Of a stretch of 64,000 bases of DNA, positions 1-64,000 are shown piece by piece. A model generated the notes under the pieces. The model had not been told where the DNA came from. It made no database searches and saw only the letters and a program-made list of their open reading frames with translations. Each line of letters begins with the position of its first letter. The first letter of the stretch is position 1. The stretch is from Variovorax sp. SG517 (GTDB lineage Bacteria; Pseudomonadota; Gammaproteobacteria; Burkholderiales; Burkholderiaceae_C). The stretch lies in assembly GCF_013376045.1 (NCBI RefSeq), contig NZ_JABMJG010000009.1, positions 186,001 through 250,000 on the forward strand, given 5' to 3'. Position numbers and translations under genes: made by a program.

Positions 1-130
1 ACGTCGCGTGGAGTCATGGATGGATTGCCTTCTCGATTGCCTGGTTCATTGCTTCCTGGAGCGGATCGGGGCCGATCCGCCGTTGCGATGAAGGGACTTT
101 AGGCAGCCGCGAGGCCCGGATAAACAGGCA

Positions 131-166
131 AGGCCAACAATCACTGTTTGCACAGGCCAAACAATC
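131..166. promoter_or_regulatory. Direct repeat upstream of LysR gene, possible operator
   Basis: AGGCCAACAATC (131-142) recurs as AGGCCAAACAATC (154-166), 23 bp apart, just before the LysR gene at 177. A perfect palindrome, GCGGATCGG-GG-CCGATCCGC, lies at 61-80. Both are visible directly. Autoregulatory binding by the LysR protein is only inferred from position. Nothing else is seen in bases 1-176. Confidence 0.3.
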
Positions 167-176
167 GGGGGCAGAC

Positions 177-1139
177 ATGGACCGTTTCGATGCGATGCAG
201 GCCTTCGCGCGCGTGGTGGAGGCGGGCAGCTTCACCAAGGCGGCGCAGACACTGCACATGAGCAAGACCAGCGTGACGCAGCTGGTGCAGCAGCTGGAGG
301 CCAGGCTGCGCGTGAAGCTGCTCAACCGCACCACGCGCAAGGTCAACGTCACGGCCGACGGGGCGGCGTACTACGAGCGGGTGGTGCGCCTGCTGGCCGA
401 CATGGACGATGCCGAGACCAGCCTGTCCGCCGCGTCCGCATCGCCGAGAGGACGGCTGCGGGTGGACGTGCCGAGCCCGCTGGCCCGCCACATCCTGGTG
501 CCGGCGCTGCCCGCGTTCCACGAGCGCTATCCCGACATCCAGCTCGACATGGGCGTGAGCGACCGCGCGGTGGACCTGATCGGCGAGAACGTCGATTGCG
601 TGGTGCGCGGCGGCCAGCTCACGGACCAGTCCCTGATCGCGCGCCATGTGGGCGACCTGCAGCTCGGCGTGCATGCGGCGCCGGGCTACCTGGCGCGGGC
701 CGGCGTGCCCTCTCACCCACGGGAGCTCGAGGACACGCATCACCGCATCGTGGGTTTCCTGTGGTCGCGCACCGGCAGGAACCTCCCGTACACCATGCAT
801 CGCGATGTGGAGAGCCTGACCGTGCACGGGCGCCACGTGCTCTCGGTGGACGACGGCAATGCCTACCTGGCGGCGGGCCTGGCCGGGCTCGGGGTCCTCT
901 GGCTGCCGGACTACATGTCCCGCGCGCACGTGGCAAGCGGCGAACTCGTGCCCCTGTTCGAGGGCTGGCGGCTCGACCCGATGCCGCTGTACATCGCCTT
1001 CCCGGCGAAGCGGCACGTCAGCGCCAAGCTGCGCCTGTTCATCGACTGGGTTGCCGGATTGATGGAGTTGCACGTACCTGTGGCGACCCGGCCGCCCGTT
1101 TCGGCCACGCGCCCGAGCAGTAGAGCGCCCACGCGATGA
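177..1139 (+). CDS. LysR-family transcriptional regulator
   Basis: 320 aa. The N-terminus (about residues 1-60) is a LysR winged helix-turn-helix: MDRFDAMQAFARVVEAGSF, then TKAAQTLHMSKTSVTQLVQQ and LNRTTRKVNVTADG. The rest is the periplasmic-binding-like effector domain. The RTTR pattern is typical of the CrgA/AaeR-type subgroup. The last 20 or so residues are a Pro/Arg/Ser-rich tail that overlaps the convergent gene by 101 bp, so the native end may be eroded or unusually extended. The target is unknown; no obvious divergent partner lies within the window. Confidence 0.9.
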   Translation: MDRFDAMQAFARVVEAGSFTKAAQTLHMSKTSVTQLVQQLEARLRVKLLNRTTRKVNVTADGAAYYERVVRLLADMDDAETSLSAASASPRGRLRVDVPSPLARHILVPALPAFHERYPDIQLDMGVSDRAVDLIGENVDCVVRGGQLTDQSLIARHVGDLQLGVHAAPGYLARAGVPSHPRELEDTHHRIVGFLWSRTGRNLPYTMHRDVESLTVHGRHVLSVDDGNAYLAAGLAGLGVLWLPDYMSRAHVASGELVPLFEGWRLDPMPLYIAFPAKRHVSAKLRLFIDWVAGLMELHVPVATRPPVSATRPSSRAPTR

Positions 1140-1581
1140 AGACGGGCTGGAACAGCGGCCGGATCCAGAAGTACCAGGCGCCGAACTCCAGACCCTGCAC
1201 CGTCTGCCCCTTGAGCGCCACATTGATGTTCGCGGCGACCACGCAGGCCAGCATCACCGAGAGCCAGATGCCGGCCTGTTTCTGCAGGTTCGGCAGGCCG
1301 AGGCGTTCGTAGACCGGCACGGGGACCAGCAGCCCCAGCCCTCCGGCCAGCTCCGCCGCGCCGGTCAGGTAGACCCAGGCCAGCGCATGCTGGGCGAGGG
1401 CGTCGGGGATCATCGGCGCATAGCGCGTCGATGCGCTCACGAAGTGGTCGACGCCGGTGAACATGAAGCCCAGGCCCATGCCCCAGCGCATTGCTCCGCG
1501 CAGGTCGAGAGGCCGCTTCAGCAGGCGCGAAACCGCCCAGGCGACCGCGCCGAATGAACAGATGAAAAGGAGAAAGCTCAT
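1039..1581 (-). CDS. DoxX-like integral membrane protein
   Basis: 180 aa with about four hydrophobic helices (start MSFLLFICSFGAVAWAV; later GMGLGFMFTGVDHFVS, AAELAGGLGLLVPVPV, SVMLACVVAANINVAL). The GxxFxxxGxxHF motif and overall layout are those of the DoxX/DoxD-like family, whose members are often small redox-linked membrane proteins. It is divergent from the TetR gene at 1657, with an operator-like inverted repeat between them, so it is the likely regulated target. Its 3' end overlaps the LysR gene tail-to-tail. The C-terminal 25 residues are charged and probably cytoplasmic. Confidence 0.75.
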   Translation of the reverse strand: MSFLLFICSFGAVAWAVSRLLKRPLDLRGAMRWGMGLGFMFTGVDHFVSASTRYAPMIPDALAQHALAWVYLTGAAELAGGLGLLVPVPVYERLGLPNLQKQAGIWLSVMLACVVAANINVALKGQTVQGLEFGAWYFWIRPLFQPVFIAWALYCSGAWPKRAAGSPQVRATPSIRQPSR

Positions 1582-1595
1582 GATGCGTGCTCGGT

Positions 1596-1641
1596 GTTTA
1601 CAATGGAAACATTATCGGATTGCGTTGTTTCCACTGTCAAC
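1596..1641. promoter_or_regulatory. Paired TetR-type operator
   Basis: GTTTACAATGGAAAC (1596-1610) and GTTTCCACTGTCAAC (1627-1641) are inverted copies matching at 13 of 15 positions. Each is itself a near-palindrome of the form GTT-N-N-CA-N-TG-N-N-AAC. The pair fills the 75-bp divergent gap between the DoxX-like gene (start 1581) and the TetR gene (start 1657), where it would overlap both promoters. This is a classic arrangement for a TetR repressor controlling itself and its neighbour. Confidence 0.65.
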
Positions 1642-1656
1642 ATCAGGGCATCGAGC

Positions 1657-2268
1657 ATGAGCACCTCCTATCACCATGGCGACCTGAAAGCCGTTCTTCT
1701 CGCATATGCCCGCGAGCAGATGGAGCGCGACAGCCTCGACGGCCTGTCGATGCGCGAGATGGCCAAGGCCGTCGGGGTCTCGCATACCGCTGCGTACCGC
1801 CATTTCGAGGACAAGCGCGCGCTGATGGAAGCCGTGGCGCTGCAGGGCTTCGAGGAGATGCTGGCCGGCTGCGAAGCGGCGATAGCGGACGCTCTTCCCG
1901 CCGGATCGCGGTCGCGGCTCAAGGCGTGCGGCCGCGCCTATGTGGGCTTCGGTCTGAAGTCGCCGCGGCTGCTGGTCCACATGTTCGGCGCGGTCTCGCA
2001 GGCGCGATCGAACGAGGGGCTGGTGCAGGCCGGGGCGCGGCTCTTCGACCTGCTGCTGGGGCTGGTCGGCGAGGGCCAGGCCGACGGCAGCTTCCGCCAG
2101 GGCGACGCGCGACAGCTTTCGCACACCTGCTGGGCCATGGTGCATGGTCTCTCGACCCTGCTCGGCGTGGGCGTGCTGCGCGCGCCCACGGCCGAGCTAG
2201 AGGCCCTGCATCTCAGCGCGGAGCAAGCCCTGGATGTGCTGCTCGACGGAATGGCGGCGGGCAATTAG
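1657..2268 (+). CDS. TetR/AcrR-family transcriptional regulator
   Basis: 203 aa from ATG at 1657. The start STSYHHGDLKAVLLAYA is the standard opening of this TetR subfamily, and the HTH follows (GLSMREMAKAVGVSHTAAYRHF, residues about 28-50). A GTG 63 bp upstream keeps the frame open but would place 21 non-conserved residues over the operator, so it is rejected. The C-terminal part is the usual helical WHG-type ligand domain. It probably represses itself and the divergent DoxX-like gene; the inducer is unknown. Confidence 0.88.
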   Translation: MSTSYHHGDLKAVLLAYAREQMERDSLDGLSMREMAKAVGVSHTAAYRHFEDKRALMEAVALQGFEEMLAGCEAAIADALPAGSRSRLKACGRAYVGFGLKSPRLLVHMFGAVSQARSNEGLVQAGARLFDLLLGLVGEGQADGSFRQGDARQLSHTCWAMVHGLSTLLGVGVLRAPTAELEALHLSAEQALDVLLDGMAAGN

Positions 2269-2272
2269 GCGG

Positions 2273-3109
2273 CTACGCCACCTTCGGTTCGGGGAGGATC
2301 GAAGTCAATGCGAAGTCGACCAGGTGCAGCCAGGTCGCCTCCAGGCCCATGATGTTGTGGTGGTCGGAGGCGGGAACGGTCTGCACGCTGACCGGCGTGG
2401 GCCATGCGGCAATGAGCTTCTGCGAACGCTCCGGCAGCACCACGTCGTCGGTCTCGGCCAGCAGCACCTGGGTTTTCGCCGCGACTTCCTTGCAGTGTTC
2501 GAGCGAGTTGAACTGGTGGCGCAGCAGCAGCGAAAGCGGCACGAGCGGAAAGCGCTTCTTCGCCACTTCCAGCATCGAGTCGTAGGGTGTCACCAGCTGC
2601 AGGCTCGCGAAGTCCTGCCGCGCCACGAGCTGGATGGCCACGCCCGTGCCCAGGCTGCGCCCCACCACGTGCAGCCGCGCATGCGGAAAGGCCTTGCGCA
2701 GGTGCCGGGCGAACTGGCAGGCGTCCTGCACCGAGGCGATTTCCGAAGGGTGCCCCTGCGAATCGGCCACGCCGCGGTAGTTGACCGCAGCGAAGCCGAA
2801 GCCCTCGGGCAGCCAGTGCAGCGTCCGGGCGGTGGCGCGAACGTCCTCGCCGCGGCCGGCGAAGTAGATGAAGAGGTCCTGCAGCGCCTCTTCGCCCTGC
2901 GGGTGGTAGACATAGCCGCGCACCATGCCGCCCGGCACGGTGTGGGAGTAGGTCGAGAAATCGTCGGAGAGCGGAACGACCGGCAGCTTGCGGGCGTTGA
3001 AGAGGATGTGCCCCTGGCGCGCGGCGAGAAGCGTCCAGTACGCGGCGATGCTTCCGATCGCGGCGGCCGAGGCGGACAGGGCGATGCGGGCGGCTTTGTT
3101 GGATGGCAA
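2273..3109 (-). CDS. Alpha/beta hydrolase, membrane-anchored
   Basis: 278 aa from a TTG at 3109, preceded by a CCGGAG ribosome site. No ATG gives the N-terminal hydrophobic segment (residues about 5-28, IALSASAAAIGSIAAYWTLL). The hydrolase core shows the nucleophile elbow VGRSLGTG (Ser nucleophile, GxSxG), an Asp in AETDDVVLP and a His in SDHHNIMG, forming the triad. The fold resembles YqiA/BEM46-like lipases and thioesterases. The substrate is unknown. The same frame stays open for another 1.6 kb upstream antisense to the chemoreceptor gene, which is a GC-content artefact. Confidence 0.75.
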   Translation of the reverse strand: MPSNKAARIALSASAAAIGSIAAYWTLLAARQGHILFNARKLPVVPLSDDFSTYSHTVPGGMVRGYVYHPQGEEALQDLFIYFAGRGEDVRATARTLHWLPEGFGFAAVNYRGVADSQGHPSEIASVQDACQFARHLRKAFPHARLHVVGRSLGTGVAIQLVARQDFASLQLVTPYDSMLEVAKKRFPLVPLSLLLRHQFNSLEHCKEVAAKTQVLLAETDDVVLPERSQKLIAAWPTPVSVQTVPASDHHNIMGLEATWLHLVDFALTSILPEPKVA

Positions 3110-3183
3110 ATTGGGCTCCGGGGGAGAAAGGCTGGCGCCTAGTTTCGCCGCTTTCTCCCGCCGGGGGCCTTGGCGGTCTCTTT

Positions 3184-4800
3184 CTAGCGGGCAGCGATCA
3201 GGTGCATGGGGCTGAAGGCGAGGCCCGCAGTCGGCTCCTCGGCCGTGCGTTGGTGTTCCAGCCTGAACCTGCCCACGATCTGCGAGAGACTGCCCGCCTG
3301 CTCCTGCAGCGACTGGGCGGCAGCCGAGGCCTGCTCGACCAGCGCGGCGTTCTGCTGCGTGGTCTGGTCCATCTGCGTGACGGCCTGGTTGATCTGCTCG
3401 ATGCCCGAGGTCTGCTCCTGGCTCGCGGCGCTGATCTCGCCCATGATGTCCGTCACCCGCTTCACGCTGCCGACAATCTCCTCCATGGTGCGGCCCGCGT
3501 CGGCCACCTGGCGGCTGCCTTCCTCGACCTTCTCGACCGAGTCGCCGATCAGCGACTTGATTTCCTTGGCCGCCGCGGCCGAGCGCTGCGCGAGGCTGCG
3601 CACTTCCGACGCCACCACCGCGAAGCCGCGCCCCTGGTCGCCCGCGCGGGCCGCCTCGACGGCCGCATTGAGCGCGAGGATGTTGGTCTGGAACGCGATG
3701 CCGTCGATCACGCCGATGATGTCCACGATCTTCTTCGAGGAGGCATTGATCGAGCCCATGGTCTCGACCACCTGGAACACCACGTTGCCGCCGCGTGCAG
3801 CCACTTCGGATGCCGAGGTGGCCAGCTGGTTGGCCTGGCGTGCGTTGTCCGCGTTCTGCTTGACCGTCGAGGTCAGTTCCTCGAGCGATGCGGCCGTCTG
3901 CTCCAGCGAACTGGCCTGCTCCTCGGTGCGCGAGGACAGGTCCTGGTTGCCCACCGCGATCTGCGAGCTGGCCGTCGACACGCTCGCCACCACGCCGTGC
4001 ACCTGCGCGAGCGAACCCTGCAGGGCGTCGCGCATCTGGTCGAGGGCGCGCAGCAGGTTGCCGGTTTCGTCGCCGGCGTAGCTGGCCTGGGCCTTGCCCG
4101 TCAGGTCCATGGCGGCGATCGACTGGGCCATGCTCTCGGCGCTGCGCAGCGGCCGGGTGATGCTGCGGGCCAGCTGCCATGCAAGCAGGGCGCCCAGCGC
4201 CAGGCTCACGGCGGAACACACGACGAGCAGCGTGCTGGTCTGCGCACGCAGGTTGTTGGCGCGGGCGGCGGCGGCATCGAGCTGCTCGCGCTGCATGTCC
4301 ACCACCTGCTGCACGCCCGCGATGTAGCTCACCGAGGTGGGCTGGAACTGGGAGTCGAAGACGCGGTTGGCGCCTTCGAGGTCGCCGGCCAGCTTGAGCT
4401 TGCTCACTTCCTCGCGCGCGCCCAGGTAGGCCTTGCGCAGGCCCGCGATCTTCTCCAGCAGGGCGCGTTCGTCCGGCTTGGCCAGCTTCTCCTCGATGAA
4501 CTTCTGCAGCTCGTTGGTGTTCTTGATCGACGCCGCCGAGGCCAGCGCGAAATAGTCGACCAGGCTGGGGTCGCTGCTCTTGGCGATGGCTGCGGCCCGC
4601 TGCACGCCGGCGGTGGTGTAGCGCAGCCAGTCGGAGCCGGCGCGCTCGATCTTCAGGTTGTTCTCGATCATGGCGTCTATCTCGCGGCTGAGCTGCTGCA
4701 GCTTCCATACCGCGGCGGCGCTGGTGGCCAGGAAAAGCGCCAGGATGATGCCCAGCACGATGGCCAGGCGCTTGCCGATTGAGACGTTGCTCAGGAACAT
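3184..4800 (-). CDS. Methyl-accepting chemotaxis protein
   Basis: 538 aa. Start chosen at [17 protein letters not shown] because a GGAG site lies just upstream; an in-frame ATG 60 bp earlier adds only non-conserved residues. Order: TM1 (about residues 10-32), periplasmic four-helix-bundle sensor, TM2 (about 190-212), HAMP, then the cytoplasmic coiled-coil signalling domain with the conserved hairpin tip ([20 protein letters not shown] and [19 protein letters not shown]). It feeds CheA/CheW. The ligand cannot be read from sequence. No che genes are nearby, so it is an orphan receptor. Confidence 0.95.
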
Positions 4801-4893
4801 GGTCGAACTCCGGAAACCAGGAATGAGAGGACGAAAGGCGACCGTCGGGTCGCCCTTCATCGCTGGTTATCGGTTGTTCAAATGAAAACTTTA

Positions 4894-4913
4894 GAAAACT
4901 TCTTGAAGTTTTC
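4894..4913. other. Perfect palindrome upstream of chemoreceptor gene
   Basis: GAAAACTTC (4894-4902), TT, GAAGTTTTC (4905-4913); a further half-site GAAAACTTT sits at 4884-4892. It lies about 95 bp upstream of the chemoreceptor start and 34 bp past the kdsA stop. The 2-nt loop makes an RNA hairpin unlikely, so a protein-binding site is more plausible. Function not shown. Confidence 0.35.
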
Positions 4914-4946
4914 CGCCGGGTCCCTCGGCTGCCGCCGGGCCCCGGT

Positions 4947-6817
<1,871 letters not shown>

Positions 6818-6906
6818 GGGAGTACCTCTTCTTTCAGTCGGCGGAACCTGAAGGAAATGGCGGTGCGCGCCCGGTTTTCAACCCGGCGCGCCGGCGTTCA
6901 CGAAGC

Positions 6907-6936
6907 CTTCAGCGAAGGCTCAGCGATTCTTCAGCG
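6907..6936 (+). promoter_or_regulatory. Three 8-bp direct repeats at 11-bp spacing
   Basis: CTTCAGCG (6907-6914), GCTCAGCG (6918-6925) and CTTCAGCG (6929-6936) are phased exactly 11 bp apart, about one helical turn. Tandem sites of this spacing are how OmpR/PhoB-family response regulators bind. They lie about 55 bp upstream of the small lipoprotein gene at 6992 and downstream of the divergent protease start at 6817. The regulator is not identified. Confidence 0.45.
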
Positions 6937-6991
6937 GGCCTGCCGACACTGGGCTTCCCGAAAACAACACCCACACCACGGGCACACCAGC

Positions 6992-7180
6992 TTGAAGCAC
7001 TTCATTCTCCTGATCGCCGTCGCCACGCTCGCGGCCGGCTGCGGCCACGATCGGCACCGCCACGACAGGGACCGCGACCGCAACGGCATTCCCGACCGCT
7101 ACGAGCGCAACCGCGACAGCGACCGGGACGGTATCCCCGACCGCTACGACCGGCGGCCGTACGATCCGCGCAGCTACTGA
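6992..7180 (+). CDS. Small Asp/Arg-rich lipoprotein with TSP3-like repeats
   Basis: 62 aa from TTG at 6992. The lipoprotein signal is KHFILLIAVATLAAGC (lipobox LAAGC). The mature part is almost wholly charged, with two copies of a DRDxxGIPDRY unit (DRDRNGIPDRYERN and DSDRDGIPDRYDRR), resembling calcium-binding thrombospondin type 3 repeats. It is likely anchored in the envelope; metal binding is inferred. The phased direct repeats upstream suggest two-component control. The stop codon forms part of the hairpin shared with the convergent gene. Confidence 0.65.
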   Translation: MKHFILLIAVATLAAGCGHDRHRHDRDRDRNGIPDRYERNRDSDRDGIPDRYDRRPYDPRSY

Positions 7181-7196
7181 TCGCCCAGGGCGATCA
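7178..7196. terminator. Shared hairpin spanning both stop codons of convergent genes
   Basis: TGATCGCC (7178-7185), loop CAG, GGCGATCA (7189-7196). The TGA stop of the plus-strand lipoprotein and the TGA of the minus-strand hydrolase form the two ends of the stem. There is no U-tract, so intrinsic termination would be weak. It may instead protect mRNA 3' ends. Confidence 0.4.
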
Positions 7197-8936
7197 CGGG
7201 GCCTTCGGCCGCGACGACGGCTCCCAGGAATCGGGCGTGGTCGCCACCAGCGACTTGAAGTCCTTCCACGGCCGCGCGCCCGGGATGGTGCGCCCGCCGA
7301 CGATCAGCCCCTTGGCGAACACCACCATGCGCTCGCGCAGGTAGGCGCGGTCGGATTCGGGCCAGGTCTCGATGGAGTGCGGCCCGCGTGCGAGCACGAT
7401 CTCCTTCAGGCCGCGGATGCGGTTGTAGGCGGCCACCGTGCCTTCGAGCGTTTCGGCGCGGTCCCACAGGCCCTTGCCGAAGAAGGCGGCGGGCCAGCGG
7501 TCCATGCCCGCGAGCGTGGAGGAGTTGGGATAGAACACGATGTGATGCTCGGCCGCCATCCCGCCCAGGAAGAGGTTGCGGTCGGCCAGGTCGGGCGAAT
7601 CGCCCACGTAGCCCGCGCCGCTCGCGAAAGACGACAGCAGCAGCGCGCCGCGGATGTTGCGCAGGCCCTTGGGCGGCGTGCAGTTGGGCTGGGGCATGTC
7701 GAAGCTGCACTGGGCCACGTAGTTCTTCGTCATCGCCCAGGCGGTGGACATCGAGCCGCGCGAATAGCCGCCGAGCACCAGCGGTATCTCGCTGGCCGGC
7801 ATGCCCGCCAGCAGCCGGCCCCGCGTGGCTTCGCCTTCCAGCACCTCGCCCCTGGGCGTGAGGATGCGCAGGCCGCGCCCGGTCTCCAGCGCCGTGAGCG
7901 CGCGGAACACGTCCTCGCCTTGCTCCAGCGTGTTGGTGTCGCTGAAGCCGCCCGACAGCCCCTCGCCGCGCCGGTCGTAAGCCAGCACGTCGAAGCCGGC
8001 CTGGTTCAGCGCATACAGGTTCTCGCGCCACCAGCGCTGGCCCATGGTCTCGGTGGTCGCGTTGGGGAAGTTCACCGGCACGGTCCTGCCGGTCTTCTGG
8101 TCGAGGCGGTACGCAACCTCGTCGGGATGCTGGATGGCCGTGAGCTGCCCGCCGCCGCCCGGCGCCATGACGACCAGCGCGCGCGTCTTCCTGCCCTTGC
8201 CGTCGTCCACGCCCGCGCCCTCGATGTACCAGCCGCGCAGCTTGATGTCGCCGGTCATCTTCAGGTCGATGCGCTCGAAGGTGTCGCGCGGCGCGGTGAA
8301 CTCCACCACGTAGGTGCGCGCGTCGGCCTCGGCGATGCCTTCGCGGTACAGCGCCTTGGCGAAGAAGGCTGGGCGGCGGATCTGCCTGAGGTCGACGTTG
8401 CCATCGGGGTCGATGCGTCCGGACGGATCGACAACCCCGGTCGAGCGCGTGGCGCGCTCCTTGTTGGGCGGCAGCCAGCGCTGCATCTGCGCGTCGATGC
8501 GCTTGAAGCAGGCCGGGTCTTCCTTGCAGGCGCGCCAGCGGGCCTTGAGCTTGTCGTCGGTGAACTCGCTGATGTAGTAGTTGCCGCCCGCGTAGCCGGC
8601 GGGCGGCCGGTTGGCGTTCATCAGCACCGGCACGCAGACCTTGGGGCCCCTGGCGTTCTTCGGATCCTGCGGCAGAAGGTAGCCGTCCATCATCGCGTTG
8701 CGGTCGGTGCCGACCCAGGCGGTGCAGTCGGTGGGCGGCGCGGTGGTCACCGCAGCCTGGCGCTGCGCCTCGCTGGGGCCGCCGCATGCGCCGAGCTGGA
8801 GGGCGAGGGCGGCGGCGGCAAGGCCGGACGCGACGGTTCGGAGACGAACCCGGACGGGGCGCGTCGTGATGGTCGCGGTCGTTGCCGCCATTGCGTTCAG
8901 CGGATCGGGATTGCCGGTGGAAAGAGAAAAGTGCAT
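7194..8936 (-). CDS. Secreted alpha/beta hydrolase lipoprotein
   Basis: 580 aa; MAATTATITTRPVR at 8891 is an alternative start. The leader VASGLAAAALALQLGACGG ends in a lipobox (LGAC). The C-terminal half has a serine-hydrolase fold, with VLAYDRRGEGLSGG (oxyanion-loop region) and the elbow LGGYSRGSMST (GxSxG). The mature N-terminal 200 residues have no family I recognise. Likely an outer-membrane or periplasmic esterase/peptidase. Substrate unknown. It is isolated from its neighbours and appears monocistronic. Confidence 0.7.
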   Translation of the reverse strand: MHFSLSTGNPDPLNAMAATTATITTRPVRVRLRTVASGLAAAALALQLGACGGPSEAQRQAAVTTAPPTDCTAWVGTDRNAMMDGYLLPQDPKNARGPKVCVPVLMNANRPPAGYAGGNYYISEFTDDKLKARWRACKEDPACFKRIDAQMQRWLPPNKERATRSTGVVDPSGRIDPDGNVDLRQIRRPAFFAKALYREGIAEADARTYVVEFTAPRDTFERIDLKMTGDIKLRGWYIEGAGVDDGKGRKTRALVVMAPGGGGQLTAIQHPDEVAYRLDQKTGRTVPVNFPNATTETMGQRWWRENLYALNQAGFDVLAYDRRGEGLSGGFSDTNTLEQGEDVFRALTALETGRGLRILTPRGEVLEGEATRGRLLAGMPASEIPLVLGGYSRGSMSTAWAMTKNYVAQCSFDMPQPNCTPPKGLRNIRGALLLSSFASGAGYVGDSPDLADRNLFLGGMAAEHHIVFYPNSSTLAGMDRWPAAFFGKGLWDRAETLEGTVAAYNRIRGLKEIVLARGPHSIETWPESDRAYLRERMVVFAKGLIVGGRTIPGARPWKDFKSLVATTPDSWEPSSRPKAP

Positions 8937-9158
8937 GCAGCGAGGCGCGAATCTGGAGGCCCCGATCTTCGCCGCATCGACGCGCGGAAAACGAAGCCAT
9001 GGCCGTTTCAGGGTGAAAGCGTGCGCCTCGATTCATGTAGGACGTTTCCTGCACGCGCACGCGCTGCTTTCCACACCCGGTGACCATGCGAGGCGCGCCC
9101 AATGCCGCCAATCCGCAAGGAAACGAACAGACACCGCAGACACAAGGAGACAAGAGAG

Positions 9159-9428
9159 ATGACGAATTTCGAAGGCATCTACTGCTTCGACACCGCGAGC
9201 GTGCGCTTCGCCTTCTATCCCGACGGCCCCGCCGGCCCCCGCGTGCTCGCGCAGATCTCCGAGGAAACGCTGCATGACGAATTCGGCGTGCGAGCGATCG
9301 GCGAACAGCTGCTCGGTGCCTGCCAGGAGCACTTCCACACCATAGAGCCCGCGGCCGTTGCGCGCTACCGGGCCAGGCCGGGCCGCGCCATCACGCTCAC
9401 CATCGCGGACTTCGGCCTCCACGCCTGA
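9159..9428 (+). CDS. Small conserved hypothetical protein
   Basis: 89 aa beginning MTNFEGIYCFDTASVRFAF, with AAGGAGA upstream. The layout (short beta-rich start, FYPDGPAGPRVLAQIS, then a helical DEFGVRAIGEQLLGAC stretch) resembles DUF1488-type small proteins, but I cannot confirm the family. An upstream in-frame ATG at 9102 adds a basic segment covering the ribosome site and is rejected. No catalytic motif seen. Confidence 0.5.
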   Translation: MTNFEGIYCFDTASVRFAFYPDGPAGPRVLAQISEETLHDEFGVRAIGEQLLGACQEHFHTIEPAAVARYRARPGRAITLTIADFGLHA

Positions 9429-9563
9429 AGAATCGCGGCCGATGCGCGGGCTGCCGCGCCATGCACGAGCCCCTTTCCGACACGGGCACGAGGCCAGGGC
9501 CTTGGCCGGGGCCTCCGTCACCCCGGCAGATTGGCATCAGGTCAGAACAGAACAGCGCCCCGG

Positions 9564-9770
9564 CTACGACGCGCCAGGAGGCGTGCGATGCCGAATTTCA
9601 CTCTGCAGCGCGCGCTGCCCGGACGAAAGCGCCAGTTCGTAGCTTTCCGCGGGCTCGAAGGCCGTGCGCAGCACGCGCGGATGCGTGCCCTGGTCGTCGG
9701 TTTCGAGCAGCTGCCAGACGTATGCACCCGGCAGCGGCTCCTCGATGGTGAGTTCGATGGGATGTGTCAT
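9564..9770 (-). CDS. Small hypothetical protein, paralogue of 40251-40475
   Basis: 68 aa starting MTHPIELTIEEPLPGAYVWQ, with AGGTGG upstream. It aligns with the 74-aa protein at 40251-40475: IELTIEEPLPGAYVWQLLE against IALTVHELEAGEFYWVLME, followed in both by a loop and an ExAxE-Y-A helix. Together they look like a small, acidic, soluble family. Function unknown. It is convergent with the gene at 9159 and divergent from 9878. Confidence 0.55.
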   Translation of the reverse strand: MTHPIELTIEEPLPGAYVWQLLETDDQGTHPRVLRTAFEPAESYELALSSGQRALQSEIRHRTPPGAS

Positions 9771-9877
9771 GGCGCCACCTTGGCGCGGCGCGCGGGTTCT
9801 GTCTGTAGGCCCGGAACGACGTTGGGGCTGCGTATCGCGGCCTCTTTTGGAAAACAAGCAAGCAAAGGACCCATGCC

Positions 9878-10150
9878 ATGGAAACCACACCGCCCGCATT
9901 CGACGAACGCCTCGTCACGTTCAGCTATCGCGGCCGGCTGTTCCTGTGCCGCGCCGAGCGGCTCGACGACCAGACCTACAGGCCCGTCGTGATCTGCCGC
10001 ACGCCCTCGGCGGGCGAGGACGACATCGAACTGCCCGCCGACACCGACAACGCCTCCTACGGCACCGAGGCCGAGGCGCTGCGCCATGCGGAGCAGCAGG
10101 CCATGCGATGGGTGCACGACAGAACGGAAGGAGCCCAGGGGCAGGCCTGA
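9878..10150 (+). CDS. Small hypothetical protein
   Basis: 90 aa, acidic, soluble, with no signal peptide. It contains VTFSYRGRLFLCRAERLDD, then YRPVVICRTPSAGED and a C-terminal helix rich in Ala/Glu. AAAGGA lies about 10 bp before the ATG. I do not recognise the family. It sits divergently from 9564-9770 with a 107-bp gap that must hold both promoters. Confidence 0.5.
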   Translation: METTPPAFDERLVTFSYRGRLFLCRAERLDDQTYRPVVICRTPSAGEDDIELPADTDNASYGTEAEALRHAEQQAMRWVHDRTEGAQGQA

Positions 10151-10177
10151 GCGGGCCGGCTTCAGGTTTCCGCTTCC

Positions 10178-12058
10178 TCAGGTTTCCGCTTCCTGTTGCG
10201 CGGCTTGAGCAGGGGCGCTGCCCGCCGTCATGTGCCGCAGCAATGGCTGCCGCGCCAGCACCTCTTCGAACGGCCCGTGGTCGAGCACATGGCCGGCCTC
10301 CATCAGCACCACCGTGTCGAAACGCTCGAGCAGGCTCAGCCGGTGCACCGACGCGATCAGGCAGGCATCGGGGAACGCGCCGGCGATGCGCTCCAGCACG
10401 CGCGCCTCGGTGTTGGCGTCGAGCGCGCTGGTCGGCTCGTCGAGCAGCAGCAGCGAGCTGCCCTGTGCGGTGAGCACGCCGCGCGCGAGGCACAGCCGCT
10501 GGCGCTGGCCGCCTGAAAGATTGAAGCCGCGCTCGGAAACGGCGGTGTCCAGGTCGCCGCCGGTCGCCTTCAGAACTTCGTCGAAAGTGCTGGTGTGCAG
10601 CGCGGCATGCAGCAGCGCGTCGTCGTGCGGCTGCCCGAAGGCGAGGTTCTCGCGCACGCTGGCTTCGAAGAGTTCCGTTTCCTGCGGGATCAGCGTGGCG
10701 AGCCGGCGCAGCCGCGCCCAGTCGGCGGGCTGGCCGTCGAGCAGCAGCGCGCCGCTGCCGGGTGCGTAGAGCCCGGCCAGCACGCGCAGCAGCGTGCTCT
10801 TGCCGCCGCCGCTCGGGCCGACGAGGGCGATGCGTTGGCCGCGCCGCAGCGTCAGTGCCACGTCGTGCAGGCCGCTGCGCACGGTGGGCTCGGCGATGCC
10901 GGCTTCGTCGACCGGCGCGCCGCGCGGTGCGTAGCGCCATTGCAGCGCCTCGATGTGCAACTGCCGCCAGCTCGCGTCGGCCTCGACCCGCTCGTGCGCC
11001 GGCACCTGCCCGGGCGGCGTGGCCAGCGCCTCCTTGTCCGAGGGAGCCTGCCAGATCGGCCCGGCGCTGCCGTAGTCGGTGTGCATGCGCGCGAAGAAGC
11101 TGAAGTTGGCGGCCACCGAGGTGACCACGCCGGCGGCCTGCTGCGCGTACTGGTGGATCATGAACACGGCGCCCAGCATCACGACCTGCCCCGGCGCGCG
11201 GGCCTGCCACACGTAGATCACCACCAGCCCCCAGGTCAGCGCCAGCCCCATCAGGTCGACCGCGAACCACTTGCCCTCGTTCAGCACCACGGCGCGCTTC
11301 AGCGGCAGCGAAATGGCGGCCATGCGGCGGCGCAGCAGCAGGCGCGAGGCACCCTGCAGGCGCAGGCCGATCACGGTCGAGGCGTTGCCCAGGAAGTCGA
11401 GCAGGGCGGCCACGTAGCGGCGGTCGGCGTCGTTCTCGGCGCGCGCGAGCTTCATGAGCGCGCGGTCGATGCGCACGATGACCAGGCCGATCAGCACATA
11501 GCCCGCGAGCGCGGTCATGCCGCTGGTGCGCGACAGCAGCGCCAGCGCCACCAGCGGCCCGACGAAGTTGACGACGTTGGTGAGCCAGATGAACTGGTTC
11601 TGCGCGAAATCCGACAGCGCGCGGCTGGCCTGGTGCACGCGGTGCTGCAGCTCGCCCGAGTGGTGCCCCTCGTGCCAGGCCAGCGGCGCGGCGGCGATGC
11701 GCGCATACAGCTGGTCGGCCAGCGCCTCGCGCACCTTCACGCCCACGTTGCGCTCGAGGATGCGGCCCGGCCCGTGCAGCGCCCAGGCGCCCACGTACAC
11801 GCCGGCCAGCGCCGCGATCCAGCGGCCGGCCGTGCCGAGCTCGCCGCGCTGCAGGGCGTTGATGGCCTGGCCCGCGAGATAGGGCAGCGCGAGGCGGATC
11901 AGTTGCGAGGCCGCGAGCAGCGCGGTGGCCGACAGCAGCTGCGCACGCGCGCCGGCCGCGAAGTGCCACAGCGCCGCATAGAGCTGGCGCACGGCGGCGC
12001 CGGGGCTCGTGCCTTTCGTGCTCTTCTTCTCCGTCTTCTCGTCGTCGATGGCCTGCAT
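10178..12058 (-). CDS. ABC transporter, fused permease and ATPase (exporter type)
   Basis: 626 aa starting MQAIDDEKTEKKSTKGT. The N-terminal half holds about six membrane helices of an ABC type-1 exporter. The C-terminal ATPase has Walker A GPSGGGKST, Q-loop LIPQETELF, signature LSGGQRQR, Walker B LLLLDEPTSAL and a switch His (ASVHRL). A half-transporter of MsbA/multidrug type, working as a dimer in the inner membrane. The substrate is unknown. It starts 5 bp after the alkB stop, so the two are co-transcribed. Confidence 0.9.
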   Translation of the reverse strand: MQAIDDEKTEKKSTKGTSPGAAVRQLYAALWHFAAGARAQLLSATALLAASQLIRLALPYLAGQAINALQRGELGTAGRWIAALAGVYVGAWALHGPGRILERNVGVKVREALADQLYARIAAAPLAWHEGHHSGELQHRVHQASRALSDFAQNQFIWLTNVVNFVGPLVALALLSRTSGMTALAGYVLIGLVIVRIDRALMKLARAENDADRRYVAALLDFLGNASTVIGLRLQGASRLLLRRRMAAISLPLKRAVVLNEGKWFAVDLMGLALTWGLVVIYVWQARAPGQVVMLGAVFMIHQYAQQAAGVVTSVAANFSFFARMHTDYGSAGPIWQAPSDKEALATPPGQVPAHERVEADASWRQLHIEALQWRYAPRGAPVDEAGIAEPTVRSGLHDVALTLRRGQRIALVGPSGGGKSTLLRVLAGLYAPGSGALLLDGQPADWARLRRLATLIPQETELFEASVRENLAFGQPHDDALLHAALHTSTFDEVLKATGGDLDTAVSERGFNLSGGQRQRLCLARGVLTAQGSSLLLLDEPTSALDANTEARVLERIAGAFPDACLIASVHRLSLLERFDTVVLMEAGHVLDHGPFEEVLARQPLLRHMTAGSAPAQAAQQEAET

Positions 12059-12063
12059 GCGTG

Positions 12064-12771
12064 TCAGCCCGCCTTGCGGAACGTGAGGTTGATGCGCACG
12101 GCGCCCAGCAGCGGATGCGGCTCGTCCTTCAGCGGCAGCACGCCGTGGTAGCGCAGCCGGTCCTCGCCGCCCCAGACCACCACGTCGCCGTGCGCGAGCG
12201 GCACCCGCGCGGCCTTGTCGGCGCGCGCATGGCCGCCGAACAGGAACACCGCCGGCATGCCCAGCGACACCGAGACGATGGGCGCGCCGTAGTCGCGCTC
12301 GTCCTTGTCCTGGTGCAGCGACAGCCGCGCGCCGGGTGCATAGCGGTTGATCAGGCAGGCGTCGGGCGCAAAGCCGTCGAAGCCGGCCGCCGAAGCCGCT
12401 TCGCGCGCCAGCCGGGAAAGCGCTTCGGGCATGGCGGGCCAGGGCCTGCCGCTGTCGGGATCGGTGGCGCTGTAGCGGTAGCCGCGCCGGTCGCTGGTCC
12501 AGCCGAGCGCGCCGCAGTTGGTGAGCGCGACCGACATGGTGAAGCCGCCGGGCGTGACCAGGTGGCGGAACGGCGCCTGCGCTTCCACGGCACGAATGGC
12601 GGACAGCAACTCGTCGACGAAAGGCAGGGCAAAGCCGGGCAGCACGAAGGCGGCCGTGCCCAGCGGCTCGCGCGCCGCGCGGGGCGGGTCGTCGAACAGG
12701 GCGAGGGTGGTTGCCGCCGCGGGCCGGCCGCGGCTGCCCGTGTTCCTGGAGTTCGTCGTCATCCTGTTCAT
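12064..12771 (-). CDS. alkB: DNA oxidative demethylase AlkB
   Basis: 235 aa from MNRMTTNSRNTGS, with GGGGTG upstream. Fe(II)/2-oxoglutarate dioxygenase that repairs 1-methyladenine and 3-methylcytosine. Iron ligands: HxD in LSLHQDKDERD and the distal His in LRYHGVLP. The 2-oxoglutarate/substrate arginines are in RINLTFRKAG, the family RxNxTxR motif. The N-terminal part contains the nucleotide-recognition lid. It is followed directly by the ABC exporter. No ada gene is visible nearby. Confidence 0.92.
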   Translation of the reverse strand: MNRMTTNSRNTGSRGRPAAATTLALFDDPPRAAREPLGTAAFVLPGFALPFVDELLSAIRAVEAQAPFRHLVTPGGFTMSVALTNCGALGWTSDRRGYRYSATDPDSGRPWPAMPEALSRLAREAASAAGFDGFAPDACLINRYAPGARLSLHQDKDERDYGAPIVSVSLGMPAVFLFGGHARADKAARVPLAHGDVVVWGGEDRLRYHGVLPLKDEPHPLLGAVRINLTFRKAG

Positions 12772-12941
12772 GCACCCCGATCTTGCCCAAAAGCCAAAGC
12801 CGCCTCGCGGGCCCGTCCGGCGGCGGTGGGCCCGGGCCTCCCATGTTCGCGTGATGCCCTCTGGCTCCCCAGACCTTACCCTCGTCACCCCTCTGGCCAA
12901 GAGTAGTTCTTAGGGTTTAAATTCCAAAAAATACGCATTCA

Positions 12942-13193
12942 ATGGGTGACGGTGAATCCATCATGGACGGTGCTCGACTCGCTCTCAGCGTTCCGGAAGG
13001 CTGGACGGGCTGGATCGAGCTCATGCGTACGCCCAGCGGCACCTATGCCGGCATCGCCGAACTGAGCTTCAGCGGCATTCCGCGCTGTGCGCTCGTCATC
13101 ACCCAGCAGCTGTCGTGGGACGCGGCGGTCGAACGGGCCACGCTGCGGGCCGATCATTTCGTCAGGCAATGGGCGCCGTCGCGTCGCGCCTGA
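12942..13193 (+). CDS. Small hypothetical protein
   Basis: 83 aa, or 76 aa from the second Met at 12963. Beta-rich middle (LALSVPEGWTGWIELMR, then TYAGIAELSFSGIPRCALVI) and a helix at the end. No motif or family recognised. The preceding gap to alkB (12772-12941) includes an AT-rich stretch at 12911-12936 that probably holds the promoters. Confidence 0.45.
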   Translation: MGDGESIMDGARLALSVPEGWTGWIELMRTPSGTYAGIAELSFSGIPRCALVITQQLSWDAAVERATLRADHFVRQWAPSRRA

Positions 13194-13307
13194 CCGGGTC
13201 TTGAATCTCGTGCGGCGGCGCAGCACATGCGCCGGGCTCGTGGTAGAAACCGCGAGCCTTTCCCTGGCCACGCCCGACCCACGACCCCAAACCACGCGCC
13301 GCCATCC

Positions 13308-14936
13308 ATGCCGAATCCCCGCCGCCGGACAGCCGACAAACCGCATGTCCGATGGCTGGCGTGGCTGCTGCTCGGCGTCGCGGCGCTTTTCATGGCGGGC
13401 TGCGCCGGCCTGCCGGCGGAAGTGCAGCGCAAGCCCTCGACCGCCATCGCCGATGGCCCCGACACCACGCTGGGCCGCCTGGTGAAGGCGGCGGCGCCGC
13501 CCGGCGAGCCGCTGAGCGGGTTCCGGCTGCTGCCGATGCCGCAGTTCTCGCTGCACGCGCGCATCGAGCTCGCGCGTCGGGCGCAGCGCTCCATCGACGT
13601 GCAGTACTACCTCGTGCAGAACGACGAGACCGGCCGCTACCTGCTGCGCGCCCTGCGCGACGCGGCCGACCGGGGCGTGCGCGTGCGGCTGCTGGTGGAC
13701 GACCTCTACACCGCCGGCGCCGACCCGCTGTTCACCAGCTTCGCGTCGCATCCCAACGTGGAGGTGCGGCTCTTCAACCCCTTTCCCGCCGGGCGCGACC
13801 GCCTGGGTACGCGCTGGGCATGGTCGATCCTGGACTTCGACCGCGTGCACCGCCGCATGCACAACAAGCTCTACGTGGTGGACAACACCATCGGCGTGAT
13901 GGGCGGGCGCAACATGGCCAACGAGTACTTCCTGCGCGACGGGGGCTCGAACTTCATCGACATCGACACGCTGGTGGCCGGCGAGGTGGTGCCCAGGCTG
14001 TCGTCGCTGTTCGACATGTACTGGAACAGCCAGTACGTCTACCCCATCGAGTCGCTGGTGCCGCCCACCGGCGAGACGCCGCGGCAGCTGCGCGAGCGCT
14101 TCGACCGCCTCACCACCGGGCCTGAAGAGCTGCATCCCGAGGAGCCCGGCTCCACCGACCTGCTGGGCAACAACCCACTGGCCAGGGATCTTGCTGCAGG
14201 CGAGCTGAAGCTGGTATGGGCCCGAGCCGAGGCATACGCCGATCCGCCCGCCAAGGCGCTGGGCCAGACCGACGAGGCGCGCGGCCTGCCCGCCGACGAG
14301 TCGAAGGACAGCGTGCTCTACAACGTGCGGCGCTACCTGCGCGGCGCCGAGAACGAGATCATGCAGACCACGCCCTACCTGATCCCGGGGCGCGGCGGCA
14401 TGGAAACCATCCGCCTCGTGCGCGGCAACGGCGTGAGCTACACCATCGTCACCAATTCGCTGGCGGCCACCGACGAGTCGCTGGTGCACATCGGCTACCG
14501 CCGCTACCGTTCGCAGATGCTGCGCCTGGGCGTGGAGCTTTACGAGCTGAGTCCCAAGCGGGTGGAGCAGACGAAGCGCTTCGGCATGTACGGCTCGGCC
14601 AGCGGCCGGCTGCACGGCAAGTCGGCGGTGATCGACCGCAAGATCGTCTTCATCGGCTCGATGAACTTCGACCCGCGCTCGATGCTGCACAACACCGAGG
14701 TCGGCATCTTCATCTTCAGCCCGCAGATCGCGCAGCAGCTCACCAGCCTGATCGGCTTCATACGGCTGGACGGCGCCTACCAGCTGCAGCTGGGCCCGAC
14801 GGGCGCCATCGAGTGGGTGAGCCCGGCCTCGGGGGACGCGGCCGACACCATCCTGCACCGGGAGCCCGAAACGGACTTCTGGTCGAGGTGGAAGCTCGAA
14901 TTGCTCGCACCGCTGGTACCCGAGAGCCTGCTCTAG
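13308..14936 (+). CDS. Phospholipase D / cardiolipin synthase-like lipoprotein
   Basis: 542 aa starting MPNPRRRTADKPHVRW. Signal with lipobox (ALFMAGCAG), so anchored in the envelope, unlike integral-membrane ClsA. Two PLD catalytic HKD motifs are intact: HRRMHNKLYVVDN (about residue 180) and RLHGKSAVIDRKIVFIGSMN (about residue 440). It resembles the YmdC/ClsC-like branch, which uses phospholipid headgroups for transfer. The MITE-like element begins within its TAG stop codon. Confidence 0.88.
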   Translation: MPNPRRRTADKPHVRWLAWLLLGVAALFMAGCAGLPAEVQRKPSTAIADGPDTTLGRLVKAAAPPGEPLSGFRLLPMPQFSLHARIELARRAQRSIDVQYYLVQNDETGRYLLRALRDAADRGVRVRLLVDDLYTAGADPLFTSFASHPNVEVRLFNPFPAGRDRLGTRWAWSILDFDRVHRRMHNKLYVVDNTIGVMGGRNMANEYFLRDGGSNFIDIDTLVAGEVVPRLSSLFDMYWNSQYVYPIESLVPPTGETPRQLRERFDRLTTGPEELHPEEPGSTDLLGNNPLARDLAAGELKLVWARAEAYADPPAKALGQTDEARGLPADESKDSVLYNVRRYLRGAENEIMQTTPYLIPGRGGMETIRLVRGNGVSYTIVTNSLAATDESLVHIGYRRYRSQMLRLGVELYELSPKRVEQTKRFGMYGSASGRLHGKSAVIDRKIVFIGSMNFDPRSMLHNTEVGIFIFSPQIAQQLTSLIGFIRLDGAYQLQLGPTGAIEWVSPASGDAADTILHREPETDFWSRWKLELLAPLVPESLL

Positions 14937-15150
14937 GGCCTGTTCACACTATTTCCGGGGTCGCGTTGGCGCTCGAAGGGGCGCCTCGCAGCCGGCCCGT
15001 TGGTGCGCGCCAACCCTGCGGGAAGGGCAGCCAGGGCGCGCCACTCGGCGTTGCGCTCCTAGCGTGTGCGCATGCACACGCGTCGTCCCGCGCCTTGATT
15101 GGCCCGCCCTGGCTGCCCTTCGCGACCCCGGAAATAGTGTGAACAGGCCC
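14936..15150. mobile_element. 215-bp MITE-like element with 30-bp perfect terminal inverted repeats
   Basis: Ends: GGGCCTGTTCACACTATTTC continuing to 14965, and its exact reverse complement at 15121-15150. Inside are a second perfect 17-bp inverted repeat (15022-15038 with 15105-15121) and a central hairpin GCGTGTGC-GCAT-GCACACGC (15062-15081). There is no transposase or credible ORF. It fills most of the 337-bp gap between the phospholipase and the next gene. A non-autonomous insertion element or large REP-type hairpin fits. No clear target duplication is visible (CTCTA on the left, CAGGC on the right). Confidence 0.75.
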
Positions 15151-15273
15151 CAGGCGGGCGCAGCCCGCATCCTCAAAACAGAGGATGGTCGACAGGAGGG
15201 GGCTCCAGAAGAATCGCACCGCTCGTGTTACGAGTTGATTCTTTTGTTTGCTCCTTCACTGACAAGACCATCC

Positions 15274-17214
15274 ATGAAAACAAACTTCGCGACCTCCGCG
15301 GCCTCCGGCCAGTCCTTCTTCCAGACGACGCGCTGCGCGTGCGCCGTGGCGCTCCTGGTTTCGCTCGTTGCCTGCGGCGGCGGTGGGGGCGGCGGGGGCG
15401 GCGGGGGCGGTGGCGGAGGTTTTGCCGGCTTCCCCGCCTCGAACAACACGCCGCCCGCGAGCAATCCGCCTGCGAGCGACCCACCGGCGACGCCTGTTAC
15501 GTTTTCGGGCACGGCGGCCTCGGGCCTGCCGCTGGTGGGTACCGTCACCGTCAAGGACGCCAAGGGCGCGAGCAAGACCGTGCCGCTGGTCGACGGCAAG
15601 TACACCGTCGACGTGAGCGGCATGACCGCGCCCTTCGTCTTCCGCGCCGAGGGCACGGTGGCCGGCGAGCGCACGGTGATCCATTCGGCAGCGACCGCGG
15701 CCGACATCAACGGCAACATCAACATCACGCCGCTGACCGACCTGGTGGTGGCCAACATCGCCGGCCGGCTGGCCTCGCAGTATTTCGACGGCGGCGAGTT
15801 CGCCTCGCTCTCGGCCGAAGAGCTCAAGGCCGAGAGCGACGCGCTGAAGGCCAAGCTGCTGCCGGTGCTGCAGGCGATGGGCGTGGACGCCAGCATCGAC
15901 CTGCTGCGCACGGCCTTCACGCCGCTGTCGAGCGCGCTGGACAAGGCGCTCGACGTGCTGCGCGTGAGCGTCGACCCGGCTACCAACGTGGCGACCATCA
16001 CCAACATCGTCACCCAGCAGCAGATTGCCGACGACCTGGCCGTGAAGGCGGCTGCCGAGCCAGCCGCCACGCCGATGAGCGGCTCCGGCATGGACACGGC
16101 GGCCGACGACGTCGTGGCCATCCGCAAGGTGCTCTCGGACTTCGTGGGCAAGTTCGCCACCGGGCTGCCCGCGCCGTCGCAGCTGCTGTCGCTGATGACC
16201 GACGGCACCAATCCCGTCACCGGCACCTACGGCTTCAGGTTCTCCGACCTCTCGGCCTCGCAGTTCGCCAACGAGACGGCGACCGACACCAGCCTCATCG
16301 GCGCCAGCTTCACCGACGTGGTGATCCGGCGCATCAACTACACCATCGACGCGAACAACACGAGCCCGCGCGCCTTCGTGGAATTCACGCACAAGGACAA
16401 GAACGGCATCGCCTTCAGCAACACCCAGGGCATGCAGATCGTGAAGGGCACCGACGGCGCATGGCGCCTGCGCGGCGACGGCCGCGTGCTGGACATCAAC
16501 CCGCACGTCCACGCCACCAAGGAAAAGGCGACGGGTTGCGTGAGCAGCTCGCTGCAGTTCGAGATCCAGGACATGAACACCACCAACAGCGCCACCGTGG
16601 CGTCGGTGGTCGTCACCGGGCCGGGGCTGCCCCCGGGCGGCCTGCGCCACTCGCGTCCGTCGGGCGGCGGCGCATGGCCCATCGATGGCAGCCCGAACTT
16701 CAACTACTACTACCTGACGACGAACTGCAACGGCCGGCAGAACGCAGGCCTGAGCGACAGCGCGATCGCGGCGCTCCCCGCGACGCCCGAGTACACCTTC
16801 ACCGCTTACGAGAGCGACGGCACGACGGTGGCCAAGATCAGCGGCTTCGACATCGTCTACAAGCACCGCTTCCATGGCCGCCCGCTGACGCTGGCGGAAG
16901 CCGCCGCCGTCAGCTACCCGGACTACACGACCACGCCGGCCCTGGCCTCCTACGTTGGCGGCAGCGACTTCTCGATCAGCGCGACCGGGCTGGACCCCGC
17001 CTTCGCGGCGCAGTTCTTCCTGAAACTGATCGCCGGGTCGTCGGCCGGCGCGGAAGACCGGGCCGACGTGGCGCCGTCGGCCACGGGCACGGCATCGAAG
17101 AGCTTCAACCTGCCGGCGCAGGGCTCGGTGTCCTTCCGCGACATGTTCGTCAGCACCTACGACAGCAGCTGGCGCGAGATCGTGCTGCGCGACACCCAGG
17201 CCGTGCTGCCGTGA
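15274..17214 (+). CDS. Polyglycine lipoprotein, surface/secreted, unknown function
   Basis: 646 aa starting MKTNFATSAASGQSFFQ. Lipobox LVSLVACGG is followed by an uninterrupted run of about 15 glycines coded by GGC/GGG tandem units, then a Pro/Asn/Ser linker. Residues about 75-140 look like a carboxypeptidase-regulatory-like beta domain (SGLPLVGTVTVKDAKG and DGKYTVDVSG). The C-terminal 450 residues are unrecognised. An upstream in-frame extension runs through the inverted-repeat element and is rejected. Closed by a strong terminator. Confidence 0.75.
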   Translation: MKTNFATSAASGQSFFQTTRCACAVALLVSLVACGGGGGGGGGGGGGGGFAGFPASNNTPPASNPPASDPPATPVTFSGTAASGLPLVGTVTVKDAKGASKTVPLVDGKYTVDVSGMTAPFVFRAEGTVAGERTVIHSAATAADINGNINITPLTDLVVANIAGRLASQYFDGGEFASLSAEELKAESDALKAKLLPVLQAMGVDASIDLLRTAFTPLSSALDKALDVLRVSVDPATNVATITNIVTQQQIADDLAVKAAAEPAATPMSGSGMDTAADDVVAIRKVLSDFVGKFATGLPAPSQLLSLMTDGTNPVTGTYGFRFSDLSASQFANETATDTSLIGASFTDVVIRRINYTIDANNTSPRAFVEFTHKDKNGIAFSNTQGMQIVKGTDGAWRLRGDGRVLDINPHVHATKEKATGCVSSSLQFEIQDMNTTNSATVASVVVTGPGLPPGGLRHSRPSGGGAWPIDGSPNFNYYYLTTNCNGRQNAGLSDSAIAALPATPEYTFTAYESDGTTVAKISGFDIVYKHRFHGRPLTLAEAAAVSYPDYTTTPALASYVGGSDFSISATGLDPAFAAQFFLKLIAGSSAGAEDRADVAPSATGTASKSFNLPAQGSVSFRDMFVSTYDSSWREIVLRDTQAVLP

Positions 17215-17255
17215 CGCGGGCGCGGGGCACGGTATTCAGCGCGCCCCAGAAAGCC

Positions 17256-17281
17256 AAAAGCCCCCGAAAAGGGGGCTTTTT
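17256..17281. terminator. Strong bidirectional intrinsic terminator
   Basis: AAAAGCCCCC (17256-17265), loop GAAAA, GGGGGCTTTTT (17271-17281). It has a GC stem with a T-tract on one side and an A-tract on the other, so it can stop transcription from both the polyglycine lipoprotein gene and the convergent gene ending at 17310. Confidence 0.92.
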
Positions 17282-17309
17282 CGTTGGCGGCGAGCGTGGC
17301 CGCCAGCCG

Positions 17310-17822
17310 TTACTGCATCAGCCGGCCGCTGAGATACGGCTCGGGATCGACCGGGCTGCCGTTCTTGCGGATCTCGAAGCGCAGCTTCACGCGGTCGGCG
17401 TTGCTGCGGCCCATCTCGGCGATCCTGTCGCCCTGGCGGACGACGGCGTTCTCCTTCACGAGGATGGTCTGCACGTGCGCATAGGCCGTGAGGAAGGTCT
17501 CGTTGTGCTTCACGATGACCATGTTGCCGTAGGCCGGCAGTTCGCCGCCCACGTACACCACGCGGCCGTCGGCCGAGGCGACGACCGGGTCGCCGAGGTT
17601 GCCGGCGATGTCGATGCCCTTGACGCGGTCGCCGTCGAAGCGGGCAATGGTCGGGCCGTTCGCGGGGCGGATGAACAATGCCGCCGGACGCTGCTGAACC
17701 GGCGGTCTGGCCGCCGGGGGCTCCGGCCAGGGCTTGTTGAGGTCGACCGTGGAGCAGGCCGCGAGGCCCGCGGCGAGCAGCGCCATGGCGCCGGTGCGTA
17801 AAACTAAAGTCTGAAGGTGCAT
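17310..17822 (-). CDS. nlpD: NlpD-like LytM (M23) lipoprotein, degenerate active site
   Basis: 170 aa starting MHLQTLVLRTGAMALLA, with lipobox LAAGLAACS. The M23/LytM domain covers residues about 60-168. The zinc-ligand His of the GxHxGxDI motif is replaced (RVKGIDIAG) and the LHFEIR His is Arg (LRFEIRK), as in E. coli NlpD/EnvC. It therefore should activate periplasmic amidases at the division site rather than cut peptidoglycan itself. It lacks the LysM domain of classical NlpD and is short. The symbol is by analogy only. Confidence 0.7.
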   Translation of the reverse strand: MHLQTLVLRTGAMALLAAGLAACSTVDLNKPWPEPPAARPPVQQRPAALFIRPANGPTIARFDGDRVKGIDIAGNLGDPVVASADGRVVYVGGELPAYGNMVIVKHNETFLTAYAHVQTILVKENAVVRQGDRIAEMGRSNADRVKLRFEIRKNGSPVDPEPYLSGRLMQ

Positions 17823-17965
17823 GGGCTCTGTTCGAACGGGTTCGTTGCGGAGGGTTCCTGCAAACCGGCGCGCCCCGGGGCGCGCCAAGCGGGCGATGCT
17901 AGCAAACCGCCGCGCCGGCGCTGCGCGAAAGAGCAACCGGCTGTGAAGAGGACATTGGCCGCCGG

Positions 17966-18454
17966 CTACTTGAGCGGGATCGGCGTGCCGCGGTCGATGG
18001 GCACCGCCGTCACGCTGTTCTTGGGCGAGCCGTCGATCAGCAGGTCGGAGTAGGTCAGGTAGACCAGCGTGTTGCGCTTGGCGTCCACCATGCGCACCAC
18101 CCGCAGGCGCTTGAAGAGCACCGACAGCCGCTCGCTGTAGACCTCTTCGCGCTTGGGCAGCGGCTGCGTGATGCTCACCGGGCCGACCTGGCGGCAGGCG
18201 ATGGAGGCTTCGGCCTTGTCCTCGGCCACGCCGAACGCGCCGGCCAGCCCGCCGGTCTTGGCGCGCGAGACGTAGCAGGTCACGCCGTTGACCTTGGGGT
18301 CGTCGTAGGCCTCGATCACGATCTTGTGGTCGGGGCCGATGAGCTTGAAGGCGGTGTCGACGTCGCCCACGGTTTCCGCCCTGGCCGCCGCTGCCGCGAA
18401 TGCGAAGCCGAGGCTGGCGCCGCACAGGAGGGTGGCGCGAAGTTTCTTGTTCAT
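17966..18454 (-). CDS. creA: CreA family periplasmic protein
   Basis: 162 aa starting MNKKLRATLLCGASLGF, with a cleavable signal ending in AAARA. The mature part has the CreA hallmarks (VGDVDTAFKLIGPDHKIVIE, YDDPKVNGVTCYVSRAKTGG, ASIACRQVGP). The family is widespread in proteobacteria and its role is unresolved. It lies 8 bp after the Nudix gene on the same strand, so they probably share a transcript. Confidence 0.88.
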   Translation of the reverse strand: MNKKLRATLLCGASLGFAFAAAAARAETVGDVDTAFKLIGPDHKIVIEAYDDPKVNGVTCYVSRAKTGGLAGAFGVAEDKAEASIACRQVGPVSITQPLPKREEVYSERLSVLFKRLRVVRMVDAKRNTLVYLTYSDLLIDGSPKNSVTAVPIDRGTPIPLK

Positions 18455-18462
18455 GGATCTGG

Positions 18463-19014
18463 TCAGACGATGCTGAGTTCGTGCACGCGGTCGAAGCTGC
18501 CGCGCCGCCGGTCGGCGAAGTAGTGCTCGAGCGTTTCGCGCACCGTGCGGAAGGCGATCTCTTCCCAGGGAATCTCTTCCTCGGTGAAGAGCCGCGCCTC
18601 GATGGTCTCGTGGCCCGGGTCGAACTTGTCGTCGAGCAGGCGCGCGCGGTAGAACAGGTGCACCTGTCCCACGCGCACCACGCTGATCACCGAGAACAGG
18701 CCCTCGAGCTCGAAGTTCGCGCCGGCCTCCTCGTCGGTCTCGCGGGCCGCGCCCTGGGCGGTGGTCTCTTCGAGCTCCATGAAGCCGGCCGGCAGCGTCC
18801 ACTTGCCCCAGCGCGGCTCGATGTTGCGCTTGCACAGCAGCACCTTGTCGCCCAGCACGGGGATGGTGCCGACCACGTTCAGCGGGTTCTCGTAGTGGAT
18901 GGTGTGGCAGGCCGGGCAGACGGCGCGCTGCTTGGTGTCGCCGTCGTCCGGCACGCGGTAGACCACCGCGGTGCCGCAGTTCTTGCAATGCTTGATGGGT
19001 ACGCGCAGGAGCAT
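18463..19014 (-). CDS. Nudix hydrolase with zinc ribbon
   Basis: 183 aa. An N-terminal zinc ribbon (CKNCG and CPACH, residues about 10-36) precedes a Nudix domain whose box reads GFMELEETTAQGAARETDEEAG in pieces (G-x5-E-x7-REU-x-EE-x-G, with T in the first E-flanking site). The zinc ribbon is like that of NudC/NADH-pyrophosphatase relatives, so a dinucleotide or nucleotide-sugar pyrophosphate is the likely substrate. Downstream of the FAH-type hydrolase and upstream of creA, in tight same-strand order. Confidence 0.85.
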   Translation of the reverse strand: MLLRVPIKHCKNCGTAVVYRVPDDGDTKQRAVCPACHTIHYENPLNVVGTIPVLGDKVLLCKRNIEPRWGKWTLPAGFMELEETTAQGAARETDEEAGANFELEGLFSVISVVRVGQVHLFYRARLLDDKFDPGHETIEARLFTEEEIPWEEIAFRTVRETLEHYFADRRRGSFDRVHELSIV

Positions 19015-19032
19015 GAAACCGACCGCCGTCCT

Positions 19033-19734
19033 TCAGACGACCTTGACGGTCAGCTTGGGCAGGCCCGCGACCTCGCCCACGAGCGTGTCGCCGGCCACCA
19101 CGGCCGCCACGCCCTCGGGCGTACCGGTGTAGATCAGGTCGCCGGGCTGCAGCTCCCAGGCCGCCGACAGGTGCTCGATGGTCTCGGCCACGTTCCAGAT
19201 CAGCTTGCTCACGTTGCTGCGCTGGCGGTCGGTGCCGTTGACCTGCAGCGAGATCTCGGCCTTCTCGGCGTCGCCGGCCTGCGCCACGGGCACGATGGGG
19301 CCGATGGGCGCGCTCTGCTCGAAGCCCTTGCCGATGTCCCAGGGGCGGCCCTGCTTCTTCATGTCGTTCTGCAGGTCGCGGCGCGTCATGTCGAGGCCGA
19401 CCGCGTAGCCGTAGATGTGCTTGTGGGCGTCGGCCGCGGCGATGTTCTTGCCGCCGGTGCCAATGGCGACCACGAGCTCGATCTCGTGGTGCAGGTTCTT
19501 GGTGAGCGAGGGGTAGGCCATGGTGCCGGTCTGGCCAGCATCGACCACCACCAGCGCGTCGGCGGGCTTCATGAAGAAGAAGGGCGGTTCGCGGCCGGTG
19601 AAACCCATTTCCTTGGCGTGATCTTCGTAATTGCGGCCCACGCAGTAGATGCGGTGCACCGGAAAGCGGGCTGACTGGCCGGCCACCGGCACCGAAACGG
19701 CGGCGGGCGGGGCGAAGACGAACTCGGAAGCCAT
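19033..19734 (-). CDS. Fumarylacetoacetate hydrolase family (fumarylpyruvate hydrolase-like)
   Basis: 233 aa starting MASEFVFAPPAAVSVPV. Core FAH fold: YCVGRNYEDHAKEMG, PPFFFMKPADAL, HHEIELVVAIGTGGKNI, and the closing TGTPEGVAAVVAGDTL. Length and motifs match NagK-type fumarylpyruvate hydrolases of the gentisate route. The maleylacetoacetate/maleylpyruvate isomerase homologue at 20818 is close by, which supports an aromatic ring-fission role. The ring-cleavage dioxygenase is not in this window. Confidence 0.82.
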   Translation of the reverse strand: MASEFVFAPPAAVSVPVAGQSARFPVHRIYCVGRNYEDHAKEMGFTGREPPFFFMKPADALVVVDAGQTGTMAYPSLTKNLHHEIELVVAIGTGGKNIAAADAHKHIYGYAVGLDMTRRDLQNDMKKQGRPWDIGKGFEQSAPIGPIVPVAQAGDAEKAEISLQVNGTDRQRSNVSKLIWNVAETIEHLSAAWELQPGDLIYTGTPEGVAAVVAGDTLVGEVAGLPKLTVKVV

Positions 19735-19853
19735 GGAGACGTGTCCTTTTTTCAGGGAAGCCAAGCGGGAAACCGGCAGTGTGCCAGAGGCGGGAGGCCC
19801 ACAATAGACGGCCCGCGCGGCGTATTTCTTCTCCATTCCCCTCATTTCCCACC

Positions 19854-20780
19854 ATGCCCATCCGATTCGGCAAGGCCGGCAAGGCCAACGCGCTCAACGA
19901 ACTAGGCCGCCGGCTCGACGAGGAAGGCGACCAGGACGGTGCGCTGCAAGCCTATGCGCAGGCCGGCGCCGTGCTGCCGAACTGGTCGGCCCCCTGGTAC
20001 AACATCGGCCTCATCCACAAGTACCGCGGCGAGTGGGCCGCCTCGCTGCAGGCCAACGCCCGTGCCGTGCAGTGCGACCCGCGCAACGAAGGCGCGATCT
20101 GGAACCTGGGCATCGCGGCCACCGCCCTGGGCGACTGGGCCGCGGCACGCAGCGCCTGGCGGCAGTACGGCATCGCGGTGCCCGAGGGCGAGGGGCCGGT
20201 CGATCTCTTCATCGGGCTCACGCCCATCCGCGTGCATGGACTCGAAGCCAGCGAGGTTGTCTGGGCCGACCGCATCGACCCGGCGCGCGCCATCCTGCGC
20301 AACGTGCCCACGCCCGACTGCGGCCACCGCTACGGCGACCTCGTGCTGCACGACGGCGCGGCCAACGGCTACCGCCTGCGGGGCGAGCGCGAGGTGCCGG
20401 TGTTCGACGCGCTGGAGCTCATTGCGCCTTCGGACTATTCGACCTACGAAGTCACCGTCGAGGATGCGACCAGGGAAGACATCGACGCGCTGGTGACGCG
20501 CTTCGAGGCCGCCGACGCCAGCGCCGAGAACTGGACCACCAGCATGCAGATGCTCTGCCGCGCCTGCTCCGAGGGGCGCCCCTACGGCGAGGGCCGGCAC
20601 AACCACGGCGAGGGCGAGGAGCCCGGCACCCTGGGGCCATGGCGCATCGGCATCGCCGCCCGCGAGGAAGAGGCCGCGCGCCGCATCCTCGGCGAGTGGC
20701 GCGAGGCCGTCGCCGCCACCTCGCCGAAGGCCGCGCTGCTGGGCTTGCGCTGCGTGCTGGCGGCTATAGCCCGCTCCTGA
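19854..20780 (+). CDS. Tetratricopeptide-repeat protein
   Basis: 308 aa starting MPIRFGKAGKANALNE. About three TPR units at residues 10-115 (EEGDQDGALQAYAQAGAVLP, APWYNIGLIHKYRGEWAASL, AIWNLGIAATALGDWAAARS). The rest is a conserved but unnamed domain with acidic patches and HNHGEGEE near residue 245, a possible metal site. Soluble, probably a scaffold. It starts divergently from the FAH-type hydrolase with a 119-bp gap and leads into the isomerase gene 37 bp downstream. Confidence 0.75.
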   Translation: MPIRFGKAGKANALNELGRRLDEEGDQDGALQAYAQAGAVLPNWSAPWYNIGLIHKYRGEWAASLQANARAVQCDPRNEGAIWNLGIAATALGDWAAARSAWRQYGIAVPEGEGPVDLFIGLTPIRVHGLEASEVVWADRIDPARAILRNVPTPDCGHRYGDLVLHDGAANGYRLRGEREVPVFDALELIAPSDYSTYEVTVEDATREDIDALVTRFEAADASAENWTTSMQMLCRACSEGRPYGEGRHNHGEGEEPGTLGPWRIGIAAREEEAARRILGEWREAVAATSPKAALLGLRCVLAAIARS

Positions 20781-20817
20781 CGCTGCGTTTCGGAGGGAGC
20801 GCTATGCTTGCCGGATC

Positions 20818-21456
20818 ATGAAGCTGCACAACTATTTCCGCTCCTCCGCCTCGTTCCGCGTGCGCATCGCCCTCAACCTGAAGGGCCTCGATTTCGAATA
20901 CATCCCGGTGCACATCGCGCGCGGCGATCACCGCACCGGCCCCTACGCCGCCATCTCCGCCGACAGGCTGGTGCCGCTGCTCGAAGACGGCGGCGAGCGC
21001 TTCTCGCAGTCCATGGCCATCATCGAGTACCTCGACGAAACGCATCCCGAGCCCGCGCTGCTGCCGCGCGACCCGGTGGCCCGCGCCCACGTGCGCGCGC
21101 TGGCGCAGTCGATTGCCTGCGAGATCCATCCGCTGAACAACCTGCGCGTGCTCAAGTACCTCGTGAAGGACCTGAAGCTCGACGAGGAAGCCAAGAACGC
21201 CTGGTACCGCCACTGGGTGCGCGACGGTCTGATGGCCTTCGAGCGCCAGCTCGCGCAATACCCCGCCGGCACCTACTGCTGGGGCGACACGCCGACGCTG
21301 GCCGACTGCTGCCTGGTGCCGCAGATCTTCAACGGCCGCCGCTTCGACTGCGACTTCAGCGGCCTGCCGCGCACCATGGCTGCCTTCGACGCCTGCATGG
21401 AGCACGAGGCCTTCCAGCGCGCGCAGCCCTCGCGGGCCCCCGACGCGGAAGCCTGA
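20818..21456 (+). CDS. maiA: Maleylacetoacetate / maleylpyruvate isomerase (zeta-class GST)
   Basis: 212 aa. Zeta-class glutathione transferase with the signature SSASFRVRIALNLKGL at residues 8-23 (catalytic Ser-Ser), QSMAIIEYLDE and the C-terminal ADCCLVPQIFN helix. It isomerises the cis double bond of maleylacetoacetate or maleylpyruvate using glutathione. The FAH-family hydrolase nearby would take the product. Which of the two pathways is used cannot be told without the dioxygenase. Confidence 0.87.
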   Translation: MKLHNYFRSSASFRVRIALNLKGLDFEYIPVHIARGDHRTGPYAAISADRLVPLLEDGGERFSQSMAIIEYLDETHPEPALLPRDPVARAHVRALAQSIACEIHPLNNLRVLKYLVKDLKLDEEAKNAWYRHWVRDGLMAFERQLAQYPAGTYCWGDTPTLADCCLVPQIFNGRRFDCDFSGLPRTMAAFDACMEHEAFQRAQPSRAPDAEA

Positions 21457-21461
21457 AGCCG

Positions 21462-22214
21462 ATGGATGCAAGCTGGCTCGTGCCCGAGTGGCCTGCGCCG
21501 CCGAACGTGCGGGCCGTGTGCACCACGCGCGAGGGCGGCGTCTCGCAAGGGCGCTACGAGAGCCTGAACCTCGGCGACCACGTGGGCGACGAGCCCACGC
21601 ACGTGGCGGAGAACCGCAACCGTTTGCGCGCTGCCATCGGGGCTCGTCCGGTCTTTCTGCAGCAGGTGCACGGCACGGGCGTGGTCGAGCTCGATGCCGC
21701 CTCTAGCGCCGTGAACGACGGCACGGCTGCGGACGGCTGTACCGCGACCACGGCAGGCGTGGCCTGCACGATCATGGTGGCCGATTGCCTGCCGGTGCTC
21801 TTCACCGACGAAGCCGGGCATCGCGTGGCGGCGGCGCATGCGGGTTGGCGCGGGCTGGCCGGCGGTGTGCTGGAGCAGACGGCGAGGTCGTTCGATCGCG
21901 CTTCAGGAGTCATCGCCTGGCTGGGGCCGTGCATCGGTCCGAAGGCTTTCGAGGTGGGGTCGGAGGTCAAGGCTGCCTTCGAGGCGCATGCGCCCGAGGC
22001 GGCATCCTGCTTCCGGCCCGCGCCTGCTCCCGGCAAATGGCTCGCCGACCTGCCCGGGCTGGCACGCCAGCGGCTGCGCGCGGCGGGCGTGGAGTCGATC
22101 CATGGCAACGACGGCAGCGACCCGTGGTGCACCGTCGGCAACCCGTCACGGTTCTTTTCTCACCGGCGCGACGGCATCAGCGGGCGCTTCGCCGCCCTGG
22201 TCTGGAAGGTCTGA
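21462..22214 (+). CDS. pgeF: Peptidoglycan editing factor PgeF (multicopper laccase-domain, YfiH family)
   Basis: 250 aa, 5 bp after maiA. Metal-ligand motifs: QQVHGTGV, MVADCLPVLF, AAAHAGWRGL and GPCIGPKAFEVG; substrate end NPSRFFSHRRDGISGRFA. In E. coli YfiH removes misincorporated serine from UDP-MurNAc-dipeptide; other members oxidise phenolics or act on purine nucleosides. Its 3' end overlaps the convergent membrane-protein gene by 69 bp. Confidence 0.9.
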   Translation: MDASWLVPEWPAPPNVRAVCTTREGGVSQGRYESLNLGDHVGDEPTHVAENRNRLRAAIGARPVFLQQVHGTGVVELDAASSAVNDGTAADGCTATTAGVACTIMVADCLPVLFTDEAGHRVAAAHAGWRGLAGGVLEQTARSFDRASGVIAWLGPCIGPKAFEVGSEVKAAFEAHAPEAASCFRPAPAPGKWLADLPGLARQRLRAAGVESIHGNDGSDPWCTVGNPSRFFSHRRDGISGRFAALVWKV

Positions 22215-22535
22215 CCCCGTCGTTCCGGTCGGCTGCCGTGCTTCTTCGGCGGCTGCTCGCCGCGCGGCTTCCTGCGCCTCGAGTTCACGCTGCCTGATGG
22301 CGCGCCGCCGCGCGGGAGTGCCCATCAGGTAAACCACCAGTGCGACCGGCGCCAAACCGTACAAAAGAAATGTGAAGATGGCGCCCAGCACGGTGCCGGT
22401 GGTGTTGGTGGCCTCGGCCACGGCCATCATCAAGGCGACATACAACCAACCGATGACGATCAGATGGACAAACACGGAAAGTTTCAGCTGGTAAGTGGTG
22501 GGGGTAGCGTTGTGAGCGCCCTTTGAATGCAGCAT
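22146..22535 (-). CDS. Small two-helix membrane protein
   Basis: 129 aa from MLHSKGAHNATPTTYQ. Two hydrophobic helices (VFVHLIVIGWLYVALMMAVA and LGAIFTFLLYGLAPVALVVYL), then a highly charged Ala/Glu/Arg helix and a disordered tail. No family name recognised. Divergent from phaC with a 50-bp gap. The C-terminal tail is coded opposite the end of pgeF, a low-complexity overlap. Confidence 0.6.
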   Translation of the reverse strand: MLHSKGAHNATPTTYQLKLSVFVHLIVIGWLYVALMMAVAEATNTTGTVLGAIFTFLLYGLAPVALVVYLMGTPARRRAIRQRELEAQEAARRAAAEEARQPTGTTGSDLPDQGGEAPADAVAPVRKEP

Positions 22536-22585
22536 ACTCAAAACACGCAAGCCATCCGTACCGTTTCAGGCGAGGACCAGGAGAC

Positions 22586-24340
22586 ATGATGAAGCAACAA
22601 GCAGCGGGGGCCGATGCGTTCGCGCCCTTCCAGCAGGCACTTTCGGAAGGGTGGAGCAAGGCGCTGGAGTCGTTCCAGCAGTCCGCCGCGCAAGGGGCTT
22701 CGGCCTTCAACGTCGGCGGCACGCCCCTATGGGAGCTGCCGCAGGGCATGAAGATGCCCGAGCTGCCCCGTTTCTCCATCGATCCCGAAAAACTCCAGTC
22801 CATCCAGCAGCAATACCTCGCCGAGGCCACCGAGCTCTGGCGACAAGGCTTCGACGCCAAGCCCGAGGGCGACAAGCGCTTCGCTGGAGACGCCTGGGGC
22901 CACAATCCCCTGTCGGCCTTCTCCGCGGCCGTGTACCTGCTCAACGGCCGCACCATGCTGAGCATGGCCGAGGCCATCGAGGCCGACGAAAAAACCAAGG
23001 CGCGCCTGCGCTTCGCCGTCGAGCAATGGATGGCCGCCTCGGCGCCCAGCAATTCGCTGGCCTTCAATGCGGAGGCGCAGAAGAAGGCCATCGACACGCA
23101 GGGCGAGAGCATCGCCAAGGGCATCCAGAACCTGCTGCACGACGTGAAGCAGGGACACCTCAGCATGACCGACGAGAGCGCCTTCGAAGTGGGACGCAAC
23201 GTGGCCACCACCGAGGGCGCCGTGGTGTTCGAGAACGAGTTCTTCCAGCTGCTCGAATACAAGCCGCTCACGCCCAAGGTGTACGAGCGGCCCTTCCTGC
23301 TGGTGCCTCCCTGCATCAACAAGTTCTACATCCTCGACCTGCAGCCCGAGAACTCGCTGATCCGCTATGCGAACGAGCAGGGCCACCGCGTGTTCGTGGT
23401 GAGCTGGCGCAACCCCGACGAGTCGATGGGCAAGGCCACCTGGGACGACTACATCGAGAACGCCGCCATCAAGGCGATCCACACGGTGCAGGAGATCAGC
23501 GGAAGCAAGCAGATCAACACGCTGGGCTTCTGCGTGGGCGGCACCATCCTGAGCACCGCGCTGGCCGTACTCGCGGCGCGCGGCGAGAAGCCGGCTGCCT
23601 CGGTCACGCTGCTGACCACTTTTCTCGACTTCAGCGACACCGGCATCCTCGACATCTTCGTGGACGAGCAGATGGTGCAGTACCGCGAGATGCAGTTGGG
23701 CAAGGGCGGCCTGCTGCCCGGCGGCGACTTGGCCTCGACCTTCAGCTTCCTGCGGCCCAACGACCTGGTGTGGAACTACGTGGTCGGCAATTACCTCAAG
23801 GGCGAGACCCCGCCGCCCTTCGACCTGCTGTACTGGAACAGCGACGCCACCAACCTGCCGGGCCCGTTCTACGCCTGGTACCTGCGCAACACGTACCACG
23901 AGAACAAGCTGGCCAAGCCGAATGCGCTCACCGTGTGCGGCGAGAAGATCGACCTCGGGCGCATCGACATCCCGGCCTACATCTACGGCTCGCGCGAGGA
24001 CCACATCGTGCCCATCGGCGGCGCCTACGCCTCCACGCAGCTGCTGCCTGGCAAGAAGCGCTTCGTGATGGGAGCGTCGGGCCACATCGCCGGCGTGATC
24101 AACCCGCCCGCCAAGAAGAAGCGCAGCCACTGGATCCGCGAGGACGGCAAGTTTCCCAAGACCCAGACCGAATGGCTGGCCGGCGCGCAGGAACACCCGG
24201 GCAGCTGGTGGACCGACTGGGCACAATGGCTCAAGGGGCACGCGGGCAAGCAGATCCCCGCTCCCAAGGCGTACGGCAACGGCAGGGCCTACAAGGCCAT
24301 CGAGCCGGCACCGGGGCGCTACGTCAAGGCAAAGGCATAA
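22586..24340 (+). CDS. phaC: Class I poly(3-hydroxyalkanoate) synthase
   Basis: 584 aa, normal for class I PhaC; start at the first of two Met codons (MMKQQAAGADAF), with CCAGGAG upstream. It polymerises 3-hydroxybutyryl-CoA at the granule surface. The lipase-like box is GFCVGG (catalytic Cys), the Asp is in GSREDHIVP and the His in GASGHIAGV. Conserved FLLVPPCINKFYILDL and SWRNPDESMGKATWDDYI are seen. The next gene is phaA; phaB is 10 kb away. Confidence 0.96.
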   Translation: MMKQQAAGADAFAPFQQALSEGWSKALESFQQSAAQGASAFNVGGTPLWELPQGMKMPELPRFSIDPEKLQSIQQQYLAEATELWRQGFDAKPEGDKRFAGDAWGHNPLSAFSAAVYLLNGRTMLSMAEAIEADEKTKARLRFAVEQWMAASAPSNSLAFNAEAQKKAIDTQGESIAKGIQNLLHDVKQGHLSMTDESAFEVGRNVATTEGAVVFENEFFQLLEYKPLTPKVYERPFLLVPPCINKFYILDLQPENSLIRYANEQGHRVFVVSWRNPDESMGKATWDDYIENAAIKAIHTVQEISGSKQINTLGFCVGGTILSTALAVLAARGEKPAASVTLLTTFLDFSDTGILDIFVDEQMVQYREMQLGKGGLLPGGDLASTFSFLRPNDLVWNYVVGNYLKGETPPPFDLLYWNSDATNLPGPFYAWYLRNTYHENKLAKPNALTVCGEKIDLGRIDIPAYIYGSREDHIVPIGGAYASTQLLPGKKRFVMGASGHIAGVINPPAKKKRSHWIREDGKFPKTQTEWLAGAQEHPGSWWTDWAQWLKGHAGKQIPAPKAYGNGRAYKAIEPAPGRYVKAKA

Positions 24341-24410
24341 GCTTGGCGGAGTACGGCACGGCGGCAAGACCGTAGCAGCAGAGTTTCAAATCACTTCAAC
24401 GGAGAACCTC

Positions 24411-25589
24411 ATGGAAGACATCGTCATCGTTTCGGCAGCCCGCACGGCAGTCGGCAAGTTCGGCGGCTCGCTCGCCGGCATTCCGGCCACGGAGCTGGGT
24501 GCGATCGTGATCAAGGAAGTGATTGCGCGCGCCAACCTCACGGCAGAGCAGGTCGGCGAGGCCATCATGGGCCAGGTGCTGGCGGCCGGCGCGGGCCAGA
24601 ATCCCGCGCGCCAGGCATGGCTGAAGAGCGGCGGCGCCAAGGAAACCCCGGCGCTGACCATCAACGCCGTGTGCGGCTCGGGCCTGAAGGCCGTGATGCT
24701 GGCGGCCCAGGCCGTGGCCACTGGCGACAGCGAGATCGTCATTGCCGGCGGCCAGGAGAACATGAGCGCCGCGCCGCACGTGCTGCCCAACTCGCGCAAC
24801 GGCCAGCGCATGGGCGACTGGAAGATGGTCGACACCATGATCGTCGACGGCCTGTGGGACGTCTACAACCAGTACCACATGGGCATCACCGCCGAGAACG
24901 TCGCCAAGAAGTACGGCATCGACCGTTCCGCGCAGGACGAACTGGCGCTGGGCAGCCAGACCAAGGCGGCCGCCGCGCAGGACGCCGGCAAGTTCAAGGA
25001 CGAGATCGTCGGCGTGAGCATTCCGCAGAAGAAGGGCGACCCGGTCGTCTTCAACACCGACGAGTTCATCAACCGCAAGACCAGCGCCGAAGGCCTGGCC
25101 GGCCTGCGCCCCGCCTTCGACAAGGCCGGCGGCGTGACCGCGGGCAATGCCTCGGGCCTGAACGACGGCGCCGCCGCCGTGATGGTCATGACCGCCAAGA
25201 AGGCCGCAGCCCTGGGCCTGAAGCCGCTGGGCCGCATCGCCAGCTACGCCACCGCAGGCCTCGACCCCGCCATCATGGGCATGGGCCCCGTGCCCGCATC
25301 GACCAAGGCGCTGCAGCGTGCCGGCTGGAAGGCCGCCGACCTCGACCTGCTCGAGATCAACGAAGCCTTCGCCGCGCAGGCCTGTGCGGTGAACAAGGAA
25401 ATGGGCTGGGACATCAACAAGGTGAACGTCAACGGCGGCGCCATCGCCATCGGCCACCCCATCGGCGCATCGGGCTGCCGCATTCTGGTGACGCTGCTGC
25501 ATGAGATGCAGCGCCAGAACGCCAAGAAGGGCATTGCCTCGCTGTGCATCGGCGGGGGCATGGGCGTGGCGCTCACCATCGAACGCTGA
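24411..25589 (+). CDS. phaA: Acetyl-CoA acetyltransferase (beta-ketothiolase)
   Basis: 392 aa. Joins two acetyl-CoA to acetoacetyl-CoA, the first step of PHB synthesis. Nucleophile Cys in NAVCGSGLKAV (about residue 88), NEAFAAQA loop, His in GHPIGASGCR and the second Cys in CIGGGMGVA. It lies 70 bp after phaC on the same strand, so phaC-phaA is probably an operon. Confidence 0.96.
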   Translation: MEDIVIVSAARTAVGKFGGSLAGIPATELGAIVIKEVIARANLTAEQVGEAIMGQVLAAGAGQNPARQAWLKSGGAKETPALTINAVCGSGLKAVMLAAQAVATGDSEIVIAGGQENMSAAPHVLPNSRNGQRMGDWKMVDTMIVDGLWDVYNQYHMGITAENVAKKYGIDRSAQDELALGSQTKAAAAQDAGKFKDEIVGVSIPQKKGDPVVFNTDEFINRKTSAEGLAGLRPAFDKAGGVTAGNASGLNDGAAAVMVMTAKKAAALGLKPLGRIASYATAGLDPAIMGMGPVPASTKALQRAGWKAADLDLLEINEAFAAQACAVNKEMGWDINKVNVNGGAIAIGHPIGASGCRILVTLLHEMQRQNAKKGIASLCIGGGMGVALTIER

Positions 25590-25640
25590 GCGGCGTTCCT
25601 TCGCTCCGATGACGGCGTCCGGTGCGCCGTTGTCGCCGGC

Positions 25641-26285
25641 TCAGCGTGCCATCGCCATCGACGGCCGCTGCGCCATCGCCGCGCGCCAGCGCAGCAGCTC
25701 GGGGTGCTGCTCCCCGGGCTTGACCCGCACCACGCGGGCGAAATCCACCGCCACCACGGCGGTGATGTCGGCAATGCTGAAGCGGTCGGTGGCGATGAAG
25801 TCGCGGCCGGCCAGACGCTCGTTCAGCGTGTCGAAGAAATGCTGGATCCGTGCGAGCCCGCGCTGGGCGAGCTCGGGAATCTGCGCGTAGTTGACCGGGC
25901 CGGGCAGCGCGCGGTCGGCCATCGCCGGCGAACTGTTGCGCAGCGTCTCGGCGATGGCGAGCAATCCTTCGAATTCGATGCGCCAGTTCCAGCTGGCGAT
26001 CTCGGCTTTTTCGCGCGGCGTGACGCCCATCAGCGGCGGCTGCGGATAGCGCGCCTCCGCCCAGGCCGCGATGGCGGCGTTGTCGGTTAGCAGCAGGCCG
26101 TCTTCCTCGTCGGTGCGCAAGGCAGGCACGGTGCACTGCGGATTGATCGCGCGGTAGGCCTCGCCCATCTGCTCACCACGGACTAGGTCGACCTGCACGG
26201 TCTCGTGCGAAATGCCCTTCTCGGCAAGCAGGATGCGCGCGCGCCGCGGGCTGGGGGCGGTGGCGCAGTCGTAGAGAATGATCAT
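25641..26285 (-). CDS. Glutathione S-transferase family protein
   Basis: 214 aa. N-terminal thioredoxin-like domain starting MIILYDCATAPSPRRARILL, with the cis-Pro loop CTVPALRTDEEDGLLLTDN. The helical domain has the N-capping/hydrophobic-staple stretch FIATDRFSIADITAVVAV. Cytosolic. Convergent with phaA and divergent from the YghU-like gene 28 bp away. Substrate unknown. Confidence 0.87.
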   Translation of the reverse strand: MIILYDCATAPSPRRARILLAEKGISHETVQVDLVRGEQMGEAYRAINPQCTVPALRTDEEDGLLLTDNAAIAAWAEARYPQPPLMGVTPREKAEIASWNWRIEFEGLLAIAETLRNSSPAMADRALPGPVNYAQIPELAQRGLARIQHFFDTLNERLAGRDFIATDRFSIADITAVVAVDFARVVRVKPGEQHPELLRWRAAMAQRPSMAMAR

Positions 26286-26313
26286 CGTCGGTTCAACTCC
26301 AGGAACTCATCGC

Positions 26314-27192
26314 ATGAATGGCACGACAGCCTACACGCCGCCCACCGTCTGGTCATGGAACAAGGAGAGCGGCGGCCGCTTCGCGAACATCAACCGCCCG
26401 ATCTCGGGTGCTACGCACGAGAAGGAACTGCCGGTCGGAAAGCATCCGCTGCAACTCTATTCGCTCGCCACGCCCAACGGCGTGAAAGTGACGGTGATGC
26501 TCGAGGAACTGCTGGCACTGGGCCACGCGGGCGCCGAGTACGACGCCTGGCTGATCCGCATCAACGACGGCGACCAGTTCGGCAGCGGCTTCGTGGCGGT
26601 GAACCCGAATTCGAAGATTCCCGCGCTGATGGACCGCAGCGGCGACAAGCCGATCCGCGTGTTCGAGTCGGGCTCGATCCTGCAATACCTGGCCGAGAAG
26701 TTCGGCAATGCCTTCCTGCCGACCGAGCGGGCGGCACGGGCCGAGTGCCTGTCGTGGCTGTTCTGGCAGATGGGCAGCGCGCCGTACCTGGGCGGCGGTT
26801 TCGGCCATTTCTATGCCTACGCACCCACGAAGATCGAATACGCCATCGACCGCTTCGCGATGGAAACCAAGCGCCAGCTCGACGTGCTCGACCGCCGCCT
26901 GGCCGAAAGCCGCTACCTCGCGGGCGACGAATACACCATCGCCGACATGGCCGTCTGGCCCTGGTACGGCACGCTGGCCAAGGGGCAGCTCTACGAGGCG
27001 GGTGAGTTCCTGCAGGTGGGCGAATACAAGAACGTGCTGCGCTGGACCGACGAGATCGCCCAGCGCCCGGCCGTGCAGCGCGGCCGCATGGTCAACCGCA
27101 CCTGGGGCCAGCCGACAAGCCAGCTGCACGAGCGCCACGACGCGGCCGACTTCGACACGCGCACCCAGGACAAGCTGCAGGCGCCGACCTGA
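26314..27192 (+). CDS. yghU: YghU-type disulfide-bond reductase (Nu-class GST)
   Basis: 292 aa from MNGTTAYTPPTVWSWN, with CCAGGA upstream; E. coli YghU is 288 aa. Hallmarks: GGRFANINRPISGATHEKEL, LYSLATPNGVKVTVMLEEL, VNPNSKIPALMD, FESGSILQYLAEKFG. Nu-class proteins bind two glutathiones per site and reduce organic disulfides and peroxides. It leads into the FMN reductase gene 44 bp downstream, suggesting a small redox operon. Confidence 0.9.
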   Translation: MNGTTAYTPPTVWSWNKESGGRFANINRPISGATHEKELPVGKHPLQLYSLATPNGVKVTVMLEELLALGHAGAEYDAWLIRINDGDQFGSGFVAVNPNSKIPALMDRSGDKPIRVFESGSILQYLAEKFGNAFLPTERAARAECLSWLFWQMGSAPYLGGGFGHFYAYAPTKIEYAIDRFAMETKRQLDVLDRRLAESRYLAGDEYTIADMAVWPWYGTLAKGQLYEAGEFLQVGEYKNVLRWTDEIAQRPAVQRGRMVNRTWGQPTSQLHERHDAADFDTRTQDKLQAPT

Positions 27193-27236
27193 GCGAGGCG
27201 CAGCACCCCGCCACCCACACAGCCGGAGCAACGACG

Positions 27237-27827
27237 ATGAGCGACAAGATCCTGGTCTTCTACGGCTCCTACCGCTCCGACCGCATGGGCGTGCGCCTGG
27301 CCGACTTCATCGTCGCCGGCCTGCGCGAGCGCGGCGACGACGCGGAGTTGATCGACGCGAAGCAGGTCGACCTGCCCATGCTCGACCGCATGTACAAGGA
27401 GTACCCCAAGGGCAGCGCTCCCGCCGCGATGGAGGCGCTGGCAGAGAAGATCCGCTCGGCCGATGCCTTCGTCTTCGTCACCGGCGAATACAACTGGGGC
27501 CCGCAGCCGGGCCTGAAGAACCTCACCGACCACTTCCTGGAAGAGTGGTTCTGGCGCCCCGCGGCCATCGCGAGCTACTCGGCGGGGCGCTTCTCGGGCG
27601 TGCGCTCGGGCACGGTGTGGCATTCGATCCTGTCGGAGATGGGCATGGTCGTGGTGTCGAGCACGCTGGCCGTCGGGCCGATCTCGCAGACGCTAGATGC
27701 GGCCGGCGAGCCAACGGGCCCGGCGGGCGAGTCGCTGCAGCGCGCCTTCGGCCGCTTTGCCGACGACCTGGCCTGGTGGACCGAGGCGGCGCGTGCGCAG
27801 AGGGCGCGCAAGGCGCCGCCTTATTGA
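27237..27827 (+). CDS. NAD(P)H-dependent FMN reductase
   Basis: 196 aa flavodoxin-like protein. FMN phosphate loop KILVFYGSYRSDRMGVRLAD, then FVFVTGEYNWGPQPGLKNLTDHF, the family loop that holds the flavin ring (usual form TPEYNxSxPGxLKNxID). Reduces FMN or quinones/azo compounds with NAD(P)H. Same strand as the YghU-like gene. Confidence 0.88.
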   Translation: MSDKILVFYGSYRSDRMGVRLADFIVAGLRERGDDAELIDAKQVDLPMLDRMYKEYPKGSAPAAMEALAEKIRSADAFVFVTGEYNWGPQPGLKNLTDHFLEEWFWRPAAIASYSAGRFSGVRSGTVWHSILSEMGMVVVSSTLAVGPISQTLDAAGEPTGPAGESLQRAFGRFADDLAWWTEAARAQRARKAPPY

Positions 27828-27863
27828 TCGCGCACGCCCTGCGGCGAGCGCGCACAGAGCAGC

Positions 27864-27980
27864 TTGTTCACCGCCCAAAATTTGGGCAGTTTAACTATTC
27901 CCTTTATAAAACAACGACTTACATTGCTTTTACAACGCTCCTCATGAGTTATCCCCAAAGTTGTGCACTGAAAATGGGGA
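27864..27980 (+). repeat. 117-bp direct repeat, copy 1
   Basis: First of two copies of equal length, 246 bp apart. It opens with TTGTTCACCGCCCAAAATTT and includes a 15-bp palindrome GCCCAAAATTTGGGC (27873-27887), a TATAAAAC stretch, CTCCTCATGAGTTA and TATCCCCA...TGGGGA arms. Two DnaA-box-like 9-mers, TTATCCCCA (27949) and TTGTGCACT (27961), sit 12 bp apart start to start. The whole 27828-28287 gap is AT-rich compared with its surroundings and has no credible ORF. Confidence 0.8.
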
Positions 27981-28036
27981 AGAAGCCGGCTTTTCCACAT
28001 TCCCGTCGCAAGTGACTGACCTGACGGTGTTTTCCG

Positions 28037-28054
28037 TTCACGGGAATCCGTGAA
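28037..28054. repeat. 7-bp hairpin between the two direct repeats
   Basis: TTCACGG (28037-28043), loop GAAT, CCGTGAA (28048-28054), followed by AAAA. A DnaA-box-like TTTTCCACA lies at 27991-27999. Role unknown; it could be a weak terminator or a protein site. Confidence 0.4.
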
Positions 28055-28109
28055 AAATTCAATCGAAAGGCTGTTCCAAGGCCCGGCGGGGCGGTTTTGG
28101 CGGCCAAGG

Positions 28110-28226
28110 TTGTTCACCGCCCAAAATTTGAGCAAACTAAGGAATACCCTTATAAAACAATAACTTGCATTCGTTTTACAAGGCTCCTCATGAGTTACCC
28201 CCAAAGTTGCCCACAGAAAATGGGGA
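28110..28226 (+). repeat. 117-bp direct repeat, copy 2
   Basis: Same length as copy 1 and roughly 80% identical by eye. The first 21 bases, CTCCTCATGAGTTA and AAAATGGGGA are unchanged; the middle 12 bases diverge. The DnaA-like pair becomes TTACCCCCA (28195) and TTGCCCACA (28207) with the same 12-bp phasing. It ends 61 bp before the LysR gene stop. Confidence 0.8.
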
Positions 28227-28287
28227 CGGGAGCGAGTTGTTCAGCAATCGCGCGCAAGTTGCTGTTTTTGCGGTGCCCGCCTCAGCT

Positions 28288-29196
28288 TTACGTGGGAGCC
28301 TGCTGCTCGGCGTAGTGCCGGCATAGCGTGTCGACCAGCGCCTGCGCGTAGATCGGCAGCGCCGCGCGGTCGCGCACGAGCAGGTAGCGCTCCCGCACGC
28401 ACCAGGCGTCGTCGAGGTCGATCAGCGCGAGCTGCATGCTTTCCTGGTTGCGCCGGGCAGCCGACTCGGGCACCACGCCGATGCCCACCCCGTTGCCGAT
28501 CATCCGGCACATGGCGTCGAAGCTGCCGAGCTGGATGCGCAGCTTCTGCCGCTTGCCCAGGTTGTCGGTGATCTGCGAAAGAAAGGTCTGCAGCGTGCTG
28601 CCTTGCTGCATGCCGATGGCGTCTTCGTCGAGCGTCTCGGCGAAGGAAATCTTCTTGCGCTTGGCGAAGCGGTGCTTGCGCGAGGTGGCGAGCACCAGCC
28701 GGTCGGTGCTGAAGTGGATGGCCTCCAGCCCCAGCGTGTCGACCCGGCCGGCGACGATGCCGATGTCGGCGCGGCCGTCGAGCACGCCGCGCGGGATCTG
28801 AGCATTCGGTTTTTCCTGAAGGTCGACGTTGATGCGCGGGTTGCGCGCCAGGAAGCCCGGCAGGATCTCGGGCAGGAAGTCGGTCACCGCCGTGGTGTTG
28901 GCGAACACGCGCAGGTGGCCGCGCAGGCCGCCGCCGTATTCGAGCAGGTCGGCTCGCAGCTGCTCCGTCTGGTGCAGCACAAGGCGCGCGTGGTGCAGGA
29001 AGGCTTCGCCCGGCGGCAGCAGCCGTACGCCGCGAGCCTCGCGCTGCAGCAGCTGCAGCCCGGCCTGGGTTTCGAGGGCCTTGATGCGCGCGCTGGCGGC
29101 GGCGAGCGACATGTGCTGGCGCTCGGCGGCCCGTGTGAGGTTGCCGAGTTCGGCCGTGGCGACGAAGAGGCGCAGGTCGGTGAGGTCGAAGAGCAT
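28288..29196 (-). CDS. LysR-family regulator of the C5-dicarboxylate cluster
   Basis: 302 aa starting MLFDLTDLRLFVATAEL. HTH at about residues 15-45 (GNLTRAAERQHMSLAAASAR), then the effector domain. Divergent from the Bug gene at 29303 with a 106-bp gap, so it is the likely activator of the 29303-34299 operon in response to its substrate or CoA ester. An in-frame ATG at 29322 would overlap the divergent gene and is rejected. Confidence 0.9.
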   Translation of the reverse strand: MLFDLTDLRLFVATAELGNLTRAAERQHMSLAAASARIKALETQAGLQLLQREARGVRLLPPGEAFLHHARLVLHQTEQLRADLLEYGGGLRGHLRVFANTTAVTDFLPEILPGFLARNPRINVDLQEKPNAQIPRGVLDGRADIGIVAGRVDTLGLEAIHFSTDRLVLATSRKHRFAKRKKISFAETLDEDAIGMQQGSTLQTFLSQITDNLGKRQKLRIQLGSFDAMCRMIGNGVGIGVVPESAARRNQESMQLALIDLDDAWCVRERYLLVRDRAALPIYAQALVDTLCRHYAEQQAPT

Positions 29197-29302
29197 GCCG
29201 CGATGGTAGGGGCCGGCATGGCGCGAGCCTTCGGCATTGCAGAAGGCTGGGTTCCGAAATCGCAGATTGCGCGCGAGGGTGGGGCGGCCGACCATGCGGG
29301 CC

Positions 29303-30295
29303 ATGGAGACAAGACACACCAAATTCCGCGCATGGGCGCTGCTGTCGCTGGCAGCCCCGCTCGCGCTTGCGGCGGGCTCCGCGCTCGCGCAAACCTATCC
29401 CTCCCGCCCTATCACGCTCGTCGTGCCCCAGGCGGCCGGCGGCACCAACGACATCGTCGGCCGCCTCGTCGGCCAGAAGCTCGGCGAGATGATGAACAAC
29501 GCCAGCGTGGTGGTCGACAACCGCCCCGGCGCGGGCGGCAACATCGGCACGCAACTCGTGGCCAAGGGCCCGAAGGACGGCTACACGCTGCTCATGACCA
29601 TCAGCAGCAGCCAGGCGATCAACCCGGCGCTCTACAAGAACCCGGGCTTCGATCCCGAGCGCGACTTCAAACCCGTGGGCCTCATCGGCGCGGTGCCCAA
29701 CGTGCTGCTGGTCAATCCGTCGTTCCCGGCGAAGAACCTCGCCGAGTTCCTGAAGCTCGCACGGGCGAAGGGCGCGAACTACCAGTACGCCTCGGCCGGC
29801 AACGGCACGCTCAACCACCTGCTCGGCGAAATGCTCAACAGCATGGCCGGCATCTCGATGCAGCACGTGCCGTACAAGGGTGTGGCGCCGGCTCTCAACG
29901 ACGTGCTGGGCGGGCAGCTGCCCATCGTGTTCGCGAGCCTGCCTTCGGCGCTGCCGCACATCAAGGCCGGCAAGCTGCGCGCGCTGGCCGTCAGCGGCGA
30001 GAAGCGCTCGCCCGTGCTGCCCGACGTGCCCGCCATCGCCGAGGCCGTGCCCGGCTACAACGGCACGCTGTGGATCGGCCTGTTCGCCCCTGCCGGCGTG
30101 CCGCCCGATGTGCTCGCCACGCTGCAGGACGCCACGCGCAAGGCGCTGGCCTCGAAGGACCTGCGCGACAAGCTCGACCAGCAGGGCGTGGAGATCGCAG
30201 CGCCGACCACCCCCGAACAGTTCTCCGCGCTGCTGCACGACGACCTCGCCAAGTGGGCGCGGATCGTCAAGGCCTCCGGCGCCGCGGTCGACTGA
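29303..30295 (+). CDS. Bug/TctC-family periplasmic solute-binding protein
   Basis: 330 aa starting METRHTKFRAWALL, with a Sec signal ending SALAQ. The mature start TYPSRPITLVVPQAAGGTNDIVGR is the Bug ligand loop (usual form YPxRPITLVVPFxPGGxxD). It binds carboxylates through two beta-loops. No TctA/TctB membrane partners are here, which is common for Burkholderiales Bug proteins. It opens the C5-dicarboxylate operon; the ligand is probably the substrate of the three enzymes downstream. Confidence 0.92.
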   Translation: METRHTKFRAWALLSLAAPLALAAGSALAQTYPSRPITLVVPQAAGGTNDIVGRLVGQKLGEMMNNASVVVDNRPGAGGNIGTQLVAKGPKDGYTLLMTISSSQAINPALYKNPGFDPERDFKPVGLIGAVPNVLLVNPSFPAKNLAEFLKLARAKGANYQYASAGNGTLNHLLGEMLNSMAGISMQHVPYKGVAPALNDVLGGQLPIVFASLPSALPHIKAGKLRALAVSGEKRSPVLPDVPAIAEAVPGYNGTLWIGLFAPAGVPPDVLATLQDATRKALASKDLRDKLDQQGVEIAAPTTPEQFSALLHDDLAKWARIVKASGAAVD

Positions 30296-30310
30296 ACGAC
30301 GAAGAAACCC

Positions 30311-31207
30311 ATGAGCGACAACACACAGACTTCATCTCCCGCGATCGACAGCGAAGCGCTGGCCAGGCTGCAGGCCTGGCAGGGCCGCAGCGAGACGCTG
30401 GCCGACGACATCACCGCCGCGCCCGTGCGCGCTCTCTCCGCCACGCTCGACCGCGACGATCCGTTGCCGGCAGCCGGCACGCGCCTGCCCGAGCTGTGGC
30501 ACTGGCTCTATTTCCTGCCGCACCACCGCCAGTCGGAGATCGGCGAGGACGGCCATGCCAGGCGCGGCGGCTTCCTGCCGCCCGTGCCGCTGCCGCGCCG
30601 CATGTGGGCGGGCGGGCGGCTCGCGTGGGAGCCGGGCAATCCGCTGCAGGTGGGCGACAGGGCGGAGCGCACCTCGCGCATCGTCTCGGTCACGCACAAG
30701 GCGGGCCGTACCGGCGAACTCGTGTTCGTGCTGGTGCGCCACGAGGTACGCAACGAACGCGGCCTCGCGCTCACCGAGGAGCACGACATCGTCTACCGCG
30801 CCGCAGCGCAGCCTGGCGAGGCCGGCCCGCCGCCCACGCCCGCCCCGAAGGACGCCGCCTTCAGCCGCGACATCGTGCCCGACGACGTGCTGCTCTTCCG
30901 CTACTCCGCGCTCACCTTCAACGGCCACCGCATCCACTACGACCGCCGGTACGTCACGCAGGTCGAGGGCTATCCGGGCCTGATCGTGCACGGGCCGCTG
31001 ATCGCGACGCTGCTGGTCGATCTGCTGCGCCGCAACGTGCCGGGCGCGCAGCTCGTACGCTTCGAGTTCCGCGCGGTGCGGCCGACCTTCGATATCGCGC
31101 CGTTCCGCGTACATGGCAAGCCGGGCGCCGACGGAAAGACGTTCGATTTGTGGGGCGAGGACGCCGACGGCTGGCTCACGATGCAGGCGACAGCCATGCT
31201 CGCCTGA
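30311..31207 (+). CDS. MaoC/HTD2-like hot-dog hydratase (mesaconyl-C4-CoA hydratase type)
   Basis: 298 aa, double hot-dog. The C-terminal active-site segment FRYSALTFNGHRIHYDRRY matches the hydratase motif in which Asn/His/Asp act on the acyl-CoA. N-terminal FAS1-like half: LPELWHWLYFLPHHRQSEIG and PLPRRMWAGGRL. Members hydrate mesaconyl-C4-CoA or itaconyl/methylfumaryl-CoA to citramalyl-CoA. Context (CoA-transferase then CitE-like lyase) fits a mesaconate/itaconate route to acetyl-CoA and pyruvate. Confidence 0.8.
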   Translation: MSDNTQTSSPAIDSEALARLQAWQGRSETLADDITAAPVRALSATLDRDDPLPAAGTRLPELWHWLYFLPHHRQSEIGEDGHARRGGFLPPVPLPRRMWAGGRLAWEPGNPLQVGDRAERTSRIVSVTHKAGRTGELVFVLVRHEVRNERGLALTEEHDIVYRAAAQPGEAGPPPTPAPKDAAFSRDIVPDDVLLFRYSALTFNGHRIHYDRRYVTQVEGYPGLIVHGPLIATLLVDLLRRNVPGAQLVRFEFRAVRPTFDIAPFRVHGKPGADGKTFDLWGEDADGWLTMQATAMLA

Positions 31208-31225
31208 TCCGGAGAGAAAAGACAA

Positions 31226-32407
31226 ATGACAAGACCCCTGGACGGCATCACCGTCATCTCGCTCGAGCACGCCATCGCCGCGCCGTTCTGCACGCGCCAG
31301 CTCGCCGACCTCGGCGCGCGCGTCATCAAGGTGGAGCGCCCCGGCGCGGGCGATTTCGCGCGCGCCTACGACGCCCGCGTGAGCGGCGAGGCCTCGCACT
31401 TCGTGTGGGTGAACCGCTCGAAGGAGAGCCTCACGCTCGACCTCAAGCAGCCCGCCGCGCTGGCGGTGCTGCAGGAGCTGCTGGCCGACGCTGACGTGCT
31501 GGTGCAGAACCTCGCACCTGGCGCCGCCGCGCGCATGGGGCTGGGCGCGCAGACGCTGCAGGAAAAGCACCCGAGGCTCATCGTCTGCGACATCTCGGGC
31601 TACGGCGAGGACGGCCCGTACCGCGACAAGAAGGCCTACGACCTGCTGATCCAGAGCGAGGCGGGCTTTCTCTCGGTGACGGGCACGCCCGAGGAGCCCT
31701 GCAAGTCGGGCAACTCCATCGCCGACATCGCCGCTGGCATGTATGCGTACACCGGCATCCTCGCGGCGCTGCTCCAGCGCGGCAAGACCGGCAAGGGTTC
31801 GCACATCGACGTGTCGATGCTCGAGGCGCTGGCCGAGTGGATGGGCTACCCGATGTACTACGCCTACGACGGCGCTTCGCCGCCGCCGCGCAGCGCCGCC
31901 TCGCACGCGACCATCTACCCCTACGGCCCGTTCCCCGCGGGCGACGGCGGCACCGTGATGCTGGGCCTTCAGAACGAGCGCGAATGGCGCACCTTCTGCG
32001 AGAAGGTGCTGCTGCAGGCGGGGCTGGCCGCCGACCCGCGCTTCGACAGCAACGCGCGCCGCAACGAGAACCGCGAGGCGCTGCGCTCGATCATCGTGGA
32101 GACCTTCGGCGCGCTGAGCACGACCCAGGTGTTGGAGCGGCTCGACACCGCGCAGATCGCCAACGCCCGCATGAACGACATGGCGGGCCTCTGGGCTCAT
32201 CCGCAACTGCAGGCGCGCGAGCGCTGGCGGCAGGTCGGCTCGCCCGCGGGCGACATCCCGGCGTTGCTGCCGGCGGGTCGCCAGAGCGCCTTCGACTACC
32301 GCATGGACCCGATCCCGGCCGTCGGCGAGCACACCGACGCGATCCTGCGCAGCCTCGGACGTAGCGAGGCCGACATCGCGGCGCTGCGCGAAGCGGGGGC
32401 GGTGTGA
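31226..32407 (+). CDS. Class III (CaiB/BaiF) CoA-transferase
   Basis: 393 aa. Family landmarks: GITVISLEHAIAAPFCTRQLADLGARVIKVE, WVNRSKESLTLDLK split over residues 50-68, and the catalytic Asp in KKAYDLLIQSEAGFLSVTG (about residue 138). It moves CoA between carboxylic acids. With the hydratase upstream and the lyase downstream it probably activates a C5 branched dicarboxylate (mesaconate, itaconate or citramalate) from succinyl- or acetyl-CoA. It overlaps the lyase gene by 4 bp (GTGA), so translation is coupled. Confidence 0.88.
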   Translation: MTRPLDGITVISLEHAIAAPFCTRQLADLGARVIKVERPGAGDFARAYDARVSGEASHFVWVNRSKESLTLDLKQPAALAVLQELLADADVLVQNLAPGAAARMGLGAQTLQEKHPRLIVCDISGYGEDGPYRDKKAYDLLIQSEAGFLSVTGTPEEPCKSGNSIADIAAGMYAYTGILAALLQRGKTGKGSHIDVSMLEALAEWMGYPMYYAYDGASPPPRSAASHATIYPYGPFPAGDGGTVMLGLQNEREWRTFCEKVLLQAGLAADPRFDSNARRNENREALRSIIVETFGALSTTQVLERLDTAQIANARMNDMAGLWAHPQLQARERWRQVGSPAGDIPALLPAGRQSAFDYRMDPIPAVGEHTDAILRSLGRSEADIAALREAGAV

Positions 32408-33255
32408 GCGCGCCGCCGCTTTCGCTGGCGCGCGCCTTTCTCTTCGTGCCTGCCGACCGGCCGGAGCGTCATGCGCGTGCGCTGGCCACGGGGGCGGGCG
32501 GCGTGATCGTCGATTTGGAAGACGCCGTCGCGCCCGAGCGCAAGGTGCAGGCGCGCGAGCAACTGGCAGCTTCGTTCGCCGCGCTGCCCGCCGAAGACCG
32601 GCGACGGCTGCTGGTGCGCATCAACGCGGCCGGCACGCCGTGGCATGACGACGATTGCGCGCAGGTCGGAGCGCTCGCTGCGCAGGGCCTGATCGCCGGC
32701 ATCGTGCTGCCGAAGGCGGAACGCGCGGCCGATCTCTCCCGGCTGGCCACCGCGGCAGGCCCCTCGGCCGTACTGGTGCCGCTGATCGAATCGGCCGCCG
32801 GCCTCACCGCCGTCGACGAGCTCGCCACCAGCCCGCAGGTCCTGCGCCTGGCCTTCGGCAACCTCGATTTCCAGGCCGACCTGGGCCTGGCCTGCGATGC
32901 CGACGAGGTCGAGCTGGTGCCGGTGCGCCTCGCACTGCTGCTGGCATCGCGCCGCGCCGGCCTTGCCGCGCCCATCGACGGGGTTACGCCCGACTGGCGA
33001 GACGCCGCCCGGCTGGCGGCCGACACCGCGCGCGCCCGGCGCGGCGGCTTCGGCGCCAAGCTGTGCATCCACCCCGACCAGGTCGCGCCTGTGCATGCGG
33101 GGCTCGGCCCCACGGCGCAGGAGCTGGCGTGGGCTCGCCGCGTGGTCGAGGCCATCCAAGCGGCCGGCGGCGGCGTCGTGAGCCTCGACGGGCGCATGGT
33201 CGATGCGCCGGTGGTGCGGCTGGCCAAGCGCCTGCTCGCACTCGAACACACCTGA
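32404..33255 (+). CDS. HpcH/HpaI aldolase, CitE-like (citramalyl/malyl-CoA lyase type)
   Basis: 283 aa from GTG at 32404, overlapping the upstream stop. CitE fold: RAFLFVPADRPERHARA, VIVDLEDAVAPERK (metal-site Asp/Glu), LLVRINAAGTPWH, VPLIESAAGLTAVDE, LAFGNLDFQADLG, GFGAKLCIHPDQVAPV. These enzymes split beta-hydroxyacyl-CoA; in this setting (S)-citramalyl-CoA to acetyl-CoA and pyruvate is the best guess. There are no CitD/CitF subunits, so it is not citrate lyase. Confidence 0.87.
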   Translation: MSAPPLSLARAFLFVPADRPERHARALATGAGGVIVDLEDAVAPERKVQAREQLAASFAALPAEDRRRLLVRINAAGTPWHDDDCAQVGALAAQGLIAGIVLPKAERAADLSRLATAAGPSAVLVPLIESAAGLTAVDELATSPQVLRLAFGNLDFQADLGLACDADEVELVPVRLALLLASRRAGLAAPIDGVTPDWRDAARLAADTARARRGGFGAKLCIHPDQVAPVHAGLGPTAQELAWARRVVEAIQAAGGGVVSLDGRMVDAPVVRLAKRLLALEHT

Positions 33256-33291
33256 CGACCGGACCAGAGAACAACCAAAGGAGACAAGAAA

Positions 33292-34299
33292 GTGAAAGCA
33301 ACGAAGAAGACCTGGAAACTCAAGACCCTGATCGCCGCCTCGGCGGGCGCCTGCCTGCTCGCCTTGCAGGCGCCGGCATCGGCGCAGGCCGCATGGCCCG
33401 ACAAGCCGGTGACGATGGTCGTGCCGTACTCGGCCGGCGGCCCGACCGACGTGGTGGCGCGTATGCTGGCCATTCCCATGGGCAAGTCGCTGGGCCAGCC
33501 GGTGATCGTGGAGAACACCGTGGGCGCGGGCGGCACCATCGCCCCCGCGCGGGTGGCCAAGGCGGCGCCCAATGGCTACACCATCCTGATCCACCACATG
33601 GGCATGGCCACCGCGCCGGCGCTCTACAAGAAGCTCAACTACGACCCGGTGAAGGACTTCGAGTACGTCGGCCAGGTGCTGGACGTGCCGATGACGCTGC
33701 TCTCGCGCAAGGACTTTCCCGCCAGCAACTACCAGGAGCTGCTGGCCTACGTGAAGGCCAACAAGGACAAAGTGACGCTGGCCAATGCGGGCGTGGGGGC
33801 GGTGTCGCAGCTGTGCGGGCTGCTGTTCATGAACCAGATCGGAGTGCAGCTGACGACCGTGCCCTACAAGGGTGCGGGGCCGGCGCTCAACGACCTGATG
33901 GGCGGGCAGGTCGACCTGCTGTGCGACCAGACCACGCAGACCGCGCCGGTCATCAAGGACGGCAACCGGGTGAAGGTGTTCGGCGTGACCACGCCGCAGC
34001 GGCTGTCGAGCCTGCCGAACATCCCGACGCTGGACGAGCAAGGCCTCAAGGGCTTCGACGTGCGGGTGTGGCACGGCATCTATGCGCCCAAGGGCACGCC
34101 GCCCGCGGTGATCGAGAAGCTCAACGCTGCCCTGCGCGCGGGGCTGCAGGACGACATGGTGAAGAGCCGCCTGGCCGAGCTCAGCTCGGAGATCGTGCCG
34201 GTGGACAAGCAGACGCCCGAGAGCCTGCGCACGCACCTTGCGGCGGAGGTCGGCAAGTGGGGCAAGGTGATCCGCGCTGCTGGCGTGCAGGCGGACTGA
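33292..34299 (+). CDS. Bug/TctC-family periplasmic solute-binding protein
   Basis: 335 aa from GTG at 33292 with AAGGAGA upstream. Signal peptide ends in PASAQA. Mature start AWPDKPVTMVVPYSAGGPTD is the Bug loop. Clearly related to the Bug protein that opens the cluster, so the cluster is bracketed by two paralogous binding proteins, perhaps with different ligands (free acid versus isomer). No membrane partners. Confidence 0.92.
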   Translation: MKATKKTWKLKTLIAASAGACLLALQAPASAQAAWPDKPVTMVVPYSAGGPTDVVARMLAIPMGKSLGQPVIVENTVGAGGTIAPARVAKAAPNGYTILIHHMGMATAPALYKKLNYDPVKDFEYVGQVLDVPMTLLSRKDFPASNYQELLAYVKANKDKVTLANAGVGAVSQLCGLLFMNQIGVQLTTVPYKGAGPALNDLMGGQVDLLCDQTTQTAPVIKDGNRVKVFGVTTPQRLSSLPNIPTLDEQGLKGFDVRVWHGIYAPKGTPPAVIEKLNAALRAGLQDDMVKSRLAELSSEIVPVDKQTPESLRTHLAAEVGKWGKVIRAAGVQAD

Positions 34300-34304
34300 G
34301 CTTC

Positions 34305-34817
34305 TCAGTCGACGGGCTGTGCGCGCAGCGTCTCGTCGAACAGGGCGAGCAGGTGGCGCGCGAACAGGTCCATGTTCGCGGGCCGGTCGGCATTGCCGGT
34401 CTCGACGGTGCGGCTCACGGTGACGGGGCCGACGAGCGCCAGGCATACGCGCCCGGGCACGTCGCCGTACGGGCTGGGCGAAGGCCCGGCCGCGCCGCTT
34501 TCGGCGATGCCCCAGGTCGCGTGGTGGGTGTCGCGCACCCGGCCGGCGACGAGCAGGGCGTACGGTTCGGTCTCGCCGCGCAGGCCGGTCATGTCTTCGG
34601 CGGTCAGGTTCAGCAATGCCCGGCCGGCGCGCCTCGAATAGACGACCGCGCCGCCCTTGAAATAGGCCGAGGCGCCCGCGATGGCGAGCAGGGCGGCCGA
34701 CACCAACCCGCCCGCCGAGGACTCGACCACCGCCACGGTCTGGCCGCGTGCGCGCAGCGCTTCGCCGACACGTTCCGCGAGCACCGGCAGCGGCTCGGGG
34801 AGGGCGGGCGCGCTCAT
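34305..34817 (-). CDS. CinA C-terminal domain protein (PncC-like)
   Basis: 170 aa starting MSAPALPEPLPVLAER. Single CinA amidohydrolase domain, as in nicotinamide-nucleotide amidase PncC: LRARGQTVAVVESSAGGLVS, FKGGAVVYS, WGIAESGAAGPSP. The family motif ES(C/L)TGG is changed to ESSAGG, so activity or substrate may differ. Its start overlaps the stop of the DJ-1-like gene (ATGA), giving coupled translation. Confidence 0.8.
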   Translation of the reverse strand: MSAPALPEPLPVLAERVGEALRARGQTVAVVESSAGGLVSAALLAIAGASAYFKGGAVVYSRRAGRALLNLTAEDMTGLRGETEPYALLVAGRVRDTHHATWGIAESGAAGPSPSPYGDVPGRVCLALVGPVTVSRTVETGNADRPANMDLFARHLLALFDETLRAQPVD

Positions 34818-35461
34818 CGGGCCTGGAAGCGCGGACCGGGCCGCTTCACGTAGGCCGGCGCGCGCTCGTGGCTCGCGGTGCTGCCGTAGATGGTGTCCGC
34901 GGGGTAGTACTCGGACTGCAGCTGTACCTTGGCGGCGGCTTCCTCGCCCGCGGTGTGGGCGATGTAGGCCAGCATCAGGTCGGTACCGGCCGATACCCCG
35001 GCGGAGGTCCAGACGTTGCCGTCCTGCACGAAGCGCTGCTCCACCACCTTCACGTCGCCCAGCGCGCGCAGGCGGTCGAGCGATCCCCAGTGGGTGGTGG
35101 CGGTCTTGCCCGACAGCAGGCCGGCCGCGTGCAGCACGAAGGCGCCGGTGCATACCGACATCAGCGTGGTGCATCCGGGCGCCTGGTCGGCGAGGAAGCG
35201 GGTCATGACGACGTTGTCGACCTCGCGGCGCGTGCCCATGCCGCCGGGCACGAGCAGGCAGTCGAGCTGCGGGCAGTCGGCGAAGGAGACGTGGGGGTTG
35301 ATCGACAGGCCCTTGGCGCAGGCCACCGGCTCGCGCTTCTCCGCCACGATCAGGCAGTGCTCGGGACCGCCGGCCAGCTTGCTCCACATGGTGAGCATCT
35401 CCCAGGGGCCGACGAAGTCGAGTTCCTCGACGTCGGGGAAGACGATGATCCCGAAATTCAT
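34814..35461 (-). CDS. DJ-1/PfpI family, isonitrile hydratase-like
   Basis: 215 aa starting MNFGIIVFPDVEELDFVG. Nucleophile Cys at the elbow TLMSVCTGAFVLHAAGLL and the following GKTATTHW, both typical of isonitrile hydratase InhA and GATase1-type regulators; the C-terminal AraC HTH of the regulators is missing. Acidic residues near the start (EELD) are the usual partner of the Cys. Followed by the CinA-like gene with a 4-bp overlap. Substrate unproven. Confidence 0.82.
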   Translation of the reverse strand: MNFGIIVFPDVEELDFVGPWEMLTMWSKLAGGPEHCLIVAEKREPVACAKGLSINPHVSFADCPQLDCLLVPGGMGTRREVDNVVMTRFLADQAPGCTTLMSVCTGAFVLHAAGLLSGKTATTHWGSLDRLRALGDVKVVEQRFVQDGNVWTSAGVSAGTDLMLAYIAHTAGEEAAAKVQLQSEYYPADTIYGSTASHERAPAYVKRPGPRFQAR

Positions 35462-35665
35462 ACTTTGGAACTCCTTGGGTTTTTTGCCTGTGCGGACACG
35501 CACGGATGAGAGGATAGAGGGTGAGCACGAAGGCCGCCTGACGCAAATCTTCGTGACAGCTGGTTGCAAGCTTGGCTCAGTGTTTTCCTCAGAGGGCCCG
35601 TGGCTTGAAACTCGCTAGAGTGAAGGCGGCCGTTCAGGCTTTTGCCATTACACAAAGGAAATCTC

Positions 35666-36403
35666 ATGAGCAAGAAAGTTGCATATGTCACCGGGGGCAT
35701 GGGTGGCATCGGAACAGCCATCTGCCAGCGTCTCTACAAGGACGGGTTCACCGTGGTCGCAGGTTGCGGCCCCACGCGCGACTACGCCAAATGGCTGGCC
35801 GAACAGAAAGCCGCAGGCTTCGAGTTCCACGCGTCGGTCGGCAATGTGGGCGACTGGCAATCCACCGTCGAAGCCTTCTCCGCCGCCAAGGCCGCGCACG
35901 GCCCCATCGACGTGCTGGTCAACAACGCCGGCATCACACGGGACCGCATGTTCCTCAAGATGACGCCCGAGGACTGGAGCGCGGTCATCGAGACCAACCT
36001 CAACAGCATGTTCAACGTCACCAAGCAGGTGGTGGGCGACATGGTGGAAAAGGGCTGGGGCCGCATCATCAACATCAGCTCGGTCAACGGCGCCAAGGGC
36101 CAGGCGGGCCAGACCAACTACTCGGCGGCCAAGGCCGGCATGCACGGCTTCACCATGGCGCTGGCGCAGGAGCTGGCCAACAAGGGCGTGACGGTCAACA
36201 CCGTGAGCCCGGGCTACATCGGCACCGACATGGTCAAGGCCATCCGCCAGGAAGTGCTCGACAAGATCGTGGCCACCATCCCGGTCAAGCGCCTGGGCGA
36301 GCCCAGCGAAATCGCCTCCATCATCTCGTGGCTGGCCACCGATGAAGGCGGCTACAGCACGGGGGCTGACTTCTCCGTCAACGGCGGCCTGCACATGCAT
36401 TAA
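35666..36403 (+). CDS. phaB: Acetoacetyl-CoA reductase
   Basis: 245 aa SDR protein. NADPH loop TGGMGGIGTAICQRLYKDG, NNAG in LVNNAGITRDRMF, catalytic Ser in INISSVNGAKGQAGQTNYSA in pieces and YxxxK in NYSAAKAG. The ending GADFSVNGGLHMH and overall pattern are those of PhaB rather than FabG. Makes (R)-3-hydroxybutyryl-CoA for PhaC. It stands alone, about 10 kb from phaC-phaA, with its own ribosome site (AAAGGAA) and terminator. Confidence 0.92.
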   Translation: MSKKVAYVTGGMGGIGTAICQRLYKDGFTVVAGCGPTRDYAKWLAEQKAAGFEFHASVGNVGDWQSTVEAFSAAKAAHGPIDVLVNNAGITRDRMFLKMTPEDWSAVIETNLNSMFNVTKQVVGDMVEKGWGRIINISSVNGAKGQAGQTNYSAAKAGMHGFTMALAQELANKGVTVNTVSPGYIGTDMVKAIRQEVLDKIVATIPVKRLGEPSEIASIISWLATDEGGYSTGADFSVNGGLHMH

Positions 36404-36428
36404 GCATGCTGACTTACACCTGATCGAC

Positions 36429-36453
36429 AAGACCCGCTTCGGCGGGTCTTTTC
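36429..36453 (+). terminator. Intrinsic terminator after phaB
   Basis: AAGACCCGC (36429-36437), tetraloop TTCG, GCGGGTCTT (36442-36450) then TTC. The stable UUCG loop and T-rich end lie 26 bp after the phaB stop. Confidence 0.9.
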
Positions 36454-36529
36454 ATTTCACCGATGCGGGTTCCACGGATAGAAAACCGCGAATGCGCGTC
36501 CTACAGTCTTCAACCCTCCGGAGGCAAAC

Positions 36530-37873
36530 ATGGAAAGCACAACAAGCACACCCGCCAGAAAGCTCCCGCTGTACCGCTCGCTCTACGTGCAGGTGATCAC
36601 CGCCGTGGTCATCGGCGTGCTGCTCGGCCACTTCTATCCGGCGGCCGGCGAGGCGATGAAGCCGCTGGGCGACGGCTTCATCAAGCTGATCAAGATGATC
36701 ATCGCGCCGATCATCTTCTGCACGGTGGTGGTGGGCATCGCCGGCATGGAAGACATGAAGAAGGTCGGCAAGACGGGCGGCCTGGCGCTGCTGTACTTCG
36801 AGGTCGTGAGCACCATCGCGCTCGTCGTGGGGCTGGTGCTGGTGAACGTGCTCAAGCCAGGCGCCGGCATGAACGTCGATCCGGCCACGCTCGACACCAA
36901 GAGCATCGCGGCCTATACCGGCCCGGGCAAGATGACCGGCACGGTCGACTTCATCATGAACATCATCCCGAACACCATCGTGGATGCCTTCGCCAAGGGC
37001 GAGATCCTGCAGGTGCTGCTGATCGCCGTGATGTTCGGCTTCGCGCTGCACCGCTTCGGCGGCCGCGGCACGCTGGTGTTCGACGTGATCGAGAAGGGCT
37101 CGCACGTGCTCTTCGGCATCGTCAACTACATCATGAAGCTGGCGCCCATCGGCGCTTTCGGTGCCATGGCCTTCACCATCGGCAAGTACGGGCTGGGCAG
37201 CCTGTTCTCGCTGGGCAAGCTGATGGGCACCTTCTACCTGACCTGCCTGCTGTTCATCTTCGTGGTGCTGGGGCTCATTGCCCGCTTCCACGGCTTCAGC
37301 ATCTGGAAGTTCATCAAGTACATCAAGGAAGAGCTGCTGATCGTGCTGGGCACTTCGTCCAGCGAATCGGTGCTCCCGCGCATGATGGAGAAGATGGAGA
37401 ACCTGGGCGCGAACAAGACCTGCGTGGGCCTTGTCATCCCCACCGGCTATTCGTTCAACCTCGACGGCACTTCCATCTACCTGACGATGGCGGCCGTGTT
37501 CATCGCGCAGGCGACCAGCACGCCAATGACGCTCACGCAGGAGATCACGCTGCTGGCGGTGCTGCTGCTCACCTCCAAGGGCGCGGCAGGCGTCACGGGC
37601 AGCGGCTTCATCGTGCTGGCGGCCACGCTGTCGGCGGTGGGGCACGTGCCGGTGGCTGGCCTTGCGCTGATCCTGGGCATCGACCGCTTCATGTCGGAAG
37701 CCCGCGCGCTGACCAACCTGATCGGCAACGGCGTCGCCACCATCGTGGTCGCCAAGTGGACCAACGAGCTCGACGAGGCCCGGCTGCAGGCCGGGCTCAA
37801 CAACGAGAGCTGGGTGGAGGCGCAGGAGCCCGAGGCGCTCGACGCCGCCCGCACCAGCAAGATGGCCGGCTGA
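36530..37873 (+). CDS. dctA: C4-dicarboxylate/proton (sodium) symporter
   Basis: 447 aa DAACS-family protein with about eight helices and two re-entrant loops. Signatures: [20 protein letters not shown], the serine-rich loop [14 protein letters not shown], and [19 protein letters not shown] with substrate/cation residues. It imports succinate, fumarate and malate across the inner membrane. Single-gene unit between the phaB terminator and the antiporter. Could share inducers with the dicarboxylate cluster upstream. Confidence 0.95.
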
Positions 37874-37936
37874 GCTGCCGTCCGCGGATGGCCTGACGAA
37901 CCAAAAGGCCGGGCATCGTTCCTGCAAAATGCAGCG

Positions 37937-39649
37937 ATGCCCCACAGCGTCTCCCTCATCAACACGATCGCCGCCGGCCTGGGGCTGGCGCTCATGCTCG
38001 GCTTTCTTGCGGCCAGGCTGCGATTGCCGGCGCTGGTCGGCTACCTGCTGGCGGGCGTGATCATCGGGCCCTTCACGCCGGGTTTCGTGGCCGACGCGGG
38101 CATCGCGGCCCAGCTCGCGGAAATCGGCGTGATGCTGCTGATGTTCGGCGTGGGCCTTCATTTCTCCCTCGACGACCTGCTGGCGGTGCGCAAGATCGCG
38201 CTGCCGGGCGCGCTCGCGCAGATTGCGGTGGCCACGCTGCTGGGCGGCGGCCTGGCCCTGTGGTGGGGCTGGAGCCCCGGCGCTGCGCTGGTGTTCGGGC
38301 TGGCGCTGTCGGTGGCGAGCACGGTCGTGCTGCTGCGCGCGCTGGAAAGCCTGGGCATCCTCGATTCGTTCACCGGGCGCATCGCCGTCGGCTGGCTGGT
38401 GGTGGAAGACCTGGCGATGGTGCTGGTGCTCGTGCTGCTGCCGCCGCTGGCGGGCACGCTCGGCGTGCAGGGCGGGGCAGGCGCAGCTGGCAATGCCGAC
38501 CCGCTGTGGCAGACGCTGGGCCTCACGCTGCTGCAGGTGGGCGGCTTCGTCGCGCTGATGCTGGTGGTGGGGCGCCGCGTGTTCCCGTGGATCCTCTGGC
38601 AGGTCACGCGCACCGGCTCGCGCGAGTTGTTCACGCTGTGCGTGGTGGCGGCGGCCGTGAGCATCGCCTACGCGTCGGCGGCGCTCTTCGGCGTTTCCTT
38701 CGCGCTGGGCGCCTTCTTCGCCGGGATGGTGATGCGCGAGTCGCAGTTCGCCCACCGGGCCGCGCAGGAGTCGCTGCCGCTGCGCGACGCCTTCGCGGTG
38801 CTGTTCTTCGTGTCGGTCGGCATGCTGTTCGACCCATCGGTGCTGATCGAGCGGCCACTGCAGGTGCTGGCGGTGGTGCTGGTGATCGTGCTGGGCAAGT
38901 CGCTCGCGGCCTGCGCGCTGGTGCTGGTGTTCCGCTATCCGCTGGGCACGGCGCTCACGGTGAGCGCGAGCCTGGCGCAGATCGGCGAGTTCTCCTTCAT
39001 CCTGGCCGGGCTGGGCGTGTCGCTGGGCCTGCTGCCGGTGGAAGGGCAGAGCCTGGTGCTGGCCGGGGCGCTGATTTCCATCGCCACCAATCCGCTGTGG
39101 TTCAGCCTGATCGCGCCGATGCAGAAATGGCTGCATGCGCATTCCTCCTTCGCGCGCGGCCTGGAGATGCGCGAGGACCCGTTGGCCGAGCTGCCCATGA
39201 CCACCGAGGCCAAGTACCTCTCGCGGCAGGTGGTGCTGGTGGGCTACGGCCGGGTCGGGCGCCGCATCGCGGCCGAACTCGACGCCAACGACATTCCCTA
39301 CGTGGTGGCGGAGCAGAACCGCGAGCTGGTCGAGAAGCTGCGCGAGGCAGGCACGCCGGCGGTGTGGGGCGATGCAGCCGACCCGGCGGTGCTGATCCAG
39401 GCCCACATCGCGCGTGCACGCGTGCTGGTGGTTGCAACGCCGGACACCATGAACGTGCGCCAGATGATGGAAACCGCGCGCACGCTCAACCCCGCCATCC
39501 AGACCGTGATCCGCAGCCACAACGAGCAGGAAGCGCGGTTGCTCACGCAGGAAACATCAGCCACCGTTTTCCTCGGCGAGCACGAACTGGCTCAGGCCAT
39601 GGCCCGCGACGTGGTGCAGCGGGCTGTATCGATGGCGGTGCCGGCCTGA
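37937..39649 (+). CDS. Kef-type K+/H+ antiporter with TrkA-N domain (YbaL-like)
   Basis: 570 aa. CPA2 membrane part of about 12 helices (residues 1-390), then a Rossmann TrkA-N domain (QVVLVGYGRVGRRIAAELDANDIPYV, residues about 430-560). No TrkA-C domain. Length and order match E. coli YbaL (558 aa) more than KefB/KefC. Probably exchanges monovalent cations for protons under nucleotide control. Confidence 0.9.
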   Translation: MPHSVSLINTIAAGLGLALMLGFLAARLRLPALVGYLLAGVIIGPFTPGFVADAGIAAQLAEIGVMLLMFGVGLHFSLDDLLAVRKIALPGALAQIAVATLLGGGLALWWGWSPGAALVFGLALSVASTVVLLRALESLGILDSFTGRIAVGWLVVEDLAMVLVLVLLPPLAGTLGVQGGAGAAGNADPLWQTLGLTLLQVGGFVALMLVVGRRVFPWILWQVTRTGSRELFTLCVVAAAVSIAYASAALFGVSFALGAFFAGMVMRESQFAHRAAQESLPLRDAFAVLFFVSVGMLFDPSVLIERPLQVLAVVLVIVLGKSLAACALVLVFRYPLGTALTVSASLAQIGEFSFILAGLGVSLGLLPVEGQSLVLAGALISIATNPLWFSLIAPMQKWLHAHSSFARGLEMREDPLAELPMTTEAKYLSRQVVLVGYGRVGRRIAAELDANDIPYVVAEQNRELVEKLREAGTPAVWGDAADPAVLIQAHIARARVLVVATPDTMNVRQMMETARTLNPAIQTVIRSHNEQEARLLTQETSATVFLGEHELAQAMARDVVQRAVSMAVPA

Positions 39650-39673
39650 CGCTTGGCGGGCGCCGCCGTCGGC

Positions 39674-40078
39674 TCAGAGATCTTCGATCACCAGCGTGCG
39701 GTAGCGCTGGGCGATGGAGTAGGGCACGGTGCGCACCAGTTCCATCAGCCGCTCGGCCGCCGCGCCGTCCTTGGTCCTGACGAGCAGGCCGGTATGGCCC
39801 TCCTGCGCCAGCTTGGCGTAGGCACGCACCGTCGCCGCGTCGGTGCCGGCGGAGGGAAGGGGGCTGTCGGCCGAACTCACCGTCGGCGCGATCTCCGCGA
39901 GCACCGTCTCGGCGGGAAGCAGGTAGACCTCGTCGCCGCTCACGCCTTTTTCGATCAGGCGGTGGCCGATGCGGTCCGCGTCTTGCGCGCTGGGGAACAT
40001 CACCATCGAGTAGCCGGTCGGGTAGAAGGCGCCGCCGATGCTCGATCGCATGCCGGGTTCAAGAGTGAAGTGCTTCAT
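39674..40078 (-). CDS. Conserved hypothetical protein
   Basis: 134 aa starting MKHFTLEPGMRSSIGG with a strong CAGGAGG upstream. Contains YPTGYSMVMFPSAQDADRIG, a ferredoxin-like alpha/beta pattern, and LAQEGHTGLLVRTKDGAAAE. No signal or membrane helix. Function unknown. Possibly a stress-related small protein; that is a guess from composition only. Confidence 0.6.
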   Translation of the reverse strand: MKHFTLEPGMRSSIGGAFYPTGYSMVMFPSAQDADRIGHRLIEKGVSGDEVYLLPAETVLAEIAPTVSSADSPLPSAGTDAATVRAYAKLAQEGHTGLLVRTKDGAAAERLMELVRTVPYSIAQRYRTLVIEDL

Positions 40079-40250
40079 TGCTGCCTCCTGTTCTTGGTCG
40101 GTTCTTCTTCGAAAACTCGGAGATCCCTGTGAATACAACATTAGGTCGCAGCCGGGGCATGCTCTGTAGGAGAACCCCGAAAGCTCTGTCAACCGCACCC
40201 GTGCGTTCCCTGTTCATCCAGTAATCAGGCAGCACATTCATCCTCGCACC

Positions 40251-40475
40251 ATGCCCCCCTCGAGAAACATCGCGCTCACCGTCCACGAACTGGAGGCGGG
40301 CGAGTTCTACTGGGTGCTGATGGAAGCCGTGGACGACTCGCCCGGCGCGCCCGGCGAAACCTCCCACGTCTACGTGCCGCTGGAGGCGGCCCACGAGCCG
40401 TACGCCACCTACTCCAATGCGCTTGTGGCGGGAGTGGCCATGATGCGGCGGCTGTTCGGGCCCGGCGGCCCCTGA
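40251..40475 (+). CDS. Small hypothetical protein, paralogue of 9564-9770
   Basis: 74 aa. NIALTVHELEAGEFYWVLMEA aligns with the 68-aa protein at 9564-9770, including an AGEFYW/PGAYVW turn and a closing helix. Acidic and soluble. No known domain. It lies directly upstream of the riboswitch leader with no obvious link. Confidence 0.55.
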   Translation: MPPSRNIALTVHELEAGEFYWVLMEAVDDSPGAPGETSHVYVPLEAAHEPYATYSNALVAGVAMMRRLFGPGGP

Positions 40476-40516
40476 GGCCGCCAGCGGGGCCTGGAGGGGC
40501 CCGGAGGGGCGCTACC

Positions 40517-40522
40517 TATAAT
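40517..40522 (+). promoter_or_regulatory. Possible -10 element for riboswitch transcript
   Basis: TATAAT at 40517-40522, about 50-60 bp before the riboswitch core. No good -35 is visible. Its perfect match and location make it the best candidate promoter of the cobalamin/cobalt operon. Confidence 0.4.
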
Positions 40523-40569
40523 CCCGCCGTTCCGATGCGGCAGTTTTCATTAGTTACCCGCCGCACCGG

Positions 40570-40845
40570 ACAACACGGTTCGAAGGTGCCCCGCACGCCA
40601 TCTCATCCTTGGCGACGGGGTTAAACGGGAAGCAGGTGAGCTGCGCCGTCGTTCTCTCCCGAGAGCGATGGACGCGCCAATTCCTGCGCTGCCCCCGCAA
40701 CGGTCAGCGGATCTGGAACCCTCGGGCTCGTGCCTCATCGATCGGCACGGGCAGCCACTGCGCTTTGGCGTGGGAAGGCGAGGATTTCCGCCGCGGCGTG
40801 CATCCAAAGCATGCCGCGGCACTCCGCAAGCCCGGATACCGGCCT
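40570..40845 (+). promoter_or_regulatory. Cobalamin riboswitch (B12 element)
   Basis: All main B12-element blocks are present in order: GGTGCC (40585), TTAAACGGGAAGCAGGTG (40621-40638), the B12 box GCTGCCCCCGCAACGGTCAG (40687-40706) and the closing AAGCCCGGATACCGGCC (40828-40844). The spacer before the last block is long (about 120 nt), suggesting an enlarged peripheral arm. Adenosylcobalamin binding would lower expression of the TonB-dependent receptor that starts at 40995. No clear terminator follows, so control may be at translation. Confidence 0.95.
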
Positions 40846-40994
40846 TCGCAACCGCCTTCGGACGCTGCGGGAGTGCGTGTCCGGGCCTGCCGCTTCACTC
40901 GCCCGCGAGCCGCCGCAGTCCCTTCGCCTCTACCCCCCGCCGCGTCCTTCATCGGTCAGGAGCCTGCGGGGACGCAGGCCGGAGGAGAAACTTC

Positions 40995-43187
40995 ATGGGT
41001 CATGCATCGCCGCCAGGACGCGATCGCAGGAGGGCGTCGCAACGGCCGCGGCGCTGGGCGCGGTTTTCGGGGCTTTCCAGTCTTTCGCTGGGTTGGGGGC
41101 TGGCCCTGGGGCCCTGTGCGGCGGCCTTCGCGCAAACGCCCGACGGCCAGACCCTCAAGCCGATCCAGGTCGATGCCGAACGGCACACGCCATTGGCCAT
41201 CGACGAACCCACGCAGACCGGCAGCCGCCTGGGCCTCACGCCGCTCGAGACGCCGGCCAGCGTCGAGGTGCTGTCGGGCGACACCATCCGCGCGCGCGGC
41301 GACGTCTCGGTGGTCGACGCCGTCACCCGCGCCACCGGCATCACCGGCTCGCCCGGTCCGGGCAACGGCGGCACCGCGCTGGTGGCGCGCGGCTTCCTCG
41401 GCCACGGCTCGGTGATGCAGCTCTTCGACGGCACGCGCCTCTACGCGGGCGCCGGCACCGTCACCTTTCCCTTCGACACCTGGTCGGCCGACCGCATCGA
41501 GGTGCTGCGCGGCGCGGCCTCCGTGATGTACGGCGAGGGCGCCATCGGCGGCGCGATCAACGTGGTGCCGAAGAAGCCCACGCGCGGGCCGATCCGCAAT
41601 GAAGCGCTGCTCACGCTCGGCTCCGACGCCACGCGGCAGGTGGCCTTCGGCAGCGGCGGGGCGATCAACGACCGGCTTTCGTACCGATTCGACATCAGCC
41701 AGCGCAACACAGACGGCTTCATGCAGCGCGGCGAGGCCGAGAGCCTGGCCGTGAGCGCGGCCGTGCGGCTCGACGTGTCACCGCAGCTGCAGTTCACGCT
41801 CTCGCACGACGAGGGCCGCCAGTCGCCGCAGCGCTACTACGGCGTGCCGCTGATCGACGGCCGCCTGAGCAGCCAGACGCTGCGACAGAACTACAACGTG
41901 GACGATGCCGAGATCAAGTACCGCGACAAGTGGACCCGCCTCGACGCCCAGTGGACGCCCAGCGACGCCGTCACCGTGCGCAACCAGCTCTACCGGCTGG
42001 AGAGCAAGCGCCACTGGCGCAACAGCGAGACCTACACCTACAGCCCCGCCACCCGCCGCGTGACGCGCGGCGACTACCTGGAGATCGGCCACGACCAGGA
42101 GCAGATCGGCAACCGCACCGACGCCACCTTCAGGCACGGGATGTTCGGCCTGGCCAACCAGGTGCTGGTGGGCTTCGACGTGAACCGCATCGACTTCACG
42201 CACACCAACGACTCTCCCTACGGTGGCCGATCGGTGGTCGATCCCTTCGTCTTCAGCCCCGGTTACTACGCGTCGCCCGTGGCCTACACGCCGCGCTACA
42301 AGACGAAGACCAGCACCTACGCCTTCTTTGCCGAGGACAAGCTGGCCTTCAACGAGCGGTGGTCGGTGGTGGGCAGCCTGCGCTGGGACCACGCGAAGGT
42401 CGCGCGCACCGACCTGCAGAACGCCGCCAACAGCTTCGGCAAGACCTTCGAGTACGCCACCGGCCGCCTCGGTGTGGTCTACGCACCCGACGCCTCGCAG
42501 TCGTTCTACGCGCAAGTGGCGCGCGCGGCCGATCCGCTGGGCTCGCTGGTGACCACCTCCGCGTCGCAGGCGGCCTTCGACCTCAGCACCGGCCGGCAGG
42601 TCGAGGTCGGCTACAAGCGCCAGCTCGCGGACAACCGCGGCGCCTGGACCGTCGCCGCCTACCGCATCGACAAGAACAAGCTGCTGTCGCGCGACGCCAT
42701 CGATCCGACCGTCACCCAGCAGGTCGGCAAGCAGTCTTCCGAAGGCATCGAGGCCACGCTCGACCTGGCGCTGAGCTCCACGCTGCGGCTCGAGGCCAAC
42801 GTCGCCAAGCTGCGTGCGCGCTACGACGACTTCAACGAAGTGGTCGGCGGCAGGCTGGTCTCTCGCGCCGGCAACACGCCCACCGGCGTGCCGGAGGAGG
42901 CCGCCAACCTCTGGCTCACCTGGCGCTTCCTGCCGCAGTGGGAGGCCGACGTCGGCCTGCGCTACGTGGGCTCGCGCCAGGTCGATTCGGCCAACTCGCG
43001 AAAGATCGGCTCCTACACGGTCGCCGATGCGGGCGTGAGCTGGCAGGCGAATCCGTCGCTCAAGCTCGCGCTGCGTGCCTACAACCTGGCCGACCGACGC
43101 TATCCGGTGTCGTTCTCGAACGGCGGCAACCAGTGGCTGCTGGGGCGTCCGCGCTCCTTCGAGCTGTCGGCGCTGGTCAGCTTCTGA
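40995..43187 (+). CDS. TonB-dependent outer-membrane receptor under B12 riboswitch control
   Basis: 730 aa from the ATG at 40995 with a strong GGAGGAG site; the frame is open back through the riboswitch, but that part is non-coding. Long signal ending AAAFAQ, TonB-box-like LKPIQVDA, plug domain (residues about 60-170, TPLETPASVEVLSGDTIRAR and DRIEVLRGAASVMYGEGAIGG) and a 22-strand barrel ending in SFELSALVSF. The barrel resembles siderophore (FhuA/FpvA-like) receptors rather than BtuB, so a cobalamin, cobinamide or cobalt-chelate ligand is inferred from the riboswitch and neighbours. Confidence 0.9.
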   Translation: MGHASPPGRDRRRASQRPRRWARFSGLSSLSLGWGLALGPCAAAFAQTPDGQTLKPIQVDAERHTPLAIDEPTQTGSRLGLTPLETPASVEVLSGDTIRARGDVSVVDAVTRATGITGSPGPGNGGTALVARGFLGHGSVMQLFDGTRLYAGAGTVTFPFDTWSADRIEVLRGAASVMYGEGAIGGAINVVPKKPTRGPIRNEALLTLGSDATRQVAFGSGGAINDRLSYRFDISQRNTDGFMQRGEAESLAVSAAVRLDVSPQLQFTLSHDEGRQSPQRYYGVPLIDGRLSSQTLRQNYNVDDAEIKYRDKWTRLDAQWTPSDAVTVRNQLYRLESKRHWRNSETYTYSPATRRVTRGDYLEIGHDQEQIGNRTDATFRHGMFGLANQVLVGFDVNRIDFTHTNDSPYGGRSVVDPFVFSPGYYASPVAYTPRYKTKTSTYAFFAEDKLAFNERWSVVGSLRWDHAKVARTDLQNAANSFGKTFEYATGRLGVVYAPDASQSFYAQVARAADPLGSLVTTSASQAAFDLSTGRQVEVGYKRQLADNRGAWTVAAYRIDKNKLLSRDAIDPTVTQQVGKQSSEGIEATLDLALSSTLRLEANVAKLRARYDDFNEVVGGRLVSRAGNTPTGVPEEAANLWLTWRFLPQWEADVGLRYVGSRQVDSANSRKIGSYTVADAGVSWQANPSLKLALRAYNLADRRYPVSFSNGGNQWLLGRPRSFELSALVSF

Positions 43188-43210
43188 ACGACGGGCAGGA
43201 CGAAGAACGC

Positions 43211-44749
43211 ATGACCTCCGCATGGCGCCGCGCTTGGCCGCGCATCCGGCACTGGCTCTACTGGACGCACCGGTGGCTGGGCATCGGCGGCTGCCTGCTG
43301 TTCGTCATGTGGTTCCTCTCGGGCGTGGTGATGATGTACGTGGGATATCCGAACCTCACGGACGAGGAGCGCCTTGCGGGGCTCTCGCCGCTGCGCTTCC
43401 GGCAGGCGACGGTGTCTCCAGCGGCTGCGCTCGAAGCGCTGCCCAAGGATGTGCGCGCCCAGCCGCCGCGGCGCATGGTGCTGGAGACGCAGGGCGGAAC
43501 CGGCGCCGGCCCCGTCTGGCGCATCGTTGACGCGCGTGGCGGCCGGCATACGGTGTCGGCACGCGACGGCCGCATGCCCGGCCCGGTCGATGCCGTGCAG
43601 GCCGAGTCGATCGCGCGCGACTTCTCCGGCCATGCCGGCGCCCGCTGGGCCGAGACGCTGGAGCGCGACCAGTGGACCGTGCCGCAGGGCCTGAACCCGC
43701 TGCGACCGCTGCACCGCATCGAGGTCGGCGACGCACCGGGCACCGAGCTCTACGTGTCGCAGGTCAATGGCGAAGTGGTGCGCGACACCACGCGACACGA
43801 GCGCTTCTGGAACTGGCTGGGCTCGGTGCCGCACTGGATTTACTTCACGCCGCTGCGCGCCGATCCGCCGCTGTGGCACGACGTGGTGGTGTGGCTGTCG
43901 GCCGCCTGCATCGTCTCGGCCGTGACGGGCATCGTCATCGGCATCCTTCGCGTGCGCCTGCGGCGACGTTTCCGCAGCGGGGCGGTCACGCCCTACAGCG
44001 GCTGGATGGCCTGGCATCACATCGCGGGGCTGGTCGGCGGCTTCTTCGTGCTGACCTGGATCGTCAGCGGCTGGCTGTCGATGAACCCCAACGGCTGGTT
44101 CCAGCGCGGAGCCGGCGATGCCGCGGCGATGGCGAACTACACGGGAGCCGGTACGTCGCCGTTCCCGTGGCCGCCCGCGTCGTTGCCGGCGGACGACGGC
44201 GCCGACGCACCCCGCGAGGCCGTGCTGCTGTGGTTCGACGGCAGGCCGCTGCTGCAGCTGCGCGATGCCAAGGCCCGCGTGCGGGTGGTCGATGCCGCCA
44301 CCGGCGCGCCGGCCACCATCGCGAAGGACGACATCCTGCGCGCCGCCGCCCGCCTGCGCCCCGGCTCGAACATCACCGAGGCCGTGCTCCAGACCCGCGA
44401 GGACTTCCACTGGTACGGCCATCACCGCGAGCGCATCGTGCCCGTCTGGCGCCTGCAGTTCGACGACCCGGTGCGCAGCTGGATCTACATCGACCCATCC
44501 AGCGGCCAGGTGGCCGGCAGCAGCGACGCCAGCTCGCGCCTGCGCCGCTGGCTCTTCAATGCGGCGCACAGCCTCGACTTTCCCTGGCTCATCCAATACC
44601 GGCCGGCCTGGGATCTCGTGATGTGGCTGCTTTCCCTCGTCGGCGCGGTGGCTTCGGCCAGCGGCGTCGTGATCGGCTGGCGACGGCTGCGGCGAAAACC
44701 GAAGCCGGCGGCCATGCCGGGCGCGCGGCAGGCGCTGCGGCGTTCATGA
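43211..44749 (+). CDS. PepSY-domain membrane protein (ferric/cobalt-chelate reductase-like)
   Basis: 512 aa, 23 bp after the receptor. Four hydrophobic helices: HRWLGIGGCLLFVMWFLSGV, the helix near residue 225 (VVVWLSAACIVSAVTG), one near 280 (HHIAGLVGGFFVLTWIVSG) and one near the C-terminus. PepSY-type periplasmic segments lie between. Conserved His residues next to the helices could hold haem or metal. Such proteins often accompany siderophore receptors and reduce the imported metal; here cobalt or corrinoid reduction is a possibility. Confidence 0.82.
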   Translation: MTSAWRRAWPRIRHWLYWTHRWLGIGGCLLFVMWFLSGVVMMYVGYPNLTDEERLAGLSPLRFRQATVSPAAALEALPKDVRAQPPRRMVLETQGGTGAGPVWRIVDARGGRHTVSARDGRMPGPVDAVQAESIARDFSGHAGARWAETLERDQWTVPQGLNPLRPLHRIEVGDAPGTELYVSQVNGEVVRDTTRHERFWNWLGSVPHWIYFTPLRADPPLWHDVVVWLSAACIVSAVTGIVIGILRVRLRRRFRSGAVTPYSGWMAWHHIAGLVGGFFVLTWIVSGWLSMNPNGWFQRGAGDAAAMANYTGAGTSPFPWPPASLPADDGADAPREAVLLWFDGRPLLQLRDAKARVRVVDAATGAPATIAKDDILRAAARLRPGSNITEAVLQTREDFHWYGHHRERIVPVWRLQFDDPVRSWIYIDPSSGQVAGSSDASSRLRRWLFNAAHSLDFPWLIQYRPAWDLVMWLLSLVGAVASASGVVIGWRRLRRKPKPAAMPGARQALRRS

Positions 44750-44822
44750 ACGGGGCTTGCGCCAGCCTGCCCATCCACCAACAATCAACTTTCGCACCGC
44801 GGTGCATTTCAGGAGGTGCTCG

Positions 44823-45500
44823 ATGCACATCGAACCAGGTCTAGTCGACGGATCCAAGATATTCCTCAGCTACGCGACGGCAGCCGCCGCGCTTGCCTAC
44901 ACCGGCAAGGTCGCGTTCCAGACGCTCATGAAGGACGGGCCTGCCGCACTGGTGCTGCGCTCCGCCATTGCCATGGCGCTGGTGTTCTGCTTCTTCGAGG
45001 TGTTTCCGCATCACCCGGTGGGCGTGTCGGAGGTGCACCTGATCCTGGGCACCACGCTGCTGCTGGTGTTCGGTCTCGCGCCCGCGGCCATTGGCCTGGC
45101 GGGCGGCCTGCTGATTCAGGGGCTGTTCTTCGAGCCGCAGGACATTCCGCAGTACGGCATGAACGTCACCACGCTGCTGGTGCCGCTGTTCGCGACCTCC
45201 GCGCTGGCGCGCCGCATCATTCCCGAGAAGCTGGCCTATGTGGACATCGGCTACCGCGAGGCTTTCAAGCTCTCGGTGGCCTACCAGGGCGGCATCGTGG
45301 TGTGGGTCGGCTTCTGGGCGCTGTACGGACGCGGCACCGGCATCGAGAACATGAGCCAGATCGCCAGCTTCGGCGCCGCCTACATGACGGTGGTGCTGGT
45401 CGAGCCTCTGGTCGACCTGGGCGTGCTGGCTGCCGCCAAGGCATGGCGCCGGCTGCAGGGTTCCGTCTTCGTCGAGCGCCGCCTGTACGGCGGCGTCTGA
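44823..45500 (+). CDS. CbiM-like cobalt/nickel ECF transporter substrate-binding membrane protein
   Basis: 225 aa, start fixed by AGGAGG and by the mature N-terminus MHIEPG: in CbiM/NikM the exposed Met-His pair at positions 1-2 ligates the metal. About six helices follow (PAALVLRSAIAMALVFCFFE, ILGTTLLLVFGLAPAAIGLA, QYGMNVTTLLVPLFATSALA). No CbiN, CbiQ or CbiO genes are near, so it is an orphan S-component, or partners lie elsewhere. Confidence 0.82.
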   Translation: MHIEPGLVDGSKIFLSYATAAAALAYTGKVAFQTLMKDGPAALVLRSAIAMALVFCFFEVFPHHPVGVSEVHLILGTTLLLVFGLAPAAIGLAGGLLIQGLFFEPQDIPQYGMNVTTLLVPLFATSALARRIIPEKLAYVDIGYREAFKLSVAYQGGIVVWVGFWALYGRGTGIENMSQIASFGAAYMTVVLVEPLVDLGVLAAAKAWRRLQGSVFVERRLYGGV

Positions 45501-45558
45501 CCTCTTCCTCTCGTCGCTTCCCCGGGGCAGGCCTCGGGGAGGCTGTCCGTTTCCATCG

Positions 45559-45584
45559 GTGGCGCCGGAATCATCCGGCGCCAC
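45559..45584 (+). terminator. 11-bp hairpin between cbiM-like gene and cobW
   Basis: GTGGCGCCGGA (45559-45569), loop ATCA, TCCGGCGCCAC (45574-45584), followed by TTTCGCCTT. Perfect stem. It probably terminates or attenuates the riboswitch operon, in which case cobW onward has its own promoter in the 135-bp gap. Confidence 0.65.
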
Positions 45585-45635
45585 TTTCGCCTTGCTGGTG
45601 CGCCCCGCTCGCGAGCGCCTGAAAGAATCCACCCC

Positions 45636-46703
45636 ATGACCCCAAGCAACGCCAAGATCCCCGTCACCATCGTCACGGGCTTCCTCGGCAGCGGCAAGAC
45701 CACGCTGCTGCGCCACATCCTCGGCAACGCCGAAGGCCGCCGCATCGCGGTGATCGTCAACGAGTTCGGCGAGCTGGGCATCGACGGCGAGATCCTGCGC
45801 GGCTGCGGCATCGGCTGCGACGACGAAGGCAACGAGCGTGAAGGCGCGCTCTACGAACTGGCCAACGGCTGCGTCTGCTGCACGGTGCAGGAGGAGTTCC
45901 TGCCGGTGATGCTGCAACTGGCCGAACGCCGCGGCGAGCTCGACGCGGTGCTCATCGAAACCTCCGGCCTCGCGCTGCCCAAGCCGCTGGTGCAGGCCTT
46001 CCAGTGGCCGGACATCGCCAACATCTTCACCGTCGATTCGGTGGTGACGGTGGTCGACGGTCCCGCCGCCGCCTCGGGCCAATTCGCCGAGAACCCGCAG
46101 GCGGTCGATGAAGCCCGCCGCGCCGATCCCAACCTCGACCACGAATCGCCGCTGCACGAGCTGTTCGAAGACCAGCTCTCGGCCGCCGACCTCGTGGTTC
46201 TCAACAAGACCGACCTGATGGACGACGCGGCGCGCGCCAAGGTCGAGGCGCTGGTGCGCGAGGAACTGCCGCCCGAGGTGAAGATCGTCGCCGCCAGCGA
46301 AGGCCGGCTGCCGCTCGCGCTGCTGCTGGGCCAGGGCCGCGCGGCCGAGGACACCATCCACCTGCGCGAGAGCCACCACGACCACGAGGAAGACCACGAC
46401 CACGACGAGTTCGATTCGCTCGTGATCGAGTTGCCGCCCGTCGAGCGCGACAGCCTGCTGGCCGCGCTCGGCAAGCTGGTCGAGCAGCACACCATCTACC
46501 GCGTGAAGGGCTTCGTCGCCGTGCCGGGCAAGCCGATGCGCCTGCTGGTGCAAGGCGTGGGCCGCCGCTTCGACCATCACTTCGACCGCCGCTGGCGCGA
46601 CGGCGAGGCGCAGCGCACGCGGCTGGTGTTCATCGGCGAAGACCTGGACGAAGGCGCGCTGCGCAAGGCGCTCGAAGAGGCGAGCGCGGTCGCCACCGCC
46701 TGA
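45636..46703 (+). CDS. cobW: CobW GTPase, metallochaperone (COG0523)
   Basis: 355 aa. Walker A GFLGSGKTTLLRH, metal site CxCC in LANGCVCCTVQEEF (about residue 75), Walker B-like ETSGLALPKPL, NKTD base-recognition motif. A His/Asp-rich stretch (SHHDHEEDHDHDE, about residues 247-260) can store metal. The C-terminal CobW domain is complete. Likely delivers cobalt to CobN, whose gene starts 13 bp downstream. Confidence 0.94.
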   Translation: MTPSNAKIPVTIVTGFLGSGKTTLLRHILGNAEGRRIAVIVNEFGELGIDGEILRGCGIGCDDEGNEREGALYELANGCVCCTVQEEFLPVMLQLAERRGELDAVLIETSGLALPKPLVQAFQWPDIANIFTVDSVVTVVDGPAAASGQFAENPQAVDEARRADPNLDHESPLHELFEDQLSAADLVVLNKTDLMDDAARAKVEALVREELPPEVKIVAASEGRLPLALLLGQGRAAEDTIHLRESHHDHEEDHDHDEFDSLVIELPPVERDSLLAALGKLVEQHTIYRVKGFVAVPGKPMRLLVQGVGRRFDHHFDRRWRDGEAQRTRLVFIGEDLDEGALRKALEEASAVATA

Positions 46704-46715
46704 CGCCCCGAGCGC

Positions 46716-49700
46716 ATGCACCTGCTGAGCACCCAGCCCGGACGCTTCGTCGAGGACGACAGCGTCGTCACGCGCCTCGACCAGACGCCGGGCGACATCG
46801 TGGTGCTCAGCTCGGCCGACACGACGCTCGCGCTGCTCGCCGCCGCGCGCACCGCGCTGGCGGCCACCGACCCCGGCTATCCGTCGCTGCGGCTGGCCAA
46901 CCTCATGTACCTGCGCCAGCCGGCCTCGCTCGACCTCTACGTCGACGAGGTGCTGCAGCATGCGCGCGTGGTGGTGGTCGACCACCTGGGCGCCGAATCG
47001 GCCTGGGCCTACGGGCTGCAGCAGCTCGAGAAGCTGGCCAGGCGCAAGGGCCAGCAACTCGCCATGTTCTCCGGCGACCTGCAGGAAGACGAAGACCTGC
47101 TCGCGCGCGGCACGCTGTCGCGCGCGGTGAGCCGCCGGCTCTGGCAGTACATGCGCAGCGGCGGGGCAGGCAATGCGATGCAGTTCCTGCGCGCCGTGGC
47201 CTTTCACGGCCTGGGCCACGGCGAAGCGCCGCTGCCGCCGCGCAGCCTGCCGCAGGTGGCGCTGCACGTGCCGGGCGGCGTGGGCGCTTCGCATACCGTG
47301 GCCGGCATCGACGACCTGCGCGCCGGCTGGCACGCGGGCGCGCCGGTGGTGGCGCTGGTGTTCTATCGCTCGCACCTGCTGTCGGGCAACACGGCGGCCT
47401 TCGATGCGCTCGCCGCGGCCTTGACTGCGCAGGGACTGAACCCGCTGCCCGTCGCGCTCGATTCGCTGAAGGATCCGCTGTGCCTTTCCACACTGCGCGC
47501 GCTGTGCGCAGAGCACGATGTGCAGCTCGTGCTCAACACGACCGCATTCGCGGCGCTGGGGCAGGGCGGACAGAGCGACGAGGTCGAGCTGGCCGGCGAC
47601 GCCCCCGTGCTGCAGGTGATCGTGAGCGGCGGCAACCGGGAAGACTGGCTGGCCGACAGCCAGGGCCTGCGCCCGCGCGACATCGCGATGCAGATCGCGC
47701 TACCCGAGATGGACGGCCGCATCGTCACGCGCGCCGTGAGCTTCAAGGGCCTGTCGCACCGCTGCGAGCTCACGCAGACCGAGGTGGTGAACTACCAGCC
47801 CGAGCCCGACCGCATCGCCTTCGTGGCAGAGCTGGCGCGGCGCTGGTGCAAGCTGCGCAGCCTGCGCGCAGAAGAGAAGCGCGTCGCGCTGATCCTCGCC
47901 AACTACCCGGGCAGCGAAGGCCGCATCGGCAGCGGCGTGGGGCTGGACACGCCGGCCTCGGTGATGGCGATCCTGCACGCGATGACGGCCGAGGGCTATG
48001 CGCTCGGCGATCCCGATGCGATGCCCGTCGACGGCGATGCGCTGATGCGCAAGCTGCAGGAAGGCATCGCCAACGACCCGTCGCAGTGGGCTTCGCGGCC
48101 CGCCTGGCAGAGCTTCGCACTGGCCGACTACCGGGCATGCCTGTCACGCCTGCCCGATGGCATGGCCGCAGCCATCGACGAACGCTGGGGTGCGCCCGAG
48201 CAAGACCCGATGCTGCGCAACGGCCGCTTCATGATCGCCGGCCTGCGGCTGGGCCGCGTGTTCGTCGGCATCCAGCCCGCGCGCGCGCTCGGCAGCCTGG
48301 GCGCCGCCGACTACGCGAGCTACCACGACGCCGAGCTGGTGCCGCCGCACAGCTACTTGGCCTTCTACTTCTGGCTGCGCGAGGCCTTCGCCATCGACGC
48401 GGTGGTGCACGTGGGCAAGCACGGCAACCTCGAATGGCTGCCCGGCAAGAGCATCGCGCTGTCGCAGGCCTGCTGGCCCGACGCGATCCTCGGGCCGCTG
48501 CCCAACGTGTATCCGTTCATCGTCAACGATCCGGGCGAGGGCGCGCAGGCCAAGCGGCGCACGCAGGCGGTCATCGTCGACCACCTCATGCCGTCGCTCA
48601 CGCGGGCGGAGAACCACGGCCCGATGCAGGACCTGGAGCGGCAGGTCGACGAGTACTACGACGCGCTGCTGGTCGACGCGCGCCGCGCGAAGGTGCTGCG
48701 CGCGCAGATCCTCGCCGCGGTGCGTGCGCAGCACCTGATCGAGGAGCTGGGCTTGCCCGGCGCGCAGGAGGAAGACGACGCCGTGCTCGCGCGCGTCGAC
48801 GCCTACCTCTGCGAGCTGAAGGAAACGCAGATACGCGACGGGCTGCACGTCTTCGGCGCCTCCCCGAACGGACGGCTGCGGCGCGACACGCTGCTGGCGC
48901 TGGCGCGCTATCCCGCTGCCGATGGCGCGGGTGCGAACGCCGGTTTGCTCGGCGCGCTCTCGCAAGACCTGCTGCCCGACGACGCCTTCGATCCGCTCGA
49001 CATCGACGCGGCCAAGCCATGGCAGGGCGCGCGCCCCGAGCTGCTGCAGTCGGTGAGTACGGAGGCATGGCGCCACCAGGGCGACACGCGCGAGCGGCTG
49101 GAACTGCTCGCGCAGCGGCTGATGGAAGAGGGCGCGTGTCCTCCCGAGCTGCCGCGCACCGCCGCCGTGATGAGCCGAATCGACAGCAGCCTCGCACCCG
49201 CGCTCGACGCCTGCGGCACGCAGGAGCTGCGTCAGCTGTCACGCGCCCTGCAGGGCCGCTTCGTGCCGCCGGGCCCGAGCGGCTCTCCCTCGCGCGGCCG
49301 GCCCGACGTGCTGCCGACGGGCCGCAACTTCTACGCCGTCGACACCCGCGCCATTCCCACGCCCACGGCCTGGATGCTCGGCCTCAAGTCGGCAGCGCAG
49401 CTGGTCGAACGGCACATGCAGGAGCACGGCGACTATCCGGCGGCGCTAGGCCTGTCGGTCTGGGGCACGGCGACCATGCGCACCGGCGGCGACGACCTGG
49501 CGCAGGCCTTCGCGCTGATCGGCGTGCGGCCGAAGTGGGCGCCGGGCAGCCAGCGGGTGGTCGATTTCGAGGTGCTGCCCACGGTCGGGCTCGGGCGTCC
49601 GCGCATCGACGTCACGCTGCGCATCTCGGGCTTCTTCCGCGACGCCTTCCCGAATGCCGTTCAGATGTTCGACGCGGCAGTGCAGGCCGTGGCGGCACAG

Positions 49701-50531
49701 GAAGACGAGGACGAGGAACGCAACCCGATCCGCGCGCGCATCCTTCGCGAGACCGCCGCGCTGCAGGCCCGGGGCATGGCGCCTGAGCTTGCCCGCACGC
49801 AGGCCGGCTGGCGCGTGTTCGGCTCGGCGCCCGGCAGCTACGGCAGCGGCCTGCAGCCGCTCTTCGACCGCGGCGACTGGCAAAGCGACGACGACCTGTC
49901 GAAGGCCTACGTCGGCGGCAGCGCCCATGCCTACGGCCAGGGCAGTGACGGCGTGCCGGCGGCCGACGCGCTGAAGCGCCGGCTGCGCGCGATGACCGTC
50001 GTCATGCAGAACCAGGACAGCCGCGAGCACGACCTGCTCGACTCCAACGACTACTACCAGTTCCAGGGCGGCATGGCCGCCGCGGTGCGCCACCTGAGCG
50101 GCCGCCAGCCCGCCATGTACCACGGCGACCACGGCAACCCGCAGGCGCCGCGCGTGCGCACGCTGAAGGAAGAGATCGGCCGCGTCGTGCGCTCGCGCGT
50201 GGTGAACCCGAAGTGGATAGCCGGCGTGAAGCGCCACGGCTACAAGGGCGCCTTCGAGATGGCTGCCACGGTCGACTACCTGTTCGGCTTCGACGCTACC
50301 GCGCGCGTGGTCGGCGACCACCAGTACGCGATGCTGGCCGACGCCTACGTGCTCGACGAAGCCACCCGCGATTTCGTGAACGAACACAACCCGCGCGCGC
50401 TGACCGACATGCTCAACCGCCTGCTCGAAGCCATGCAGCGCGGCCTTTGGCAGTCGCCCGGCGACTACCGCGCCCAGCTGGAGAACCTGCTGCTCGACCA
50501 CGAGCAGCGGATGGAAGGAATCCCCCGATGA
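46716..50531 (+). CDS. cobN: Cobaltochelatase subunit CobN
   Basis: 1271 aa, the large subunit that binds hydrogenobyrinate a,c-diamide and inserts Co(II) in the aerobic B12 route. Typical stretches: VHVGKHGNLEWLPGKSIALS, PNVYPFIVNDPGEGAQAKRRTQAVIVDHLMPSL in pieces, KWIAGVKRHGYKGAFEMA, YYQFQGGMAAAVRHLSG. The N-terminus starts MHLLSTQPGRFVEDDS. Its stop overlaps the start of the AAA+ gene (ATGA), giving coupled production of chelatase subunits. Confidence 0.95.
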   Translation: MHLLSTQPGRFVEDDSVVTRLDQTPGDIVVLSSADTTLALLAAARTALAATDPGYPSLRLANLMYLRQPASLDLYVDEVLQHARVVVVDHLGAESAWAYGLQQLEKLARRKGQQLAMFSGDLQEDEDLLARGTLSRAVSRRLWQYMRSGGAGNAMQFLRAVAFHGLGHGEAPLPPRSLPQVALHVPGGVGASHTVAGIDDLRAGWHAGAPVVALVFYRSHLLSGNTAAFDALAAALTAQGLNPLPVALDSLKDPLCLSTLRALCAEHDVQLVLNTTAFAALGQGGQSDEVELAGDAPVLQVIVSGGNREDWLADSQGLRPRDIAMQIALPEMDGRIVTRAVSFKGLSHRCELTQTEVVNYQPEPDRIAFVAELARRWCKLRSLRAEEKRVALILANYPGSEGRIGSGVGLDTPASVMAILHAMTAEGYALGDPDAMPVDGDALMRKLQEGIANDPSQWASRPAWQSFALADYRACLSRLPDGMAAAIDERWGAPEQDPMLRNGRFMIAGLRLGRVFVGIQPARALGSLGAADYASYHDAELVPPHSYLAFYFWLREAFAIDAVVHVGKHGNLEWLPGKSIALSQACWPDAILGPLPNVYPFIVNDPGEGAQAKRRTQAVIVDHLMPSLTRAENHGPMQDLERQVDEYYDALLVDARRAKVLRAQILAAVRAQHLIEELGLPGAQEEDDAVLARVDAYLCELKETQIRDGLHVFGASPNGRLRRDTLLALARYPAADGAGANAGLLGALSQDLLPDDAFDPLDIDAAKPWQGARPELLQSVSTEAWRHQGDTRERLELLAQRLMEEGACPPELPRTAAVMSRIDSSLAPALDACGTQELRQLSRALQGRFVPPGPSGSPSRGRPDVLPTGRNFYAVDTRAIPTPTAWMLGLKSAAQLVERHMQEHGDYPAALGLSVWGTATMRTGGDDLAQAFALIGVRPKWAPGSQRVVDFEVLPTVGLGRPRIDVTLRISGFFRDAFPNAVQMFDAAVQAVAAQEDEDEERNPIRARILRETAALQARGMAPELARTQAGWRVFGSAPGSYGSGLQPLFDRGDWQSDDDLSKAYVGGSAHAYGQGSDGVPAADALKRRLRAMTVVMQNQDSREHDLLDSNDYYQFQGGMAAAVRHLSGRQPAMYHGDHGNPQAPRVRTLKEEIGRVVRSRVVNPKWIAGVKRHGYKGAFEMAATVDYLFGFDATARVVGDHQYAMLADAYVLDEATRDFVNEHNPRALTDMLNRLLEAMQRGLWQSPGDYRAQLENLLLDHEQRMEGIPR

Positions 50532-51622
50532 CCACAGCCGCCCCGATGCCGGTGCCCTTTCCCTTTGCCGCGATAGCGGGCCAGCCGCATCTGCGCCAGG
50601 CCCTGTTGCTGGCCGCCGTCGACCCGGGCCTGGGCGGCGTGCTCATCGAAGGACCGCGCGGCACGGCCAAGACCACCGCGGCGCGCGCGCTCGCCGAGCT
50701 GCTGCCCGGCGCGCCCTTCGTCACGCTGCCGCTGGGCGCGAGCCTCGAAAGCCTGGTCGGCACGCTGGACCTCGCGAAAGCCCTGGCGGGCCATGAGCTC
50801 GCCTTCGCGCCCGGCCTGCTGGCGCGCGCGCATGGCGGCGTGCTGTACGTGGACGAAATCAACCTGCTGCCCGACGCGCTGATCGATTCGCTGCTCGACG
50901 CTGCCGCCAGCGGCGTCAACGTGGTGGAGCGCGACGGCATCTCGCACCGGCATGCCGCGCGTTTCGTGCTCGTGGGCACGATGAACCCGGAGGAGGGCAC
51001 GCTGCGCCCGCAGTTGCTCGACCGCTTCGGCCTGTGCGTGCAGTTGCGCAACATCGACGAGCCGGCCGAGCGGCAGGCCATCGTTCGCGCCCGGCTGGCC
51101 TTCGATGCCGATCCGCAGGGCTTTCGCGCGAAGCATGCGCAGGAAGAGGCGGCGCTGGCTGCCTCGCTGGCGCGCGCGCGGACGCTCGTGGCCGATGCGT
51201 CGGCGCTGCCTTATGGCGATGCGGTGCACGAGGCCGTAGGCGCGCTGTGCATTGCCGCCGGCGTCGACGGGCTGCGCGCCGATCTCGTGATGCTGCGCTC
51301 GGCCCGGGCGCTCGCGGCCTGGGAAGGTGCTGACGGGATCACGGCCGACCACGTGCGGCGCGTGGCCGAAGCGGTGCTGCTGCATCGTCGCAAGCCCGGG
51401 GCCGAGGCTGCAGCGCCGGCTCCGGCATCCGGCGCTGCAAGGCCCGCCGCGACCGTCAATGGGCAGGACGGCACGAACAGCGCGAACGACTTGGGCGGCA
51501 CGGGAGATGTGGGTGGAGAGGACTGGGGCGCCATGCCTCCCGAGCCCGTCGGCATCGAGCGCGTGAAGCCGCTGCGCCCGCTGATCGCCCCCGCGCAGGC
51601 GGTCGCCTCAAAAAAAGCCTGA
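50528..51622 (+). CDS. chlD: ChlI-like AAA+ subunit of cobaltochelatase (0-frame product of chlI/chlD gene)
   Basis: 364 aa. Mg-chelatase-type AAA+ ATPase: Walker A EGPRGTAKTTAARAL, Walker B GGVLYVDEINLLPDALIDSLLDAA in pieces, sensor stretch VLVGTMNPEEGTLRPQLLDRFGL, then a lid (residues about 210-300) and a low-complexity acidic/Gly linker as in ChlD. It ends VASKKA-stop. The A7 run and stem at the stop let a share of ribosomes shift to the -1 frame and continue into the VWA domain. The unshifted protein would serve as the small ring ATPase. Confidence 0.88.
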   Translation: MTTAAPMPVPFPFAAIAGQPHLRQALLLAAVDPGLGGVLIEGPRGTAKTTAARALAELLPGAPFVTLPLGASLESLVGTLDLAKALAGHELAFAPGLLARAHGGVLYVDEINLLPDALIDSLLDAAASGVNVVERDGISHRHAARFVLVGTMNPEEGTLRPQLLDRFGLCVQLRNIDEPAERQAIVRARLAFDADPQGFRAKHAQEEAALAASLARARTLVADASALPYGDAVHEAVGALCIAAGVDGLRADLVMLRSARALAAWEGADGITADHVRRVAEAVLLHRRKPGAEAAAPAPASGAARPAATVNGQDGTNSANDLGGTGDVGGEDWGAMPPEPVGIERVKPLRPLIAPAQAVASKKA

Positions 51623-51670
51623 GCCTCCGGGACGCCACGCCCGCTGGCTCGCGCCAGGGTGACCGGAGGC
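51610..51670 (+). promoter_or_regulatory. Programmed -1 ribosomal frameshift signal
   Basis: Slippery A AAA AAA at 51610-51616 (0-frame codons tcA AAA AAA GCC TGA); 6-nt spacer GCCTGA, which includes the 0-frame stop; then a perfect 8-bp stem GCCTCCGG (51623-51630) with CCGGAGGC (51663-51670). Its loop holds a second hairpin CTGGC-TCGC-GCCAG. An SD-like AGGCGG sits 7 nt upstream (51597-51602). Shifting gives codons AAA AAA AGC CTG in the VWA frame. Confidence 0.85.
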
Positions 51671-52272
51671 AGGGTTCGCACAGGGACGCATGGCACGCCA
51701 CAGCCACGCACGGCGCTGCCTTCGATTGGCCGCGCACCTTCGCGGCGCGCGGCGCCGGCCGGCTCCGTGCCGAACACCTGCGCCATCGTCCGCGGGAGGC
51801 GCGCAGCGGCGCGCTGCACTGCTTCCTGCTCGATTGCTCGGCCTCCATGCGCGACGACGGCGGCCTCGCGCGCGCCAAGGGCCTGCTGCTCGCGCTGATG
51901 CAGGAGGCTTACCAGCGCCGCGACCATGTCGCGCTGCTGTGCTTTGCCGGCGACACGGTGGAGCTGCGCCTGCCGCCGCGCCGCGCCAGTGCGTGGAACG
52001 ACGACTGGGTCGCGCCCATCGCTGCCGGCGGCGGCACGCCGCTCGCGCTGGGCGTGCGGCGCGCCGACCAGTTGCTGGCGAAGAGCGAGACGCGGCAGCG
52101 CTGGCTGTGGCTACTGACGGACGGACGCAGCAGCGAGAGCCCGACGCGGCCGGAGGCCGCCGACGTGGCATGCGTGATCGACTTCGAGGCGGCGCGGTTG
52201 CCGCTGCATCGCGCGAGGCGGCTGGCCGCGCAATGGGATGCGCGCTACCTCGCCGCGGGCGGGATGGCCTGA
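51616..52272 (+). CDS. chlD: VWA domain of ChlD-like cobaltochelatase subunit (-1 frame portion)
   Basis: 218 residues read after the -1 shift; joined to the AAA+ part the full product is about 581 aa, right for ChlD. MIDAS motif DxSxS in HCFLLDCSASMRDDGG, a Thr in AGGGTPLALG and LLTDGRSS. The first ATG of this frame (51847) falls after DCSAS and would destroy the metal site, and there is no good ribosome site or other start upstream, so independent initiation is unlikely. Ends 1 bp from the convergent SET gene. Confidence 0.82.
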   Translation, partial: SLSLRDATPAGSRQGDRRQGSHRDAWHATATHGAAFDWPRTFAARGAGRLRAEHLRHRPREARSGALHCFLLDCSASMRDDGGLARAKGLLLALMQEAYQRRDHVALLCFAGDTVELRLPPRRASAWNDDWVAPIAAGGGTPLALGVRRADQLLAKSETRQRWLWLLTDGRSSESPTRPEAADVACVIDFEAARLPLHRARRLAAQWDARYLAAGGMA

Positions 52273-52273
52273 A

Positions 52274-52801
52274 TCAAGGAGCGGCCGGGGCGTCCTGCAC
52301 GGCCTGCACGGCCTGTACGGCCGCGGTTTCGTTTTCCGTCTCGGGCGGCGCCAGCATCGTTCCCCTGCAGTTCGGCGAGCCGCAGTGGCAGGGGTACTTC
52401 GACGGCGGTGAGCCGTCGTCCGCTGTGAGCGAGTAGTCGATGAAAAGCTCGTCGCCCGCGTCCACCGCCACAAGCGTCTGGAACTTGAGCACCAGTTCGC
52501 CGCCCTCGTCGTATTCCTCCACCGCCTCGCAGTTCGGCTCGCACGAATGGTTGAGGTGGCGGGTGGCGTTGCCGCCCTTGGCGCCGTCGATGGTCTCGTT
52601 GTTCGACAGCGTGAACAGGTAGGTGAGCTGGTCGTCCCAGACCTTGGTGGCGATCTCGGCCTTGGTGTAGCGGCGGCCTTCGTAGAGGCCGAGAAAGGCT
52701 TCGGCCGGCAGGTCGCGCGTGGCGAAGGCGCCGAGGCCGTGCACGCCGCTGGGGCCTACGCGCACGAAGGGGGTGGACGAGGTTCGCTTGTGGTGCTTCA
52801 T
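52274..52801 (-). CDS. SET-domain lysine methyltransferase-like protein
   Basis: 175 aa. Complete SET plus post-SET: VRVGPSGVHGLGAFATRDLP, ATRHLNHSCEPNCEAV (AdoMet/pseudoknot NHSCxPNC), DAGDELFIDYSL, and zinc-binding PCHCGSPNCRGTM (CxC-x4-C). It would methylate protein lysines; the bacterial substrate is unknown. The C-terminus holds a short AVQAVQAVQ repeat from a 9-bp tandem DNA repeat. Such eukaryote-like genes in proteobacteria are often viewed as acquired. Confidence 0.9.
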   Translation of the reverse strand: MKHHKRTSSTPFVRVGPSGVHGLGAFATRDLPAEAFLGLYEGRRYTKAEIATKVWDDQLTYLFTLSNNETIDGAKGGNATRHLNHSCEPNCEAVEEYDEGGELVLKFQTLVAVDAGDELFIDYSLTADDGSPPSKYPCHCGSPNCRGTMLAPPETENETAAVQAVQAVQDAPAAP

Positions 52802-52906
52802 GGGGGGGAGGGGAGCCCGTCGGGCGAATGGCTCCTCGTGGTTTCTTGCTGGAGTGTCAACGGCATTTCGATCCGGCGGATGACAGGTGCTGCGTCATCG
52901 GGTCGT

Positions 52907-53848
52907 TCAGGGCTTCGGGTCGCCCAGGGAGTTCAGGCAACCCACGATCGCATCGGCAGCCTCGTCGAGCCGGGGACCGGGCCGCATCATCAGGTCGAAG
53001 CGCGCGGAGGCAAAGCTGCACACCCGCCCGCGCTGGATGGCCGACATGGCAGACCAGCCGGGCCGTGCGGCCATGGCGGAGATCTCGCCGAGGGCCGACA
53101 CCATCAGCACGTCGGGGTTGGCGCGCACCACGAATTCGGGGCTCATCTTGGGGAAGGGGCCGAGCGTGCCGGGCACCGCATTGCCGAGCCCGAGGCGGGC
53201 CAGCGTCTCGCCGATGAAGGAGCTCTCGCTGGCCGCGGCCATGCCGCCATGCACCTCGAAATACACGCGCCGGCCCTTCCAGCCGGCCGGCACGCGGGCG
53301 CGGGCTGCGTCCAGCCCGGCGTCGAGCTTGCGCCAGTAGGCCTCGCCCGCACCGGGGCGGCCGGTGGCTCGGGCCACGGTTTCCATCACGCGGCGCATGT
53401 CGGCGTGGGTCTTGGCGTCGAGCGCCAGCACCTTCAGGCCCAGGCGCTCCAGCGGCTCGGCGGCGCGGCTGCGAGGGCGCAGCAGCACCAGGTCGGGCTT
53501 GAGCGCGACGATGCGCTCGACGTTCGCGTCGTCGATGCCGCCCACCTGCGGCAGCCCCTTCACCGACGCCGGCCAGTTGGCGTGGCGGTCGATGCCCACC
53601 AGCCGGTCGCAGGCGTCGAGCGCGCACACGGTCTCGGTCAGCGAGGGCATCAGCGACACGATGCGCTTGGCCGGGGCCTGCAGCTCGACCGAGGTGCCAC
53701 GGTCGTCCTCCAGCCGGATGGCCGTGCCGGCGGCATGCGCGGCCGGGCCGAAGCCCAGCGCGACGAAGGCCGCGGCCTCGGCGACCCGGCGGACGGTGGA
53801 AGACAGAAGCTGGCGCGGGGCGGGGTTCGGCAGGGCGGAGGAGGTCAT
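52907..53848 (-). CDS. btuF: BtuF-like cobalamin ABC transporter binding protein
   Basis: 313 aa with signal peptide ending AAHAAG. Class III periplasmic binding fold: KRIVSLMPSLTETVCALDACDRLVGIDRHANWP in pieces, LPQVGGIDDANVERIVALKPDLVLL, EFVVRANPDVLMVS. Typical of BtuF. BtuC/BtuD are not in the window. It lies 34 bp after the RIO kinase gene, on the minus strand facing the cobalt/B12 island, so the location supports a corrinoid ligand. Confidence 0.85.
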   Translation of the reverse strand: MTSSALPNPAPRQLLSSTVRRVAEAAAFVALGFGPAAHAAGTAIRLEDDRGTSVELQAPAKRIVSLMPSLTETVCALDACDRLVGIDRHANWPASVKGLPQVGGIDDANVERIVALKPDLVLLRPRSRAAEPLERLGLKVLALDAKTHADMRRVMETVARATGRPGAGEAYWRKLDAGLDAARARVPAGWKGRRVYFEVHGGMAAASESSFIGETLARLGLGNAVPGTLGPFPKMSPEFVVRANPDVLMVSALGEISAMAARPGWSAMSAIQRGRVCSFASARFDLMMRPGPRLDEAADAIVGCLNSLGDPKP

Positions 53849-53882
53849 CGATCTGGCAGGTGGCGGGCAGGCGTTGGCCCGC

Positions 53883-54734
53883 CTATTGTCGCGGCGTGCG
53901 CAGGCGCAGCCGCCGCGCGGCTTCTTCCTCGCGCGCGTCGTCCACCTCGCGCATCACGTGGCGCAGGTCGACCGGGCCGGTCTCCTGAACGAAGCTGCCG
54001 GTGAGTTCGGTCTCGGGGCGCAGTTGGCCGCGCTCGTAGAGGTGCCAGATCTCCTCGCCGTAGCGCGTGTCCAGCAGCACGGGCGCGAACTGGCCGAAGA
54101 AATTGCGCAGGTTCTCGACGTCGCGCAGCAGCATGCGCCGGGCGTGGTTGTTGCCCGCGGCATCGACCGCCTGCGGCAGGTCGATGACGACCGGACCGTC
54201 CTCGGCCAGCAGCACGTTGAACTCCGAGAGGTCGCCGTGCACGATGCCCGCGCACAGCATGCGCATCACCTCGCGCAGCAGGCTGGCGTGGTGGCGCATG
54301 GCGTCCGCGGGCGAGAACATCACGTCGTTCAGGCGGGGTGCGGCGTCGCCGTTCGCGTCGGTCACCAGGTCCATCAGCAGCACGCCCTCCAGGAAGTTGT
54401 GCGGCGTGGGCACGCGCACGCCGGCGGCGGCAAGCCGGTAGAGCGCATCGACCTCGGCGCTCTGCCAGATGGCCTCGGTCACCTTGCGACCGAAGCGCGT
54501 GCCCTTGGCCATGGCGCGCGCCTCGCGGCTGTTCTTGACGCGCCGGTTCTCGGTGTAGTCCACGGCCTGCCGGAAGCTGCGCTTGTCGGCCTCCTTGTAG
54601 ACCTTGGCGCAGCGCGTCTCGTCGCCGCAGCGCACGACGTAGACCATGGCTTCCTTGCCGCTCATGAGCTGGCGCACCACGGTGTCGATGAGGCCTTCGT
54701 CGATCAGGGCCTGCAGTCTTTGCGGTGCCTTCAT
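53883..54734 (-). CDS. RIO-type serine kinase
   Basis: 283 aa starting MKAPQRLQALIDEGLID. RIO1-like: ATP loop SGKEAMVYVV, catalytic Lys in RCAKVYKEADKRSFR, HGDLSEFNVLL catalytic loop, metal Asp in VVIDLPQAVD. Bacterial RIO kinases of this kind are widespread in proteobacteria but poorly studied. Its ATG overlaps the TGA of the acetyltransferase gene. Confidence 0.92.
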   Translation of the reverse strand: MKAPQRLQALIDEGLIDTVVRQLMSGKEAMVYVVRCGDETRCAKVYKEADKRSFRQAVDYTENRRVKNSREARAMAKGTRFGRKVTEAIWQSAEVDALYRLAAAGVRVPTPHNFLEGVLLMDLVTDANGDAAPRLNDVMFSPADAMRHHASLLREVMRMLCAGIVHGDLSEFNVLLAEDGPVVIDLPQAVDAAGNNHARRMLLRDVENLRNFFGQFAPVLLDTRYGEEIWHLYERGQLRPETELTGSFVQETGPVDLRHVMREVDDAREEEAARRLRLRTPRQ

Positions 54735-55831
54735 GCGCGGGCCTCCCGGGAGATCATGGGACGGATAGCGAGGTAGGCCCGCAGGCTGTTCGTGCCGAAC
54801 TGGTAGATGCTCTCCTGCCGGTGCACGGCAAAGCCCAGCTGGCGGTTGATGGCGAGCATCGGCGCGTTGACCTCCGCGTTGCTGGTGGAGATCAGCGCCA
54901 GCTCCGGGTGGCGCGAGTGCACCAGCCGCAGCATCGCGGCCTTGACGCCCTTGGCCAGGCCCCTGCCGCGCCAGTGGCGGGCCACGGCCGTGAGCCGCTG
55001 GAACATGCGATCGGGGAACAGCTGGTTCCAGCTGGCGTCGCACACCGCGACGACCTCGTCGCCGTCGAGCAGCAGCACGAGGTAGTGTTCGCCGCCGCGG
55101 CGGTCGATCTCGGCGTACCACGCGACGTATTCCGCCATTTCATAGCGCATGGGCGCTCGCTCCAACGCGCTGGTGGGTGCATCGTTCAGCAACGTCGACA
55201 GCGCGGGCAGCAGTGTCGCGAGCCGCTCGACGGGCACGCGCCCGGCATGGATCTCGGCGCGCAGACCGTGGGCGGGCGCGAAGCCCTCGGCTTCCCACCG
55301 GGAGAGAGCCTGCCAGTCGAGGCCGGCGAAGGTTGCGCGGTTCTCGACGCTGCGGTGCTTTTCCTGCGCTCCGATGGCGCGCAGGAAGGCGTGGCCCTCG
55401 GGCAGGTGCGCCTTGACCGTCGCGGTGGTCTTGCCCTGTGCTTCCATGAGCGCGAGCAGCGCGCCAAGCAGCGTGCTGGCCACGCCGCGGCGCTGATGCG
55501 AGCGCAGCACGCCGCCCCAGGCATCGACGAAGGGCGCGAAGGATTCGTAGTCGGGCGTTCCCGCTCGGCGGATGCCCATGTTGAGGCTGCCGACGGGCTT
55601 GCCGTGCTCGCCGAGCGCGAGCACCCGGTGGACGACGTACAGCGGCGCGTTCTGCAGCACACCGTGCCGGGTCTCGGCGTCGCTCGTCGAGGGTTCGTCG
55701 GGAAAGTCCTCGGCGCTGCGCTGGCGCCAGTAGGCGAGGGCATCACGCCACTCAGCCTCGGAGGCGCGCTGGGGATCGAAAAATACAGTGGTTGCAACGG
55801 GCCGCGAATGCGCGGCGTTGGCTTCGGACAT
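54731..55831 (-). CDS. GNAT acetyltransferase with two GNAT-like halves
   Basis: 366 aa. The first half has an acetyl-CoA loop (HQRRGVASTLLGALLALM, residues about 114-131); the second has WRGRGLAKGVKAAMLRLV and NAPMLAINRQLGFAVHRQE (about 290-345). A tandem-GNAT layout as in MshD-like enzymes. Substrate unknown. Translationally coupled to the RIO kinase gene by a 4-bp overlap, which may hint at a joint role, for example protein modification. Confidence 0.85.
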   Translation of the reverse strand: MSEANAAHSRPVATTVFFDPQRASEAEWRDALAYWRQRSAEDFPDEPSTSDAETRHGVLQNAPLYVVHRVLALGEHGKPVGSLNMGIRRAGTPDYESFAPFVDAWGGVLRSHQRRGVASTLLGALLALMEAQGKTTATVKAHLPEGHAFLRAIGAQEKHRSVENRATFAGLDWQALSRWEAEGFAPAHGLRAEIHAGRVPVERLATLLPALSTLLNDAPTSALERAPMRYEMAEYVAWYAEIDRRGGEHYLVLLLDGDEVVAVCDASWNQLFPDRMFQRLTAVARHWRGRGLAKGVKAAMLRLVHSRHPELALISTSNAEVNAPMLAINRQLGFAVHRQESIYQFGTNSLRAYLAIRPMISREARA

Positions 55832-55994
55832 GGTGTGCCTTGATTCGAAAGGGAACGGGGCGCCGACGGCACATGCGTGCTGGCGGCGGCGTTTGAATCG
55901 GGGCGGTTTGTCGCGGCGGCGAAAAGGCCGCGGGTGCCGGACTGGCCGTGCCCGTCAGGGGCACGTGCTGCGCGGGAGGCGCGTCAGCAATCGA

Positions 55995-56057
55995 TCAGCG
56001 GGTGGGGGGCACGACAAACCGCACGATGGTGGGGGCGTGAATTACGGCGTCTTCCAT
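55995..56057 (-). CDS. 20-aa peptide ORF with strong ribosome-binding site
   Basis: Reads MEDAVIHAPTIVRFVVPPTR and stops. AAGGAGG stands 6 nt before the ATG, better than that of most neighbours. It is 164 bp upstream of, and on the same strand as, the acetyltransferase gene. Between them is GTGCCC-GTCAG-GGGCAC (55948-55964), a hairpin. A leader peptide, a small protein or a chance ORF are all possible. Otherwise the 55832-56206 gap holds nothing recognisable. Confidence 0.4.
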   Translation of the reverse strand: MEDAVIHAPTIVRFVVPPTR

Positions 56058-56206
56058 CTCGTGCCTCCTTTTCGCAGGTGGTTGTCGAAGCGGCCACTGT
56101 AGCGGGCTGGTCGCCTGCTGTGAAGTGCTGCGTGGTGCCGCGTGGTGCGGGCGGCACACGAGAGCCGACACGCCCGATCGGTGCGTCGGCCCTGAACATG
56201 CCGTCC

Positions 56207-58147
56207 TCAGTTCTTCATGCTGTGGACCAGGGACGCCAGCGCCGACGATATGAAGATGGCCACGATGAAGCGCAGCCAGCCCGACTTGCGCTGCACGAAG
56301 TTGCCGATGACGACGCCGCCCGTCATCAGCCAGATCAGCGGGCTGGTTCCCGAGAGGAAGACGCTGACGACGTAGAGGGCCTGCAGCATCATGCTGGCGA
56401 CCCAGCCGATCTGGGAGAGGGCGCCCGGTGCCTGCTTCGCAGCCGGGGCGGCTGCCTGGCCTGTCGCGGCCTGCGCCGCGGCGGGTGCGGGCGCCGGTGC
56501 CCGGCTGGCCGTGGCCGCTTGCGGGCGTGCCTCTTCGCGCTGAGCCTTCTTCTCTTCGGCGATCTGCTCGGCGGTTTTCTCCAATACCGGTGCGGCTGCT
56601 TCAGCTGGCTGCCACCACGCCGGCCAGGGCGCCTTGCCCTCGGCGGACAGCTTGCGGAACGCGCCTGCGCCGAGCTTGCGCTGCGATGCCTGCGTCTTCG
56701 GTGCCGAGCCGCCTTCATGCTTCGCCGCCAGCGCGCGCACCCGCTGCAGATACGGCTCGGCGCGCGCCGCATCGGTCATCGCGATGAAGTTCGCATAGCC
56801 GCGCAGCGCGCCGATCACGTCGCTGTTGCCGTTCCATTGCAGCCCCTGCGGGCCGTGGCGCTCCGCCTGGTGCAGCACCGCGCGGAAGCGCCGCAGCGTG
56901 TCGCGGTCGACCGAGAGCTTGTCGTTGACGACGATGCCCGTCACATGCTGCTGGCGGTGCCTGCGCATCACCTGCTGTTTGTCGGGGTGCAGCGTGAGGC
57001 CCTCGCTCGCCACGATCTGCTTCACGCGCCACAGCAGCTTGGCCGTGTCGCGGCTGTGCTCGGGGCCGGCGGAGAACGTCAGGTCGTCCGCGTAGCGCGT
57101 GTAGCGAAAGCCCAGCTTCGCCGCGCTTGCGGCCAGCCGCGCATCGAGCCTGCGGCACAGCAGGTTGGTGATCATCGGGCTGGTGGGCGCACCCTGAGGC
57201 AGCACGCGGTCGCCGCGCGCGACGAAATAGCGGTTGCCGTCGAGCTGCACTTCGTCGGTCGGCGCCTCGGTGCACACCAGCGCCAGCAGGCTCGCCACCT
57301 GCGACGAATAGCCGAGCTGGCGGAACACGCCGCGCACGCGGCGCATGCCGATGGAGGGAAAGAAGTCCTTCAGGTCGAGGTTGACGACCACATCGCGGCC
57401 CACGTGCGGCGCGGCATTGGTGATGATCGAGCGGCCCGGCATGAAGCCGTGCGCGGCCTCGTGCACCGGCATCTTCGCGAGGATGTTGTCGAGCACCCAG
57501 TACTGCGCGCGCTTCAGCCGCGGCATGGGCGCGGAGATGTGCCGCTCGCCGCCGCTCTTCTTGGGCATGGTGAAGCGCTGGTAGTGGCTCACGCTCGACA
57601 CCTCGCGGTGCCATGCCAGGAAGCGCAGCTCGCCCAGGCCGACGCCCATGGCTTGCGCCAGGTCGCCCGCATGGTCCAGCGCGGGCAGGGTGTTGCGGGC
57701 CAGCGCCTGGCTGTCGCTGTGCCCGTCGTTGAGGCCGCCCGAGACGCCGTCGCCCACATACAGCAACTCGCGCTTGCGCCGCTCGTGCCATGCCACGGCG
57801 CGCGCATGGCGGCCCTGAGCGAGGCGCTGGCGGGTTTCCTCGCGGCGCTCGCGGGCTCGGGCCATGCGCTCCTTGCGCATCATCTTCAGGGCCCGGTCGC
57901 GGTCCTCGATGCCGCGCAGTTCGGTGCCGAGCTTCGAGAGCGCGGTCTGCAACTCGCCCTCGCGGCGGATCAGCTGCTCCTCGACCGTTGGCTGTGCCAC
58001 GTCGTGCGGCCAGAAGCCCAGGCGCTGCATTTCCTCGAGGACGACTTCCTGCTTGGAACTCTTGCGGATGCGCTCGTACAGCTGCTCGCGGGTGAGCGCG
58101 GAGTCGGGAACGGAAGATGAAGAAGCGGCGGGAGACTGCATGGTCAT
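56207..58147 (-). CDS. Retron-type reverse transcriptase with C-terminal membrane anchor
   Basis: 646 aa (644 from the second Met at 58141). The first 150 residues are a charged helical extension. RT core: motif A VVVNLDLKDFFPSI, the retron-specific NAxxH (IITNAAPHVG), motif B LPQGAPTSPMITNLL, catalytic YADD in YTRYADDLTFSA and the retron VTG (QQHVTGIVVND). After a Pro/Ala-rich linker come two hydrophobic helices (ASMMLQALYVVSVFLSG and SGWLRFIVAIFISSALA), unusual for a retron RT. No maturase domain, so not a group II intron. It copies the msr-msd RNA encoded just upstream into msDNA. Confidence 0.92.
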   Translation of the reverse strand: MTMQSPAASSSSVPDSALTREQLYERIRKSSKQEVVLEEMQRLGFWPHDVAQPTVEEQLIRREGELQTALSKLGTELRGIEDRDRALKMMRKERMARARERREETRQRLAQGRHARAVAWHERRKRELLYVGDGVSGGLNDGHSDSQALARNTLPALDHAGDLAQAMGVGLGELRFLAWHREVSSVSHYQRFTMPKKSGGERHISAPMPRLKRAQYWVLDNILAKMPVHEAAHGFMPGRSIITNAAPHVGRDVVVNLDLKDFFPSIGMRRVRGVFRQLGYSSQVASLLALVCTEAPTDEVQLDGNRYFVARGDRVLPQGAPTSPMITNLLCRRLDARLAASAAKLGFRYTRYADDLTFSAGPEHSRDTAKLLWRVKQIVASEGLTLHPDKQQVMRRHRQQHVTGIVVNDKLSVDRDTLRRFRAVLHQAERHGPQGLQWNGNSDVIGALRGYANFIAMTDAARAEPYLQRVRALAAKHEGGSAPKTQASQRKLGAGAFRKLSAEGKAPWPAWWQPAEAAAPVLEKTAEQIAEEKKAQREEARPQAATASRAPAPAPAAAQAATGQAAAPAAKQAPGALSQIGWVASMMLQALYVVSVFLSGTSPLIWLMTGGVVIGNFVQRKSGWLRFIVAIFISSALASLVHSMKN

Positions 58148-58191
58148 GGCGCTGCGCCACCGGCCGATGCACTGCTTGGAGAAGGGAAAGA

Positions 58192-58418
58192 TTGCGAACG
58201 AAGCGGGAATCTCGTCGAAGAGCCTCGGGACTGGAGGGCTCCACTCGACGCCGTATGGCCATGGTGACGCCGATGAGCTTCGAGGAAGCCGCACTGTTGT
58301 CGCGTCACCATGGCCATACGGCACAGTGAAGAGACGTCCAGTGACGCTTGGGAAGTGCTGTGTGCGAGGGCGGCGATACGCCGACCGGATTGCAAGAGCC
58401 TTCCCGCTCCGTTCGCAA
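58192..58418 (-). ncRNA. Retron msr-msd RNA
   Basis: Read on the minus strand: a1 TTGCGAACGGAGCGGGAA (58418-58401) pairs with a2 TTCCCGCTTCGTTCGCAA (58209-58192) over 18 bp with one G-U. Next come small msr hairpins (CGGCG-TAT-CGCCG; CGTC-ACTG-GACG), then a perfect 21-bp msd stem (58250-58270 with 58302-58322) with a 31-nt loop that holds GCTTC-loop-GAAGC pairing. A CGTCGA/TCGACG stem encloses a TGGAG-CC-CTCCA hairpin before a2. It starts 12 nt after the SWIM gene stop and ends 45 nt before the RT start. Confidence 0.9.
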
Positions 58419-58429
58419 AAAGCAGTGTA

Positions 58430-60136
58430 TCAGCCGATGTGGGCGGTGGTCCTTTCCTGGTCTGTCGTTGTTGTTGTCGTGGTGTTCGCCGCAATGGACG
58501 GCGCGGCCGAGAGGCGCAGCGCAAGCATGTGCTCGCACGGCCCCCTGGTCATGCGATGGCGCACGAAGTGGCTGCACTGGCACTCGCCCGAGGCCACGCG
58601 CTGGTCGGCATCGAGCTGAAGGCTCGTGAAGTACTCGCGCTGGCCGGCCGAGCCCTTGCACTTCCCGCTGATCGAGACGCCTCCATCGGCGCGCGCCTGC
58701 GTCTTCACGCCGGCGATGCGACGCGCGCGCACCAGCTCGGCTGCGGCTTCTTCCTCGGGGCTGGCGTAGCGCAGCTTGTCCATGGGCAGCGGTTCGCGGC
58801 TGAGCTCGCGCAGCCGCCACACGCCGTGCGCGATGTCGTACACCACGCGGCCGGCCTGCACGTAGCCGCCGAGCGCGGCGTCGACCGTGAGCGTCGAAAG
58901 GCCGGTTGCCGCGGCAAGCTCGTCGGTGGTGGCGCGCCAGCGTTCGCCCAGCGCGGCGAACACGCGCAGCAGGCTGTCCTGGTCGACCGTCTGGCGCGGC
59001 TGCAGCAGCTCGAAGTGGCCGTTGCGCGACCAGTCGTTGGCGGTCCAGCCCGAGAGGCCGAGCGTGAATTCCATGTCGGGCATCTGCGCGACCCAGAAGC
59101 TGGGCATGCCGGTGCCCAGCAGGTGCACGGTGAAGCCCTGTGCCACCGGCACCAGCCGTTCGAGCTGCAGCAATCGGCGCCGGCCCCACACGCGGATGTC
59201 GATGTCGGAGGTGGCGCTGTGCGTGGAGCGCGGGCACACCAGCTCGTGGCCCCAGGGCTCGAACACGATGCGCACCGGCTGTCCCGGCCGCAGCACGAAG
59301 CGCAGCGAACGCGGGCCCACACGCTCCTTGCGTCGGCGCAGCACCAGGCAGATGTTGTGGATGTCCATCGGGTGCAGCTGCAGCCGGTGCGCAGGCAGCA
59401 GCATCGCGCTGCTGACCTGCAGGAAGCCGCGAACCCAGCTGTCGGGCACGTCGATCTTCGGCTCGTGGAAGGCCGGATCGTTGTCGCTCTGAACCTGGAA
59501 GCCGCCCGGGTCGATGGCCAGCCGCGTCGTCTTGTAGTCGCGGATCTTCTGGAACTCGTCGTACAGCGATTCGGAGTAATCGACGTTGGTGGTGCCGAAG
59601 GCGTGGTCGCTCACCCGGTCGAAGATGTCGTGGCTGCACGAGAACATGCCGTAGCTCGACTCGTCCTGGCTGAAGCATTCGAAGAACACGCGGTCGGGGT
59701 GCACCGTGATCACCGGGTCGAGCACGAACCACGCCTCGCGGTTGACCTTGTAGATGTGGTCGAAGTAGCGCTGCTGCGCGCTCATGAAGGGCTGCATCAC
59801 CGCGCGCTTGCTCTTGCGCAGCTCGGCCAGCTCCCTGCTGATCGGCTCCATCTGCGCCTTCAGCTCGTCGCTGCGCGCCATGAACTGGGCGAGCAGCTCG
59901 CTTTCCTGTCCGGCCAGCCATTCGAGGTACGCGCTCTTGTCGCGCGGCTTGAAGCGCAGGTCGCCCACCACTACGTCGTGCAGCGCGGACATGCCTTCGC
60001 GGAACGGCAGGTGGCGGTTGATGTCGGCGACGAAGTGCACCGGCGTGCGCAGCGTGTCGGGCGCGAATTGCAGCGCGGTGCTGTTGGCGGTGTGCTGCGC
60101 GCCGGAGTGGCCGAAGTAGCGGTACTGGAATCTCAT
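58430..60136 (-). CDS. Winged-helix plus SWIM zinc-finger protein (WHSWIM, retron component)
   Basis: 568 aa starting MRFQYRYFGHSGAQHT. A coiled segment (about residues 70-95) precedes a large unnamed middle domain. A winged-helix-like stretch follows (RVFAALGERWRATTDELAAA, STLTVDAALGGYVQAG). The SWIM zinc finger CxC...CxH lies at about residues 517-540 (ECQCSHFVRHRMTRGPCEHM). A run of seven Thr lies near the end, coded by an ACA/ACC tandem repeat. SWIM domains bind DNA or protein. Its start overlaps the stop of the HEAT gene (ATGA). This domain pair is what I recall for the effector of retron type XIII. Confidence 0.85.
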   Translation of the reverse strand: MRFQYRYFGHSGAQHTANSTALQFAPDTLRTPVHFVADINRHLPFREGMSALHDVVVGDLRFKPRDKSAYLEWLAGQESELLAQFMARSDELKAQMEPISRELAELRKSKRAVMQPFMSAQQRYFDHIYKVNREAWFVLDPVITVHPDRVFFECFSQDESSYGMFSCSHDIFDRVSDHAFGTTNVDYSESLYDEFQKIRDYKTTRLAIDPGGFQVQSDNDPAFHEPKIDVPDSWVRGFLQVSSAMLLPAHRLQLHPMDIHNICLVLRRRKERVGPRSLRFVLRPGQPVRIVFEPWGHELVCPRSTHSATSDIDIRVWGRRRLLQLERLVPVAQGFTVHLLGTGMPSFWVAQMPDMEFTLGLSGWTANDWSRNGHFELLQPRQTVDQDSLLRVFAALGERWRATTDELAAATGLSTLTVDAALGGYVQAGRVVYDIAHGVWRLRELSREPLPMDKLRYASPEEEAAAELVRARRIAGVKTQARADGGVSISGKCKGSAGQREYFTSLQLDADQRVASGECQCSHFVRHRMTRGPCEHMLALRLSAAPSIAANTTTTTTTDQERTTAHIG

Positions 60137-63100
60137 GCTGCGGGCCCTCCGGTCAGGGCGGAGGAAGAGGGCGGCGGCGAACGTCGCGGCGCGATGCTGC
60201 GCACCGGCGCGGTCTGCAACGGGTTGTCCAACTGGGGAAAGGCTTCCTGGATGCTGCGCAGCCCCGCCACGTATTGCGCGCGCTCCGTGATCGCGCCGGT
60301 GACGGCCTGCCGCGCGAAGACGCGCGCAACGATGCGCGCGATGTCTTCCGAATGCGCGGCCTGCGCAGCCAGGAATTCCATGACGCGCGCCTTGGCCAGC
60401 CGCCCCCGGTTGGCCTGCGAAAGCACGCTCAGGAAGTAGGGCTCCAGCCGTGCCAGCACGTCGGCGTTGCGGCTCGCGGCCGATGCCAGCCAGTTGGTGA
60501 CGAACAGCTGCATGCCCGCCGACGGGTGCTGGCTGAGCTGCAGCATGTAGGTGGTGACGTCGGTCACGTCGAAATGCGTGGTGAGCAGCTCGCGGCCCAG
60601 CCGCTGCGCGCCCGCGTCCTTGTGGTCGCACAGGCGAACCAGCAGCGCGGGCGTCCACTGGCTTGCGCCGCTTTGCGAGCCGAACCACTGGCGGGCCCAG
60701 TCGCGCGCGTCGTCCCAGCGGCTGTCGAAGATGCGCAGCGCATCGCCGAGGTTCGAGAGCGTGCGTTCGGGGTTCGAGGCCAGCTGGTCCATGGCCCAGC
60801 GGCGCGCGGCGGCGGTGTCGACGAGGCCGAGGCTGGCTGTCTGCAGCACGTCGAAGCCCTGCGCATCCTGCTGCGGCAGCAGCCACGCGCCGAGGCGCTG
60901 CGCACCCTTGCTGCGCGCTTCGAGCAGTCGCAGCGTGACGGCGGGCTCGCCGCGGCGCGTGTGCTCGGCCAGCGGGCCGCACAGCCATTGCAGCAGCGAA
61001 TCGAACACGCCTTCGGCCGCTTCGGCGCGGAACAGCTCGTCGCGCAGCAGCGGCATCAGCGCGGCGGCGAATTCGGGGTGGGCGGGAAGCAGCTGCGCCA
61101 GGCGCGGCGCGACGGCGGCGCGTACGGCCGGCATCGGGCTGCTGCAGAAGGCCGCGAACAGCTCGGGCTGGTTGACCAGCGTGGCATCCGGCAGGGAGGT
61201 GAAGAGCCGCACGCCGGCGCCGCGCAGGCGCTCGTCGTCGGACTGCAGCAGGCGGGTGAGCACGCTCACCGGCAGGCCCTGGACGGAGGCCGGATGCAGC
61301 AGCAGCCACTCGGCGGCGGTGCGCACCACGTCCGGGCTCGCGTGATCGAAGAGCGCGAGCAGCCTGTTCAGCGGCGCCTTCGCGGCAGCCGTGCGCAGCA
61401 GGCCCTGCAGCGCCCATTGCACGTTCTCGCAGATGGCGTCGAGCGCCGGCTGCGCGGCGTCGCAGGCCGACAGCCATGCGAGCAGTTCGGTGGCCAGCGC
61501 GTCGAGCGTCGAAAGATTCGGCGCGGCGGCCTGCAGCAGCAGGCGCGAGGCGCGGCGCACTTCGGCATCGGCCGATGTCAGCAGCATCAGCAGCAGGTCG
61601 ACCTGCTGGCTGTAGAGGCCCGGATCCTGCCCGATGTATTCGAGCGCGAGCGTGCGCGCCTCGGCCAGCGGCGAGCCCAGCATCGCGGGCAGCCAGGGCA
61701 GGGCGGGCTCGCCGGCCGTGATGCGCTGGCGCGCGATGGCGAGCGCGAAGCGCGCAGTGTCCTCCCAGGTACTGGCCAGCAGGCGCCACACGGCGGGCGG
61801 CTCGAGGGCATCGCAGAAGGGCTTGTTGTCCTGCAGCGCGCGCGCGGCGAAGGCGTGCACCGCCGCGCACCGGCTCTGCTGCATCAGCTGCAGCAGCGCC
61901 TGCGGATGGCGGTCCCAGCGTTCGGGCCAGGCTTCGGTGCGGTTCAGGCGCTGCGTGGGCAGCGGCGTGCTGCGGCGCCACTGCAGGCCGCCGCGCTGGG
62001 CTTCCCATTCGGGGTCGTGGCGATGCAGCAGCTGCATCAGCACCAGCCAGCGGCTGTAGGGGCCGGTGTGCCAGCTGCGGGGTTCGGGCGTCCAGCGCGA
62101 TTCGCGCTGCTGGCCGGCGGTACCCGCCTCGCTGTCGTCGGCCGCGAGCAGCACGCCCATGGCGAGCCGCAGCCAGTCGGGCTCGTCGGCCGTGCCGGCC
62201 AGCGCCAGCCGGCGCAGGTTGCGCCACGTGCGGCGGCGCAGGTAGTCGCGCGTGCGCTGGCTGTAGGCGAGGCGGCTGTCGGGCCGCACGATTTCCTTGG
62301 CGATGTCCACGTAGCGGCCGTCGACCTGCGCCCAGCGCCCGCCGGTGCGGAAGGCCGCGCGCTGCGTTTCCAGGCGCTGGTGCAGCACGCCAAGCAGGGC
62401 GTAGTCGCCCGAGAACTCCGCGCCCTTGTAGAGCCGGCGCCATGCGCGGAAGCTGCCGGCCGCGAGCTGCAGCGTCGGCGCGATCTCGAGCAGCGCGGCA
62501 TGCGCGAGCCCCTCGCCCGCGGGGCCTTCGAGCAGCGAGAGGTCGAACAGCTGCTCGACCCAGGCCGCGTACTTCATTCCGTTCCAGAGCGCGGGGTCGG
62601 CCAGGTGCTGCCGCAGCATCGGCATGGCTTGCCCTGCAGGGGCTTCGCCCATGGCTGTCCAGGCGCGGCGCAGTGCAGCGGGCCAGTCGTCGACGATGCG
62701 CGCCGCTTCGGCCGCGCGCTGCTCGGCGGGCCAGAGCGCGAGCGCGGCCCAACGCGCCGCCCGGGTGACCACGGGCGTGCGGCCACGCCGGGAGAGTTCG
62801 CGCATCGCCTCGAAGGCGCCGCCGTCACCGCAGCGGCCGATGGCCCATGCGATGCAATAGTCGAGCATTGGCTCGCCGGTCTCGATGAGGTCGACGAGCT
62901 GCGGCACCGCCGCCGCCAGCCGGCGTTCGCCGATGCGCCACACCACGCGGCTGCGGCGCACGGGGGGCAGCAGCCTCCACGCGTCGGGGCGGATGCTGGC
63001 GAGCAGGACGGCGTCGCCGGGATGGGAGAGGGCAGCGGCCACGGGGGCTGCGGCAGGAACGACGGCGGAGCCCTCGGGCACATAGCCCTGCGCGATCTGC

Positions 63101-63321
63101 GCCGCCACGGCGCGCTCGAAGACGGCGGTGGCGGCTTCCAGCGGCAGCGGCGACGGGGTATGGACCGTCTCCTTCCACTGCAGCCCGTCGCGGCTGGTGC
63201 TCACATGCACCACGTGGCCGGGAGCTTCCGGCAGGGCGAACAGTTCCACGGTGCTGAAGCCGGCGGCGCCTGCCACGCCGGGCTTCGTGCGGATGAATTT
63301 TTCTGAGCGAATGCGCTTCAC
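60133..63321 (-). CDS. Large HEAT/ARM-repeat protein with N-terminal WGR-like domain (retron component)
   Basis: 1062 aa, nearly all alpha-helical with repeating Leu/Ala-rich helix pairs of HEAT/ARM type (for example LLLMLLTSADAEVRRASRLL, LLRDELFRAEAAEGVFDSLL, LFDHASPDVVRTAAEWLLLH). Residues about 1-85 look like a degenerate WGR domain; the segment EAATAVFERAVAAQIAQGYVPEG parallels the WGR end of the divergent gene (EAALKIYDKVVKEKTSKGYTPD in pieces). It is the first gene of the retron operon and corresponds to the ARM partner of WHSWIM. Probably a scaffold or sensor. Confidence 0.82.
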   Translation of the reverse strand: MKRIRSEKFIRTKPGVAGAAGFSTVELFALPEAPGHVVHVSTSRDGLQWKETVHTPSPLPLEAATAVFERAVAAQIAQGYVPEGSAVVPAAAPVAAALSHPGDAVLLASIRPDAWRLLPPVRRSRVVWRIGERRLAAAVPQLVDLIETGEPMLDYCIAWAIGRCGDGGAFEAMRELSRRGRTPVVTRAARWAALALWPAEQRAAEAARIVDDWPAALRRAWTAMGEAPAGQAMPMLRQHLADPALWNGMKYAAWVEQLFDLSLLEGPAGEGLAHAALLEIAPTLQLAAGSFRAWRRLYKGAEFSGDYALLGVLHQRLETQRAAFRTGGRWAQVDGRYVDIAKEIVRPDSRLAYSQRTRDYLRRRTWRNLRRLALAGTADEPDWLRLAMGVLLAADDSEAGTAGQQRESRWTPEPRSWHTGPYSRWLVLMQLLHRHDPEWEAQRGGLQWRRSTPLPTQRLNRTEAWPERWDRHPQALLQLMQQSRCAAVHAFAARALQDNKPFCDALEPPAVWRLLASTWEDTARFALAIARQRITAGEPALPWLPAMLGSPLAEARTLALEYIGQDPGLYSQQVDLLLMLLTSADAEVRRASRLLLQAAAPNLSTLDALATELLAWLSACDAAQPALDAICENVQWALQGLLRTAAAKAPLNRLLALFDHASPDVVRTAAEWLLLHPASVQGLPVSVLTRLLQSDDERLRGAGVRLFTSLPDATLVNQPELFAAFCSSPMPAVRAAVAPRLAQLLPAHPEFAAALMPLLRDELFRAEAAEGVFDSLLQWLCGPLAEHTRRGEPAVTLRLLEARSKGAQRLGAWLLPQQDAQGFDVLQTASLGLVDTAAARRWAMDQLASNPERTLSNLGDALRIFDSRWDDARDWARQWFGSQSGASQWTPALLVRLCDHKDAGAQRLGRELLTTHFDVTDVTTYMLQLSQHPSAGMQLFVTNWLASAASRNADVLARLEPYFLSVLSQANRGRLAKARVMEFLAAQAAHSEDIARIVARVFARQAVTGAITERAQYVAGLRSIQEAFPQLDNPLQTAPVRSIAPRRSPPPSSSALTGGPAA

Positions 63322-63460
63322 GCGGAGGCCTCCCCTGCCTTCGGTCGATGCTTGTGCTGCTTTCTTGTGTCGCCGCGCATCTTAGCGGGCGTTGGCGCCG
63401 GCGCGGCCTGTGTAGCATGCGCGCTCCGGCAATCGCATGGGGGGTCTTCAGGTGTCGAAC

Positions 63461-64000
63461 ATGGAACAGGCTGAGCGCTCGAGCTTTCTCTACTTCACGG
63501 GCCAGGGCTCGGACAAGGTCTACCAGGTGCACCTGCGCCAGAAGGACGGCGGCTGGGTTGTCGACTACGGCAACGGCCGGCGCGGCGGCACGCTTTCCAC
63601 CGGCACCAAGACCAGCAGCCCCGTCGCCTACGAGGCCGCGCTGAAGATCTACGACAAGGTCGTCAAGGAAAAAACCTCGAAGGGCTACACGCCCGACCAG
63701 TCCGGCGCGCTCTACACCTCGACCGACCTCGCCGGCCGGGTGAGCGGCGAACTGCCGCAGCTGCCGACGCTGATCCTCGAGGAACAGGCCGAGCGCTACT
63801 TCGACGATCCGGGCTGGGGCCTTCAGGAAAAGGCGGACGGCGAGAACCGCATCCTGCTGATCGAGGGCGAGGCCGTGCGCGGCACCAACCGGCGCGGACT
63901 CTTCGTGGACATTCCGCAGGCCTGGGTCGGCACGGCAACTGCCGCAGGGCGCACCGTGATCGCCGGCGAGCACGTGGGCGATGCCTTCATGGCCTTCGAC
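63461..64000 (+). CDS. WGR-domain / ATP-dependent DNA ligase-like protein, partial
   Basis: At least 180 aa, cut by the window end. GTG 63452 and ATG 63437 are alternative in-frame starts. WGR domain at residues about 8-85 (FLYFTGQGSDKVYQVHLRQ, DYGNGRRGGTLSTGTK). A nucleotidyltransferase-like start follows, with the ligase motif I Lys in LQEKADGENRILLIEG and RGTNRRGLFV. This suggests a ligase or RNA/DNA end-joining enzyme linked to nucleic-acid damage sensing. Divergent from the HEAT gene with a 139-bp gap, so possibly a fourth member of the defence locus. Confidence 0.75.
   Translation, partial: MEQAERSSFLYFTGQGSDKVYQVHLRQKDGGWVVDYGNGRRGGTLSTGTKTSSPVAYEAALKIYDKVVKEKTSKGYTPDQSGALYTSTDLAGRVSGELPQLPTLILEEQAERYFDDPGWGLQEKADGENRILLIEGEAVRGTNRRGLFVDIPQAWVGTATAAGRTVIAGEHVGDAFMAFD

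Follow-up and report, generated by a model that had tools for sequence, protein, structure and literature searches.

In bacterial dnaX, -1 frameshifting at a heptamer of the A_AAA_AAG type, followed by a downstream stem, yields a shorter and a longer version of one AAA+ subunit. This system is like fs-chlD in its A-rich heptamer and stem and in providing two lengths of an AAA+ subunit to one complex, but differs in that the longer dnaX form is the 0-frame product, whereas the longer form of the gene described here would need the shift. The fs-chlD, or 'magnesium chelatase', frameshift genes were reportedly treated by Antonov in Mol Biol Evol in 2020. In the published literature, -1 frameshifting has been described for 'magnesium chelatase' genes, with Delftia and Burkholderia among the named members, and an A_AAA_AAA cassette gave 10% frameshifting in E. 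coli (Antonov et al. 2013, PMC3711429); Delftia belongs, like Variovorax, to the Comamonadaceae, and the word Variovorax is absent from the main text of that paper. A later review describes the chelatase frameshift genes as having A_AAA_AAR and a structure-forming sequence without strong conservation (Atkins et al. 2016, PMC5009743). The name fs-chlD accompanies the proposal that the small and medium chelatase subunits come from one gene, found either in producers using the aerobic Co-chelatase ('stage 8') or in genomes devoid of the pathway and of the large subunit ('stage 1') (Kuznetsov et al. 2022, PMC9227772). The statement of an earlier note on this DNA, that programmed frameshifting had already been reported for chlD genes, is thus borne out in the passages of these papers on chelatase genes (PMC3711429, PMC9227772, PMC5009743). 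The frameshift mechanism is already published for the chlD family, and what is less expected is its retention in an apparent non-producer; among the titles listed in literature searches, nothing was found on fs-chlD in Variovorax or on its role in non-producers.

The gene analyzed here lies in a window (the whole 64-kb stretch of DNA under study) of a source genome of 7.4 Mb in 31 contigs, and shares with fs-chlD a predicted -1 shift at an A-rich heptamer where the AAA+ half gives way to the VWA half, with a stem downstream, the annotation as two genes, and the proposed origin of small and medium subunits from one gene. Its 0-frame product (50528-51622, on the forward strand, as are all features below unless stated otherwise) is, by its open reading frame and profile matches, a ChlI/BchI-like AAA+ ATPase small subunit of 364 aa, the ATG of which overlaps the end of cobN by 4 nt. 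This half matches TIGR02030 (E 1.4e-93) and TIGR02442 (E 1.1e-110), both below the curated cut-offs, is above cut-off for PF17863, PF01078, and PF07728, and has ChlI (8osf and 1g8p) as its closest PDB chains. The -1 frame at 51616-52272 comprises a linker and a VWA domain (PF13519, E 4.8e-9; PF00092, E 1.6e-6) with the MIDAS motif DCSAS at 51832-51846, and also matches the C-terminal part of TIGR02442 and the ChlD models. The predicted fusion would be a ChlD-like medium subunit, collinear with TIGR02442, putative cobaltochelatase (NCBIfam), over profile positions 87-591 of 641 (467 bits, E 7.8e-140), a score that fails the curated cut-off of 779 bits for this family. The continuation of the -1 frame for 218 codons into a VWA domain and the 581-aa length of the fusion (363 + 218), both proposed in the earlier note, were reproduced, and its remark that the MIDAS motif lies upstream of the first ATG of the VWA frame is right for the window, in which the first ATG, GTG, or TTG of that frame is the ATG at 51847, immediately after DCSAS. 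As a general argument, the position of MIDAS before any start was set aside, because all three start codons are absent before MIDAS in only 12 of 92 junctions (the window included), and ATG in 61 of 92, so that the start-free stretch provides no general proof of frameshifting.

Across the junction, the 0-frame reads TCA AAA AAA GCC TGA. The slippery heptamer A_AAA_AAA (51610-51616), a run of seven A with AAA AAA as its 0-frame codons, is followed by the 6-nt spacer GCCTGA (51617-51622), which contains the 0-frame stop TGA (51620-51622), and by a putative stimulatory stem, the 5′ arm GCCTCCGG (51623-51630) of which pairs perfectly over 8 bp with the 3′ arm CCGGAGGC (51663-51670). Folding recovered this stem together with predicted inner helices, namely, 51633-51636 with 51658-51661 and a hairpin formed by 51644-51648 and 51653-51657, with a minimum free energy of -35.6 kcal/mol. 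The A7 run, the 6-nt spacer, the 8-bp stem with its inner hairpin, and the stop within the spacer are therefore confirmed to the base as described in the earlier note. Neither the energy of the stem nor the rarity of the run was kept as proof of the site. The 74-nt structure has no excess stability over its shuffles (z -0.80, with 36 of 200 shuffles folding at least as well), the energy being unremarkable for such GC-rich DNA, and A7, a single occurrence in the 64 kb on both strands, nevertheless turns up in 27 of 100 shuffled versions of the window. As the run and the stem are each non-significant alone, the evidence for the site is their conservation in relatives.

The VWA half served as the query for collecting relatives: 49 of 100 genus genomes and 115 of 399 family genomes matched at E ≤ 1e-5, as did 9 of 399 order genomes at E ≤ 1e-20, and 21 loci came from genome contigs; 40 additional stretches were taken for junction analysis, five duplicate genomes being already in the set. 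Of the 117 match places in the family, the 65 with weak scores (32-42% identity, E no lower than 8e-18) lie outside the junction set, as do five genomes of the genus search (G010, G040, G047, G071, and G091), and five loci with no upstream AAA+ match in the available piece (L060, L080, L086, L105, and L119) were excluded from the counts. After merging of loci identical within 60 nt on either side of the stop, 94 distinct junctions with both halves were obtained, all from close relatives; the nearest named loci to the VWA half of the window are from Variovorax, with V. gossypii DSM 100435 at 88% identity. The VWA half stands in the -1 relation, with an in-phase X_XXY_YYZ heptamer, in 92 of the 94, the heptamer being A_AAA_AAA in 89 (a run of seven A in 88 and of eight in one), C_CCA_AAG in two (L117 and L120), and A_AAA_AAG in one (L058, from G422). 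The two genomes with C_CCA_AAG (G399 and G458) belong to the same genus as G331, which carries A_AAA_AAA (L114), and we regard these three junctions as natural exchanges of a frameshift site as far as their sequences tell. The 0-frame stop follows the heptamer by 3 nt in 89 of the 92 and by 24 nt, past the 5′ arm of the stem, in the other three (L103, L108, and L113, from G234, G103, and G446); these were at one time considered to be junctions with no A run, which was dismissed, as their upstream codons show A7 in phase, and their stem begins 7 nt after the run, as usual.

The earlier note named as grounds for refutation a resequenced run of A6 or A8, or relatives with a single unbroken frame and no slippery run. 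Among the relatives, one junction with an unbroken frame and one with A6 were found, and the other 92 of the 94 junctions agree with that note. L045 (G424), from a draft of about 140 contigs, has a single unbroken AAA+/VWA frame with no A run and a shorter linker, the only such case in the 94. A second ChlI-like protein sought in G424 gave one weak match and none convincing; that match, considered as a separate ChlI, was rejected, as it reads on inspection, without a family scan, as a sigma-54-activator-like open reading frame. In L018, the run is A6 and the halves are in a +1 relation, a register beyond repair by -1 slippage; its sequence is identical to that of Variovorax sp. E3, the draft genome of which has about 420 contigs, and it may represent an error or a lost gene. 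Among the 65 weak match places of the family, 60 sit in open frames of at least 550 aa, which suggests that more distant relatives with the VWA domain in a single frame probably exist.

The stem is likewise conserved in place. A Watson-Crick stem of at least 6 bp beginning exactly at the seventh nucleotide after the heptamer is found in 80 of the 92 junctions, against 7.8% of dinucleotide shuffles (110-nt stretches, 20 each), the 3′ arm being picked by best pairing in real and shuffled sequences alike, and the remaining 12 junctions have fewer than six uninterrupted Watson-Crick pairs at that spacing. In a scan of offsets from 0 to 15, the best offset was 6 in 63 of the 92; all these counts come from related sequences and are hence not independent events. 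There are 27 distinct arm pairs among the relatives, some nested in one another, and pairs 4-6 of the stem vary on both sides by compensatory changes: among the 80 stems, pair 4 is T-A in 40, A-T in 25, and C-G in 15, and pair 5 is C-G in 66 and T-A in 14. The junctions with an exchanged heptamer keep the spacing of the others, with nine Watson-Crick pairs in L058, six in L117, and five in L120, the last under the 6-pair mark. Whereas the passage of the review on these genes describes the structure-forming sequence as lacking strong conservation (PMC5009743), the stem in the relatives of the window covaries at a fixed distance. Downstream of the shift, comparison of the VWA frame of the window with 28 Variovorax loci gave differences at 1790 third, 706 first, and 483 second codon positions, with 1378 synonymous and 1001 nonsynonymous changed codons, a distribution typical of a translated frame that is moderately constrained.

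Overlapping AAA+ and VWA frames in a -1 relation, a conserved in-phase heptamer, and a covarying stem at suitable spacing, the features by which fs-chlD is recognized, were all found here. The gene is thus very probably an fs-chlD, a single-gene chelatase motor whose AAA+ and VWA domains are connected by a linker carrying a programmed -1 ribosomal frameshift site. Ribosomes reading A_AAA_AAA without shifting would stop at the TGA and release the 364-aa ChlI-like AAA+ subunit, whereas a fraction of them would pause at the stem-loop 6 nt downstream and slip back by one base, both Lys-tRNAs re-pairing on AAA (simultaneous -1 slippage), to yield the 581-aa ChlD-like AAA+/VWA subunit. The ChlI-like and ChlD-like products would be expected to form a double-ring motor driving the CobN encoded directly upstream. 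The heptamer, its spacing, the stem, their conservation, the coding selection, and the linkage to cobN are seen in the sequence itself, whereas we infer slippage, its rate, and the assembly of its products with CobN. The earlier proposal that one gene yields both subunits is supported, at the level of sequence, by the heptamer with its fixed spacing, by the covarying stem, and by a -1 frame that is under selection and has no start codon upstream. A search of the own genome and of G001, G017, G032, and G048 with the AAA+ half at E ≤ 1e-8 gave no match besides the gene itself, and CobT is also absent from the latter four.

The main rival to ribosomal frameshifting is transcriptional slippage, in which RNA polymerase would add an A to the A7 run (or drop two), giving a subset of mRNAs with the fusion in one frame. 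A homopolymer at the site of nearly all members (89 of 92) fits this explanation; efficiency is reported to track run length, and polymerase slippage to favour runs of A or T (PMC3711429). However, the run stays at seven, with no drift to longer ones, and the stem conserved 6 nt downstream is presumably not needed by a slipping polymerase. In the three relatives with C_CCA_AAG or A_AAA_AAG, the heptamer is exchangeable while its phase and the position of the stem hold, and the C_CCA_AAG junctions are devoid of any run longer than four, which argues for ribosomal over polymerase slippage and leaves the latter unlikely.

Two separate genes would also produce the observed frames if the VWA half began independently or through termination-reinitiation after the TGA. 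Many relatives do have GTG or TTG, and some ATG, in the VWA frame between the junction and MIDAS, including an ATG before 60 nt downstream of the shift in 13 of the 92; however, reinitiation is unlikely in the window, because no start codon precedes MIDAS in its VWA frame, it leaves the conserved in-phase heptamer unexplained, and the fused product can be aligned along TIGR02442, whose members carry the two domains on a single chain. Taken together, these points make the two-gene explanation highly improbable. A sequencing or assembly error, or a decaying pseudogene, might be suspected from the error-prone nature of homopolymers, of which the A6 in L018 may be one instance, but A_AAA_AAA recurs in the same register in 89 of the 94 distinct junctions from many genomes and the -1 frame has a codon pattern, so that its probability is negligible. 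Programmed ribosomal frameshifting is therefore retained as the reading of the junction, and a published recoding signal appears to be near-constant among the sampled close relatives (92 of 94 junctions).

The gene is the last of a putative operon that has at its head a cobalamin riboswitch (40568-40861; RF00174, 84.1 bits against a gathering score of 31.5). It is followed by a TonB-dependent receptor (40668-43187; TIGR01783, 260 bits, cut-off 223.5; PF00593 and PF07715), the true start of which is probably later than listed because the riboswitch overlaps the listed one, and a PepSY-TM protein (PF03929; 43211-44749, the start being approximate, at the first Met of the matching part), scored on the longer open frame 41930-44749 with 36.8 bits against a cut-off of 28.8. 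Further downstream are a CbiM-like cobalt-uptake membrane protein (44757-45500; PF01891, 57.3 bits, cut-off 23.1), the metallochaperone GTPase gene cobW (45636-46703; TIGR02475, 505 bits, cut-off 332), and cobN for the large chelatase subunit of 1271 aa (46716-50531; TIGR02257, 1551 bits, cut-off 822), which matches the CobN of PDB 9uk9 with 1259 bits over query residues 1-1264. CobW and CobN are encoded upstream in 12 of 12 other Variovorax flanks of the window's clade (clade I) and in 11 of 12 flanks from a distant Variovorax clade and other genera, with the riboswitch within 12 kb upstream in nine of the former and in six of the latter; the TonB/PepSY/CbiM part is variable among flanks. The operon is probably repressed by cobalamin via the riboswitch. 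A scan of 40300-52700 gave no promoter-like site and six terminator-like sites, uninformative against a shuffle mean of 4.2. Convergent with the chelatase gene, a small SET-domain protein (PF00856, E 2e-16) is encoded at 52274-52801 on the reverse strand.

Of the two hallmarks of an aerobic cobaltochelatase of de novo B12 synthesis, adjacency to CobN was found, whereas a genomic corrin-ring pathway was not. A PF02570 search of the own genome gave no precorrin-8X methylmutase (CbiC/CobH), and a PF00590 search for TP-methylases, done in this genome only, gave two matches, SUMT (siroheme) and RsmI; the genome therefore appears to be unable to build the corrin ring, judging from these profile searches. 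The relatives were tested with CbiC only, over genomes within the family (five order-level genomes lie outside this coverage), some of them less than 90% complete (e.g., G010, G022, G029, and G099). The window's clade, defined by at least 63% identity to the VWA half, comprises 38 of the 100 genus genomes (G010 and G079 only in part), and CbiC is absent in 37 of these 38, the exception being G066, in which it lies more than 3 Mb away on the same contig. The distant Variovorax clade (40-44% identity to the VWA half) comprises seven genomes, and in all seven CbiC shares a contig with the VWA match, at a distance of 1.2-1.8 kb. Among family members of other genera, CbiC is present in 32 of the 45 genomes with an analyzed junction (the unbroken L045 included), which indicates that outside Variovorax the gene mostly accompanies corrin synthesis. 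A quick IQ-TREE tree, from which L072 and L083 are absent, carries a long-branch warning, and only the accompanying CbiC counts were used.

Every one of the 42 genomes in which a CobN match reaches 1241 bits or more has a VWA-half match as well. The own genome further holds a CobS/CobT-like pair (L131, 9145-10167 and 10065-11900, forward strand; contig C1, which differs from both CobN contigs), with 523 bits for CobS (TIGR01650 cut-off 559) and 310 bits for CobT (TIGR01651 cut-off 759), both under these cut-offs and above those of Pfam, which gives this genome another candidate motor besides the frameshift products. CobT is present in 27 of the 38 genomes of the window's clade, and among the sampled CobT-bearing Variovorax genomes 18 of 48 are without a CobN match, so that CobT is independent of CobN within the genus. 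A second CobN-family protein of 1463 aa (L132, 8624-13015, reverse strand; C2:837998-841210 of the own genome) adjoins genes for CbiB, a CobD-like aminotransferase, BtuR, and BtuC-like and BtuF-like proteins. G035 and G080 have a CobN in the score class of this second protein with neither a VWA-half match (E ≤ 1e-5) nor CobT, suggesting that the second CobN may work without such a motor. Compared with the two stages described for fs-chlD (PMC9227772), the window genome has cobN, no corrin-ring pathway found, a second CobN, and a CobS/CobT-like pair.

The designation 'cobaltochelatase' in the earlier note consequently stands in part: the gene encodes a putative chelatase motor beside cobN, but the B12-synthesis step does not fit, given that searches of the genome found no corrin-ring enzymes. 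Where a genome is without most corrin genes, annotations of cobalt chelatase were earlier ascribed to overlap with other chelatases (PMC6461909). In Sphingomonas haloaromaticamans, a riboswitch-btuB-hoxN-cobW-cobN-cobO-btuF cluster occurs in a strain whose methionine auxotrophy has been tied to B12; it shares with the present operon the cobalamin riboswitch, a TonB-type receptor, a cobalt transporter, cobW, and cobN, and differs in that no chlD is named in the description of the cluster (PMC6970198). HmuS of Bacteroidota, a CobN homologue acting as a heme de-chelatase, is likewise a large subunit of the CobN/ChlH family, used outside tetrapyrrole synthesis (PMC12583661), but the CobN of the window matches it with 351 bits (9d26) against 1259 bits to CobN (9uk9), and adjoins an ATPase motor gene.

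With no corrin-ring synthesis found in the genome, de novo B12 synthesis is probably not what the chelatase serves, and the substrate of the complex is probably a scavenged corrinoid or some other tetrapyrrole. Corrinoid salvage, leaving aside the substrate and the choice between insertion and removal, is the role that we favour, in view of the riboswitch for cobalamin, the receptor, and the salvage genes next to the second CobN. In a more specific version, which we offer tentatively as one possibility, the CobW-CobN-fsChlD operon would encode a cobalamin-repressed chelatase dedicated to salvage in organisms unable to build the corrin ring, putting the metal into scavenged corrinoids (or into another tetrapyrrole), taking it out, or swapping it, with the frameshift setting the ChlI:ChlD ratio and the motor perhaps shared with the second CobN of the BtuF/BtuC/BtuR/CbiB locus. 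Altogether, our reading is that in Variovorax the frameshift belongs to a chelatase untied from ring synthesis. A chelatase with this frameshift, preceded by a B12 riboswitch in several flanks, appears to be retained in many Variovorax genomes without a detected CbiC, so that the role of 'orphan' chelatases becomes testable.
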